Origin: Natrinema thermotolerans DSM 11552
GTDB lineage: Archaea > Halobacteriota > Halobacteria > Halobacteriales > Natrialbaceae
Assembly: GCA_000337115.1 (NCBI GenBank)
Contig: AOIR01000038.1
Location: 62,382 to 111,094 of the forward strand
Direction of reading: 5' to 3'
DNA length: 48,713 nucleotides
Shown: positions 1-48,713 of the stretch, piece by piece
Layout of the letters: every line of letters starts with the position of its first letter
How positions within the stretch are numbered: position 1 is the stretch's first letter
Made by a program: the position numbers and the translations under genes
Notes under the pieces: generated by a model
Told to the model about the DNA's origin: nothing
The model's database searches: none
Seen by the model: only the letters and a program-made list of their open reading frames with translations

Positions 1-319
1 TGTGACCCTCGACGAGGTAGCCGTCCAGTTCCACCGTGTGACAGCTCCGAAGGTCGGCGTCGATTCCGCGGTCGTCTTTCACCGCCGTGAGATCGTCCGC
101 GACGACGGTCTCGAGGTCGGTCTCGAGGGACGCGTCGAGATGCTCTCCGTACGAATCACAGCAGCGACAGTTCGGGCCCTTGTACATCGTCGCGGTAGTG
201 GCCGGAATCGGTTCGTCCGGCGTCCGTTCACCGGCACCGTCGGTGAGACACCCAGCGAGGGCGAGCCCGATCGTACTCGCACCGGCCGTCAGCAGCGTCC
301 GTCTCGACGTATGAGTCAC
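1..319 (-). CDS. DUF411 family metal-binding lipoprotein (partial)
   Basis: The gene is read on the minus strand from a GTG at 319 and runs off the left edge of the window, so only about the first 106 residues are present. The start of the protein has a twin-arginine-like SRRTLL motif followed by a hydrophobic stretch and a lipobox (LAGC), which indicates a Tat-exported lipoprotein. After a short linker it carries MYKGPNCRCCDSYGEHL and later LRSCHTVELDGYLVEGH. These match the DUF411 family pattern of a CxCC-type cysteine cluster followed by an RSCHT motif. DUF411 proteins are found near copper and other metal-handling genes, but no reaction is established. Copper handling would suit the CuA protein encoded about 1.5 kb away, but the two genes are divergent and the link is only inferred. 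Confidence 0.82.
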   Translation of the reverse strand, partial: MTHTSRRTLLTAGASTIGLALAGCLTDGAGERTPDEPIPATTATMYKGPNCRCCDSYGEHLDASLETDLETVVADDLTAVKDDRGIDADLRSCHTVELDGYLVEGH

Positions 320-385
320 GGGTACTCGGACCGTCGCGCCGCGGGTTCGTTTCCGTAGTGGTCGTTCCAGACTGGTGGGAACCGG

Positions 386-393
386 TCTATAAG
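386..393 (+). promoter_or_regulatory. Putative TATA box for the MBL-fold gene
   Basis: TCTATAAG lies about 30 bp before the ATG at 422 in the gap between the divergent DUF411 and metallo-beta-lactamase-fold genes. The spacing suits a transcript with a very short leader. Confidence 0.5.
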
Positions 394-421
394 ACGACCC
401 GCACTGTACTCTCGAGCCACG

Positions 422-1087
422 ATGACCGTCACCTACGAGGGACTCGAGTTCGAGCGACCCGGCCACGCGAGCGTCCGCATCGAAACTGACGACGGGACCG
501 TGATCTACGTCGATCCGTGGGGCGAGGTCCTCGCGGGCGAACCCGCGGACGGCGACGTGGTCTTTGTCACACACGACGACATGGACCACTACGACGCGGC
601 CGCGATCGAGGCCGTCGCGGGGCCGGACGTGACCGTCGCGGCCTACGAGGAGATCGACACTAGTGACCTCGCGTTCGACGTCGTCGACCTGCCCTACGAG
701 GGCGAGGCGACCGTCGACGGGATCGACGTGCGGACGGTGCCGGCGTACAACGACCCCACGGGCGACCACGTCGACGAGGACGGGAAGCCGTTCCACGCAG
801 ATGGGGAGGTGATCGGGGTAGTGCTTGCCCTCGAGGGGACGACGGTGTTTTTCCCCTCGGACACGGACTTCCTGCCCCATCACGAGTCGGTTACGGCCGA
901 CGTGTTCGTCCCGCCGATCGGCGGGCACTTCACGATGGATCGCCACGAGGCCGCCGCCTTCGCCCGGAGCGTCGAACCCGAACTGGTCCTGCCCGAACAC
1001 TACGACACGTTCGACCCGATCGAGACCGATGCCGAGGCCTTCGCCGACGACCTCGAGGCCGACGGGATCCGGGTCGAACTGTTCTGA
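422..1087 (+). CDS. MBL-fold metal-dependent hydrolase (UlaG-like)
   Basis: This 221-residue protein has the metallo-beta-lactamase fold signature THDDMDHYD (residues near 50-58, an HxxxDH variant), with later histidines in PIGGHFTMDRHEAA and LPEHYDTF that would complete a di-metal site. The length and the opening pattern, GLEFERPGHASVRIE followed by YVDPWG, resemble the UlaG-like or L-ascorbate-6-phosphate lactonase-like branch found widely in archaea. It lacks a signal peptide and should be cytoplasmic. The substrate cannot be told from sequence. It is monocistronic, with a TATA-like element just upstream, and it converges with the next gene on the opposite strand. Confidence 0.85.
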   Translation: MTVTYEGLEFERPGHASVRIETDDGTVIYVDPWGEVLAGEPADGDVVFVTHDDMDHYDAAAIEAVAGPDVTVAAYEEIDTSDLAFDVVDLPYEGEATVDGIDVRTVPAYNDPTGDHVDEDGKPFHADGEVIGVVLALEGTTVFFPSDTDFLPHHESVTADVFVPPIGGHFTMDRHEAAAFARSVEPELVLPEHYDTFDPIETDAEAFADDLEADGIRVELF

Positions 1088-1099
1088 TCGGCCGTCGTC

Positions 1100-1525
1100 T
1101 CACTCGGTCGCGTCGGACGGCTCCGGCTCGGGTTCGTCGGCCATCGCCCGGAGATGCTCGAGCAGGAGGCCGAACCCGTCCGGTTTGATCCAGGTGGTGA
1201 CGGCACCCTCGTCCTCGAGTTCGGCCAGGAGTCGATCCTCGTCGCGGACCGGCACCGAGAACTCGACGGGCTGGTCGAACCGATCGTCGTTGCCCTCGAT
1301 CAGGCGCTGTGCCTCCGCGAGTTCCCGTCGGACGTACTCGTAGGCGTGCATCGACTCGGTGTCGTCGCCGACGACGAACCGGCGGGTTCGCCCGTCGTCC
1401 AGCCGGAGCCTGACGACGCCCGACTCGATCCGGCCGTCCGCGAGGTACTCGGTCAGGACGTCCTCGAAGAAGTCGGTGGTCATTCGATCGCCGCGGGGTT
1501 TCGACTCGGAACTGTCAGACGTCAT
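1100..1525 (-). CDS. Conserved haloarchaeal protein of unknown function
   Basis: The protein has 141 residues and no motif that I can assign. It is soluble, acidic and mixed alpha/beta, with a segment that reads like a small-molecule or regulatory domain (RIESGVVRLRLDDGRTRRFVVG, shortened: residues about 33-54). The ATG at 1525 is preferred because a clear TATA box (TTTATAAGG on the minus strand, 1544-1552) lies about 23 bp upstream, as in leaderless haloarchaeal genes. A second ATG at 1483 (MTTDFFEDVL) is the main alternative. It is divergent from the CuA-d1 gene and shares the 250 bp gap with it. No function is proposed. Confidence 0.7.
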   Translation of the reverse strand: MTSDSSESKPRGDRMTTDFFEDVLTEYLADGRIESGVVRLRLDDGRTRRFVVGDDTESMHAYEYVRRELAEAQRLIEGNDDRFDQPVEFSVPVRDEDRLLAELEDEGAVTTWIKPDGFGLLLEHLRAMADEPEPEPSDATE

Positions 1526-1543
1526 GGCCTCAACTATCTATTA

Positions 1544-1552
1544 CCTTATAAA
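1544..1552 (-). promoter_or_regulatory. TATA box for the 1100-1525 gene
   Basis: On the minus strand the bases read TTTATAAGG, centred about 23 bp before the ATG at 1525. This is a good haloarchaeal TATA element in the right place for a leaderless transcript. Confidence 0.6.
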
Positions 1553-1728
1553 TGTCTGTACCGACGAATCCTACGGGCTGGGAACCGAAATCGAACGCTA
1601 CCGATCAAAATGGGGTTTAGAGGCCGTAAGGGGCAGGTTTTCGCCGGGGGTTCGACATGCTTTCACGACTGAAAAAACCCGCTACGAACATCTTCCCGTG
1701 ACCTCTCGCGAACTCGAAACGTTGCTGC

Positions 1729-1769
1729 CGGGTTATAGGTGTGGGTCCCAGACGTTCGACCGGAGAGGT
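1729..1769 (+). promoter_or_regulatory. Putative promoter and ribosome binding site of the CuA-d1 gene
   Basis: GGGTTATAGG at about 1731-1740 is a TATA-like element, and GGAGAGGTG at about 1761-1769 is a Shine-Dalgarno-like sequence ending 7 bases before the ATG at 1777. The pair suggests a short-leader transcript and supports ATG 1777 over the in-frame GTG at 1741, which would lie inside the promoter. Confidence 0.45.
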
Positions 1770-1776
1770 GCCCAGT

Positions 1777-3597
1777 ATGTCACGATCCGAGTCACCGGCC
1801 GAGTCGGTTGCGGAACACGAGGAACGAATCAAGCGTCACTTGAGCGCTTCGAGGGAGATCGCGGAGACCCTGGAGTTCGATGACGACCTCAGTTTCGAAA
1901 TGGGGTTGCCCAGTCCGGGCCGCCGGACGTTCATCAAGACCAGCGGCGTCGTCGCGGCGTCGGCTGCGCTGGCGGGCTGTGCCGGCGACGATGACGATGA
2001 CTCGTCGGACGACGGGGAGTCCGACGGAGAGACGCCGTCGGCCGAGCGGAGCGAAACCGTCCAGTTGGCCGCCAAGCAATACGAGTTCGATCCCCAGGAG
2101 ATCCGGGTCCCACCGAACACGGAACTCACGATCGAGTTCACGCAGTCGACCTTCGAGGAGAACGAGGACTTCGCGATGCACACGTTCTACCTCGAGGACC
2201 CCTACGACGTCGGGCCGGTCGAACTGCCCGAGAGTACGGACGACGAAGTCATCGATTCGGTAACGTTCGTGACCGACGAGGAGGGGACCTTCGACTTCGA
2301 GTGTTCGGTCTACTGCGGGGACGGCCACGCCCAGATGAACGGGCAGCTGTACGTCGTCCCCGAGGGTGAGTCCGTCGACGAGGTGGACTTTACCGACATG
2401 GAGACGCTGACGGAGCGCCACGAAATCCTCAAAGAGGAGAGCGAACTGGCCCAGGAGCCCAGCCACGACCTCGACCTGCGCGATATCATGGTCGTTACCG
2501 AGCGCAACAACGGCTCGGTCGCGATGATCGATACGGTCAACGACGAGTTCATGGAGCGGGTCGAGAACGTCGGGAAGGCGATCCACGTCCACGACTTCCA
2601 CCCCGACCTGCCGGAGCAAACGCGCGAGGGCGCGTACGTCTACACCCAATCTAGACAGGGTGAGATGTACAAGATCGATCTGTTCGATTTCGAGCGGGTC
2701 GCCGTCGCCGACGCCGGGACGGACGCCCGGGACATCGCCGTCTCTCGGGACGGGGACTACGTGATCGGCGGGTTCTACAACCCGAACCATCTGGTCATCT
2801 GTGACGCCGAGACGATGGAGCCGATCAAGCGGATCCCGACCCACACCGTCAACCCGGACGGTGAGAGTCTGGGGAGCCGCGTCTGCTCGCTGTACGACGT
2901 CCCCGAGGAGGGACTCTTCCTCGCGGGACTGAAAGAGGGCGGCGAGGTGTGGCTCATCGACTACACGCAGGACGACTTCCCGGTCGTCGCGACCATCGAG
3001 TGCGGGCGTACCCTCCACGACGGCTTCTTCACGGAGGACGGCCGCTACTTCATGATCGCCTCGCAGACGGACAACCAGATGGACATCATCGACACGCAAG
3101 AACGGAGCCACGTCGCCGCGATCCCGATGGACGGGGTTCCCCACCCCGGCCCGGGCGCACTGTATCCCGACGAAGACCTCGCCTTTACCACCCACGCCGG
3201 TGCGCCGAGCGTCGGCGTCTGGAACACCGAAACCTGGGAAACGGAGGAGATGATCGACGTCAGGGGCTCCGGGCTGTTCATCCGGAAACACGAGAACAGC
3301 GACTACGTCTGGGCCGACGTCATCCTTACCGACAGCGAGGACGACGCCTACGTCTATACCATCGATCCCGAGACCCTCGAGGTCGATCAGGAGATCGACT
3401 GTAGCCAGTGGGGTGCCGCGGCCGCGATCCACCCCGAGTTCAGCCGCGACGGCGAGAAGGTCTACATTAGCGTCTGGCAGGGCGAGAACGAATCGATCCT
3501 CGTGTTCGATCCGAACACGGGCGAGCTGCTGACCCAGATCGAGGGCCTGCTGGCACCGACCGGCAAGTTCCTCGGCGTCCGCGCGGAGGGGCACTGA
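1777..3597 (+). CDS. CuA-cupredoxin / cytochrome d1 fusion, putative nitrite reductase
   Basis: This 606-residue exported protein appears to be a heme d1 nitrite reductase in which a CuA domain replaces the usual cytochrome c domain. Residues 1-48 are a charged extension. A Tat motif (GRRTFIK, 48-54) and lipobox Cys68 follow, then an acidic linker. Residues about 93-197 form a cupredoxin domain with a full CuA ligand set: His135, Cys176, Cys180, His184 and Met187 (CSVYCGDGHAQM). Residues about 235-606 form a d1 propeller. GKAIHVHDF places His270 where NirS has its axial heme ligand, and TLHDG (His414) and PHPGPG (His456) match the two active-site histidines. The ending LLAPTGKF is also NirS-like. 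Known NirS reduces nitrite to NO; applying that here is inference. NirF-like and NirJ-like genes lie directly downstream. The alternative is a non-catalytic d1 carrier like NirN, but all three key histidines argue for catalysis. Confidence 0.88.
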   Translation: MSRSESPAESVAEHEERIKRHLSASREIAETLEFDDDLSFEMGLPSPGRRTFIKTSGVVAASAALAGCAGDDDDDSSDDGESDGETPSAERSETVQLAAKQYEFDPQEIRVPPNTELTIEFTQSTFEENEDFAMHTFYLEDPYDVGPVELPESTDDEVIDSVTFVTDEEGTFDFECSVYCGDGHAQMNGQLYVVPEGESVDEVDFTDMETLTERHEILKEESELAQEPSHDLDLRDIMVVTERNNGSVAMIDTVNDEFMERVENVGKAIHVHDFHPDLPEQTREGAYVYTQSRQGEMYKIDLFDFERVAVADAGTDARDIAVSRDGDYVIGGFYNPNHLVICDAETMEPIKRIPTHTVNPDGESLGSRVCSLYDVPEEGLFLAGLKEGGEVWLIDYTQDDFPVVATIECGRTLHDGFFTEDGRYFMIASQTDNQMDIIDTQERSHVAAIPMDGVPHPGPGALYPDEDLAFTTHAGAPSVGVWNTETWETEEMIDVRGSGLFIRKHENSDYVWADVILTDSEDDAYVYTIDPETLEVDQEIDCSQWGAAAAIHPEFSRDGEKVYISVWQGENESILVFDPNTGELLTQIEGLLAPTGKFLGVRAEGH

Positions 3598-3623
3598 CTG
3601 CGATCGACCGTTCCCACAGGCAC

Positions 3624-4766
3624 ATGTCCGATACCAGTAACGCGACCCCGCGAACGCGGACGGACCGACGACCGGCGGGACCGCTCGCACTCGTCAAGCA
3701 CCTCCGCGGGGAGGGGCTGACGGTGATCGACGCGGCTACCCACGAGCCGCTCGGCCGGATCGGCGACGGCCGCCAGCCACACGCGCTGGCCGTCCGTCCC
3801 GGCGGCCGCTGGGCGTACGTCCCCTACATGGGGTCGAACGCGCTCGAGATCCTCGATTGCTGGACGCTCTCCGTCGCGGATCGCGTCGACGAGGTCGGGA
3901 CTGCGCCCGTGGGAGCGGTGCTGAGCCGGACGGGACGGTACCTGTTCGTCAGTACCTACGGCGGGCTCCCGGGCGACGACCGCCCGGGGCTGGCCGTCTT
4001 TCGGACGGCCGGCGAGCGGATCGAACCGGTCGCCGAACTCCCGATCGGGAAGGCCGCTGGCCTCGCCGTCGACGCCGACAACGACGTGTGGGTCGCGCTA
4101 CGAGACGACGACGAATTGCTCCGGATCGGCGCAACGCCCCCGTTCGATGTCCTGGATCGGTTCGCGGTCGGTGCCGGGCCACAGGACCTGGCCCACGAAC
4201 CGACCCGGGGATTGCTTGGCGCGAACAACGCCGACGGGGACAGCGTAACCGTCGTCGACACGCTCGAGGCGACGGTCCTCGGGACGGTCCCGGCCCCGAA
4301 CCCGAGGGGCGGGACCGCCGTCCCGGGCAGCGACCGCTGGGTCGTCGGAGACACGGAGGACGACGGCCTCACGGTCGTCGACCTCGAGTCGGTCCGCCGC
4401 GGCGAGACCGATGCGACAGCCACGGATCGCGTCTCGCTGGGAACGCCCACGGCCTTTCCCGACGTTACCCCCGACGGCTCCTTGCTCGCCGTCGACGCGT
4501 ACGACGACGACCGCGTCGCGTTCCTCGACCCCGCGAGCCTGGACGTCGTCGCGCGCGTCGAGACCGGGTCGACGCCGCGTCACCCGCGATTCAGCGCGGA
4601 CGGCCGGGTCTGTTACGTCCCCAGCGTCGACGCCGACACCGTGACCGTCGTCGACGTTGACGGCGTTCGAGCCGGCGACTCCAACCCGATCGCGGCGACC
4701 ATCGACGTGCCCGACGGGGCGGCCCCTGCGGGCTGTTTTCGTACCGATAGAGGGAGCTACCAATGA
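3624..4766 (+). CDS. NirF-like YVTN beta-propeller, putative heme d1 biosynthesis (copy 1)
   Basis: This 380-residue protein is built from repeated beta-propeller blades (DGLTVVDLES, DRVAFLDPASL, DTVTVVDVDG and similar). It has no signal peptide or membrane segment, so it should be cytoplasmic. The first blade, TVIDAATHEPLGRIGDG followed by PHALAVRPGGRWAYV, closely follows the opening of NirF, and His53 sits where NirF has the histidine needed for heme d1 formation and where NirS has its axial d1 ligand. NirF acts late in d1 assembly with NirJ. The gene starts 26 bases after the CuA-d1 stop and overlaps the next gene by ATGA, so it is translated from the same operon. The alternative is a generic YVTN repeat protein, but context and the histidine favour a d1 role. 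Confidence 0.72.
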   Translation: MSDTSNATPRTRTDRRPAGPLALVKHLRGEGLTVIDAATHEPLGRIGDGRQPHALAVRPGGRWAYVPYMGSNALEILDCWTLSVADRVDEVGTAPVGAVLSRTGRYLFVSTYGGLPGDDRPGLAVFRTAGERIEPVAELPIGKAAGLAVDADNDVWVALRDDDELLRIGATPPFDVLDRFAVGAGPQDLAHEPTRGLLGANNADGDSVTVVDTLEATVLGTVPAPNPRGGTAVPGSDRWVVGDTEDDGLTVVDLESVRRGETDATATDRVSLGTPTAFPDVTPDGSLLAVDAYDDDRVAFLDPASLDVVARVETGSTPRHPRFSADGRVCYVPSVDADTVTVVDVDGVRAGDSNPIAATIDVPDGAAPAGCFRTDRGSYQ

Positions 4767-5893
4767 CACCAGACACCGACACCGCGAGCGCCCGCTTGTC
4801 CGGTGTGCCGACGATCGTCAAAAACGCCGCCAGCAGCCACTTCAGCGCGGTCGATCTCGCCGCTGGCGAGGTCATCGCGGACCTCGGCGAGGGTCGATAC
4901 CCGCACACGGCGCTGTTTCACCCGACCGAGCCGGTCGCCTACCTGTTGTACATCGCCAGCGCCCACCTCGAGGTGGTCGATCTCGAGGCGCTCGAGACCG
5001 TCCAGCGGATCGAGCGGCTCGGGACGATGCCCGTCGGGAGCGCGCTCGGTCCGGCCGGCGACGTGCTGTTCGTCGGGACCGCAGTCGACCTGCCGGCGTC
5101 GTCGGATCCCGGCGTCCTCGCGTTCGCGATCGGCGAGGACGGCCGGCTCGAGCCCGCGGGAACGCGCCCGCTCTCGCGGAGTTCCGGGATGCGAATCGGG
5201 TCGGACGATCGGCTCTACGTGGGCCAGAAGACGGAAAACGAGATCGCCGTCCTCGGTGCCGATCCCGGGCTCGACCTCGAGGCCGAGATTCCGGTCGGCG
5301 CGGAGCCACACGACCTGTACGTCCTCGCGGAGGGGCTGGTGGTCGCCAACCACGCCGGCGGGTCGTCAGCCTCGTTCGTCGACCCGGCCACGGAGCGGGT
5401 CCGCTGTACCGCCGAGACGGGAGTGAACCCCCACGGGTTCGCCGTCGCCGACGGGCCGGACTACCGGTACGGCCTGTTCCCGGCCCGCGAGGACGACCGC
5501 GTCGCCGTCGTCGACCTCGAGGCGGTCGCGGCCGGCGACGACTCGCCGACCGAACGGCTGCTCGAGGTCGGGACGACGACCGGCTTCGCCGCGACGACGC
5601 CGGACGGTCGCTACGCCGTCGTCGACTCCTACGAGGAACCGTTCGTGACGATGCTGGACCTGACCGATCTTACCGTCGCCGGCCGCGTGGAAGTCGGTGG
5701 CGAACCGCTCCACGTCGTCTTCGGGCCCGACGGCCAGGAGTGTTACGTCGGGAACATGGAACGGAGCGATCTCGCAGTACTCGACACGCGGCCGCTGGCC
5801 GACGATCGGCCGACGGATGTTACCGTCGGCCGCCGAATCGACGGACTCGGCGCGAAACCGAGCGGCATCTTCCGCCCGGAGGTGGACCAATGA
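4763..5893 (+). CDS. NirF-like YVTN beta-propeller, putative heme d1 biosynthesis (copy 2)
   Basis: This is a second 376-residue propeller with no export signal, diverged from its upstream neighbour but with the same layout. HFSAVDLAAGEVIADLGEG leads into RYPHTALFHP, placing His48 at the position of His53 in copy 1. Both ends of the gene overlap their neighbours (ATGA at 4763-4766 and at 5890-5893), which indicates coupled translation. The pair probably arose by tandem duplication, and the two may work as a heterodimer or on successive d1 intermediates. NirF is usually a single gene, so the duplication is unusual. It could also be a d1 carrier like NirN, although NirN is normally exported. 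The d1 assignment is inference from motif and position. Confidence 0.7.
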   Translation: MTPDTDTASARLSGVPTIVKNAASSHFSAVDLAAGEVIADLGEGRYPHTALFHPTEPVAYLLYIASAHLEVVDLEALETVQRIERLGTMPVGSALGPAGDVLFVGTAVDLPASSDPGVLAFAIGEDGRLEPAGTRPLSRSSGMRIGSDDRLYVGQKTENEIAVLGADPGLDLEAEIPVGAEPHDLYVLAEGLVVANHAGGSSASFVDPATERVRCTAETGVNPHGFAVADGPDYRYGLFPAREDDRVAVVDLEAVAAGDDSPTERLLEVGTTTGFAATTPDGRYAVVDSYEEPFVTMLDLTDLTVAGRVEVGGEPLHVVFGPDGQECYVGNMERSDLAVLDTRPLADDRPTDVTVGRRIDGLGAKPSGIFRPEVDQ

Positions 5894-7110
5894 TCGATCT
5901 CACACGACTCATCAGAGGACTCGACAACCGACCGGAACAGATCCGATACGAGAAGCGCCACGCGAGCGACGCGCTCGTTCCGCTGGTCGTCTGGAACACG
6001 ACCCCCGCCTGTAACCTACAGTGTAAGCACTGCTACTTCGGGGCCTGCGACGAGCGCGACAGCGAGGAACTGTCGACGGCCGAGGCCAAATCGTTCATCG
6101 ACTCGCTGGCCGCGGTGAACGTCCCGGTACTCGTGTTCAGCGGCGGCGAGCCGTTCTTTCGGGACGATATCGCCGAACTGACCCGATACGCGTCCGAGCA
6201 GGGGATTCGGCCGATCGCCTCGAGCAACGGGACCTTCCTCACCGAGGAGCGCGCACAAGCGGTCGCCGACGCGGGGATGCAGTACGTCGGCGTCTCGCTT
6301 GACGGCGTCGGGGCGACCAACGACGAGTTCCGCGGCGTCGACGGCGCGTTCGAGCGGGCCCGGAACGGGCTTCGCAACGCTCGCGACGCCGGGATGGGGA
6401 CCGGCATCCGGTGTACGATGACCGAGGGGACTGTCGATGACGTCCCCGACGTGATCGACCTCGCCGTCGAGGAGGGGATCGACCGGGTGAACGTCTTTCA
6501 CCTGATCTACTCCGGGCGCGGCGGTGACATCACCGACGCCGACCTATCGTTCGAGCGCACGCGGGAGGTTGTCGACTCCCTCTACGAGCGCACCAAAGCC
6601 CTCGCCGACACCCATCCCGACATGCAGATCCTGACCGCCGGCAACTACGCCGACGCGGTCTATCTCTACCACCGGATTCGGGAGGACATGCCGGCCCACG
6701 CGGACCGGGCTCGAAAACTCCTGTTCGACGACGGCCCCGGTCGTGTGGTCAAAAACGGCGACGCGGGCCCCAAGGTCGTCAACGTCGACCACCGCGGCGA
6801 CGTCCACCCGAGCATGTTCCTCTCGCAGTACACGCTCGGGAACGTCCGCGAGCGCCGACTCGACGAGATCCTCGCCGACAGCGACCTCTGGGACGAACTG
6901 GCCGAACCGACCGACCACCTGAAGGGGAAATGCGGCCGCTGTCCCTGGAAGGAGGTCTGTGGCGGGAACTCCCGAGCCCGCGCCGCGGCGGTCCACGACG
7001 ACCTCTGGGCCGAGGATCCCCGGTGTTATCTCACCGAGGCCGAGTACAGCACCGACGAACTGCCGACCGATCACGCGCCACCGGTCGACGCGACCGCAGC
7101 GCTCGAGTAG
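5890..7110 (+). CDS. Radical SAM/SPASM protein, NirJ/AhbC/AhbD-like
   Basis: This 406-residue protein has a classical radical SAM motif, CNLQCKHCY (Cys41, Cys45, Cys48), a GGEP motif near residue 84, and a C-terminal SPASM-like cluster region with Cys348, Cys351, Cys357 and Cys379 (CGRCPWKEVCGGN). The closest family pattern is the tetrapyrrole-modifying group: NirJ, which replaces propionate chains on didecarboxysiroheme with oxo groups on the way to heme d1, and AhbC/AhbD of archaeal heme synthesis. Its place directly after two NirF-like genes and one gene away from a d1 protein favours NirJ. Archaea make didecarboxysiroheme for ordinary heme, so a d1 locus would need only NirJ and NirF in addition, which is what is seen here. 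Sequence alone does not separate NirJ from AhbC or AhbD. Confidence 0.82.
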   Translation: MIDLTRLIRGLDNRPEQIRYEKRHASDALVPLVVWNTTPACNLQCKHCYFGACDERDSEELSTAEAKSFIDSLAAVNVPVLVFSGGEPFFRDDIAELTRYASEQGIRPIASSNGTFLTEERAQAVADAGMQYVGVSLDGVGATNDEFRGVDGAFERARNGLRNARDAGMGTGIRCTMTEGTVDDVPDVIDLAVEEGIDRVNVFHLIYSGRGGDITDADLSFERTREVVDSLYERTKALADTHPDMQILTAGNYADAVYLYHRIREDMPAHADRARKLLFDDGPGRVVKNGDAGPKVVNVDHRGDVHPSMFLSQYTLGNVRERRLDEILADSDLWDELAEPTDHLKGKCGRCPWKEVCGGNSRARAAAVHDDLWAEDPRCYLTEAEYSTDELPTDHAPPVDATAALE

Positions 7111-7114
7111 GCCC

Positions 7115-8410
7115 ATGTACGCCCCCGATTCAGCGCCCCCGGACGCGCGGACCGAGCCCGAGCCGTCGCCGGTCGCGGCGGTACCGAAGAGCGTCCGCCG
7201 ACTCGCGTGCTATCGACTCGATCACGGGAGTAGTTCGACCGAGGAACTGGGCGCGGTCGCTCCGGACGACCCAGTCGCCGCCGCCCGGCGGATCGCGGCC
7301 CACGACCGCGTCACCGAGGCGGTCGTCCTCTCGACGTGCAACCGCGTCGAGGCGTATCTCAGCACGCGCACGCCCGCCGACCGAGACGCGGGGATCGAGG
7401 CCGCACGCGAGGCACTGGGCGATCCCGACGGCGCACGGACCGAGACCGGACTCGCAGTCGTCGACCACCTGTTCCGGGTCGCCTGCGGCCTCGAGAGCGC
7501 CGTCGTCGGTGAGGCACACGTTCTCGGCCAACTCCGGCGGACGTTCGATGCGGCGCTCGAGGCGGACCTCGCCGGCGGCGTGGTGACTCGGGCAGCGGAC
7601 GCGGCCGTCTCGGTGGGGCGGCGCTGCCGCGACGAGACCGACATCGACGAGGGAACGGTCGGCTACGGGAGCGCGACCTGCGAGGCCATCGCCGAGGCGG
7701 GCGGGGTCCCGGACCGGCTCGTCGTCGTCGGTGCCGGCGAGATGGCGACCGAAGTGGCCAGCGCCGCCGGCCACCGCTGGGACTGCCGCGTCGACGCCGT
7801 CAACCGCTCGGCCGCGTCCCAACTCCCGACCGAGGATGGTCGGTACTGGCCGCTCGAGGCCCTCGAAGCCGCACTTTCCGACGCCGACGCGATCGTAACG
7901 GCGACGGGCGCGCCGGACCCAGTGGTGACGCTCGAGGCAATACAGGGAGTCGCGTCCGAGACGCCGGTCGTGGACCTGGCGACCCCGCCGGACGTCGCCA
8001 AACTCGTCCGCCGATCGGCCGTGCCGGTCGTGTCCCTCGACGCGATCCAGCGCCGGATCGCGGCCGCCGTCGCGGGTCGGCGGGCGGCGGTGCCGGCGGT
8101 CGAGGACGCGATCACTGACGCGGTCGCGGCCTTCGTCGATCGGGAACGCGAGAACCGTGCCGAAGACACGCTTCGCGAACTCCACCGGACGGCGGCCGCG
8201 ATCCGCGAGAGCGAACTCGAGCGGGCCCGTGACCGGCTCGCGAGCGGGGCCGACGCCGAGGCGGTCCTCGAGGACTTCGCGAGCGCACTGACCGGATCGC
8301 TGCTTGGCACGCCGACTGAGCGCCTCCGGGCGGCCGCCCGCGACGGCGACGACGCGGTCATCGAGGCCACCCATCGGTTGTTCGACCTCGACTGCGAGGG
8401 GTCGGAGTGA
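7115..8410 (+). CDS. hemA: Glutamyl-tRNA reductase
   Basis: The 431-residue protein has the GluTR layout. An N-terminal catalytic domain has the active-site cysteine in STCNRVEAYL (Cys75) and the loop GLESAVVGEAHVLGQLR, the central domain has a nucleotide-binding motif (VVVGAGEMATEVASAAG), and a helical dimerisation domain follows at the C-terminus. It reduces Glu-tRNA to glutamate-1-semialdehyde, the committed step of tetrapyrrole synthesis. The start is an ATG only four bases after the radical SAM stop, so it belongs to the same transcript. Haloarchaea usually keep hemA with other general heme genes. A copy inside this locus, with an N-terminal extension of about 25 residues, looks like a dedicated paralog that raises precursor flow for heme d1. 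Whether a second hemA exists cannot be seen here. Confidence 0.88.
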   Translation: MYAPDSAPPDARTEPEPSPVAAVPKSVRRLACYRLDHGSSSTEELGAVAPDDPVAAARRIAAHDRVTEAVVLSTCNRVEAYLSTRTPADRDAGIEAAREALGDPDGARTETGLAVVDHLFRVACGLESAVVGEAHVLGQLRRTFDAALEADLAGGVVTRAADAAVSVGRRCRDETDIDEGTVGYGSATCEAIAEAGGVPDRLVVVGAGEMATEVASAAGHRWDCRVDAVNRSAASQLPTEDGRYWPLEALEAALSDADAIVTATGAPDPVVTLEAIQGVASETPVVDLATPPDVAKLVRRSAVPVVSLDAIQRRIAAAVAGRRAAVPAVEDAITDAVAAFVDRERENRAEDTLRELHRTAAAIRESELERARDRLASGADAEAVLEDFASALTGSLLGTPTERLRAAARDGDDAVIEATHRLFDLDCEGSE

Positions 8411-8639
8411 CTGCGGGCGCTGGTGCCCGCGGCAGCGTCGGTTCGCGGCCGCCGGTTACCGCGGGCGGGTCGTCGGAAGGGTGGGCCACGCATTCTCGCC
8501 CCACTTGAAGACCCCTCATTAGCGGGATTCTGGCGGTAGCGTCCCCAACGCGTGGGAACAGGCGGACCGGGTTAAAGAATCGAGTAGCAACGCCGTCATG
8601 TATGCTATCGAAACGCTCCGCCACACGAGGTGGTCGACG
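8411..8639 (+). promoter_or_regulatory. Gap with a probable promoter for the molybdoenzyme operon
   Basis: This 229 bp gap separates hemA from the catalytic subunit gene. GGGTTAAAGAAT at about 8571-8582 is TATA-like and lies about 25 bp before an ATG at 8598, which could be a leaderless start adding 14 residues. GAGGTGG at 8627-8633 is Shine-Dalgarno-like and supports ATG 8640 instead. No coding potential was seen in the rest. Confidence 0.4.
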
Positions 8640-11600
8640 ATGAGTCTCTCGCGTCGCGATTTCCTGGCGGCTGCCGGGACGGGGACGGTCGGTGCCCTGC
8701 TCGGCTCCGCGTGGGGAGCGACCCAATCCGTCGACTCCATCACACAGGTCGACAACCCGCTCAAGGCCTATCCCAACCGTGACTGGGAGGAGGTCTACCA
8801 CGACATCTACGAGTACGATTCGGTCGATTGGACCGTCTGCCACCCCAACTGTACGCAGTCGTGTGCCCTGAACTTCTACATGAAAAACGGGGTCCCGATC
8901 AGGGCCGAACAGATCTATCACGAGGAGGAGGGCAGCCCCGGTCCGGGCGGCCCCGGCGGCTACGAGGAGGCGGGGGTCACCCGCCACTGGAACCCGCGCG
9001 GTTGCATGAAGGGGCTGACGCTGCACCGCCGGACGTTCGAGCCCAGCCGGATCAAGTATCCCATGGTCCGCAAGGGGTGGAGTCCCGACGATCCCAACCC
9101 CGAGGGTCGCGGCGAGGACGAGTTCGAGCGCGTCTCCTGGGACGAAGCGATCGACCTGATCGCCGAGAAGATGGCGAGTCTGGAAGACGAGAAGCGGTTC
9201 CACATCTTCAACGCGATCAAGTCCGACGGGCTGATCACCCGCCACGGGGCCGGCCGGCGGCTGGCCTCGATCTTCGGCGGCTGCGAGTGGACCGAGTACG
9301 ACTGGTACGCCGACCTCCCGCCGGGCCACGTCATCACGACGGGCTATCAGACCAGCGACGCCGACGCGTCGGCCTGGCGGGCCGCCGACTACACGATCAT
9401 GCAGGGGAAGAACCTGATCCACAACAAGCTCGCGGACAACCACTTCTTACAGGAGACCCGCGAGCGCGGCGGCAAGATGGTCGGCGTCTACCCCGACTAC
9501 TCGCCGACGGTCCAGAAGTGCGACCGCTGGCTCCCCGTCCGCCCGGGCAGCGACCCCGCCTTTGCCCTGGGCGTGGCCCACGTCATCATCGACGAGGAAC
9601 TCTACGACGAGGAGTTCATGCGGAAGTTCACGACCCTGCCGCTGTTGATCCGGCAGGACGACGGGAAGTACCTCCGCGCCCACGAGGTCTTCGAGGACCA
9701 CGAGCCGCCCGCCGAGGACAGCGAGCAGCGCCACGAGGAAAACGACTGGGGCGACTTCGTCGCCCTCGACGAGAACGGCGATCCCGTCCCCGTCACCCGC
9801 GAGGAGGTCGGCGAGGAGACGCCCGCGACTCCCCAACTCGAGGTCGGTGTCGACCTCGAGCTGGCAAACGGCGAGTCGGTCGGCGTCCACACCGACTTCG
9901 TCCGCCAGAAGTCGAACATCCTCGAGAACTACGATCCGGAGACGGTCGAGGAGATCACGACGATCCCGGCCGACGGGCTCCGGAAGACCGCCCGCGAGTT
10001 CGCCGACGCCGAGAAGGCCCAGTGGTTCACCGGTGAGGGGATCAACCACTGGTTCCACTCCAACGACTCGCTCCAGCGGACGATCTTCTTCATCCAGTCG
10101 ATGCTTGGCAACATCGGCGAGCGCGGGGCCGGCTACTACAACTACTCCGGCCAGTACAAGATCGAGCTGCTGGACGGCTACCCCGAGTACGTCAACCCCG
10201 ACGGCAATGCAGCCCACGGGATGTATCCCGGCTACGCGTTCGCCTTCTTCGGGGGCGAACAGCTCGACGCCCACGAGATCCGCGGGGACTTCGACCGCGA
10301 ACTCGACCTCGTGCCACAGGGCGACGCCGAGGAGCCGGTGATGCCGACCAACGCCGAGTCGTACACGATGTCGAAGCCGACGATCCTGTGGACGATGAAC
10401 TGCAACCTCCTGAATCAGACCAAACATCAGGAGCACGTCATCGAGAACTTCGTCAAACATCCGGACACGAGCAACGAACTCTCGATCGTCTCGGACATGC
10501 ACATGACCTACTCCGCGCGCCACGCGGACATCGTGCTCCCGGTCCCCTCCTGGCTCGAGTGCGAGTATCCCGACATCACGGTCGGCCCGGAGAACCCCTT
10601 CATCCACATGGATCACGGGGTCATGGACCCGCTCTACGACACGAAACAGGACGGCGAGGCCGTCGCGATGGTCGCGGAGAAGTTAGACGAGAAGATCCCG
10701 CCCGAAGAGCGCAACGTCGACTCCTACCGGGCGTACTTCGAGAAGTTCCTCGACGACGACGAGGACGTCCGCGACTACATCCAGGAGACGCTGGACGCGG
10801 GGATGACGACCCGCGACATCGACGTCGAGGACATCGAGGACGGCCCCGAACGCCTTCAGCTGAAGACGTATCCGCGGATCCCCTTCTACTCCCAGATCAA
10901 CGAGGATCGGCCGTTCTACACCAAGACCGGCCGGATGGAGTTCCACAAGGAGGAGGACCGCTTCCTCGAACTGGGCCGGGCCGACCTCGACCACATCGAG
11001 AGCCCCGAAGGGACGCCCTACGGGGTGAACAAGAAGTGGGACGAGGCCAAAGACGAGGAGAACCCGCTGTATCACGACGAGGAGTACCAGTTCTACTACA
11101 ACACACCCCACCCGAAGTACCGGACCCACTCCTCGTGGGGGATGACCGACTGGAACCTGATCTGGTCCTCGCGTGACTTCGGCTCGACGAACGCCGATCC
11201 CGAGGGGACCGAGCGGCTAGTTGATGACTTCTCGTTCCCGCAGGGCGAGGGCGAGACCGAGGAGACCCCGCCGCTTGGCGAGGCGTTCGTCGAGATGCAC
11301 CCCGAGGACGCCGCGGACATCGACGTCGAGAACGGCGACTACGTCCGGATCACCGGCAAGCGCGGCGACCTCGTCGTGCGCGTGATGGTCAGCGAGCGCC
11401 AGCGCCCCCGCTCGGCCGGCGACATGGGCCAGCTGACCATCTGGCACGGCTGGTGGCCCCAGCACTTCCCCGACGACGAGGAGCAAGGCGACGGCGTCAA
11501 GGGATACAACGTCACGACGAACATCTGGCTCGACCCGGCCCAGGAGACCGACGACCTCGTCCACAAGTCCGTCTTCGGCGATCCGAACATCTCCGAACAC

Positions 11601-11801
11601 GTCGAAGACGACATCGCGTGGAAGGGGGCCGAACTCGAGCACGGCTACGAGGAGACCGTCTGGGCACCGACGGGAACGAACCGCGACGACCTCGTGGAAG
11701 TCGAGAAATACGAGGAGGCGGACTGGTGGCCCGGCGACGCGCGGAAAGACGAACTGTTCCAGGACTACGTGAGCGGATCGCTGCAGGGAGGTGACAGCTG
11801 A
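8640..11801 (+). CDS. Type II DMSO-reductase-family molybdoenzyme, catalytic (alpha) subunit
   Basis: This 1053-residue molybdo-bis(pyranopterin guanine dinucleotide) enzyme starts with a Tat signal (SRRDFLAAAG). The FS0 cluster motif is CHPNCTQSC, with Cys67, Cys71, Cys75 and distant Cys122 (NPRGCMKG). YDWYADLPP, followed by a TSDADASAWRAADY segment, matches the NarG region holding the aspartate Mo ligand, here Asp225. The family includes nitrate, chlorate, perchlorate and selenate reductases and dimethyl sulfide and ethylbenzene dehydrogenases; haloarchaeal DMSO/TMAO reductases are also related. E. coli NarG has His at the first FS0 position, whereas this protein has Cys. The A-B-D-C gene order matches ser, clr, ddh and ebd operons. 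Tat export places it outside the membrane. Nitrate is a plausible substrate given the d1 gene upstream, but DMSO/TMAO, chlorate or selenate cannot be excluded. An in-frame ATG at 8598 is an alternative start. Confidence 0.92.
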   Translation: MSLSRRDFLAAAGTGTVGALLGSAWGATQSVDSITQVDNPLKAYPNRDWEEVYHDIYEYDSVDWTVCHPNCTQSCALNFYMKNGVPIRAEQIYHEEEGSPGPGGPGGYEEAGVTRHWNPRGCMKGLTLHRRTFEPSRIKYPMVRKGWSPDDPNPEGRGEDEFERVSWDEAIDLIAEKMASLEDEKRFHIFNAIKSDGLITRHGAGRRLASIFGGCEWTEYDWYADLPPGHVITTGYQTSDADASAWRAADYTIMQGKNLIHNKLADNHFLQETRERGGKMVGVYPDYSPTVQKCDRWLPVRPGSDPAFALGVAHVIIDEELYDEEFMRKFTTLPLLIRQDDGKYLRAHEVFEDHEPPAEDSEQRHEENDWGDFVALDENGDPVPVTREEVGEETPATPQLEVGVDLELANGESVGVHTDFVRQKSNILENYDPETVEEITTIPADGLRKTAREFADAEKAQWFTGEGINHWFHSNDSLQRTIFFIQSMLGNIGERGAGYYNYSGQYKIELLDGYPEYVNPDGNAAHGMYPGYAFAFFGGEQLDAHEIRGDFDRELDLVPQGDAEEPVMPTNAESYTMSKPTILWTMNCNLLNQTKHQEHVIENFVKHPDTSNELSIVSDMHMTYSARHADIVLPVPSWLECEYPDITVGPENPFIHMDHGVMDPLYDTKQDGEAVAMVAEKLDEKIPPEERNVDSYRAYFEKFLDDDEDVRDYIQETLDAGMTTRDIDVEDIEDGPERLQLKTYPRIPFYSQINEDRPFYTKTGRMEFHKEEDRFLELGRADLDHIESPEGTPYGVNKKWDEAKDEENPLYHDEEYQFYYNTPHPKYRTHSSWGMTDWNLIWSSRDFGSTNADPEGTERLVDDFSFPQGEGETEETPPLGEAFVEMHPEDAADIDVENGDYVRITGKRGDLVVRVMVSERQRPRSAGDMGQLTIWHGWWPQHFPDDEEQGDGVKGYNVTTNIWLDPAQETDDLVHKSVFGDPNISEHVEDDIAWKGAELEHGYEETVWAPTGTNRDDLVEVEKYEEADWWPGDARKDELFQDYVSGSLQGGDS

Positions 11802-12982
11802 TGCCGGAGACCTACAACCCACAACTCGGCCGCGAGCACAGCTACCCCTACGAACACCGCGAAGAGGAACGCGACTGGCACTGGGGGATGATCATCAACA
11901 TCAACCGGTGTATCAACTGCAACACCTGCTCCTTTGCCTGCAAGTCCACCTGGACGAGCGGGGAGGGCGAGGAGTACATGTGGTGGATGAACGTCGAGAC
12001 CGAGCCCTACGGCGGCTACCCGATGGGCTGGGACATGCGCCTGCTCGACGACTTAGGCGAGAACGAGACCATCTTCGAAGCCGCCGAGGACGGCGAGGCG
12101 GCCAAGGGCTACATCGCCCAGAAGGAAGAATGGGAGTACCCCGCCCTGGGCGACGACCAGGTCCACGGCGAGTACCCCACCGGCGACGTCGTCGAGAGCG
12201 ACCTCGAGGAAGACGAGTACCACGACATGTGGCAGTTCTACCTGCCGCGGCTCTGTAACCACTGCAAGAACCCCGCCTGTCTGGCTGCGTGTCCGCGCAA
12301 GGCGATCTACAAGCGCGAGGAGGACGGGATCGTCCTGCTCGACCAGGAGCGGTGTCGGGGCTACCGCAAGTGCGTGAAGTCCTGTCCGTACCACAAGCCG
12401 ATGTACAACCCCGAGACGGGCGTCTCGGAGAAGCCGGTCGGCTGTTTCCCCCGTATCGAGGAGGGCAACGTCCCCCGCTGTGTCTCCTCGTGTATCGGGA
12501 AGACGCGCCTGCACGGCAACATAAATCGCGGTCCCGACGCCGGCCACCCAGGCGGAAACACGTCGGCGGCGGCCGGCCGGAGCCCGGTCAACTACCTCGC
12601 GAAGAGCGACGAGAAGATCGCGCTCCCGCTGTACCCGCAGTTCGGGACCCGGCCGCAGGTGTTCTACATGCCGCCCTACCACGTGCCGCCGGAGTTCCTC
12701 ACCCAGATGTTCACGCCCAACACCGAGGACAAGCAAAACGAGTGGCCCGGCAGCACCTTCGAAGAGTCGGTCAAGATCGTTCAGGATCGGGTCCGCAACC
12801 CGAGCCACCACACCCTCGGCATCCTCCAACTGTTCGGCGCGACCACCCGCCTCATCGAGACCTACACCGTCAAAGAACACCGCGTGAAGGGGTGGGACCG
12901 CAAGGGGAACAAGGTCGTCGACATCCCCTTCGAGGAGGAGATGGAGGTCCGCGAGGGCGAGATGTGGACTAATCAGCCATAG
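11801..12982 (+). CDS. Molybdoenzyme iron-sulfur (beta) subunit, NarH/DdhB type
   Basis: The 393-residue subunit carries four cysteine groups. They are CINCNTCSFAC (Cys37, 40, 43, 47), CNHCKNPACLAAC (Cys152, 155, 160, 164), CRGYRKCVKSC (Cys185, 191, 195) and Cys215 with CVSSC (Cys227, 231). In group three Tyr188 stands where a fourth cysteine would be, the position that is Trp in NarH and gives a [3Fe-4S] cluster, so three [4Fe-4S] and one [3Fe-4S] cluster are expected. It passes electrons between the catalytic subunit and the heme b subunit. It has no signal peptide of its own and should be co-exported with the Tat-tagged catalytic subunit. The ATG overlaps the catalytic subunit stop (ATGA at 11801), so translation is coupled. 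Confidence 0.93.
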   Translation: MPETYNPQLGREHSYPYEHREEERDWHWGMIININRCINCNTCSFACKSTWTSGEGEEYMWWMNVETEPYGGYPMGWDMRLLDDLGENETIFEAAEDGEAAKGYIAQKEEWEYPALGDDQVHGEYPTGDVVESDLEEDEYHDMWQFYLPRLCNHCKNPACLAACPRKAIYKREEDGIVLLDQERCRGYRKCVKSCPYHKPMYNPETGVSEKPVGCFPRIEEGNVPRCVSSCIGKTRLHGNINRGPDAGHPGGNTSAAAGRSPVNYLAKSDEKIALPLYPQFGTRPQVFYMPPYHVPPEFLTQMFTPNTEDKQNEWPGSTFEESVKIVQDRVRNPSHHTLGILQLFGATTRLIETYTVKEHRVKGWDRKGNKVVDIPFEEEMEVREGEMWTNQP

Positions 12983-12986
12983 ACCA

Positions 12987-13688
12987 ATGACACCGAACGA
13001 CACACCCGATTCCGAGTACCACGCCGCGCGGGCCACCCTCTACTGTGGCGCTGCCGCGGCGTTTACCTATCCGAGCGAGGAGACAATCAGCGAACTACTC
13101 GATCCCGCGGCCCGCGAGGGGATCGAACGCGCCGCCGAGACCGTCGGCGTCACCGAGGAGGCGACCACGCTGCTCGAGGCCCTCGAGGAAACGGGCCTCG
13201 AGGACTTGCAGGTGGCCTACAACAACCTGTTCGGCCTCCCGAGCGACGACGGCACGTACGCGGTGATCCCCTACGAAGCCCACTACACGACCCGTGACGA
13301 GATCAGCAGCGAGCAGCGCCGGATCGCGACCGTCGTCGGGCTGCTGGAGGAGTTCGGCCTCGAACCCAGCGACGACTTCGCCGAGCGACAGGACCACGTC
13401 GCCGCCGAACTCGAGTTGGCGCAGGTCCTGGCCGGCCAGCGGGCGGTGGCTCTCGAGTCGGACGAGCCGGTCGCGGCCGAGCGGGTCGCGAAGGCCGAGG
13501 CGACGGTGCTTGCCGATCACCTCGTCGAGTTCGTCCCGGCGCTGGCACATGACCTGCGGCAGGCGACCGACGAGGACGCCTACGTCGCCGCGGCGGATCT
13601 CGTCGAGGAGTTGGTGACCTACGACAACGGGCAACATCCCGAGCCGACCGTCTCGACGGAGGCGGCGAGCGGAGGTGAGGCTCCGTGA
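12987..13688 (+). CDS. TorD/NarJ-type molybdoenzyme assembly chaperone
   Basis: This 233-residue helical acidic protein has the TorD-like features LQVAYNNLFGLP (near residues 73-84) and a later conserved-looking acidic segment EFVPALAHDL. Such chaperones bind the Tat signal of the catalytic subunit and hold the apoenzyme until the cofactor is inserted. It occupies the D position of an A-B-D-C operon, starts four bases after the beta subunit stop, and its stop overlaps the GTG start of the gamma gene. It is cytoplasmic with no metal motif. The family is divergent, so the assignment rests on size, motif and position together. Confidence 0.85.
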   Translation: MTPNDTPDSEYHAARATLYCGAAAAFTYPSEETISELLDPAAREGIERAAETVGVTEEATTLLEALEETGLEDLQVAYNNLFGLPSDDGTYAVIPYEAHYTTRDEISSEQRRIATVVGLLEEFGLEPSDDFAERQDHVAAELELAQVLAGQRAVALESDEPVAAERVAKAEATVLADHLVEFVPALAHDLRQATDEDAYVAAADLVEELVTYDNGQHPEPTVSTEAASGGEAP

Positions 13689-14716
13689 GCGACCGCACCG
13701 AGATCGGGCCGATCTCGATCGAACACGACGCTGCACGCGGCGCGACGAAGCTGGCCGCGGTCGTGCTGTGTCTCGTGCTGGTCGTTCAGGTCGCGGTCGT
13801 CGCGGTCCTGACGATCGGCCCGCAGCCGATGGACTCGGTGGACTCGGTGCCCGCGGAGCCCGACGCCGACGCGTGGGACGATGCTGACACCGAGACGCTG
13901 TCGCTCGACGCCCAGCAGATGGCGACCCCCTACGGCGGCGGGAGCATCGACGAAGTAGACGTCCAGGCCGTCACGAACGACACGCACGTCGCCTTCCGTC
14001 TGGAGTGGGAGGACCCGACCGAGGACACCGAGATCAACGAGCCCAACGCCTACAGCGACGCCGCGGCGGTCATGCTCCGCAGCGGGAGCGAGCCGCCGAT
14101 CGTCATGGGCGCGAACGGCGACCCGGTCAACATCTGGTACTGGCGCTCGAGCTGGCAGTTCTCGGAGTCCGATCCGGGCGGCGACATGTACGCGTATCCG
14201 CATCCGGACGACCGGACGAAGCCGGGACAGGCGGCGGGGAACCCGCTCTCACAGTCGAGCTACACCCGATACGGGCAAAACTACTACGCGACCGGGTACG
14301 GCTCGCTGACCCACGCGGAGACCCAGCCCGTCTCGGCCAACGGCGAGCGGACCGACGACGGCTGGGCGGTCGTGTTCCAGCGCGAACACGACGCCAGCGG
14401 TGAGTACGACGCCGAGTTCGAGGACAGCGAACAGATGTATCTCACCTACGCCGTCTGGAACGGCAGCGCGGATGAGGCGAACGGCCAGAAGTCGCTGTCG
14501 TACCAGTACCTGACGCTGGATACCGACGACGGCACGCTCAGTGCGGCCGACGACGAGAGCGACGACGGCGACACCGACGCGAGCGACGGCGGTGCGGTGG
14601 CCAGCGTGACCGAGACGGCCGGCTGGCTTGCCAGTTCCGCGACTAACTGGCCCGCCGTGACGCTGCTCGCGACGGTCGCCGCGTGGCTCGTCAGCTACTG
14701 GAGGCTCCGAGAATGA
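13685..14716 (+). CDS. Molybdoenzyme heme b (gamma) subunit, ethylbenzene dehydrogenase gamma-like
   Basis: The 343-residue protein begins at a GTG inside the chaperone stop codon. A membrane segment at about residues 23-45 is followed by a large extracellular beta-rich domain and a second membrane segment close to the C-terminus (residues about 318-338). The domain has the EbdC/DdhC/SerC pattern: AVMLRSG, then PIVMGANGDPVNIWYWRSS, then WAVVFQREHD. In ethylbenzene dehydrogenase, heme b is held by a Met and a Lys; which residues do so here cannot be decided by eye, and the MGANG Met is a candidate. Known bacterial gamma subunits are soluble and periplasmic. This one looks anchored at both ends, so it may deliver quinol-derived or halocyanin-derived electrons at the membrane. 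Confidence 0.85.
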   Translation: MSDRTEIGPISIEHDAARGATKLAAVVLCLVLVVQVAVVAVLTIGPQPMDSVDSVPAEPDADAWDDADTETLSLDAQQMATPYGGGSIDEVDVQAVTNDTHVAFRLEWEDPTEDTEINEPNAYSDAAAVMLRSGSEPPIVMGANGDPVNIWYWRSSWQFSESDPGGDMYAYPHPDDRTKPGQAAGNPLSQSSYTRYGQNYYATGYGSLTHAETQPVSANGERTDDGWAVVFQREHDASGEYDAEFEDSEQMYLTYAVWNGSADEANGQKSLSYQYLTLDTDDGTLSAADDESDDGDTDASDGGAVASVTETAGWLASSATNWPAVTLLATVAAWLVSYWRLRE

Positions 14717-15597
14717 CCGACTACGCGAACCGAAGTGCCCGCGGCCGGGCACCCGACGACGACGAGGCAACGCTTCGAAACCGGCTCGAGTCCGACCGGG
14801 AACGCGATCGCCGACGCGGGGCGCTCGGGCTGGTCGATCCGGCCGCCGACGGCGGGCTGGAACCGGCGACCATCGGAGCGCTGGCCGAGCGGGCGACCGG
14901 CGACAGCTCCGAGGACGTCCGACAGTTCGCCGTCGAAGCCCTCGGGTTGGCCGCCAGTTCGGGCGACGCCGAGCCGGCCCGCGAGGCGATCCGGGCGGCG
15001 CTTTCCGACGACCACGAGTGGGTTCGCTCCGAGGCCGTCGTAGCACAGTCGCGGGCCGAACCCGGCAACGAAGAGCCGCTTCGGGCGGCCCTCGAGGACG
15101 ACAGCGGCTGGGTGCGGCGCAACGCCGTCATCGCCCTCTCGAAGACCGGGGCGGCCTCCCAGGAGCTGTTGATCGAACGGATCAAGAACGATCCCCACTC
15201 CGGCGTCCGGGAGTACGCGGCCGACTACCTCCGGGAGTACGCCGACGAGATCGAAGACGCGGTCCGGATCCTCGCGGCCGTCCTGGCCCGCGATCCGGAG
15301 GCGTTCGTCCGCGCCAAGGCCGCGACCAGCCTCGGGGATCTCGGCACCGACCGCGCCGAGGCAGTCCTCGAGCGCCACGGACTGAACGACCGCAGCGACG
15401 ACGTCCGTCGGTCGGCAAAGCGGGCGCTCGCGACGGCCCGTGGCGTCGACCCCGACCAGATCGACGCCGGGCTCGAGGACGGCGCCGCACCCGGCGGCGG
15501 GCCGGGCTCCCGACGGGAGCAACAGGGCCCCGGCCCGGGTCGGGGACCGGCCGGCTCGATCGACGGCCTGACACAGGGACAGCGTGATCGACGATGA
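14713..15597 (+). CDS. HEAT-repeat (PBS lyase-like) protein
   Basis: The 294-residue protein is composed of helical repeats of about 30 residues with the HEAT/PBS-lyase pattern, such as SSEDVRQFAVEALGLAA, DDHEWVRSEAVVA and DDSGWVRRNAVIAL, followed by a Gly/Pro/Arg-rich tail. It has no signal peptide. The ATG overlaps the gamma subunit stop (AATGA), so it is part of the operon. HEAT-repeat proteins are usually scaffolds for protein contacts. Placement between the enzyme subunits and an Mrp-type Fe-S carrier suggests a role in assembly or cofactor loading of the molybdoenzyme, but this is inference. Similar HEAT proteins have been linked to bilin or heme protein maturation in other organisms. 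Confidence 0.8.
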   Translation: MTDYANRSARGRAPDDDEATLRNRLESDRERDRRRGALGLVDPAADGGLEPATIGALAERATGDSSEDVRQFAVEALGLAASSGDAEPAREAIRAALSDDHEWVRSEAVVAQSRAEPGNEEPLRAALEDDSGWVRRNAVIALSKTGAASQELLIERIKNDPHSGVREYAADYLREYADEIEDAVRILAAVLARDPEAFVRAKAATSLGDLGTDRAEAVLERHGLNDRSDDVRRSAKRALATARGVDPDQIDAGLEDGAAPGGGPGSRREQQGPGPGRGPAGSIDGLTQGQRDRR

Positions 15598-16244
15598 CCT
15601 ACGAACTCGACAGCACACCCACGGGCGAGGAACCGCACGCGACCACCGACTCGGAGTCGGCCAGCGAGGACGACGGCTGTACGACCGACGGCAGCGCCGC
15701 CGGCGGTCTCGAGGAGTCACTCGGCGTGACGATCCCCGACGACCACGTCGGCGCGTTCGTCGCGCAGGCGTTCGAAGACGTCGAGCGCTCGACCGAGTGG
15801 GAGGAAGCGATCGATGCCGTCGTCGCCGACGAGGCCCGCGACGCCTGGAACCGGCTCGAGCCGCGGAAACAGGTGATCGAGCTGTTGAAGATGGCCGATC
15901 AGTTCGATCGGAAAGCCACCGCGCTGCTCGAGGAGATCCCGCTGGATCGGGGTGGCCTCGATGACGACCTGCGCGAGCAGTTCGACGACGCAAAGCGGCT
16001 CCGTCGCAACGCCGACGTCGTCCGGGACGGCATCGCGGCGGGCTACGCGGAGGGCCGAGTGAGCGACGACGAGTTGGTCGACGCCGTCGAGACCTTCGAG
16101 TTCGATACGGCGGCGATCGCCGAGCGCGAGGACGCGTTGGACGACGTTGCGAACGCGTACAACCTCGATTTCCGCCCCTACGGCGGGACCCTGATGAACG
16201 AGCGCGACCCCGACGACGACGCAGAAGAATTCGAGGCCTGGTAA
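15594..16244 (+). CDS. Operon-encoded protein of unknown function
   Basis: I do not recognise this 216-residue protein. It has an acidic, low-complexity N-terminus of about 50 residues and then a mostly helical body, with one cysteine (CTTDG, Cys28) and no metal or nucleotide motif. It is cytoplasmic by sequence. The start overlaps the HEAT gene stop (ATGA) and its stop lies two bases before the Mrp gene, so all three are made together. The tight coupling to the HEAT protein and the Fe-S carrier suggests an accessory factor for the molybdoenzyme, specific to this locus. Confidence 0.75.
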   Translation: MTYELDSTPTGEEPHATTDSESASEDDGCTTDGSAAGGLEESLGVTIPDDHVGAFVAQAFEDVERSTEWEEAIDAVVADEARDAWNRLEPRKQVIELLKMADQFDRKATALLEEIPLDRGGLDDDLREQFDDAKRLRRNADVVRDGIAAGYAEGRVSDDELVDAVETFEFDTAAIAEREDALDDVANAYNLDFRPYGGTLMNERDPDDDAEEFEAW

Positions 16245-16245
16245 C

Positions 16246-17517
16246 ATGGCAAAAGACGATATCGTTCCCGACGAGGTACCGACCGACGACCTCGCGGCCC
16301 GCGTCCGCGAGGGGCTGCGCGCCGTCGACGACCCGGATCTGGGGACCGACGTCCTCGAGTCCGGGCTGGTGACCGACGTCTCGGCCGAGGGCGGGGCCGT
16401 CCGGATCGCCGCCGATCTCGCGGGGTTCGACGAGCCGACGGCCGAGGACGTGACCGAGGCAATGCGCCGGCGGGCGCTGTCGACGCCCGGCGTCGAGCGG
16501 GCGACCGTCGAGGGTGAGTCGACTGGCGCGGCAGACGATGACATCGACGGCGCGGCCGGCGTCGACACCGTGATCGCCGTCGCCAGCGCCAAGGGCGGCG
16601 TCGGCAAGACGACGGTCTCGACCCAGCTCGCCCGGGCACTGGCCGCCGATCCCGACCGCGACGTCGGGATCTTCGACGCCGATCTCTACGGGCCGAACGT
16701 CCCGGAACTACTGGACCTCGAGGGGCCGGTGTCGGCCAACGCGGACGGCGACGCCGAGCCGATCGAGGCCGGTGGCCTCACCGCGATGAGCGTCGGGCTG
16801 ATCGCCAACGACGAGCCGCTGGCCTGGCGGGGCGCGATGGCCCACGAGGCCGTCAGCGAACTGTTCGAGGACACCGCGTGGGGCGACCTCGATACGCTCG
16901 TGATCGACCTGCCGCCGGGGACCGGCGACATCGTCCTGACGGCGCTGCAGTCGCTGCCGATCGACGGCGCGGTGCTTGTGAGTACGCCACATCCGACGAG
17001 CGTCGGCGACACGTCCCGCAGCGCCACGCTGTTCGAGGAGAACGGCGTCCCGCTGCTGGGCACGGTCGTCAACATGCGCGGGTTCAGCTGCGAGTGTGGC
17101 CGCGAACACGACCTCTTCCCAGAGACCGACATCGAGGCCGAACTCGATCAACCCGTCCTCTGTGAGTTTCCCTTCGACGAGCGCGTTCGGGACTTCGACG
17201 ACGTGCCGTCGGAGGCGCTCGAGCTGGCCGCGGCCGTCGACGAGCGACTCGAGGCGGTCGGGGACCTCTCGGTGCCCGACCACGCACTGGACCTGCGCGG
17301 GCTGCCAAAGCGGATCCGCCACGAGCAGGCCACCGAGGAGTTCCGCGCGACCGAGCCGGGCGAGACGTTCTACCTGATCAACGACCACGACCCGTCGCCG
17401 CTCGCGAACGAACTCGTCTCGGCGGTCGACCGGGAGGGCGCGCCCGGCGACGCCTTCGCGGAGTATCAGGTCCGCAGGCAGGCACCCGACGAGTGGGTGA
17501 TGGCCGTCGCCAGGTAG
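16246..17517 (+). CDS. Mrp/NBP35-type Fe-S carrier ATPase with N-terminal MIP18 and C-terminal DUF2249 domains
   Basis: This 423-residue protein has three parts. Residues about 15-95 are a MIP18/DUF59-type domain (VREGLRAVDDPDLGTDVLE). Residues about 107-330 are the Mrp P-loop ATPase with a deviant Walker A (SAKGGVGKTT, 114-123) and a CEC pair in the GFSCECGREHD segment. Residues about 345-420 match DUF2249 (LDLRGLPKRIRHE, then FYLINDHDPSPL). Mrp proteins carry and deliver Fe-S clusters. DUF2249 proteins are frequent neighbours of nitrogen-oxide respiration genes, and a fusion to Mrp links cluster delivery to this pathway. Housekeeping haloarchaeal Mrp proteins would be shorter. A dedicated maturation factor for the Fe-S-rich alpha and beta subunits is inferred from its place two bases after the preceding gene. 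Confidence 0.86.
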   Translation: MAKDDIVPDEVPTDDLAARVREGLRAVDDPDLGTDVLESGLVTDVSAEGGAVRIAADLAGFDEPTAEDVTEAMRRRALSTPGVERATVEGESTGAADDDIDGAAGVDTVIAVASAKGGVGKTTVSTQLARALAADPDRDVGIFDADLYGPNVPELLDLEGPVSANADGDAEPIEAGGLTAMSVGLIANDEPLAWRGAMAHEAVSELFEDTAWGDLDTLVIDLPPGTGDIVLTALQSLPIDGAVLVSTPHPTSVGDTSRSATLFEENGVPLLGTVVNMRGFSCECGREHDLFPETDIEAELDQPVLCEFPFDERVRDFDDVPSEALELAAAVDERLEAVGDLSVPDHALDLRGLPKRIRHEQATEEFRATEPGETFYLINDHDPSPLANELVSAVDREGAPGDAFAEYQVRRQAPDEWVMAVAR

Positions 17518-17583
17518 CCGAACCGGGCGTCGCTTCGGCGGCGGTCCGAACGGGGCTTGTATCCACGTCCGAAACGAACTCGT

Positions 17584-18135
17584 ATGAATCAGGACTCGAG
17601 ACTACGGGTGGTCTGTCTGGCGGGCCCGAGCGACGCGGGGAAGACCTCGCTCGTCGAGCGACTGGTCCCGCGACTGGCCGCTGACGACCGCGTCGCGACG
17701 GTCAAGTCGATCCACCACGACATCGAGATCGATACCCCAGGAACCGACACCCACCGCCACCGGAGCGCCGGTGCCGAAACCGTCGTCGGGGTCACGCCCG
17801 AACTCACCTTCGACATCACGGCCCGCGGGAAGCGGAACCCGCCCGAACCGACCGTCGACGAACCGCTGCTCGAGACCGACGACCCCGAACTGCGGGCGCT
17901 CTCGCGGACCCTCGAGCGCCTCGCCGGTCGGGGCTACGACACCGTGATCGTGGAGGGCTTCGCCGACGCGCCGCTCCCGACGATCCTCGTCGGCGATCGC
18001 GACCCGGAAGCGGTCGGCGGGACCGTCATCGGTCGCGGCGACGACCCGATCGACGACCTGTTCGCGGCGATCCGCTCGCTCGAGGGGCTCGCAGTCCCGG
18101 CGGGCGGCGGACGAACGGACGAGTCGTCGGACTGA
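17584..18135 (+). CDS. mobB: Molybdopterin-guanine dinucleotide biosynthesis protein MobB
   Basis: The 183-residue P-loop GTPase has the Walker A motif GPSDAGKTS near residue 14-22, a TVKSIHHD segment, a DTHRHRSAGA stretch typical of MobB, and a late IVEGFADAPLPTI motif. MobB assists in attaching GMP to molybdopterin to form the bis-MGD cofactor needed by DMSO-reductase-family enzymes. The gene lies 66 bases after the Mrp gene on the same strand and feeds directly into the metal uptake genes downstream. The ATG at 17584 is chosen because the in-frame upstream codons overlap a proline/arginine-rich stretch with no MobB character. Confidence 0.88.
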   Translation: MNQDSRLRVVCLAGPSDAGKTSLVERLVPRLAADDRVATVKSIHHDIEIDTPGTDTHRHRSAGAETVVGVTPELTFDITARGKRNPPEPTVDEPLLETDDPELRALSRTLERLAGRGYDTVIVEGFADAPLPTILVGDRDPEAVGGTVIGRGDDPIDDLFAAIRSLEGLAVPAGGGRTDESSD

Positions 18136-18297
18136 CCGGGAGACGGCGGTCGGCTCGCCGACTCGATGGGGCGATCAGAGCCGGCGGGTTCGTAGTCGCC
18201 GTCCGCCCCGCCGGCATCGCGTAACCATATTCAATTGCTCTCCCACGAAATAGGAATGGAAACCAGTTTTCTTTGTACGGCCGTTCGAAGGGAACGC

Positions 18298-19248
18298 ATG
18301 CGCAGTCACGACGGCAACGGGACGGACCCGACGAGCCGTCGGGAGCTACTCGCTACGGCCGGCGGCCTGACGGCGGGACTGGTCGGGACGGCGGGCTGTC
18401 TCGGTGCCACCGACGAGGTCCGCGTCCTCGCCGCCGGCAGCCTGGCCAGCGCGTTCGAGAACGGGGTCGGACCGACCTTCGAGTCCGACGCCGAGTTCGG
18501 CTACGCGGGCGAGTACTACGGGACCAACGCCGTGTTGCGACTGGTCGTTGATGGAACGAAGCACCCCGACGTCGTGATCGGGGCCGACGCCGCCCTCCTC
18601 CGGGACCGACTCTATCCCGATCACGCCGACTGGGACGTGACGTTCGCGGCCAACGAAGTCGTCATCGCGTACGCCCCGGAGACCGCGCTGGGCGAGCGCC
18701 TCGCGGCCGGCGAGCCGTGGTACGACGTCTTCGCCGACGCTGACGAGGGCGAGATCGCGATCAGCGACCCCGATGTCGACCCGCTTGGCTACCGGGCGCT
18801 GCTCCTGTTCGAACTCGCCGAGCGCGAACACGGTCTCGAGGGGTTCCGGACGGCGATGGCCGACCGCGTCGCCCACGTCGCCGACGAACCCAGACTGCTC
18901 GCCGGACTCGAGAACGGCGACCGGGCCTGTGTCGTCGCCTACCGCAACATGGCGGTCGAGCGCGACGCGGCCGTGCGGCGGCTGGATGACGCCTACAACT
19001 TCGGGAGCCGCGCGAACGCCGACCGGTACGCGCGGGCGAGTTACACCACCGAACGCGGCCACACCGTCACGGGGTCGCCCGTCGTCTACAACGCGACGGT
19101 CCCGGCCGATGCCGACGATCCGGACGCCGGTCGGGCGTTCGTCTCCTTCCTGCTCGAAAACGAGGACCTGCTGACCGATCACGGGCTGCGGGTGGATGAT
19201 GCCATCCCCCAGTTCCACGGCGATCCACCGGAGGAGATCGCGCCGTGA
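18298..19248 (+). CDS. wtpA: Molybdate/tungstate ABC transporter substrate-binding lipoprotein WtpA
   Basis: The 316-residue lipoprotein has a Tat-type signal (SRRELLATAGG) and lipobox (TAGC). The mature part has VLAAGSLASAFE, then ADWDVTFAANEVVIAYAP and ISDPDVDPLGYR, which follow the WtpA/ModA archaeal pattern for a binding protein that holds molybdate or tungstate. It captures the oxyanion outside the membrane and passes it to the permease, whose GTG start overlaps this stop. Supply of Mo or W for the molybdoenzyme upstream is the obvious role. The ATG at 18298 gives a normal Tat signal; an upstream in-frame ATG at 18256 would add 14 residues. Confidence 0.87.
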   Translation: MRSHDGNGTDPTSRRELLATAGGLTAGLVGTAGCLGATDEVRVLAAGSLASAFENGVGPTFESDAEFGYAGEYYGTNAVLRLVVDGTKHPDVVIGADAALLRDRLYPDHADWDVTFAANEVVIAYAPETALGERLAAGEPWYDVFADADEGEIAISDPDVDPLGYRALLLFELAEREHGLEGFRTAMADRVAHVADEPRLLAGLENGDRACVVAYRNMAVERDAAVRRLDDAYNFGSRANADRYARASYTTERGHTVTGSPVVYNATVPADADDPDAGRAFVSFLLENEDLLTDHGLRVDDAIPQFHGDPPEEIAP

Positions 19249-20177
19249 CCCACTCGAGCCGCGAGCCCGAACAGGTGTCGGGCCCCGATCGCAGTCACGA
19301 GGACACCTCGGACCGCGGGCCCGAGCGCGCGTCGGACGCCGACCGCGAGCGGCGGACCGCCTCGAGCGGCGGCCGCGGCTGGTTCGGCGTCGATCGACCG
19401 TGGACTCCCGGCGGTCTGGCCGTCCCCACGTTGCTCGGGACGGTGTTGCTCGCGTACTTCGTCGTCCCCTTCGCGGCCTTTCTGTTCCGGAGCCGGCGAG
19501 TCGACGTCGTCGCCGGGCTCGCCGATCCCGCGGTCCGCGATGCGATCGCGACGTCGCTGCTGACGGCACCGGTCTCGACGGCCGTCGCGACCGCCTTCGG
19601 CGTGCCGCTGGCCTACGTCCTCTCGCGGGCCTCGTTCCGCGGGAAGCGACTGGTCGAGGCGCTGGTCCTGTTGCCGCTGGTCGTCCCGCCGATCGTCGGC
19701 GGCGTCATGCTGTTGACCGTCGTCGGCCGCTATACGCCGATCGGGGCCGCGGCGGCGGCGATCGGACTGCCACTGACCGGCAGCGCCGCCGGCGTCGTCC
19801 TCGCCCAGACGTTCGTCGCCGCGCCGTTTCTGGTCGTCACCGCCCGCGCCGGCTTCGACGGGGTCGACCCCCGGCTCGAGGAGGCCTCGCGGACGATGGG
19901 CTACGGCCGACTGCGGACGATACGACTGGTTTCCCTGCCGCTTGCCCGCAACGCCATCGCCGCCGGGATCGTCCTGACGTTCGTCCGGGCGATCGGCGAG
20001 TTCGGCGCGACGATGATGGTCGCGTACACGCCGCGGACGATGCCGACCCGGATCCGCGTCGCCTTCATCGCTCGCGGGGTCGACGCCATCGTCCCGATCG
20101 CGCTCGCCTTGCTCGCGATCGCCGTGATCGTCGTCGTGGCCGTTCAGTTGCTGGTCGGCACCCCTCGTCGGGGCTGA
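19245..20177 (+). CDS. wtpB: Molybdate/tungstate ABC transporter permease WtpB
   Basis: The 310-residue membrane protein has a charged cytoplasmic N-terminus of about 55 residues and five to six hydrophobic segments. The ABC permease EAA-like loop, EASRTMGYGRLRTIRLVSLPL, is followed by FVRAIGEFGATMMVAYTPRTMP, the signature of ModB/WtpB/CysT permeases. It pairs with the binding protein immediately upstream through a GTGA overlap. No ATPase gene (wtpC/modC) follows; the next gene is a regulator, so the energising subunit must come from elsewhere. Confidence 0.9.
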   Translation: MTHSSREPEQVSGPDRSHEDTSDRGPERASDADRERRTASSGGRGWFGVDRPWTPGGLAVPTLLGTVLLAYFVVPFAAFLFRSRRVDVVAGLADPAVRDAIATSLLTAPVSTAVATAFGVPLAYVLSRASFRGKRLVEALVLLPLVVPPIVGGVMLLTVVGRYTPIGAAAAAIGLPLTGSAAGVVLAQTFVAAPFLVVTARAGFDGVDPRLEEASRTMGYGRLRTIRLVSLPLARNAIAAGIVLTFVRAIGEFGATMMVAYTPRTMPTRIRVAFIARGVDAIVPIALALLAIAVIVVVAVQLLVGTPRRG

Positions 20178-20245
20178 TCGACGGTGGCGGCGGCGCTCTC
20201 GACGAATCCGAACGAAAACAAATCAGATCGCGTGTCATTCGCTCT

Positions 20246-20276
20246 AACCGCTTCTAAGTGCTTTGGAAGTGCGGTT
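20246..20276. promoter_or_regulatory. Imperfect inverted repeat upstream of the HTH_10 regulator
   Basis: AACCGCTTC (20246-20254) and GAAGTGCGGTT (20266-20276) are inverted copies apart from a two-base bulge, with about 11 bp between the arms. The element sits 35 bp before the ATG at 20311, in the promoter region, so it could be an operator for autoregulation. It is a visual find and short enough to be chance. Confidence 0.35.
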
Positions 20277-20310
20277 ATGGACATCGTCGCTGTACGGAGA
20301 AACGAGACTC

Positions 20311-20979
20311 ATGACATCCATCGCAGACATCGAGATCCCGGCCGACGGCACCGGAACCGGTCAGCTGTTCGAGGCCGTCCCCTCCCTGACGTGTGAGATG
20401 GAGCGGGTAATCGCCTCGAGCGGGCACGGCCTCTGGCTGGCGGGGCCCTCCCAGTCCGAGATCGAAGCGGCGCTCGACGAGGCCGACGCGATCGGAACGT
20501 ACTCCCAGATCAGCAGCGACGAGGACCGCTGGCTCTACGACATCGAGTTCGAACCGGACACCGTCGACCCCTTCGAGATCGTCCTCGAGGAGGGGGGGAC
20601 CGTCCTGAGCGCCTCGGCCTCGGACGGCACGTGGCTGCTCAGCATTCGCGTCGTCGACCGCGAGAGCGTGAGTTCGCTCTATGACCGACTCGACGACAAC
20701 GACGTGACGCCGACGATCGTTCGCCTGTTCGACCTCGCGGAGGAGAGCCACTCCCAGTGTGGCCTGACGGCTCGCCAGTACGAAACGTTGGTCGCGGCCA
20801 TCGATCACGGCTACTTCGAGATTCCCCGCGAGGTCTCGATGCAGGAGCTCTCCGAAGAACTCGGTATCTCCCACCAGGCGCTGTCCGAACGGCTACGCCG
20901 GGCCTACCGCGCGCTCGTCACCGCCGAACTCAACGTGACCGAGGAAGACGCCGCCGCGCCGCCGATCCCTACGAACTGA
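20311..20979 (+). CDS. HTH_10 (bacterio-opsin activator/DmsR-type) transcription regulator
   Basis: The 222-residue protein has an N-terminal domain of about 150 residues that resembles the bat-type sensing domain, then a C-terminal HTH_10 domain: CGLTARQYETLVAAIDHGYFEIPR, shortened here to LTARQYETL and GYFEIPREVSMQELSEELG, followed by SHQALSERLRR. In Haloferax and Halobacterium a related regulator, DmsR, switches on the dms operon under anaerobic DMSO/TMAO conditions. The position at the end of the locus suggests it controls the molybdoenzyme and perhaps the d1 genes. ATG 20311 gives a clean start; in-frame TTG 20263 lies within the promoter repeat. Confidence 0.86.
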   Translation: MTSIADIEIPADGTGTGQLFEAVPSLTCEMERVIASSGHGLWLAGPSQSEIEAALDEADAIGTYSQISSDEDRWLYDIEFEPDTVDPFEIVLEEGGTVLSASASDGTWLLSIRVVDRESVSSLYDRLDDNDVTPTIVRLFDLAEESHSQCGLTARQYETLVAAIDHGYFEIPREVSMQELSEELGISHQALSERLRRAYRALVTAELNVTEEDAAAPPIPTN

Positions 20980-21158
20980 TTCCACTCCGACCGCGTCGTC
21001 CCGTGACGGCCGACTCGATGTTTTCAACCGCCAGCAGCAGCGAGATCGCCGTTCGAGTGGCGACCTCGAGCGCGCGACCACCGATCCGTGCGCCTCGAGC
21101 GACGCTACACGACCGCGAACCGCCCACAGTTACTATCCGGGGGGCCCATGTGTGACGC

Positions 21159-21920
21159 ATGCGAATCACTGACGATGACGGCGTGTTGCGACTCACGTTC
21201 GACCGACCGGACGCGCTCAACGCGATCACCGGAGAGGCGGCCGTCGAACTGGCCGACGCGATCGAGGACGCGACCCCCGCGGAGTACGACGCGATCGTCC
21301 TCACGGGCGCGGGCGATGCGTTCAGTGCCGGCGGCGACCTCGAGATGCTGGCGGAGACGCCCGACACCTCACAGGACGCCTACGAGGAAGCCACCGCGAG
21401 CTTCGGCCGCGCCGTCGAGGCGATGCTCGAGTGTCGAGTGCCGATCGTCGCGAAGGTAAACGGCGACGCGATCGGTGCCGGGCTCTCGCTCGTCGCCGTC
21501 TCCGACATCGCCTACGCGGCCGAGGACGCGACCTTCTCCTGTGCGTTCGTCAGAGTCGGGCTCGTCCCCGACACCGGTGGCACGGTCATGCTACCCCACA
21601 TCGTCGGCTTGCGGGCGGCCAAGGAACTGGCCTTCACCGGCGAGTTCTTCGACGCCGAGCGAGCGGCCGACCTCGAACTGGTCAACGAGACGGTACCCGC
21701 CGACGAACTGGACGCTCGCGTCGCCGACACCGTCGACGCGCTCGCGGCCGGCCCGACGGAGACGATCGGGCTGATGAAACAGGCCATGCACGAGAACCTC
21801 GGGCGCTCCTGGGACGAGGCGCTTGACTACGAGAACCTACTGCAGGCCCAGGCCCGGACGTCCGAGGCCCACGAGGAGGGCGTCGCCGCCCTTCTCGAGG
21901 ACAGGGAGCCGGAGTTCTAA
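21159..21920 (+). CDS. Enoyl-CoA hydratase/isomerase family protein
   Basis: This 253-residue crotonase-fold protein has the oxyanion-hole segments AFSAGGDLEML and NGDAIGAGLSL and the conserved FVRVGLVPDTGGT motif in which family members carry a catalytic glutamate; the second catalytic glutamate position is not clear by eye. It acts in fatty acid or CoA-ester beta-oxidation. It stands alone with no acyl-CoA partner genes beside it, so the exact substrate is not known. It appears unrelated to the respiratory locus that ends 180 bp upstream. Confidence 0.9.
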   Translation: MRITDDDGVLRLTFDRPDALNAITGEAAVELADAIEDATPAEYDAIVLTGAGDAFSAGGDLEMLAETPDTSQDAYEEATASFGRAVEAMLECRVPIVAKVNGDAIGAGLSLVAVSDIAYAAEDATFSCAFVRVGLVPDTGGTVMLPHIVGLRAAKELAFTGEFFDAERAADLELVNETVPADELDARVADTVDALAAGPTETIGLMKQAMHENLGRSWDEALDYENLLQAQARTSEAHEEGVAALLEDREPEF

Positions 21921-22021
21921 CCCGCCCGAAGGCGGCTGCGGACCGGTTCCGTGCCTCGAACCGACCGCAAGCACCCGCAAGCACCACGGCCTTGCGCGAA
22001 CCGACCGTCAATCGAACCGCA

Positions 22022-22564
22022 ATGTCCCCACAGTTTACCGACGACGACATCGGCAAAGACGTCGTCAACGACGCGGGCGACGAGGTCGGCATGGTCGTCG
22101 ACGTCGACCACGGCACGGCCCACGTCGAACCCGACCCCGGCATCACGGACTCGATCAAGGCGGCGCTCGGTTGGACCGACAGCGGTGAGGATACCTACCC
22201 GCTGCAGGAAGCCGCGGTCGGTCACATCACCGACGACGCGATCCACCTCGAGGGCGACCGCTCGAGCGGTCGCTCGGCCGGGACGGGCGGCACCACCGAC
22301 ACGGACCCCGACGTCGGGATGACGGATACCGGAACGGGCGATGCCGACACGGACACCCGGACAGGCGAAACCGAACCCCACTCGAAAACCGGTGGTTCCG
22401 GGACGGAGAGCGACCGCGGCATCGATCGGGACGAGGACGACATCAGCGGGGTCGACGACGAAGGGGCGGTCCGTCGCGACGAGGACGACCCGCTCATGGA
22501 CGACGATGACGATGACGGGCTGATCGACGACGACGATGACGACCGCACCAGCAGCACCCGCTAA
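22022..22564 (+). CDS. PRC-barrel-like protein with acidic low-complexity tail
   Basis: The first 85 residues or so form a PRC-barrel-like fold (FTDDDIGKDVVNDAGDEVGMV, then VGHITDDAIHLEGD). The remaining half is a run of Asp/Gly/Thr/Ser, ending in a poly-aspartate stretch (residues about 160-180). PRC barrels are small domains found in RNA-handling and electron-transfer-related proteins; no specific role can be assigned. The ATG at 22022 removes ten non-homologous residues of the longer frame. It is convergent with the phasin-like gene on the other strand. Confidence 0.78.
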   Translation: MSPQFTDDDIGKDVVNDAGDEVGMVVDVDHGTAHVEPDPGITDSIKAALGWTDSGEDTYPLQEAAVGHITDDAIHLEGDRSSGRSAGTGGTTDTDPDVGMTDTGTGDADTDTRTGETEPHSKTGGSGTESDRGIDRDEDDISGVDDEGAVRRDEDDPLMDDDDDDGLIDDDDDDRTSSTR

Positions 22565-22739
22565 TATCGGTCCGCGTTCCGCCCGCCCACGAAGCCGGCC
22601 GTCTATCGGACGGTAATGACGACGAGCGTTTTCTCTTCCGTCGTTCGACAGCGTCGCTCTCGAGTATGACTCACCACTGCCGGGTGCCCGCGGCCGTTTC
22701 GCGAGCCACGAGCCGCGAGTTCTCACGCCGGCGGGGAAC

Positions 22740-24017
22740 TCACTCCTCTTCCGGCGGCTCGTCGGTAGCCGCCCGCTCGGTCGGCGGCCGGGGCTGGTCG
22801 GGCGGCACGTCCGTGTCCGCCATCCCGCGTCGCTCCGACGACCGATCCGGTTCGGTCCCCTCGCCGCGATCGATACCGCCCTGCTCACGCTCGCCCCGAT
22901 CGGTGTCGGCCCGTCGTGCGTACTGATCCCGAATCCGACCCTGCTCGGTCCGTCCCGGTCCCGGCCCCGACTGTCCGCCCTCCGTCGGTCGGTCGCCCGC
23001 TCGAGCGGCGTGTGATCGATCGCCGCCCGCCATCGACTCGCCGGACTGGCCGTGTCCCCGCTGTGAGTCGGCCGTCGGTCGTCGCTGCGGTTCTCGCGGC
23101 TGTCCCTGCGGTCCCCGGTCGGTCCCGGTCGACGACGGACCCCGCTGGGACTCCTGTGGGTCCCCGGTTTCGCCCCCCTGTGGCCGCCCCTCGGGCGCTC
23201 GAGAGCCCTCCGACGGCGACGGATTCGGCGCGGCCGACAGGGGCCGCTGCTGGTACTCGGCCGTCCCCGTCGATTCGCCGCCGTATTCCTGTGGCGTGAC
23301 CCATTCCCCGGTCTCGGGATATGCCTCGCCGGGTCGGGCGGACTGCTGGGGCCACTGTGACTGGGAGTGACCGCTTGAGGCCTGTCGGCCGCGTTGCTGT
23401 TGGTTCGATTGCTGTCCGGCCATCGACTGGAACGGGCGTTGCTGGCCGCTCATGGGCTGTTGGGGCGACCGTTGCCCGCCGGTGGGCTGCCGGTCGGTCG
23501 GCGGTCGGTTGCCTCCCATCGACCGGTGCTGGCCGGTCGGCTGGCGTCCGCCCATCGACTGCTGACTCGGCTGTGGCTGCTCGCCTATCGACTGGTTGGT
23601 CGGCCGCTGGCGTCGCTCCATCGTCCCGCCGCGTTCCCCGCCTCCCTGCTGGCCCTGATACGCCTGCCCGCTCGAGTACCCCGTGCCGGCGACGCCGGGG
23701 GTTCCGGGATGGGTGACCGCCCGGGTTCCCGCTTCCATCGCGTCTTCCATCTCCGGCACGATCGCCTCCATCCCCTCGAGATAGCGCTCCATCATCGAGG
23801 CGGTGAACTGCGGCCCCGGCGCGCTCTCGAACATCGACTGGGTCATCTCCATCCCCTGTCGCTGGGCGCTTTCACCCCACTCGAGGGCACTCAGTGTCAT
23901 CTCCGCCATGTTCCGCTGGAGGTCGATCAACCGCTCCATGGTCTGTTGACTCCGTTCGATCGTCGACTCCGCCATCCGCTCCCTATCCGTGGATTGCTGG
24001 CTCTGGTGGTCTCTCAT
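22740..24017 (-). CDS. Phasin-like protein with a long Gln/Gly/Arg-rich disordered tail
   Basis: This 425-residue protein has an N-terminal helical domain of about 90 residues, with TIERSQQTMERLIDLQRNMAEMTLSALEW and FTASMMERYLEGMEAIVP shortened here to their key parts, which resembles haloarchaeal phasin-type proteins that coat polyhydroxyalkanoate granules. Residues about 100-425 are a low-complexity tail rich in Gln, Gly, Ser, Pro and Arg with short repeats such as QSMGG and QPTGG. A phasin-type role is likely for the head; the tail may cause phase separation or bind surfaces. ATG 24017 is preferred over a GTG at 24026 because an AGGTG ribosome binding site sits eight bases upstream. A TATA-like element lies at about 24082-24091. 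Confidence 0.7.
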   Translation of the reverse strand: MRDHQSQQSTDRERMAESTIERSQQTMERLIDLQRNMAEMTLSALEWGESAQRQGMEMTQSMFESAPGPQFTASMMERYLEGMEAIVPEMEDAMEAGTRAVTHPGTPGVAGTGYSSGQAYQGQQGGGERGGTMERRQRPTNQSIGEQPQPSQQSMGGRQPTGQHRSMGGNRPPTDRQPTGGQRSPQQPMSGQQRPFQSMAGQQSNQQQRGRQASSGHSQSQWPQQSARPGEAYPETGEWVTPQEYGGESTGTAEYQQRPLSAAPNPSPSEGSRAPEGRPQGGETGDPQESQRGPSSTGTDRGPQGQPREPQRRPTADSQRGHGQSGESMAGGDRSHAARAGDRPTEGGQSGPGPGRTEQGRIRDQYARRADTDRGEREQGGIDRGEGTEPDRSSERRGMADTDVPPDQPRPPTERAATDEPPEEE

Positions 24018-24294
24018 CGTATGCACCTGAGGACGCGGTTACCGTCGGCGCTCCTCGGTCACGGGAGAGCGCGACCGAGACGCAAATAAAGGGCGGCGTC
24101 AGTTCCGATCCGAAGCCCGACCCCAATCGTTCGTAACTCCGAAACTCCGGCGATTGGCGACGTAATCGCGAACGACCGGGAGACGCGACTAGTGTGGCGT
24201 AATAGCGTCCAACGGTGCTGTACAAACGCGTAATAGTTCGTTAGGAGTGGCGGGCCGAGCGTCGTCGCCCCTCTGACTCGAGCGGAGTCGCCGG

Positions 24295-25137
24295 TTACGC
24301 GTCCGGATCGCCGGGTTCGCCGTGGGTCACACCCTCACGTTCGTCGGCCCGCATCCGGCGCAACGCGGCGCGGCCCTTGCTCGCGTCGTAGCCGAAGAAG
24401 ACTCCCTCGGCGTACTCCTCGGCGACCTCGAGGGCGTGAATCAGGTTCTCGACGTCGACGTTTACGGCGTACAACTCGATATTAAAGGGCGTCTCGAGGG
24501 CGCTCTCGAACCCCTTCGCGATCGTCTCGAGCCAGTAGGTCGTCCCGTAGGCGGTGTCGTACAGCGGGACGACGAACTCGTCGACGTGTTCGGCGACGGC
24601 CTCGAGGTCGATGCCGGCGCGCTCGTAGAGGTGGCCGGGATAGGGATCGGGATACAGCGTCATGTAGACGGTCCCGGGGATGCGGTCGGCGGCTTCGGCG
24701 ACGAAGTCCGTGATGACGCTCGCCCGCCAGTCCATGCGGTCGTCGTACTCGCTTTCGGCGAATGCCTGCTCGCAGACGCCACACCGGCAGTACTCCGCGC
24801 GAGGAAAGCCGATGTCGTCGAGGCGGACGTCCTCGTTTTCGGCGACGCAGTCGTCGATGACCTCGAACAGGCCCTGCCGGTAGTCCTTACGGGAGGGACA
24901 GATATACGCCCAGTCGAAATAGGACCGTTCGCGGTCGGCCGGCCGACCCATGTCGTCGACGGGGACCAGCGACGGGTCGGCGTCGGCGGCGGCGTTGTCG
25001 CCGAAACACGAGACCATGTTCACCCCGTCTTCGATCGGTTCGGCGGACCGGCCGGTCACGTCCTTGACTTCGTAGAAGCCGCGGTCGAACTCCGGCCACC
25101 GTACTTCCTCGGCGTTACGGGTGACGACGCCGTACAT
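24295..25137 (-). CDS. Conserved protein, possible TIM-barrel glycoside hydrolase-like fold
   Basis: The 280-residue cytoplasmic protein contains DVRLDDIGFPRAEYCRCGVCEQAFAES, split here as VRLDDIGFPR and CRCGVCEQAF. The first part resembles the LDYIRFP strand of putative glycosyl-hydrolase TIM barrels, and the C-x-C-x2-C group after it is also seen in that type. Other barrel-like elements are YMTLYPDPYP, DEFVVPLYDT and NIELYAVNVD. No catalytic acid pair can be assigned with confidence. Neighbours give no clue. Glycoside hydrolase activity should be treated as a possibility only. Confidence 0.75.
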   Translation of the reverse strand: MYGVVTRNAEEVRWPEFDRGFYEVKDVTGRSAEPIEDGVNMVSCFGDNAAADADPSLVPVDDMGRPADRERSYFDWAYICPSRKDYRQGLFEVIDDCVAENEDVRLDDIGFPRAEYCRCGVCEQAFAESEYDDRMDWRASVITDFVAEAADRIPGTVYMTLYPDPYPGHLYERAGIDLEAVAEHVDEFVVPLYDTAYGTTYWLETIAKGFESALETPFNIELYAVNVDVENLIHALEVAEEYAEGVFFGYDASKGRAALRRMRADEREGVTHGEPGDPDA

Positions 25138-25183
25138 ACCTCAGTGTCCGGCCCCGCACCCGTAAGCCGTTCGGAATCGAGCG

Positions 25184-25297
25184 CTATTCTTCGGTCGGTT
25201 CGTAGTCGACTTCGACCTCCGAGGAGCCGCCGAAGGCGACCTTGTAGAGGACGGCGATGACGAACAGGGCGAGTACGACTTTGACGGTACGTGACAT
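25184..25297 (-). CDS. Small single-pass membrane protein (37 aa)
   Basis: Read from ATG 25297, the frame encodes 37 residues and stops at 25184. The first half is MSRTVKVVLALFVIAVLYK, a basic start and one hydrophobic helix, and the second half is a short acidic tail ending DYEPTEE. The clean layout of a positive N-terminus, a helix and an acidic outer tail indicates a real small membrane protein of the kind found in many haloarchaea. Function is unknown. It stands alone between the pyr genes and the preceding hypothetical gene. Confidence 0.68.
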   Translation of the reverse strand: MSRTVKVVLALFVIAVLYKVAFGGSSEVEVDYEPTEE

Positions 25298-25382
25298 GTA
25301 CGGGGGAGAATACGCCCGGCGAATACTTAGGTATTCTGGATAGTGATCCGGACGTGAAAATCCGACGCCGAGCGGGCAGCGG

Positions 25383-25871
25383 TTACGTCTCGATCAGCGA
25401 GGCGATTTCCTCGCGGACGATCGTCTCGCAGTACGAACAGCGGACGCCGTCCTCGAGGACGGTAAACCGTGAGGTGACGGGCTCGTCGCCGGTCGTAATA
25501 CAGCCGGCGTTGGGACACGAGAGGACACCTTCGACGACGTCGGGGCGTTCGACGCGGTGTTTCTCGACGACATCGTAGTCGCGGACGATGTTGATCGTCG
25601 CGTCGGGCGCGATCAGCGAGAGAACGTCGACCTCGTCCTGACTGAGTTCGCGACCCTCGACCTTGACGATGTCCTTGCGTGCGAACCGGTTGGAGGGAAC
25701 GTTCATCCCGACCGAGACCTCCTCGCCGTTGGTCCCGTCGATGCCGAGTATCGCGAGGACGTTTAGTGCCTGTCCGCCACGGACGTGATCGATGACGGTC
25801 CCGTCACGGATCTTGCTGACCCGCAGTTCGTGGTCGTCGTTGCCGTCGTGGTGATCGTGATCGTCACTCAT
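25383..25871 (-). CDS. pyrI: Aspartate carbamoyltransferase regulatory subunit PyrI
   Basis: The 162-residue protein begins with a His/Asp-rich stretch and then has the PyrI allosteric domain ([13 protein letters not shown], then [10 protein letters not shown]) and a C-terminal zinc domain with CPNAGC and CSYC cysteine pairs. It binds nucleotides and, through zinc, the catalytic subunit PyrB in pyrimidine synthesis. It overlaps the end of pyrB by eight bases, so the two are co-translated. ATG 25871 (MSDDHDHH) is preferred to a GTG nine bases upstream. Confidence 0.95.
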
Positions 25872-26808
25872 CGGTCTCACCTCGAATCCCCCGGTCGTCG
25901 CTCAACAACAGGTCCAACAGCGCCATTCGGACCGGGACGCCGTTGTGCGCCTGGTCGAAGTAGGCCGCGTAGTCGGTGTCGTCGATCTCCGGGGCGATCT
26001 CGTCGACCCGTGGCAGCGGATGCATCACAGTCAGGTCGTCGCTTGCGGCCTCGAGCGTCTCGGCGTCGATCTGGTACTCGCCGGCGACCTTCTGGTACTC
26101 GTTCTCGTCGGGGAACCGCTCGCGCTGGATCCGGGTCACGTAGAGGACGTCCAGCGAGGGCAGGACCCCCTCGAGCGATTCGTGTTCTTTGATCCCCGTT
26201 CCGTCCTGTCGCTGGTGGAGGTCGTAGACGACCTCGCGGGGCAACTGGAGACTCTCCGGGCTAATGAAGTGTTGCTGGGTCTCGAAGTTCGTCAGCGCGT
26301 GGGCCAGCGAGTGGACGGTCCGGCCGTATTTGAGATCGCCCATGATGCCGATCGTCAGGTCGTCCAGGCCGGCGTTTTCCCGGATGGTGTAGAGATCGAG
26401 CATCGTCTGGGTCGGGTGATGACCCGCGCCGTCGCCCGCGTTCAGCAGCGGCACGTCGACGAACTCGCTGGCCATCGTCGCCGCCCCCTGCTTGGGATGA
26501 CGCAGAACCAGGGCGTCGGTATAGCCCTCGATGACACGGACGGTGTCGGCCAGCGTCTCCCCTTTCTTCACGCTCGAGGACTCGACCGAACCCATGTCGA
26601 CGACGTCGCCCCCGAGCCGTTTCATCGCAGTCTCGAAGCTCATCTTCGTCCGCGTACTCGGCTCGAAAAAGAGCAATCCGAGCAGCGTGTTCGCGTGGCG
26701 ATCGGCGACCGCCGACGGGTCGGCGTCGATCTCGGCCGCGCGGTCGAGTACCGTCTCGATGTCCGGCCGCGAGAGTTGTTTGCTCGTGATGAGGTGATCG
26801 TGGCGCAT
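25864..26808 (-). CDS. pyrB: Aspartate carbamoyltransferase catalytic subunit PyrB
   Basis: The 314-residue enzyme has the carbamoyl-phosphate motif [12 protein letters not shown] (residues near 48-59), the [12 protein letters not shown] segment and the HPLPRVDEI loop. It joins aspartate and carbamoyl phosphate in the second step of pyrimidine synthesis. All catalytic motifs are intact and length is normal. It is transcribed divergently from the RecA-like gene and ahead of pyrI. Confidence 0.97.
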
Positions 26809-26925
26809 TCGTTCGTGTAGGCTGTGGCGTGCCCCTTGAATCTCTCCATTCGACGACGGGCCCCGAACCGGTCGGGAGACGCTCGCGTCGGCGGTTGTTT
26901 TCGAGTCAGTAACCTAAGGAAAAGT

Positions 26926-26931
26926 GTTATA
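26926..26931 (+). promoter_or_regulatory. TATA-like element for the RecA/KaiC-like gene
   Basis: GTTATA lies about 32 bp upstream of the ATG at 26961 in an AT-rich patch of the divergent gap with pyrB. Confidence 0.4.
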
Positions 26932-26960
26932 CAGATACTACAGCAATTGGTCACAACTGT

Positions 26961-27587
26961 ATGGTCGGCCGGCTAGACACTGGGATCGACGTCCTCGACC
27001 GGAAACTCGACGGTGGGCTCCCCCCGGGGTGTATCGTCGCGTACACCGCCGAGCCGGCCAGCCAGTCAGAACTCCTCCTCTACGAACTCACGGCCGCCCG
27101 CGGCACGCTGTATCTCACCACTGAGCGCGACGACGACGCCGTCCGTCACGCCATCGAGACCTCGCCCTCCTCGGTCGGCAGCCCGACGGTCAGACACGTC
27201 AGCGGCGAGGACACCCTCGAGGAGGCGACCCGACTCATCGGTGCCTTGCCCGACGGGGCGAACCTCATCATCGACACGATGGACGTCCTCGAGCGCTGTG
27301 ACACCGACGAGTACATCGAATTCCTCAACGAACTCAAGTCGCACATGCTGGAGACGGGCAGCATCGCCGTCCTCCACTGTCTGAAAGGAGAGGACGAGCC
27401 GCCGAACCGGTCCCGGACCTACCACGCCGCCGACGCCGTCTTCGACCTGCGGACCGAGATCTCGGGGACCGAACTCGAGAACCACCTCACGATCCCGAAG
27501 TTCCGCGGCGGGAGCCAGCCGACCGACGCGATCAAGCTCGAGTTGACGGAGGAAGTGGCGATCGACACGAGCCGCGACATCGCCTGA
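26961..27587 (+). CDS. RecA/KaiC-superfamily protein (RAD55-like) with degenerate P-loop
   Basis: This 208-residue protein has the layout of haloarchaeal RAD55/KaiC-like proteins: RLDTGIDVLDRKLDGGLPPGCI at the start, then a Walker B-like strand (GANLIIDTMDVLE). The Walker A position reads AEPASQSE rather than GxxGxGKS/T, so ATP binding is doubtful. It may act as a regulatory or signalling subunit, as proposed for related haloarchaeal HTR-like proteins. The partner is unknown. It is divergent from pyrB. Confidence 0.78.
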   Translation: MVGRLDTGIDVLDRKLDGGLPPGCIVAYTAEPASQSELLLYELTAARGTLYLTTERDDDAVRHAIETSPSSVGSPTVRHVSGEDTLEEATRLIGALPDGANLIIDTMDVLERCDTDEYIEFLNELKSHMLETGSIAVLHCLKGEDEPPNRSRTYHAADAVFDLRTEISGTELENHLTIPKFRGGSQPTDAIKLELTEEVAIDTSRDIA

Positions 27588-27768
27588 GTCCGGCTGCCCG
27601 GCCGATTCCGTTACCCCTCCTGTTCGGGCATCGTACTGTACCTCGGCTTCGCTCGTCGATTCGACACGCCGCCCTCTCTTCGGCGGTTACGCGCGCAAAA
27701 AAGTCGATCCGCACATGCTCGTTGTCCGTCGGTAACGACCGGTGAGCGGTCGGGTCCGCAGCGTCGGC

Positions 27769-28716
27769 TTACTCTTCCGCGCCTTCGAGTTCGTCGACGA
27801 TCTCGTCGGCGTCGACGTCGGCGTCCTCGAGGGCTTCCTCGATGTCGCCGCCGCCCATGCCGCCCATCATACCGCCCATGCCCATGCCACCCATGCCGTC
27901 GATGACTTCCTGGACGATGACGCGGTCGACGCCGACCTTCTCGATGATGTCCTGCCCGATCTGCTGTTTGCCCATCATCCACTGCTGGTTCATGGTCATC
28001 TGGGGCGTGGCCTCGAGGTAGAGCGTCTCCTTCTCGACGGTTTCGGTCTCGAACTCGGGCTCGGCGTCCTCGTCGTCGTCATCGGGTTCGACGGGGACCT
28101 CTTCCTCGACCTCGTCGGTCTCGATCCAGAGTTCGGGCTCCATCCCGAGGTACATCTCGAAGAGACCGGCGGCCTGCTGTTCGCGGTCGTCGACTTCCTC
28201 GACGATCGTGTACTCGTACTCGACGTCCTCGCCGGCAAGCGGGTGGTTGAAGTCGACGCGGGCGCGGCCGCCGATGATCGTGCTGATGTAGCCCTGCTGG
28301 CCCTCGATCTGCACGTTGGCACCGGGGTAGCGGTCGTCCTCGTCGATCTTCTCGGCGCTGACGGTCTGGACGTCGTCGGGGTCGTATTCGCCGAAGGCGT
28401 CCTCGGCGGGGACGGTCACGGTGCCGGAGTCGCCGGGCTCGGAGCCGACGATGTCGTCCTCGACGGCCTCGAAGATGTGGCCCTCGCCGACGACGATCGT
28501 TCGGGGCTTGAACTCCTGGCCCTGCTCGTCGACGCCCTCTTCCTCGGCGACCTCGGGGTCGGTCGTGTCGACCAACTGGTCGTCCTCGACGGTGTAGGCG
28601 GTGTACTCGAGTTCGACGAAGTCGCCGGTCTGGAGTCCGTCGGCGGCTTCGTCGGCTACTTCTTCGTCGACGTCATCGGCCTGCTCGTCTAGCTCGGCCT
28701 CTTGTTCCTCGGTCAT
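27769..28716 (-). CDS. FKBP-type peptidyl-prolyl isomerase (SlyD-like, long archaeal form)
   Basis: The 315-residue acidic protein has the FKBP domain (GDFVELEYTAYTVEDDQLVDTT, then ARVDFNHPLAGEDVEYEYTI) with an IF domain insertion (residues about 110-165), followed by a long acidic linker and a C-terminal domain with a methionine- and glycine-rich segment (GMGGMGMGGMMGGMGGG). It assists protein folding in the cytoplasm. The C-terminal extension is typical of archaeal long FKBPs. The Gly/Met stretch resembles the disordered tails of chaperonins. ATG 28716 lies about 30 bp from a TATA box. Confidence 0.92.
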   Translation of the reverse strand: MTEEQEAELDEQADDVDEEVADEAADGLQTGDFVELEYTAYTVEDDQLVDTTDPEVAEEEGVDEQGQEFKPRTIVVGEGHIFEAVEDDIVGSEPGDSGTVTVPAEDAFGEYDPDDVQTVSAEKIDEDDRYPGANVQIEGQQGYISTIIGGRARVDFNHPLAGEDVEYEYTIVEEVDDREQQAAGLFEMYLGMEPELWIETDEVEEEVPVEPDDDDEDAEPEFETETVEKETLYLEATPQMTMNQQWMMGKQQIGQDIIEKVGVDRVIVQEVIDGMGGMGMGGMMGGMGGGDIEEALEDADVDADEIVDELEGAEE

Positions 28717-28740
28717 ACGTTGTACGTCCGGCCGTCTACA

Positions 28741-28748
28741 TTTAAGTA
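28741..28748 (-). promoter_or_regulatory. TATA box for the FKBP gene
   Basis: TACTTAAA on the minus strand lies about 25-32 bp upstream of the ATG at 28716, a spacing that suits a leaderless transcript. Confidence 0.5.
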
Positions 28749-28804
28749 CGACGTTTTCGGGCGAGAGCGACCGATACTTACGATCCCCCCGCGTCGACTC
28801 GAGC

Positions 28805-29347
28805 ATGTACGAGGTCGAAGCAAAGGTCCCCGCCGACCTCGCGGCCGTCCGTGAGCGGCTCGTGGCCCTCGAGGCGACGCCCGAGGGTGCGGTCGTGCAG
28901 GTCGATACCTACTACGACGCGCCCCATCGGGCGTTCGTCGAGACCGACGAGGCGTTGCGGATCCGGTCGGAGCGACCCGAAGACGGCGAGGCGGAGACCC
29001 ACATTACCTACAAGGGGCCGCTCGTCGACGACGAGTCCAAGACCCGCGAGGAGGTCGAGACCGCCGTCGCGGACGGCGAGAAGGTCGATGCGATCCTGAC
29101 GAACCTCGGCTTCGAGCCCGCCGCGACGGTCCGGAAAGAGCGCGAGCGGTTCTCGCTCGAGGGGTATACCGTCACCCTCGATTCGGTCGCCGACGTCGGC
29201 GACTACGTCGAGGTCGAGACCGAACTCGAGTCCGAAGCCGAACTCGAGGCCGCCCGCGAGGGGGCCTACGACGTCCTCGAGCGGCTGGGGCTGGATCCCG
29301 ACGAGCAGCTCCGAACGTCGTATCTCGGCCTGTTGCTCGAGTCCTGA
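28805..29347 (+). CDS. CYTH-domain protein (class IV adenylate cyclase / triphosphatase-like)
   Basis: The 180-residue protein starts with MYEVEAKVP, the ExExK motif of the CYTH tunnel fold, and continues with DTYYDAPHRAF, ALRIRSE, HITYKGP and VETELES, all typical charged-tunnel strands. Members bind triphosphates with a divalent metal and include CyaB adenylate cyclases and thiamine- or inorganic triphosphatases. Which substrate is used cannot be read from sequence. ATG 28805 is chosen because the EAK motif must be at the very N-terminus. It is divergent from the FKBP gene. Confidence 0.92.
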   Translation: MYEVEAKVPADLAAVRERLVALEATPEGAVVQVDTYYDAPHRAFVETDEALRIRSERPEDGEAETHITYKGPLVDDESKTREEVETAVADGEKVDAILTNLGFEPAATVRKERERFSLEGYTVTLDSVADVGDYVEVETELESEAELEAAREGAYDVLERLGLDPDEQLRTSYLGLLLES

Positions 29348-29417
29348 GAGAGTGCGAAAGCGACGCCGGCGAATCCATAACTTACAGGCATTTTACGGCC
29401 CGTATCTGTTTCCGCAA

Positions 29418-29423
29418 GTTATA
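29418..29423 (+). promoter_or_regulatory. TATA box for metK
   Basis: GTTATA about 27-32 bp before the ATG at 29450 fits a leaderless or near-leaderless transcript. Confidence 0.45.
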
Positions 29424-29449
29424 CGAACGCGGTCCGTCAAGAACCGCCA

Positions 29450-30655
29450 ATGAGCGAGCGGAACATCCGTATCGAATCCATCGACCGGCAGGCGGTCGAG
29501 GATCAGGAGGTCGAAATCGTCGAACGAAAGGGAATCGGTCACCCCGACTCCATCTGTGATGGCATCGCCGAGAGCGTCGCCGGGGCGCTTGCCCGCGAGT
29601 ATCTGGACCGCGTCGGCGAAGTGCTGCACTTCAACACCGACGAGACCCAGCTCGTCGCGGGCGAGGCCGCGCCCGCCTTCGGCGGCGGCGAGGTCGTCGA
29701 CCCGATCTATCTACTGATCGTCGGCCGCGCGACCAAACACTACGAGGGCCAAACGATCCCCGCCGAGACGATCGCCCTGCGAGCCGCACGGGAGTACCTC
29801 GAGGAGAACATCCCCCAGCTGACCGTCGGCGAGGACGTCGTCGTCGACGTCAAACTCGGGGAGGGCAGCGGCGACCTGCAGGAGGTCTTCGGCGAGGACG
29901 AAGTCAGCGTCCCGATGGCAAACGACACCAGCTTCGGCGTCGGCCACGCGCCGCTGACCGAGACGGAGCGGATCGTCCTCGAGGCCGAGCGACGGCTGAA
30001 CGGCGAGTACGCCGACGAACACCCCGAACTCGGGCCGGACGTGAAGATCATGGGTAAACGCGAGGGCGACGAGATCGACGTCACCGTCGCGGCCGCGATG
30101 GTCGACGAGTACGTCGCCGACCTCGACGAGTACGTCGAGGCCGTCGAATCGGTTCGCGAGTTCGTCGACGGCGTCGCGCGCGACCACACCGACCGCGCGG
30201 TCGACGTCCACGTCAACACGGCCGACGACTACGACGAGGGCTCGATCTATCTCACGGTGACGGGCACCTCCGCCGAACAGGGCGACGACGGCTCCGTCGG
30301 TCGCGGCAACCGCGCCAACGGACTCATCACGCCGAACCGCTCGATGTCGATGGAAGCGACCAGCGGCAAGAACCCGGTCAATCACATCGGGAAGATCTAC
30401 AACCTGCTCTCGACGGCGATCGCCGAGGAGGTCGTCGGCGAGGTCGACGGCATCCGCGACCTGCGCGTGCGACTGCTCTCCCAGATCGGCCGGCCGATCG
30501 ATCAGCCCCACGTCGCCGACGTCCAGGTCGTCACCGACGACGGCGTCTCGGTCGCGGACGTGGAAGACGATGTCGCGGCCATCGTCGACGCCGAACTCGC
30601 CGACGTTACCGGAATCACGCGCAGCGTGATCGACGGCGAACTCTCGACGTTCTGA
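29450..30655 (+). CDS. metK: S-adenosylmethionine synthetase, archaeal type
   Basis: The 401-residue protein is the archaeal (AdoMet_synthase 2) type, with [17 protein letters not shown] near the start, the [14 protein letters not shown] segment, and the [14 protein letters not shown] and [14 protein letters not shown] motifs. It makes S-adenosylmethionine from methionine and ATP, the methyl and radical donor for the radical SAM and siroheme steps implied elsewhere in the window. Length and motifs are normal. Transcribed alone from its own promoter. Confidence 0.97.
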
Positions 30656-30749
30656 TCGGGCCTCGATCCGAACTGCGGCCCAGTCCCGAAACCGATAGCG
30701 CCACGTCGGATGGGTGACGTTTTGTCCACGGATCGCGTGCCGTCCGGTA

Positions 30750-31619
30750 ATGGCCCTCCGCAAGCCGTTCGACGAGCGCGCGGCAACCCACCGGGTCATC
30801 ACGCGGCAACCGTCCGGCGTCGCCGATGACGACGAGACTGGCTGGATCACCGTCGAGAATCGCGTCGTCGACGCCGTGACGTCCTTGGGGACCGCAGTCC
30901 ATCTGCGTCTCGAGGACGGGGCGGCTTCCCGATTGGACCCCGACGGGCGATTGGAGCGCGTCCGCGGACCCGATCGGGTTCTCACGGGTTCTGGACCGGA
31001 GTATCGGGTGACGCTCCCCGACGACGCCGACGTCGTCCGGTCGGTGCTGGCCGTCGATCCGGACGATACCGACGTGTGGGTTGATCGCGTGTTCTCCCTC
31101 GAGGAGTTCGTCGTCCGTACCGACGCCACGTGGTATTATCGGTCGGTTCCCCATCACGCCCATATTCGAGAACTGCACGCGGACGGCTGTGACGCGCTCC
31201 TGCAGGCCGTCACCGACGCACTCGAATCGATTCCTCGCTCGACCGTCGTTCCGGTCGACGGACTCGTTACGTGGCGATCGAACGGCGACCGGTACGAACT
31301 GTCGTGGGACGTACTACGCCGGCGTGAGAGAGACGCCGATCGAGACCGCTGGTCGGCGTTCGAACTAGATCGACTCCAACGCGTTCGTCCCGTCCCGAAC
31401 CGCGAGGAACTCGTCCTCCGGTGGGCTCCGTCGGCCGCGGATACGTGGCCACGCCGGATTCTGCGGTACCTGCTCGATCCCGAATCGGTGGCTCCCCCGA
31501 CCCGAATCGCGTTCCCCGACCGAGACACGATGCGCGCGGCTACCGACGCCCTGAGGAAGCTGCGGGAACGTCTCGAGTATTCGTACGTGATCGCCGACTC
31601 CGAGAGCGAGCAGGGCTGA
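30750..31619 (+). CDS. Conserved haloarchaeal protein of unknown function
   Basis: I do not recognise this 289-residue soluble protein. It has no signal peptide, membrane segment, cysteine cluster or nucleotide motif. It contains many aromatic and charged residues (WYYRSVPHHAHIRELH, WSAFELDRLQRV) and is likely alpha/beta. ATG 30750 is the first good start, 95 bases after metK. No functional clue comes from neighbours. Confidence 0.7.
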   Translation: MALRKPFDERAATHRVITRQPSGVADDDETGWITVENRVVDAVTSLGTAVHLRLEDGAASRLDPDGRLERVRGPDRVLTGSGPEYRVTLPDDADVVRSVLAVDPDDTDVWVDRVFSLEEFVVRTDATWYYRSVPHHAHIRELHADGCDALLQAVTDALESIPRSTVVPVDGLVTWRSNGDRYELSWDVLRRRERDADRDRWSAFELDRLQRVRPVPNREELVLRWAPSAADTWPRRILRYLLDPESVAPPTRIAFPDRDTMRAATDALRKLRERLEYSYVIADSESEQG

Positions 31620-31746
31620 CCGCTCGGTGCTACCGGCCGAGAGCCGCCACGTCGGGTGATCACCGGGTTCGACAGACCCTTTGGCGACGACAGTGTGTAA
31701 CACTGATAGCACGTTACGAATCGGAATCCCTCGAGAACGATCATCC

Positions 31747-33000
31747 GTGAACCTCCCCTCAAGCGGTTCGAATCGCGTGGTCTACGCCGTCGTCGCGAGT
31801 ACCTTCTTCGTCGGTTTCGGCGGCGGCGTCGTTTTCCCGATCCTGCCGAACCTCGGCGAGGTACTCGGGATCTCGGCGTTTATGGTCGGCGTCATCCTCT
31901 CGGCCAACCGCTGGACGCGGCTGGTGGCGAACGGGCCGGCCGGCGCGCTCGTCGACCGGATCGGGACCCGGAAACCGTTCGTCGCGGGGCTGGCGATCGA
32001 GGGGGCCGCGACCGCGGGCTACGTCGTCGCGATCACGTCGTCGGTGCCCGAGTTCTGGTTCGTCCTCGCGCGAGTCTGCTGGGGGGTCGGCAGCGCCCTC
32101 GTGTTCGCGACGGCCTACACCATCACCGCCGACGTCAGCGACGCCGGATCGCGGGGCGAGAGCATGGGGATCGTCCGCGCCGGGATCACGTTCGGCTTCC
32201 CCGCGGGCATGGTACTGGGCGGGATCGTCAGCGAGGTCTACAGCAACGCGACGGCCTTCGTCCTCGCTGCCTGCTTTGCCGGGCTGGCGAGCGTCATCGC
32301 CTACTTCATCGTCCCCGAGACCCACGTCGACAGCCCCGACGCCTCGATCAAGCCGTGGGACCTCGAGACCACCCTCCCCGCGCTGACCGTCGGCCTGGTC
32401 AACTTCGGGCTCTACTTCGCGTACTTCGGCGTCCTCTTCTCGACGCTCGTCTTGTACCTCGACGCGGAGTCGACGGTCCTCACCCTCGAGTTCGCCGGCG
32501 TCGGCCTCGAGTACGGCGAGCAGGGGACCTCCGGGCTGCTGATGGCCGTCTCGGCGCTGTCGGGCGCGCTCTTTACCATCCTCGGCGGAAAGATCAGCGA
32601 CGCCGTCGGGGCTCGTGTCCCGGTGTTGCTCGTTTTCCTCGTGACGAGTTGTCTCGGGTTCGCCGTCCTGACGCTCGCGCCGTCGCTCTCGATCGTCGTC
32701 GGGGCCTGCGCCCTGATCGGCGCGGGACAGGGCGGGGTCGGCGGCCCGCTGACCGCGCTGTTGGCCGATCTCACGCCCGAGGACCGAATGGGGCGGGCGA
32801 TGGGGACCAACAACGTCTTCGGCGACGTCGGCGGCGCGGTCGGCCCGCTGCTCTCGCTGCCCTTCGCCGAGGCGATCGGCTTCGACGTGCTGTACGCGCT
32901 CAGCGCGACCATCCCGCTGCTGGCCGGTGCGATCCTCGTTGTCGGGATCTACACCTACACCGGCAGCCTGAGCCCGACGGTCGAGGAATCCATCGTCTGA
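31747..33000 (+). CDS. MFS family transporter
   Basis: The 417-residue protein has about twelve hydrophobic segments and the MFS loop motif after helix two (ALVDRIGTRKPFVAG, a GxxxDRxGxRxx form). A second version of the motif follows helix eight (KISDAVGARVPVLL). It would export or import a small solute with a proton or sodium gradient; the substrate is unknown, and a drug or metabolite exporter is the common guess for this type. The GTG at 31747 is chosen over TTG 31681 because the protein then begins directly before the first helix. Confidence 0.9.
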   Translation: MNLPSSGSNRVVYAVVASTFFVGFGGGVVFPILPNLGEVLGISAFMVGVILSANRWTRLVANGPAGALVDRIGTRKPFVAGLAIEGAATAGYVVAITSSVPEFWFVLARVCWGVGSALVFATAYTITADVSDAGSRGESMGIVRAGITFGFPAGMVLGGIVSEVYSNATAFVLAACFAGLASVIAYFIVPETHVDSPDASIKPWDLETTLPALTVGLVNFGLYFAYFGVLFSTLVLYLDAESTVLTLEFAGVGLEYGEQGTSGLLMAVSALSGALFTILGGKISDAVGARVPVLLVFLVTSCLGFAVLTLAPSLSIVVGACALIGAGQGGVGGPLTALLADLTPEDRMGRAMGTNNVFGDVGGAVGPLLSLPFAEAIGFDVLYALSATIPLLAGAILVVGIYTYTGSLSPTVEESIV

Positions 33001-33055
33001 GACCGTCCGCGACTCGTCGGGATCGCTCGAGGCCGAGACGTACCTCGCAACCCCC

Positions 33056-33061
33056 TTATAG
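33056..33061 (+). promoter_or_regulatory. TATA box for thiI
   Basis: TTATAG lies about 23-28 bp before the ATG at 33084, as expected for a leaderless gene. Confidence 0.5.
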
Positions 33062-33083
33062 CTCCGATCATCTATCACAGTCC

Positions 33084-34262
33084 ATGCATCCCCCGGGAGC
33101 CGACACCGTCCTCGTCCGTCACGGGGACGTCAACACGAAAAGCAACACCGTCAAGCGGTACATGGAGGACCTCCTCGCGGAGAACCTCGAGGCCCTCCTG
33201 TCCGCGCGGTCGATTCCCGGCGAGGTCGAGCGCCGGTGGAGCCGGCCGCTGATCCACACCGAGAGCGACGCCGTCGAGGCCGCCACCGACGCCGCGACCG
33301 ACACCTTCGGTGTCGTCTCCGCCAGCCCTGCCCTGACCACCAGCACGGAGAAAGCGCGGATCCTCGAGGCCCTCGCGGAGACGGCCCGCGAACACTACGA
33401 CGGCGGGACGTTCGCCGTCGAGGCCCGCCGAGCGGACAAGAGCCTGCCCTACGACAGCGAGGACCTCGCCCGCGAGGCGGGCAACGCCATCTGGGCGGCC
33501 GTCGAGGACGAGTTCGAGCCCGACGTCGATCTCGACGATCCCGACCTGACCTTCGGCGTCGAGGTCCGCGAGGACGCGGCCTTCCACTACCTCGAGCAAC
33601 GCGAGGGGCCGGGCGGGCTCCCGCTGGGTTCCCAGGAGCCGGTCATCGCCCTGGTCAGCGGCGGCATCGACTCGCCGGTCGCGGCCTACGAGATGATGCG
33701 CCGCGGCAGCCCGATCGTCCCGGCCTACGTCGACCTCGGTGACTACGGCGGGATCGACCACGAGGCCCGCGCCATGGAGACGGTCCGGCTCCTCTCGGAC
33801 TACGCGCCGAACTTCGATATGCAGGTCTACCGGATCCCTGGCGGCGACACGGTCGACCTGCTCGTCCGGCAGATGGAACAGGGCCGGATGCTTTCCCTGC
33901 GGCGCTTTTTCTACCGGGCCGCCGAGACGCTGGCCGAACGCGTCAACGCCGACGGCATCGTCACCGGAGAAGCCGCCGGCCAGAAGTCCAGCCAGACCGT
34001 CCGCAACCTCGGGGTCACTAGCCGCGCGACCCGGCTCCCGATCCACCGCCCGCTCCTGACGTGGGACAAGCAGGACATCGTCGCCCGCGCCCGCGAGATC
34101 GGCACCTTCAGCGACTCGACGATCGACGCCGGCTGCAACCGCGTCACCCCCGATCAGGTCGAGACCAACGCCCGCCTGAAGCCCCTGCTCGAGCACGAGC
34201 CGGACGACCTGCTCGAGCGGGCCGAAGAAGCGGCGAAAAACGCGACTCTGGTCGAACCCTGA
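33084..34262 (+). CDS. thiI: tRNA 4-thiouridine synthetase ThiI
   Basis: The 392-residue protein has the N-terminal ferredoxin-like and THUMP domains (residues about 1-175), then the PP-loop ATPase domain with VSGGIDSPVAAYEM near residue 192 and EAAGQKSSQT. It adenylates U8 of tRNA for sulfur insertion. The C-terminal rhodanese domain of bacterial ThiI is missing, as usual in archaea, and the remaining cysteine in DAGCNRVTP is the likely catalytic one. It is monocistronic. Confidence 0.95.
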   Translation: MHPPGADTVLVRHGDVNTKSNTVKRYMEDLLAENLEALLSARSIPGEVERRWSRPLIHTESDAVEAATDAATDTFGVVSASPALTTSTEKARILEALAETAREHYDGGTFAVEARRADKSLPYDSEDLAREAGNAIWAAVEDEFEPDVDLDDPDLTFGVEVREDAAFHYLEQREGPGGLPLGSQEPVIALVSGGIDSPVAAYEMMRRGSPIVPAYVDLGDYGGIDHEARAMETVRLLSDYAPNFDMQVYRIPGGDTVDLLVRQMEQGRMLSLRRFFYRAAETLAERVNADGIVTGEAAGQKSSQTVRNLGVTSRATRLPIHRPLLTWDKQDIVARAREIGTFSDSTIDAGCNRVTPDQVETNARLKPLLEHEPDDLLERAEEAAKNATLVEP

Positions 34263-34443
34263 GTCGGCTTCGAACCGCCCGTTTTCCCGCCGCTCGTAGA
34301 CACCTCCCCTACCCACGGCCGGGTGGGACTGAAAGGGGCTGGCGCGCTTTCGTAGTCGTGGCGTCTCCGACAGCAGATTTACTCGTGTCTTCATCGCAGA
34401 GAAGCCGAAACCCCCATTACGCCGTCGGACACACCACGAACCA

Positions 34444-35034
34444 GTGACCCGCGTCTGTCTCATCGGCGAGGCCGGGAGCGACCTCCAGTACGAACTCCTC
34501 TCGCGGGAGACGGCCCGCGAGGCGCTCGCGACCTACGACTTGGAGCGGCCGTTCGAGAACTCGCTGGCCCTGCGGACGGTCAGCGTCGGGGCCGCCGTCT
34601 CGCTGCTGAACGACCTGAACTGGTACTGCACGCGGTTCGTCGACGAGGCGTTCGTCCAGGAACCGAGCATCAGCGACGACGAGTGGCTCTCGCGAGCGCT
34701 CGCGACGCAACTCCGGAACGGCGAGATCGAGGCCGACGAGACGGGCGAGTTCTGCAAGATCTACGGCCTCGAGCGAGTCGCCCCTGCCGTCGAGGACGAG
34801 GGCACCGAACCCGATGCGGCGGCCTCGAGCGAGACTGACGAGTCCGCGGCCGCGAGCGAGGGTGAAGAAAACGGAGCCGCTGCAGCCTCGAGCGGAGCCG
34901 GCGGGGAACCAACCTATCGGCTCGTCGAGCCGCTGTACGTCCGGCGAACGGACGGTGATCTTCCGGAGTACGACCTCCGGGACGTCGCGGAGACGCTGGT
35001 CGTTCGCCTGACCGAGACGGAATATACGCCGTAG
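34444..35034 (+). CDS. Conserved haloarchaeal protein of unknown function
   Basis: The protein has 196 residues starting at a GTG, with a folded N-terminal part of about 115 residues (TRVCLIGEAGSDLQYELLS, then SLLNDLNWYCTRFVDEAFV), an acidic Ala/Glu/Ser linker of about 45 residues, and a short final domain (YRLVEPLYVRRTDGDL). No catalytic motif is visible. It is soluble. It follows thiI at 181 bases and is probably transcribed on its own. No function is proposed. Confidence 0.72.
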   Translation: MTRVCLIGEAGSDLQYELLSRETAREALATYDLERPFENSLALRTVSVGAAVSLLNDLNWYCTRFVDEAFVQEPSISDDEWLSRALATQLRNGEIEADETGEFCKIYGLERVAPAVEDEGTEPDAAASSETDESAAASEGEENGAAAASSGAGGEPTYRLVEPLYVRRTDGDLPEYDLRDVAETLVVRLTETEYTP

Positions 35035-35058
35035 CGGGGCCGTCGTTCGCTCGAGCGG

Positions 35059-35859
35059 TTACGAGCCGTCCTCGGCCGTCCCGTCGTCCGACTCGACGCT
35101 CGTACTCTCCGACGCGCTGGCGCTGTCGCTGCGCATCGAGGCACCGCTGGTATTGCCCTCGTGATCGACGACCGTCGCGGAAAGCGCCGTCAGCGGCTCC
35201 GATTCGAAGGTCACCCGAACGAGCCGGCCGACGGTCGTGATCACCGGGGTACAGGCCTCGTTCTCGTCCGCCGTGTCCCGTACACCTGCCTCGAGGACGA
35301 GTTCCTTGTCGGCGCTTCCGTCCGTCCCATCGCTATCGGTCTCGCCGTCGCCGCCGGTACTGCTGCTACTGGGTTCGTCGTCGCCGTCGGTCTCGCTCCC
35401 GTCGTCGGTTTCGTTCCCCTCGTCGGTCTCGTCGTCCTCGATCGGTTGGACATCGATCGACTCGAGGACTAACTCGTAACAGGGGTTCGGTGCCTCGGAC
35501 TCGAGCGAGACCAGGATCGACGTCTCGAAGTCGGTGTCGTCGACGAAGCTGGCGAGGGGGTCGACGTTGGAGAGCGTACGCGTCTCGAGCCACTCGGTCG
35601 CGTCGTCGGCGTCCCGGACGAGGTCGACAGATGACGTCTCCGTATCCGTGGAGAACTGGTAGTTTTGTGTCTCGTAGCCGGTCACCTCCTCGGGGAGGTC
35701 CTCGCTTCCGTCGTCCGATCCGGGGTCGTCTTCGCTGGGATCGTCACTCTCATCGTTGTCGTCGGGCGAGTCGTCGGTCCCGTCGGCGATACAGCCGGCC
35801 GAGAGCGCGAGCAATCCTGCAGTGCTACTCAGTAGCGTCCGCCTGGAGGGGCGTGTCAT
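35059..35859 (-). CDS. Tat lipoprotein, hypothetical
   Basis: The 266-residue protein has a Tat signal (SRRTLLSSTAG) and lipobox (LSAGC at about residue 22), followed by an acidic low-complexity region of about 35 residues and a beta-rich domain interrupted by a second acidic insert (residues about 145-180). It is lipid-anchored outside the cell. I do not recognise the folded part. The strongly acidic inserts are typical of haloarchaeal surface proteins. Confidence 0.8.
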   Translation of the reverse strand: MTRPSRRTLLSSTAGLLALSAGCIADGTDDSPDDNDESDDPSEDDPGSDDGSEDLPEEVTGYETQNYQFSTDTETSSVDLVRDADDATEWLETRTLSNVDPLASFVDDTDFETSILVSLESEAPNPCYELVLESIDVQPIEDDETDEGNETDDGSETDGDDEPSSSSTGGDGETDSDGTDGSADKELVLEAGVRDTADENEACTPVITTVGRLVRVTFESEPLTALSATVVDHEGNTSGASMRSDSASASESTSVESDDGTAEDGS

Positions 35860-35990
35860 TGTACCTGACCGTACGAAGGGGTACCTAAAGGCGGTTCGGC
35901 TAGGTCAAAGAATCATTTTTACCAGACCGATTCGGGGAACGGGTCGACGAAGACACGATGAGCCGGGCGAAATCGCGCTGCTCGAGCCGG

Positions 35991-36971
<981 letters not shown>

Positions 36972-37061
36972 TGACCCACAATATGGATTCGAGACGTAAA
37001 CCCGTGCTGGACAGAGGCAGGACGTGCCGGCTACTATAGAGGGTGGACCTACAGATGCGAT

Positions 37062-38447
37062 TTATTCGTCGTACTCGTGGTCGACCGCCTTGAACGCATC
37101 TTCGGCCACCTCGAGGGCGCGTTCGATTTCGTCCTCGGTGTGGCTATACGCAGTAAAGAACCGCTCGCCTTGCGGCGGAATGCCGAAGAGAACTCCGCGA
37201 GCAGCGGCCTCGACGAACCAGTCGTTGAACTGGTCGCCGTTTGCGCCGAACAGATCACGGAACCCGTCCAGGTCGTCATCCATCATGAGGACCTGACCCG
37301 CCGAACCGATGTACTCGACGTGGGCAGGAATTCCGACGTCGTCGATGACGTCCTGTAACCCATCGAAGAGCAGTTCCCCTTTTCGATCGATGTCGGCGTA
37401 GACGTCCTCCTCCTCGAGGACCTCGAGAGTCTTTAGCGAGGCGGCTGCCGAGACAGGGTGGCCGTTGTACGTTCCACCGTGGAACGCCGTCGTCTGCCAA
37501 CTCTTTTGTGCGTTGGATTCTTCCGGAGGGATAATCTCGTTCATGATTTCGGCCGTTCCGCCGAATCCGGCCATCTGATATCCCCCGCCGACCGCTTTCG
37601 CGAACGTCGTCATGTCCGGTTCGATCCCGAACCGCTCTTGGGCGCCACCCGGAGCGAGACGGAAGCCGGTCATGACTTCGTCCCAAATCAGGACGATGTC
37701 CAACTCGTCCGTCAGGTCACGTAGGAATTCGTGGTAGCCGTCCTGCGGTTTCAGACAGCCAGCTGAAAACATAACCGGCTCGATGATGACTGCGGCTAAG
37801 TCATCGGCGTGTTCTCGGAGGATTTCCTCCGTCGCTTCCTTATCGTTGAAGGGGAACGCGACAGTGAGATCGCTGATTTGGTCTGGAATTCCCGACCCGT
37901 ATGACACCGTATTCGGCCGTTTTTCGTCTCCCAATGCGTCTTCGTCAGCGAGGACGCTCTGGAGAAGATAATCGTGTGCACCGCCGTAGCCACCTTCCGG
38001 TTTGGCGATCTTGTCGTTGCCAGTATACGATCGAGCTACGCGGAGAGCGTGCATGGTCGCCTCCGAACCGCTGTTTGTCAAACGGACCTTCTCGATACTG
38101 GGAACCCACTCGACGATTTTTTCCATCAGTTCGATACTGATGACCTGTGGAGTGGCGGTTAGATCAGCCCTCTCTGCTTGTTCTTTCACTGCTTCGGTAA
38201 CAGCAGGGTGATTGTGACCCAAGATTTTGGGACCAAGAGCCATCAAGAAGTCGAGATATTCGTTCCCGTCGACGTCGTAAACGTACGATCCTTCCGCGCG
38301 ATTCACGTAGATCGGATACGGATCGAAATGTCGCACGTTGGATTCGACACCGAGCGGCGTCACTTTCTTCGCACGTTCGAAAAATTGCTTGTTACCCTGT
38401 GTGCGTTCACGGTACAGTTCTTTGTGGTCAGTATTGTCCAGGCCCAT
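37062..38447 (-). CDS. Class III PLP aminotransferase (glutamate-1-semialdehyde aminomutase-like)
   Basis: This 461-residue enzyme has the class III motifs NSGSEATMHALRVAR, IWDEVMTGFR and FAKAVGGGYQMAGFGG (the PLP lysine is Lys in AKAVGG). The N-terminal layout resembles glutamate-1-semialdehyde aminomutase, but GSAM is normally part of the heme genes, and this gene sits with an NhaC-type transporter and an aldehyde dehydrogenase. An omega- or beta-amino acid:2-oxo acid transaminase feeding a semialdehyde to the dehydrogenase is more likely. Base use is less GC-rich than in neighbours, which suggests later acquisition. The start has a TATA box about 25 bp upstream. Confidence 0.85.
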   Translation of the reverse strand: MGLDNTDHKELYRERTQGNKQFFERAKKVTPLGVESNVRHFDPYPIYVNRAEGSYVYDVDGNEYLDFLMALGPKILGHNHPAVTEAVKEQAERADLTATPQVISIELMEKIVEWVPSIEKVRLTNSGSEATMHALRVARSYTGNDKIAKPEGGYGGAHDYLLQSVLADEDALGDEKRPNTVSYGSGIPDQISDLTVAFPFNDKEATEEILREHADDLAAVIIEPVMFSAGCLKPQDGYHEFLRDLTDELDIVLIWDEVMTGFRLAPGGAQERFGIEPDMTTFAKAVGGGYQMAGFGGTAEIMNEIIPPEESNAQKSWQTTAFHGGTYNGHPVSAAASLKTLEVLEEEDVYADIDRKGELLFDGLQDVIDDVGIPAHVEYIGSAGQVLMMDDDLDGFRDLFGANGDQFNDWFVEAAARGVLFGIPPQGERFFTAYSHTEDEIERALEVAEDAFKAVDHEYDE

Positions 38448-38465
38448 ACGCGTTATCTGGACTCA

Positions 38466-38476
38466 AATATAATAAA
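38466..38476 (-). promoter_or_regulatory. TATA box for the aminotransferase gene
   Basis: TTTATTATATT on the minus strand is centred about 24 bp before the ATG at 38447, in an AT-rich patch. The spacing suits a leaderless transcript. Confidence 0.55.
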
Positions 38477-38593
38477 ACTTTCTTATATAGGATATTGGAC
38501 GAGTAATAGGATTTTAGTTGGACTCTGTTCAAACGAGATGATCGGCTACGGCCAGACGGATCGAGGGCCGACTAACTAGCTCTCTGAGATGCG

Positions 38594-40318
38594 TCAGTCA
38601 TCACCGGCCTCCAAGCTATGCGTTTCGTGATTCGTGACGGTAGCCGAGATGTTCTTTCGCCTCGCGTCCCATCCCGAGAGGAAATAAACGATACCGGTCA
38701 GGAGGACGCTCCCAACGAGAAGTAGTGCGACGGCTGCCCAGATCGAGCGTCCCCAAATGGGGGAACCGTATCCCCACGTCAGGAGTAAGACCGTGGAAAC
38801 TGCGACGACGGTGAGCGCGTAGTAAACCTGCGTTCGGACGTGGTCTATCAGGTCCGCTCCGGTGAACGTCGCTGCAAGTACTGTCGTTGGAGCAACTGGC
38901 GAAGAGTGATCTCCGAAGATGGCTCCTGAGAACGTTGCGCCGACGACGACAGCGACCATCGTGTGACTGGCGGTAAGCTCCCAGGCGAGCGGAACTGCGA
39001 TGGGAGTCAGAACCGCCATAACGGCCCAAGAGTCGCCCATCGTAAACGCCATGAACGATCCAATCAGCAGAACCACGATGGGGAGCGTTTCAGGCGTCAA
39101 TACCATCGTCGCGTACGTTGCAACGTATTCGCCAGTTCCCAGCTGTTCGACGACAGAGCCAATAGTCCACGCCAGCACGAGGATCGTCAGCGGCGTCAGC
39201 ATAATTTTAAATCCTTTCACGGAGGTGTCCACGCTCTCACCGACTGACATATAGTCGTAGAAGTATGCGTAGTACCACGTCGACCCGACCATAGCGAACG
39301 AACCAACGACGATGGTGAAAATGTAGTTCGCATTGATCAGTATCTCTCGCAGTGTTCGTCCGGGTTCGTATCCCGTTATGATTGCACCGATCGTGACGAC
39401 ACCCAGAAGAACGAGGACGGGAGCGAAAAACGTCCGGAGCATTCTCGGCGCTCCCTCGATGGGCTCTCCCAGTTCTCCTTTTATGTCCTGCATCGGCTGC
39501 GCCTTTTCCCCGTTGACCTTCCCGGTTTCACGGGCACGATGTTCCGCGGACAGCATCGCACCGAAGTCGCGCTGGGTGACCACGATAATCCCAACCATGA
39601 CGATCGCCAAGATAGAATACATGTTGAACGGGATGGATTTGATAAATATTAAGAAAGAAGACGGGACTTCACTGGCCGGAATATCCGTTGCTTCGTAGCC
39701 GGTGTTGATCATTGACATCTGGAAGGCGACCCACGAAGATAATGCAAGAGTCGAAACCGGCGCGGCCGTAGAGTCGACGATATAGGACAGCTTTTCGCGA
39801 GACATATTAAGCTCGTCCGATATGTCTTTCATCGTCGTCCCAACGATCGCCGCGTTGGCGTAATCGTCGAAAAATAACCCGATTCCCATTAGCCACGCTG
39901 CCAGACCGGCTTTTCGTTTGCTATCGACGTACTCAGTGACCTTCTCTGCGGCGGCGAGTGTCCCACCCAACTTCCAGATCATCGCAATAGCGGAACCTAA
40001 GAACAGAACTAAGAGGATGATCTGCATGTTGAACACGCTTTCACCGACTGACTCCGAGATCCACTGAAGCGCGTCGATCGAACCCCAGAATCCAGCGATA
40101 ATGATACCAACGACAATATTGAGCGGTTCGTAGGACGGGAGTCCGACCCCACTAAAGAGACTTGCGGCGAGATCGACCCCGTCGAAGTAGCGATAAATCG
40201 CGCCTCCGGACCAGACACCTAAAAACAGCCCGATAATCGCTTTCCGAGTTTTGATGGCGACACCGATCGCGAGTATCAGTGGCAACAGAGACCATGCACC
40301 GTATGTCGTGGCTGACAT
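38594..40318 (-). CDS. NhaC-family Na+/H+ antiporter-like transporter
   Basis: The 574-residue membrane protein has twelve or more hydrophobic segments. It resembles the NhaC/YuiF antiporter group (LGSAIAMIWKLGGTLAAAE, then GIGLFFDDYANAAIVGTTMKDIS and SGAIFGDHSSPVAPTTVLAA). Members exchange sodium for protons, and some move organic acids or amino acids with sodium. With the aminotransferase next door and the dehydrogenase beyond, amino acid uptake is a reasonable guess, but sodium/proton exchange is the family default. It has its own TATA box. Confidence 0.88.
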   Translation of the reverse strand: MSATTYGAWSLLPLILAIGVAIKTRKAIIGLFLGVWSGGAIYRYFDGVDLAASLFSGVGLPSYEPLNIVVGIIIAGFWGSIDALQWISESVGESVFNMQIILLVLFLGSAIAMIWKLGGTLAAAEKVTEYVDSKRKAGLAAWLMGIGLFFDDYANAAIVGTTMKDISDELNMSREKLSYIVDSTAAPVSTLALSSWVAFQMSMINTGYEATDIPASEVPSSFLIFIKSIPFNMYSILAIVMVGIIVVTQRDFGAMLSAEHRARETGKVNGEKAQPMQDIKGELGEPIEGAPRMLRTFFAPVLVLLGVVTIGAIITGYEPGRTLREILINANYIFTIVVGSFAMVGSTWYYAYFYDYMSVGESVDTSVKGFKIMLTPLTILVLAWTIGSVVEQLGTGEYVATYATMVLTPETLPIVVLLIGSFMAFTMGDSWAVMAVLTPIAVPLAWELTASHTMVAVVVGATFSGAIFGDHSSPVAPTTVLAATFTGADLIDHVRTQVYYALTVVAVSTVLLLTWGYGSPIWGRSIWAAVALLLVGSVLLTGIVYFLSGWDARRKNISATVTNHETHSLEAGDD

Positions 40319-40342
40319 GGTCCAACATATGAGAGTTTCACA

Positions 40343-40350
40343 CTATATAG
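40343..40350 (-). promoter_or_regulatory. TATA box for the NhaC-type transporter gene
   Basis: CTATATAG, which is its own reverse complement, lies 25-32 bp upstream of the ATG at 40318. Confidence 0.55.
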
Positions 40351-40854
40351 TTTACTACTAGCGCACAATATGTGGTCTATATTCTACAAACCTGATTCTA
40401 TCTGAACAGTATACAACAACGGGGCGGTCGGGGACCGTCCCTCCACGACTTGCTTCGTCCGTCAAGCGCCGATGGGGCCGACGGTGATCGTAGTACGACA
40501 CCAACCGTTCGATCGTCCTCTCGAGTCCTCGTCCGGTCGTCTACCCCGGAACCGTCCGATCCGAATTTGACGGTGGGGAACCCCGTTCGACGCGTTTCGG
40601 TCGATATCGTTGGGTCGTCCGGATCGGCTCGAGGGCAAGCAGTCCGGGAACCGGATCGGCCGACGAGAAACCCGACGACGGGGAAACCGTGTTTCTCGCG
40701 GTGGTCCACTCACTTCTCGAACGGACAGCGCCCGACGTTCCTCATGCCCCACCACATAGGCGGGAGATTTCCGACACAGTACCGCTGCCATCGGTTTCTA
40801 TTTCACCCACATTATCGACCCAGAGTCAACTTAATAGGAGAATTATGAACAACG
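40351..40854. other. Gap of about 500 bp without a recognisable gene
   Basis: This is the divergent gap between the transporter and aldehyde dehydrogenase genes. Its first 60 bases are AT-rich promoter sequence. A hairpin-like GGGCGGTCGGGGACCGTCC sits near 40423-40441. Open frames exist on both strands, but none has a start signal or recognisable protein pattern. It could hold a regulatory RNA or the remnant of a lost gene. Confidence 0.4.
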
Positions 40855-40863
40855 TTTAATAAG
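40855..40863 (+). promoter_or_regulatory. TATA box for the aldehyde dehydrogenase gene
   Basis: TTTAATAAG is 23-31 bp before the ATG at 40886, as expected for a leaderless haloarchaeal transcript. This supports that start over the upstream TTG at 40865. Confidence 0.6.
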
Positions 40864-40885
40864 ATTGGAAACAATCACACCGTGT

Positions 40886-42406
40886 ATGGATAAAGAGGAA
40901 TCCCACGGAGAGATCCGGCAGCGACACCGCCGCGCGATCGACGAAGCAACTGCGGAGATCACCTTCGGTGCTTGGATTGACGGCGAAACGCGATCGGCAA
41001 GCACCGGGGAGACCTTCCGGACGACGGACCCGGTGATCGACGAAGCGATCGCGGAAGTCCCACGATGTACCAGCGAGGATATCGAGACTGCCGTCGACGC
41101 TGCACAATCCTCTTTCGAGGGCGAATGGGGCGATATTGGAGTTTCCGAACGGTCCGCGCTACTGAACGAGTGGGCCGAGGAACTTTCGGCACACCGTGAC
41201 ACACTCGGTCTTCTCGAGAGCCTCGACACGGGGAAACCACTCGAATACGCAAAAGAAGAGATCGACGGTGCGATCGCTTTCCTCTCGTATTATGCGGATA
41301 TCGCACGGTCACACGGCGGAAAACAGATTCCCGTTGACGGGGATTCTCTGGTGTATACACAACGCGAACCCTACGGAGTTTGTGGACAGATCACGCCGTG
41401 GAACTTCCCCCTCTATCTTCTATCGTGGAAAGTCGGCCCCGCGCTAGCGACCGGGAACACCGTCGTGATAAAACCCGCAGAACTCACACCGCTGACTGCT
41501 CTATACGCTGCTCAACTGTCCGAGGGCATTCTTCCTGACGGCGTTTTGAACGTCGTTCCCGGATACGGCGAAGAGGCCGGCGCTCCACTGACGGAACACG
41601 AAGACGTTCGCAAGCTCGCGTTCACTGGCGAGGATCTGACCGGGGAGACGATTATGAAGGCAGCCGCGGCCAACATCACACCGGTGACGCTCGAACTCGG
41701 TGGGAAGAGTCCCATGATCGTGTTCCCCGATGCAGATGTCGAAACCGCTGCCGAAGCGGCCGCGGACGGCATCTTCTACAACACCGGGCAGGCGTGTGAC
41801 GCCGCGTCGCGTATCCTCCTCCACGAGGACATTAAGGCGGAGTTCACGGAGGCGTTCCTCGACCACGCAGCCGACTACACCGTTGGCGATCCCCTCGAAG
41901 AGGGGACCATGATGGGCCCCCTGGCACATCAGGGCCAGTACGAGAAGGTCACGGACTATATCGAACTCGGGACGGAGGAAGGCGCAACCTTACTGACTGG
42001 GGGGAGCGCTCCAGACGATCCGGACCTCGAGGACGGATGGTTCATCGAGCCGACGATCTTCGACGACGTCAGTAACGACATGAGAATTGCACAGGAGGAG
42101 ATCTTCGGACCAGTCGAGTGTCTCCTCACGTTCTCCGACTACGACGAAGCGATCGAGATGGCTAACGATATCGAGTACGGTCTCGCGGGATACGTGATCA
42201 CCGAAAACGCATCCCTCGCCCATCAGGCTGCTTCGGATATCGAAGCTGGACTGATCGCAGTTAACAAATACCCCGGCGATGACCTCGGTGTTCCGTTCGG
42301 CGGGTACAAACGCTCTGGAATCGGCCGTGAATGCGCTGAAGAAACGCTCGATCACTATACGCAGACGAAAACGGTCAACATGCGACTCGACGAGCCCGAG
42401 CTATAG
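40886..42406 (+). CDS. NAD(P)-dependent aldehyde dehydrogenase
   Basis: The 506-residue enzyme has the ALDH motifs ITPWNFPLYLLSWKVGPAL, LELGGKSPMIV (catalytic Glu) and NTGQACDAASRILL (catalytic Cys). The closest group is betaine-aldehyde and aminobutyraldehyde dehydrogenases. It would oxidise a semialdehyde or amino aldehyde to the acid. Divergent from the NhaC-type transporter and next to the class III aminotransferase, it completes a plausible amine or amino acid catabolic set. The exact substrate is unknown. Confidence 0.92.
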   Translation: MDKEESHGEIRQRHRRAIDEATAEITFGAWIDGETRSASTGETFRTTDPVIDEAIAEVPRCTSEDIETAVDAAQSSFEGEWGDIGVSERSALLNEWAEELSAHRDTLGLLESLDTGKPLEYAKEEIDGAIAFLSYYADIARSHGGKQIPVDGDSLVYTQREPYGVCGQITPWNFPLYLLSWKVGPALATGNTVVIKPAELTPLTALYAAQLSEGILPDGVLNVVPGYGEEAGAPLTEHEDVRKLAFTGEDLTGETIMKAAAANITPVTLELGGKSPMIVFPDADVETAAEAAADGIFYNTGQACDAASRILLHEDIKAEFTEAFLDHAADYTVGDPLEEGTMMGPLAHQGQYEKVTDYIELGTEEGATLLTGGSAPDDPDLEDGWFIEPTIFDDVSNDMRIAQEEIFGPVECLLTFSDYDEAIEMANDIEYGLAGYVITENASLAHQAASDIEAGLIAVNKYPGDDLGVPFGGYKRSGIGRECAEETLDHYTQTKTVNMRLDEPEL

Positions 42407-42826
42407 CGACTGTGTCCGACAGCCACGATTCCGTCTTTTCACGGCTCAGTATACCGCTATTCGAGCAGGGAGTCGATTGCGGGGGATATCGGTTGCTTTC
42501 GTGTGGCCAGAAAGCGAGCCAACGGCCGGATGGCGAAGCGTGGATTCGAGTTGTACTCCCCCGATCGGCGTTCGTTCAGGGACAGTCCCGGCAACGTCAC
42601 CAAGGCGGGGCCGCCACGGAATGCGGGAGCCGACAGTCGGCACCTGAAAATACGCGCGCTGGGATCCCTGCCGAAGCAATCAGTCAATACACACATCGCG
42701 CTTCGTTCGAGGCGGGAGTTGTCCAATAACTGTACTTCCAATAGTGCCGATCAGTGGGACGGACCCTCGAGCGAGTCTCCCGTCGGAAACACCGCCGTTA
42801 AGCCCACCGACCGACAAGTCGTGCGT
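42407..42826. other. Gap of 420 bp without a recognisable gene
   Basis: No protein with a known pattern, no tRNA and no terminal inverted repeats were seen between the aldehyde dehydrogenase and thioredoxin-like genes. A forward open frame beginning at 42503 runs into the thioredoxin gene, but its first 108 residues are basic and low-complexity and look non-coding. Confidence 0.45.
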
Positions 42827-43201
42827 ATGAGTCTCGAGACCATGCGGCCGAACCCTACGTGGGACGCGGCGTCCTACGAGGAGGCGGTCGAGACGCTCGA
42901 AGCGCACAACGACGAACTGGTGTACAAGATCTGGGGCGGCGACTGGTGCAAGGACTGTCGCGCCCTGCTGCCCGATTTCGGTGCGGCACTCGAGGCAGCC
43001 GAGGTCCCCGACGACCGTATCGAGGAGGTCAACGTCGATGAGGACAAGCAGGGACCGGGCGTCGAGGCGTACGACATCGAGTACATCCCGACGATCGTCG
43101 TCGAGACCGACGACGGCGAGGAGATTGTTCGGTTCGTCGAGGAAGAAGACGTGCCGCCGGCAGTCTGGCTGGCCGACCAACTCGAGAACGAACTCGCGTA
43201 A
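42827..43201 (+). CDS. Thioredoxin-family protein
   Basis: The 124-residue protein has the active-site motif WCKDC (residues about 39-43) in a thioredoxin fold, with the cis-proline in IEYIPTIVV. It would act as a cytoplasmic disulfide reductase or redox partner. ATG 42827 is chosen because upstream codons have no thioredoxin character. It converges with the YyaL-like gene, which also starts with a thioredoxin-like domain. Confidence 0.9.
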   Translation: MSLETMRPNPTWDAASYEEAVETLEAHNDELVYKIWGGDWCKDCRALLPDFGAALEAAEVPDDRIEEVNVDEDKQGPGVEAYDIEYIPTIVVETDDGEEIVRFVEEEDVPPAVWLADQLENELA

Positions 43202-43284
43202 CGAGGGCGGGTGCGGAGTCGGTCGAATCGTCCGTCTCGGTCGGGAGTCCCCGATACTGACTGCGAACCGACTGTACGACAGCC

Positions 43285-45480
43285 CTAGAACGGACTCCCC
43301 GATTCGTCGGCGGTCGGCTCGGCCGAACCGACGTCGGCGGTGTTCTCGCCGAGCCACTCGAGCGCCTCGTCCACGTCGTGGGTCGGCGGTGAACACGTCC
43401 GATCGCGACAGACGTACAGCGTCGGCTCGCCGTCGCGGGCCTCGCGGCCGGCCCAGATCGGGGGCGCGTCCGCGAGCCCCAGCGTCTCGAGCCACGTCTC
43501 GAGGCCCGCCTCGGTCGGCGGCCGCAACGCGAACAGCCGATCGGGCAGGTACTGCGACGCGAACGCCTCGCGCCACTCGGTCGGCAACTCGTCGGCCGCG
43601 ACAGTCACCTCGAGCGCGCCGGCCGCCAGTCGATCGGCGGCGAGACACAGCGTCGCGTGTTCGAGCGCGTTTGCCTCGAGTTTGTTCGCGTGCGTCTCGA
43701 GGACGGTCGCGGCGATGTCGCCGAACTCGCTCGCTGCGAACTCGTCGAGCGCGAGCAGCGTTTCGACCGCCACGCCGGTCGACGAGGGCGTCGACTGGTC
43801 GCCCAGTTCCTGCGGTCGCGTCACGAGCGACTCGCCGCTCTCGGGCGTGAAATAGAGCGTTCCGCGGTCGGCGTCCCAGAACTCGGTCTCGATGACCCGG
43901 GCCAACTCGAGCGCGAAGGCGAGGTGGTCGACCTCGCCGGTGGCCTGATAGCAATCGAGCGCGCCACGAGCGAGGAAGGCGTAGTCCTCGAGGTAGCCGT
44001 CGACTTTGACGTCGCCAGCTTTGTAGCGCCGCGAGAGGCGCTGACTCTCGTCGTCCCAGAGCCGATCCCGGACGAACTCGAGGGCGTCGACGGCGGTTTC
44101 GGCGTACTCGTCCTCGCCGAGTACCAGCGCCGCCTCGGCGTAGGTCGAGATCATCAGCCCGTTCCAGCCCGCCAGTATTTTCTCGTCGCGGTCCGGCCGG
44201 GGCCGCTCCTCGCGGGCCTCGAACAGCCGCTTCCGGGCCGAGTCGAGTCGCTTCAAGACCTCGCTCTCCGCGAGGTCGAACTGCGAGGCCAGCTCAGACA
44301 CCCGGGCGATACGGTTGGGCTGGTTCTGCCCCTCGAAGTTGCCCGATTCCGTGATGTCGTACCGGGCACAGAACAGCGAGGCGTCGGTCTCGTCCGCGAT
44401 GACGTCGTGGACCTCCTCGGGGGTCCAGACGTAGAACGCGCCCTCCTCGCGCTCGCCCGTTTCGGGATCCTCGCTCTGGGCGTCGAGGGTGCTGAAGAAG
44501 CCGCCCTCGTCGTGGGTCAGCTCCCGATCGACGAACGCCAGCGTGTCCGCGACGGTCTCGGCATAGCGGTCCTCGCCGGTGAGCTGGTAGCCCGCGAGGA
44601 AGGCCCGTGGGATCTCCGCGTTGTCGTAGAGCATCTTCTCGAAGTGGGGAACCGTCCAGTCCCGGTCGACGCAGTAGCGATGAAAGCCGCCGCCGACGTG
44701 GTCGGCGAGTCCACCGGCGGCCATCGCGTCCAGCGTCTCCGCGAGTACCTCGCGGTACTCCTCGCGGCCGGTGCGGTCGTACGTCCGCGCGAGGACGCGC
44801 AGCCGCGAGGGCTGGGGGAACTTCTGCCCGGTCCCGAACCCGCCGTACTGGCGGTCGGCGCTCCGGAGGACGGCGTCGGCTGCCGCCTCGAGAACGTCGC
44901 TCGAGGGTGGTTCCGCGGCGCCGCCGGCGTCGACCCCCGCGGAATCCGGCGTCTCCTCGAGGCGGTCTGTCGCGGCGTCGGTCCACTGCTGGGCGCGGTG
45001 TTGCATCTCCTCGCGGTCCTCCTCGCTTTCCCAGGAGTCGCTGATCCGTTCACAGAGGTCCAAAAACCCGGGCTGGCCCCGCTTGCCCTCCCGCGGGAAG
45101 TAGGTCCCGATGAAGAAAGGCTTGCCCTCGGGCGTGAGCCACGCCGAGAGCGGCCAGCCGCCCTGTCCGCGGACGAGCTGGCAGACGGTCATGTAGATGC
45201 TGTCGACATCGGGACGCTCCTCGCGGTCGACCTTGATCGGGACGAAGTTCTCGTTGAGTACCTCGGCGACGGCCTCGTCGGCGAAGCTCTCTTCCTCCAT
45301 CACGTGACACCAGTGACACGCCGAGTAGCCGATCGAGAGGAAAATGGGCACGTCACGCTCTTTCGCGGCCGCGAGGGCCTGCTCGTCCCACGGTTGCCAG
45401 TTGACGGGGTTGTCCGCGTGCTGGCGCAGGTAGGGGCTTTCCTCCTCGTCGAGCCGGTTGCGCCGCGTCGGGTCGGTCAT
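43285..45480 (-). CDS. Thioredoxin-domain protein of the YyaL/DUF255 family
   Basis: The 731-residue protein has an N-terminal DUF255 thioredoxin-like domain (residues about 8-165) with YSACHWCHVME and GWPLSAWLTPEGKPFF. A long alpha-helical toroid-like region similar to six-hairpin glycosidases follows. The family is widespread and its biochemical role is not settled. Length is typical. ATG 45480 gives the family's usual opening NRLDEEESPYLRQHADNPVNW, shortened here to its key part. Confidence 0.93.
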   Translation of the reverse strand: MTDPTRRNRLDEEESPYLRQHADNPVNWQPWDEQALAAAKERDVPIFLSIGYSACHWCHVMEEESFADEAVAEVLNENFVPIKVDREERPDVDSIYMTVCQLVRGQGGWPLSAWLTPEGKPFFIGTYFPREGKRGQPGFLDLCERISDSWESEEDREEMQHRAQQWTDAATDRLEETPDSAGVDAGGAAEPPSSDVLEAAADAVLRSADRQYGGFGTGQKFPQPSRLRVLARTYDRTGREEYREVLAETLDAMAAGGLADHVGGGFHRYCVDRDWTVPHFEKMLYDNAEIPRAFLAGYQLTGEDRYAETVADTLAFVDRELTHDEGGFFSTLDAQSEDPETGEREEGAFYVWTPEEVHDVIADETDASLFCARYDITESGNFEGQNQPNRIARVSELASQFDLAESEVLKRLDSARKRLFEAREERPRPDRDEKILAGWNGLMISTYAEAALVLGEDEYAETAVDALEFVRDRLWDDESQRLSRRYKAGDVKVDGYLEDYAFLARGALDCYQATGEVDHLAFALELARVIETEFWDADRGTLYFTPESGESLVTRPQELGDQSTPSSTGVAVETLLALDEFAASEFGDIAATVLETHANKLEANALEHATLCLAADRLAAGALEVTVAADELPTEWREAFASQYLPDRLFALRPPTEAGLETWLETLGLADAPPIWAGREARDGEPTLYVCRDRTCSPPTHDVDEALEWLGENTADVGSAEPTADESGSPF

Positions 45481-45696
45481 GGCTCGCCCTACGGCCGGCC
45501 GCTGTAAAAGGCCGGCGTGCCCGCTGCTCGTCGGCGACTGGCGGACGGCATCGCTATCGGAGCCACTGAAACGATTCGCCCACCGATCACGACTCGCTCG
45601 CACAAACATCGCCAGTTCGGCGCCCGATACCGACCGGCTCCGAAACGGTGCCGCTGCCTCCGTTCGCGGCCCCGCGCTGGACGTGTCGGATTCGGA

Positions 45697-46323
45697 TCAG
45701 GGATCGTCCGATTCGGAACCGTCGTCGAAACCACCGCGACGCATCACGTCCGACGGATCGAACGGGACGAGGGCCCCGGCGATTTCGCCGCTGGGATGCG
45801 CTTCCGTATGAACGTTCACGTACGCCTCGCCGGCCTCGAGCTTGCCGAGCAGATCGTCGACGGTCTCCGATTCGGCCTCCGACACGCGTCCCTCCGCGAC
45901 GGCCTCGTCGGTGATCGTCCCGGCGTCCAAGATCCCGGAGAAACGGCCCTCCTCGAGGCGCTCGTCCTGCGTCAGGAAATCGTACAGCCAGACGGCGATC
46001 GGGCCGAGGGTCTCGTCCTCGTGAACGTGGCCCATAAACGCGTTCTCGAGGTTCGAGACCTGGAGAACGAACTTCAGCCCGTCCTGACGTTCCTGGACCA
46101 ACGCCGTTCCTCGTGCGTCCGTCTCGACCCCCTCTCGGGGCTCGAGAGTGGCGACGAAGAGGCCGGAGGGGGAAGACCGCTGGCCGTCTCCGGGGTCGTC
46201 ACCGTGGTTCCCGTCGCCGTTACGGTGGTCCTCGGCCGCTGCGACGCCGATACCGGTCGTACCGGCACCGAGGAGGGCGAGTCCTTTCAGCGCTGTCCGT
46301 CGAGTGGAATCGGGTTCGTGCAT
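45697..46323 (-). CDS. Secreted CHRD-domain protein
   Basis: The 208-residue protein has a Tat signal (STRRTALKGLALLG) and no lipobox cysteine, so it should be released or loosely surface-bound. Residues about 50-190 match a CHRD domain, with NAFMGHVHEDETLGPIAVWLYD and the ending AYVNVHTEAHPSGEIAGALVP shortened here to key pieces. CHRD domains were named from chordin and are common in exported prokaryotic proteins of unknown role. ATG 46323 is chosen because it begins right at the Tat signal. Confidence 0.9.
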   Translation of the reverse strand: MHEPDSTRRTALKGLALLGAGTTGIGVAAAEDHRNGDGNHGDDPGDGQRSSPSGLFVATLEPREGVETDARGTALVQERQDGLKFVLQVSNLENAFMGHVHEDETLGPIAVWLYDFLTQDERLEEGRFSGILDAGTITDEAVAEGRVSEAESETVDDLLGKLEAGEAYVNVHTEAHPSGEIAGALVPFDPSDVMRRGGFDDGSESDDP

Positions 46324-46510
46324 CGCGTTGGCACCTCCCGGCAACGAACGACGTGGGACACCATAGTACTCACACACCGACGCGATACGTCCGACAGTAA
46401 TCCGACGGTCTCCGCGCTGCAATCGCCCGTTTATCGCCGTCTGCGGCCAGACGGGCCACTACGGTCACCGAACGGCAAACTGAAGACCGGATCCGTCGGT
46501 CTCGAGGTCG

Positions 46511-48713
46511 CTACTGCGTCTTTTCCTGCAGCAGTCGTCGGAGTACGAGGTGGAGAACGCCGCCGTTCTCGACGTATTCGACAGCCATCGGCGTGTCGAC
46601 CTGTGCGGTGACCTCGAACTCGGTGACGGTGCCGTCGTCGGCTTCGGCGGTCACGGTCAGCTCGGCGTTGGGCTCGAGGCCGTCCTCTAAGCCCTCGATT
46701 TCGAAGTACTCGTCGCCCTCGAGGCCGAGTTCCTCCCAGCCCTCGCCGTCCTGGAACTGCAGGGGCAAGACGCCCATGCCGATGAGGTTGTCACGGTAGA
46801 TCCGCTCGTAGCTCTTGCCGATGGTCGCGCGGATACCGAGCAGGTCGGTCCCTTTCGCGGCCCAGTCACGGCTCGAGCCGGTCCCGAGTTCCTCGCCGGC
46901 CATGACGATCAGCGGCGTGTCTTCCTCGCGGTAGCGCTCGGAGGCTTCGAAGACGGTGGTCTCTTCGCCGGTCGGGTGGTGGACGGTGTAGCCACCCTCC
47001 TTGCCGTCCAGCAGTTCGTTTTTGATGCGGACGTTCGCGAAGGTACCGCGCATCATGACCTCGTGGTTCCCACGGCGCGAGCCGTAGGTGTTGAACTCGT
47101 AGGGTTCGACGCCGCGCTCTTTGAGCCACTGGCCGGCTGGCAGGTCCTCGCCGAACGGTCCGGCGGGGCTGATGTGGTCGGTCGTGACGGTGTCACCGAG
47201 CGTCAGCAGTGCGCGGGCGTCCTCGACGTTGTCGACGCCGGGTTTCTCGAGCGGGAAGTCCTGGAAGAACGGCGGCTCGCGGATGTACGTCGATTCGGGG
47301 TCCCAGTCGTAGACCGCGCCGGTCGGTGCGTCGAGTGCCTCCCAGCGCTCGTCGCCCTCGTAGACGCTGGCGTACTTCTCCTCGAACATCTCCGGGGAGA
47401 CGCTGTCGTGGATCGTGTCGCGGATCTCCTCGGTGTCGGGCCAGATGTCCTCGAGGTAGACTGCCTCGCCGTCGTCGCCGGTGCCGATCGGCTCGTTCTC
47501 GAGGTCGATATCCATCCGTCCCGCGAGGCCGTAGGCGACGACCAGCGGCGGGCTGGCGAGATAGTTAGCCTTGATTTTCGGGTGGATACGGGCCTCGAAG
47601 TTCCGATTGCCGGAGAGGACGCTCGTCGTCCAGAGGTCGTGTTCGTCGATGGCGTTCTCGATCGGCTCCGGGAGCGGCCCGGAGTTCCCGATACAGGTCG
47701 TACAGCCGTAGCCGACGACGTGATAGCCCAACTCCTCCAGATCGTCGAGCAGCTCCGCGCGCTCGAGGTACTCCGTGACGACGCGGCTCCCGGGCGCGAG
47801 GCTCGTCTTGACGTAGTCGGGCACCTCGAGTCCCCGTTCGGCCGCGTTACGGGCCAGCAAGCCGGCACCGACCATCACGGACGGGTTCGACGTGTTCGTA
47901 CAGGACGTGATCGCGCTGACGAGGACGTCGCCGTGACCGATCTCGATCTCGGTGCCGTCCTCGAGTTCGACGGGTACTTTCTCGTCGAGCGGGAGTCCGG
48001 GTCCAGCGTCGGTCGCGTCCGCCGCGCTCGCGCCGCTGCCGTCGCCGATCGCCGGCTCGCCGCCGGGACCGATGACGCCCTCCTCCTCGAGCAGGGCCGG
48101 GAAGTGGTCGTCGAGGTCGCCCATCGGGATTCGGTCGTGGGGCTTCTTGTGGCCCGCGAGGCTGGGTTCGACGTCGCCGAGGTCGAAGTCGACGGTCTCC
48201 GTGTACTCCGGTTCCTGTTCGCCGAACAGCCCCTGTGCCTCGAGGTACTCGCGGACGAGTTCGATGTGGTCCTCGTCGCGGCCAGTGAGTTCGAGGTACT
48301 CGAGGGTCTTTTCGTCGACGGGGAACATGCTGATGGTCGACCCCTGTTCGGGCGCCATGTTCGAGATGGTCGCCCGGTCCGCCACGGAGAGTTCCGAGAC
48401 GCCGGGACCGTAGAATTCGACGAACTTGTCGACGACGCCGACCTCACGGAGCCGCTCGGTAATGTGCAACACGAGGTCCGTCGCGGTCGCGCCGTCGGGG
48501 AGGTCGCCCGACAGACGGACGCCGACGACCTCCGGCAGGCTCATGTTGATCGGCTGGCCGAGCAGCGCGGCCTCGGCCTCGATACCGCCGACACCCCAGC
48601 CGACGGATCCGATACCGCCGATCATCGGGGTGTGGCTGTCCGTGCCGACGAGCGTGTCGGGCACGAGCCACTGCTCGCCGTCGACTTCGCGCTCGTGGAC
48701 GACGCGGCCGAGG
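46511..48713 (-). CDS. acnA: Aconitate hydratase AcnA (partial)
   Basis: The gene runs off the right edge, so the N-terminal part is missing; about 734 residues remain. The visible part has GTDSHTPMIGGIG near its start, SCTNTSNPSVM and GYGCTTCIGNSGPLPEP, which hold the three cysteines for the [4Fe-4S] cluster, and TTDHISPAGP with GSRRGNHEVMMRG in the swivel domain. It interconverts citrate and isocitrate in the citric acid cycle. The frame stays open through the last base, so the start lies beyond the window. Confidence 0.96.
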   Translation of the reverse strand, partial: LGRVVHEREVDGEQWLVPDTLVGTDSHTPMIGGIGSVGWGVGGIEAEAALLGQPINMSLPEVVGVRLSGDLPDGATATDLVLHITERLREVGVVDKFVEFYGPGVSELSVADRATISNMAPEQGSTISMFPVDEKTLEYLELTGRDEDHIELVREYLEAQGLFGEQEPEYTETVDFDLGDVEPSLAGHKKPHDRIPMGDLDDHFPALLEEEGVIGPGGEPAIGDGSGASAADATDAGPGLPLDEKVPVELEDGTEIEIGHGDVLVSAITSCTNTSNPSVMVGAGLLARNAAERGLEVPDYVKTSLAPGSRVVTEYLERAELLDDLEELGYHVVGYGCTTCIGNSGPLPEPIENAIDEHDLWTTSVLSGNRNFEARIHPKIKANYLASPPLVVAYGLAGRMDIDLENEPIGTGDDGEAVYLEDIWPDTEEIRDTIHDSVSPEMFEEKYASVYEGDERWEALDAPTGAVYDWDPESTYIREPPFFQDFPLEKPGVDNVEDARALLTLGDTVTTDHISPAGPFGEDLPAGQWLKERGVEPYEFNTYGSRRGNHEVMMRGTFANVRIKNELLDGKEGGYTVHHPTGEETTVFEASERYREEDTPLIVMAGEELGTGSSRDWAAKGTDLLGIRATIGKSYERIYRDNLIGMGVLPLQFQDGEGWEELGLEGDEYFEIEGLEDGLEPNAELTVTAEADDGTVTEFEVTAQVDTPMAVEYVENGGVLHLVLRRLLQEKTQ

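Follow-up and report, generated by a model that had tools for sequence, protein, structure and literature searches.

The gene at 1777-3597 of the window, the 48,713-nucleotide stretch of Natrinema thermotolerans DSM 11552 DNA analysed here, almost certainly encodes a fusion of a CuA domain with a cytochrome d1 propeller that contains a d1-type pocket (CuA-d1). The protein is probably a NirS-type, nitric oxide-forming nitrite reductase that would be fed through CuA and would use heme d1 made by the products of its own locus. With slightly less assurance, we favor regarding it as a new class of CuA enzyme, an archaeal CuA-to-heme-d1, NO-forming nitrite reductase without a c-type heme, which would be served by a minimal d1 pathway and work beside NirK.

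Domain build of CuA-d1

The open reading frame codes for 606 residues; an alternative GTG start at 1741 would make the protein 12 residues longer. Its features, in the order in which they occur, are:

1777-3597, + strand: CuA-d1 open reading frame, 606 aa, with the CuA domain N-terminal and the cytochrome d1 propeller C-terminal
1921-1980, + strand: TAT signal with lipobox, residues 49-68 (RRTFIKTSG...LAGC), from Pfam TAT_signal and alignment
2044-2361, + strand: CuA domain, residues ~90-195, from profile and PDB alignment
2179-2181, + strand: CuA ligand H135, invariant
2302-2304, + strand: CuA ligand C176, invariant
2314-2316, + strand: CuA ligand C180, invariant
2326-2328, + strand: CuA ligand H184, invariant
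2335-2337, + strand: CuA ligand M187, invariant
2473-3576, + strand: d1 propeller, residues 233-600, from Pfam Cytochrom_D1, PDB alignment and Foldseek
2584-2586, + strand: axial histidine H270, aligned with the axial histidine of NirS (AVHI)
3016-3018, + strand: active-site histidine H414, aligned with the first active-site histidine of NirS (LHDG)
3142-3144, + strand: active-site histidine H456, aligned with the second active-site histidine of NirS (PHPG)

The Pfam TAT_signal profile matches the N-terminal region with E=2.7e-4, slightly under its cut-off, and R49, R50, A66, G67 and C68 are invariant among the homologs in the alignment. Given the RR motif and the lipobox, CuA-d1 is most likely exported by the TAT route and anchored to a lipid.

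The first-pass annotation had described a CuA domain and a d1 propeller in one protein, with a complete CuA ligand set (H135, C176, C180, H184 and M187) and with H270, H414 and H456 as counterparts of the axial and the two active-site histidines of NirS. This description holds. The Pfam Cytochrom_D1 profile covers residues 233-600 with E=1.3e-76 and 258 bits (cut-off 25.5), the CuA ligands are in the places assigned to them, and the PDB alignment agrees on the three histidines. All eight CuA and d1 ligands are invariant in 15 haloarchaeal homologs of 50-97% identity; a search for loss of CuA ligands among these close homologs, each at least 50% identical, found none lost.

Matches of the CuA domain to individual profiles are weak, both for NCBIfam CoxB on residues 161-197 and for the C-terminal (CuA) part of NosZ on residues 94-195. 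When residues 86-200 were searched alone, the 35 best PDB matches comprised 34 CuA domains of the COX2 or N2O-reductase type and one CyoA. The best match, to COX2 of Thermus ba3, has an E-value of only 0.005; it extends over the whole domain and brings the HxF histidine as well as the CxxxCxxxHxxM loop into register. Taken alone, this weak match in sequence would count against reading CuA-d1 as a nitrite reductase. The characteristic CuA feature, a histidine plus CxxxCxxxHxxM in a cupredoxin fold, is present, the ligand loop being modeled with low confidence, and a dinuclear copper centre is predicted for the domain.

An AlphaFold2 model built with 15 sequences has a mean pLDDT of 73.9 and shows the strands of a beta sandwich ahead of the propeller. 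Confidence is lowest for residues 179-185, the CuA loop in its apo form, and for residues 455-457, which include the second distal histidine; these two are the least certain parts of the structure, and their uncertainty would likewise count against the nitrite reductase reading. The 30 best PDB structure matches of the model found with Foldseek are all NirN, NirS or NirF. The linker ahead of the propeller can be aligned to NirS in the PDB alignment starting at residue 211, which suggests that CuA has replaced the cytochrome c entry domain at a natural domain boundary.

The cassette and its proposed heme supply

CuA-d1 is the lead gene of a five-gene cassette, whose other members are:

3624-4766, + strand: propA, propeller of d1/NirF type, no signal peptide seen
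4763-5893, + strand: propB, NirF-like propeller, from model, Foldseek, hhalign and alignment
5890-7110, + strand: radical SAM/SPASM protein of the NirJ/AhbC family, from tree and profiles
7121-8410, + strand: second glutamyl-tRNA reductase (HemA), an extra copy tied to the cassette

The genes at 1777-8410 overlap or are separated by tens of bases, and with this tight spacing the cassette looks like one operon. A scan for two peptide patterns that characterize the haloarchaeal proteins yielded nine named carrier genomes: Natrinema altunense, Natrinema ejinorense, Natrinema pallidum, Natrinema gari, Halorubrum salipaludis, Halorubrum amylolyticum, Natronomonas sp. LN261, Halobiforma haloterrestris and Halobiforma nitratireducens. 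The order CuA-d1, propA, propB, radical SAM, HemA is kept in all nine, so that NirF-like propellers and a radical SAM protein of the NirJ/AhbC family are linked to CuA-d1 in each of them; identity of the lead gene across the nine cassettes is 48-93%. In Natrinema and Halorubrum, CuA-d1 is preceded by a conserved divergent open reading frame without a recognised family (1100-1525, − strand, in the window); no counterpart was found at this place in Natronomonas or Halobiforma.

For propA, Pfam Cytochrom_D1 gives 30.5 bits, and NirF, at 8.7e-6, ranks after generic YVTN matches; aligned with NirF, propA keeps the axial-type histidine and is missing both distal-type histidines. The AlphaFold model of propB (pLDDT 92.6) has NirF as its best and NirS as its second PDB match in Foldseek, and hhalign pairs the protein with NirF at a probability of 94. 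Its invariant residues H48, H183-D184, H224 and H317 align with heme-pocket positions of NirF and NirS, and its C-terminal PSGIF motif is also present in NirF. Since generic YVTN propellers come first by sequence for both propA and propB, we call them NirF-like on account of structure and of the positions that align.

In the radical SAM protein the CxxxCxxC motif is intact. The protein forms a separate clade inside the NirJ/AhbC group; it passed the cut-off of none of the named profiles against which it was compared, NirJ included. It presumably carries out a side-chain step on didecarboxysiroheme, and its position in a clade of its own, without a NirJ-level score, would count against local synthesis of heme d1. 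In both Halobiforma (L045 and L046) no radical SAM protein of AhbC type scoring in the 420-445-bit class turned up, which seems to leave the cassette enzyme as the sole member of the NirJ/AhbC family there. The extra HemA follows the cassette closely: a second full-length copy is present in eight of nine tested carriers versus none of nine congeners without the cassette. None of nirE, nirDLGH or nirN was found within the cassette, and the missing NirN homolog counts against a nitrite reductase with local d1 synthesis, since it leaves the final side-chain oxidation of d1 without a candidate.

Genes for two-domain AhbA/B are present in all genomes tested, located away from the cassette, and such AhbA and AhbB proteins have been described to supply didecarboxysiroheme in haloarchaea (PMC3403918). 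Cassette and shared AhbA/B together read as a compact heme d1 pathway. In the individual roles that we infer, the extra HemA would increase tetrapyrrole flux, the AhbA/B pair would provide didecarboxysiroheme, a step like that of NirJ would fall to the cassette radical SAM enzyme, and the pair of NirF-like propellers would carry or finish heme d1. A haloarchaeal AhbC-like protein encoded elsewhere in the source genome (locus L049, C39) scores 749 bits with TIGR04347, a family named pseudo-SAM. Its CxxxCxxC motif is intact (CNLYCSHC), and the family name may be misleading.

No match to Cytochrom_C_asm, the CcmC/CcmF family, was found in the source genome, three Natrinema, Halorubrum salipaludis and one Natronomonas. 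The usual maturation of c-type cytochromes is therefore probably impossible in these genomes, and a CuA entry domain would avoid the need for it. Both Halobiforma possess the family; the earlier claim that haloarchaea have few c-type cytochromes is thus supported by most of the genomes tested, but not by these two.

Occurrence and denitrification context

CuA-d1 is present in 15 of the 391 genomes of the class, in six genera of three families, a distribution far beyond chance. A d1-only paralog of ~418 aa, with HDG and HP(T/S)P, without CuA and with no signal peptide seen (G000:C59:252746-253936, locus L002, 1366-2619; also L031 and L097), occurs in eight of the 391, every one a CuA-d1 carrier, and one further copy lies on a Natrinema thermotolerans plasmid. 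Such confinement would be expected if the paralog depended on the same heme supply. In 7 of the 15 carriers CuA-d1 is the sole full-length D1 protein, so that no other user of the heme is evident.

Downstream of the cassette, the window contains genes of nitrate reductase type:

8598-11801, + strand: NarG-like molybdopterin subunit with TAT signal, outside the cassette core
11801-12982, + strand: NarH-like iron-sulfur subunit
12987-13688, + strand: nitrate reductase delta (NarJ) chaperone
13685-14716, + strand: EB_dh-type heme-binding gamma subunit

The narG and narH genes adjoin the cassette in some Natrinema only, namely in the window and at three of the four named loci of the genus. In Natrinema pallidum a frame change within narG (L040, 17858-17867), either real or a sequencing error, splits the draft gene. 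At 18235-20979, downstream of the nar genes, the window encodes an SBP_bac_11 solute-binding protein and a probable permease, possibly a molybdate importer, followed by a Bat-type HTH_10 regulator. The genes for solute-binding protein, permease and regulator adjoin the cassette in Natrinema gari, there without nar.

Proteins of the SCO1 family are copper chaperones of the kind that loads CuA, and one of them is encoded beside the cassette of Halobiforma haloterrestris. Both Halobiforma cassettes are also flanked by genes for a CuA subunit II and for a heme-copper subunit I in which glutamine takes the place of the active-site tyrosine (GHGTQQ), a replacement that marks eNOR (PMC8756737). NirK, an eNOR with the same mark and CuA-d1 lie within ~11 kb of each other in one Natrinema genome (G143).

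NirK was found above its cut-off in 14 of the 15 carriers, being fragmentary in the fifteenth, and in 6 of 13 congeners without the cassette; the corresponding counts for full-length NosZ are 11 of 15 and 3 of 13, all of these genomes being related and not independent. Judged by these counts, the carriers look like denitrifiers in which CuA-d1 has been added to NirK. The first-pass annotation had portrayed haloarchaeal denitrifiers as users of NirK, which the carriers bear out, except that the d1 protein accompanies NirK rather than making it unnecessary: a role for CuA-d1 as replacement of NirK was rejected on the grounds of their co-occurrence. Since almost all carriers encode NirK, another nitrite reductase would seem superfluous, a point against this reading of CuA-d1. 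According to a recent survey, the combination of nirK and nirS is unusual yet known, occurring in 5.3% of assemblies (PMC10999283). The source genome itself contains NirK and yielded no full-length NosZ match.

Active site, function and relation to known systems

We aligned bacterial NirS, NirN and NirF from annotated plasmids with the haloarchaeal proteins. The d1 family comprises NirS, the enzyme, NirN, a dehydrogenase, and NirF, an assembly protein, and two active-site positions sort them cleanly: NirS has HDG/HPG(R or P), NirN DDF/HLGS and NirF YDA/HLEG. CuA-d1 and all its haloarchaeal relatives have HDG/HPGP. R243 is present in CuA-d1 and NirS and missing from NirN, and R243, R293, Y334 and K386 of CuA-d1 are invariant down to 50% identity. 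The NirS-like active site proposed in the first-pass annotation is thereby corroborated and, judged by it, CuA-d1 should work like NirS. NirF membership was ruled out, the YDA/HLEG signature being missing and an electron-entry domain being present.

The arginine of canonical HPGR corresponds to Pro459 in CuA-d1 (HPGP). This counts against the nitrite reductase reading, although NirS proteins of the Aliiroseovarius/Ruegeria clade have proline as well, so that the arginine is no strict defining feature. NirS has so far been defined by its N-terminal c-type cytochrome domain (CxxCH); in CuA-d1 this domain is missing and CuA stands in its place, and we therefore do not file the protein as a cytochrome cd1 enzyme. 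The phylogenetic tree sets the haloarchaeal CuA-d1 proteins apart as a separate group next to NirS and NirN, outside the NirS clade; rows L030 and L097 were left out, and an Azospirillum row labelled NirS2, which has the NirN signature, was placed with the NirN group. The AU test allows the haloarchaeal proteins to be joined to NirS (p=0.24) and speaks weakly against joining them to NirN (p=0.034).

In the mechanism that we infer for CuA-d1, from the identity of the heme and the electron path to the substrate and the work of the assembly genes, an extracellular donor would reduce the CuA centre of the lipid-anchored enzyme; general knowledge of haloarchaea makes halocyanin the natural candidate. 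The electron would then pass intramolecularly from CuA to heme d1 in the propeller, where nitrite, bound to the ferrous iron between H414 and H456 with H270 as axial ligand, would be converted to NO, which an NO reductase would then clear.

Canonical cd1 enzymes also reduce O2, and PDB entries of dioxygen complexes are among the structure matches of CuA-d1. The protein might thus be a d1 enzyme acting mainly on another substrate, such as O2 or hydroxylamine, or a non-respiratory sink or sensor for NO or nitrite; the NirK alongside it in nearly every carrier and the proline after the second histidine would fit such a role. With nar, NirK or eNOR genes as its neighbours and genomes rich in NosZ as its hosts, however, we consider this unlikely.

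Slightly less probable, and the other main rival, is a NirN-like function in heme d1 assembly, in which dihydro-heme d1 would be oxidized to d1, the electrons would leave through CuA, and another protein would be the reductase. All five NirN sequences carry DDF/HLGS and have no arginine at position 243, whereas CuA-d1 has neither NirN motif and is of NirS type; in addition, the NirN grouping is the one weakly rejected, and the seven carriers without another full-length D1 protein offer no recipient for the heme. These points are set against NirN being the top Foldseek match by E-value, the lack of any other NirN in the cassette and the d1-only paralog of eight carriers as a possible client.

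We regard it as highly improbable that the propeller binds another heme or none and that its histidines are ancestral leftovers. The radical SAM enzyme cannot be assigned to NirJ with clarity, and in Halobiforma, with seemingly no second AhbC/NirJ member, it might serve heme b; nevertheless, the three histidines and R243, R293, Y334 and K386 are invariant to 50% identity, and NirF-like propellers, a radical SAM enzyme and an extra HemA are linked to the gene. A relative of nitrous oxide reductase, suggested by the combination of CuA and propeller as in NosZ or lactonase-type L-NosZ, can practically be dismissed: the partial L-NosZ match reaches 46.7 bits against a cut-off of 700 and that to NosZ less than 20 against 625, as compared with 258 bits for Cytochrom_D1, CuA is N-terminal and not C-terminal, the histidine set is that of NirS, and true NosZ is encoded separately in 11 carriers.

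If CuA-d1 is indeed a NirS-type nitrite reductase, the electron-entry module of NirS would be exchangeable, haloarchaea without c-type cytochrome maturation would have access to a heme-based nitrite reductase, and CuA would have one more main kind of host. The compact cassette would then be an archaeal system for late heme d1 synthesis, the steps of which are partly unsettled.

The clade itself has been encountered before. Pold et al. (2024) reported a placement similar to that in our tree: a 'cytochrome d protein' of Halobacteriota, lacking cytochrome c, served them as an additional outgroup to NirS. Halobacterial NirS-like sequences were excluded from their nirS counts (PMC10999283), and environmental nirS surveys currently leave these sequences aside. 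Being haloarchaeal, with a d1 domain and without cytochrome c, that outgroup is very probably the same clade as CuA-d1. The main text of the article contains neither CuA nor cupredoxin as a term and mentions neither the cassette nor the active-site signature. The earlier remark, that no described example was known to its author, therefore stands for the CuA domain, as far as the searchable text goes, but not for the clade as such. In the freely searchable main text of journal articles we found no description of the fusion, the cassette or the signature, and a 2021 survey reached the conclusion that every haloarchaeal nitrite reductase is a NirK (PMC8400030).

With canonical NirS (Pseudomonas aeruginosa, 1bl9/1nir; Paracoccus pantotrophus, 1aof) CuA-d1 shares the d1 propeller, the three histidines, R243, the HDG and HPG motifs, export, and a linker to an N-terminal electron-entry domain; it differs in having CuA for cytochrome c and HPGP for HPGR, and the d1 domains are 29-32% identical. 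NirN and NirF have the same propeller fold but different active-site signatures. The closest bacterial d1 domains, at 41% identity, are those of the Aliiroseovarius/Ruegeria NirS clade, which share HPGP; these plasmid-borne proteins differ in possessing a c-heme domain (CAGCH), and their loci include a more complete gene set of nirEFDLGHJN type as well as NapC/NirT and plastocyanin genes. Genes of the NapC/NirT and plastocyanin/azurin types adjoin three alphaproteobacterial NirS or NirS-like loci (L032, L083 and L084), and the electron donor of the Aliiroseovarius and Ruegeria NirS may be a copper protein, too.

That a copper domain can join NirS is known from C1-C2-NirS fusions of Chloroflexi, some of which have an N-terminal cupredoxin (PMC8756737); these retain their cytochrome c domains, however, whereas CuA is the only entry centre in CuA-d1. 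On the copper side, COX2, N2O reductase, CuA-NOR and subunit II of eNOR have the H...CxxxCxxxHxxM set and the cupredoxin-like sandwich in common with CuA-d1. The known CuA hosts are heme-copper or CuZ enzymes; in CuA-d1, by contrast, the CuA domain precedes a d1 propeller.
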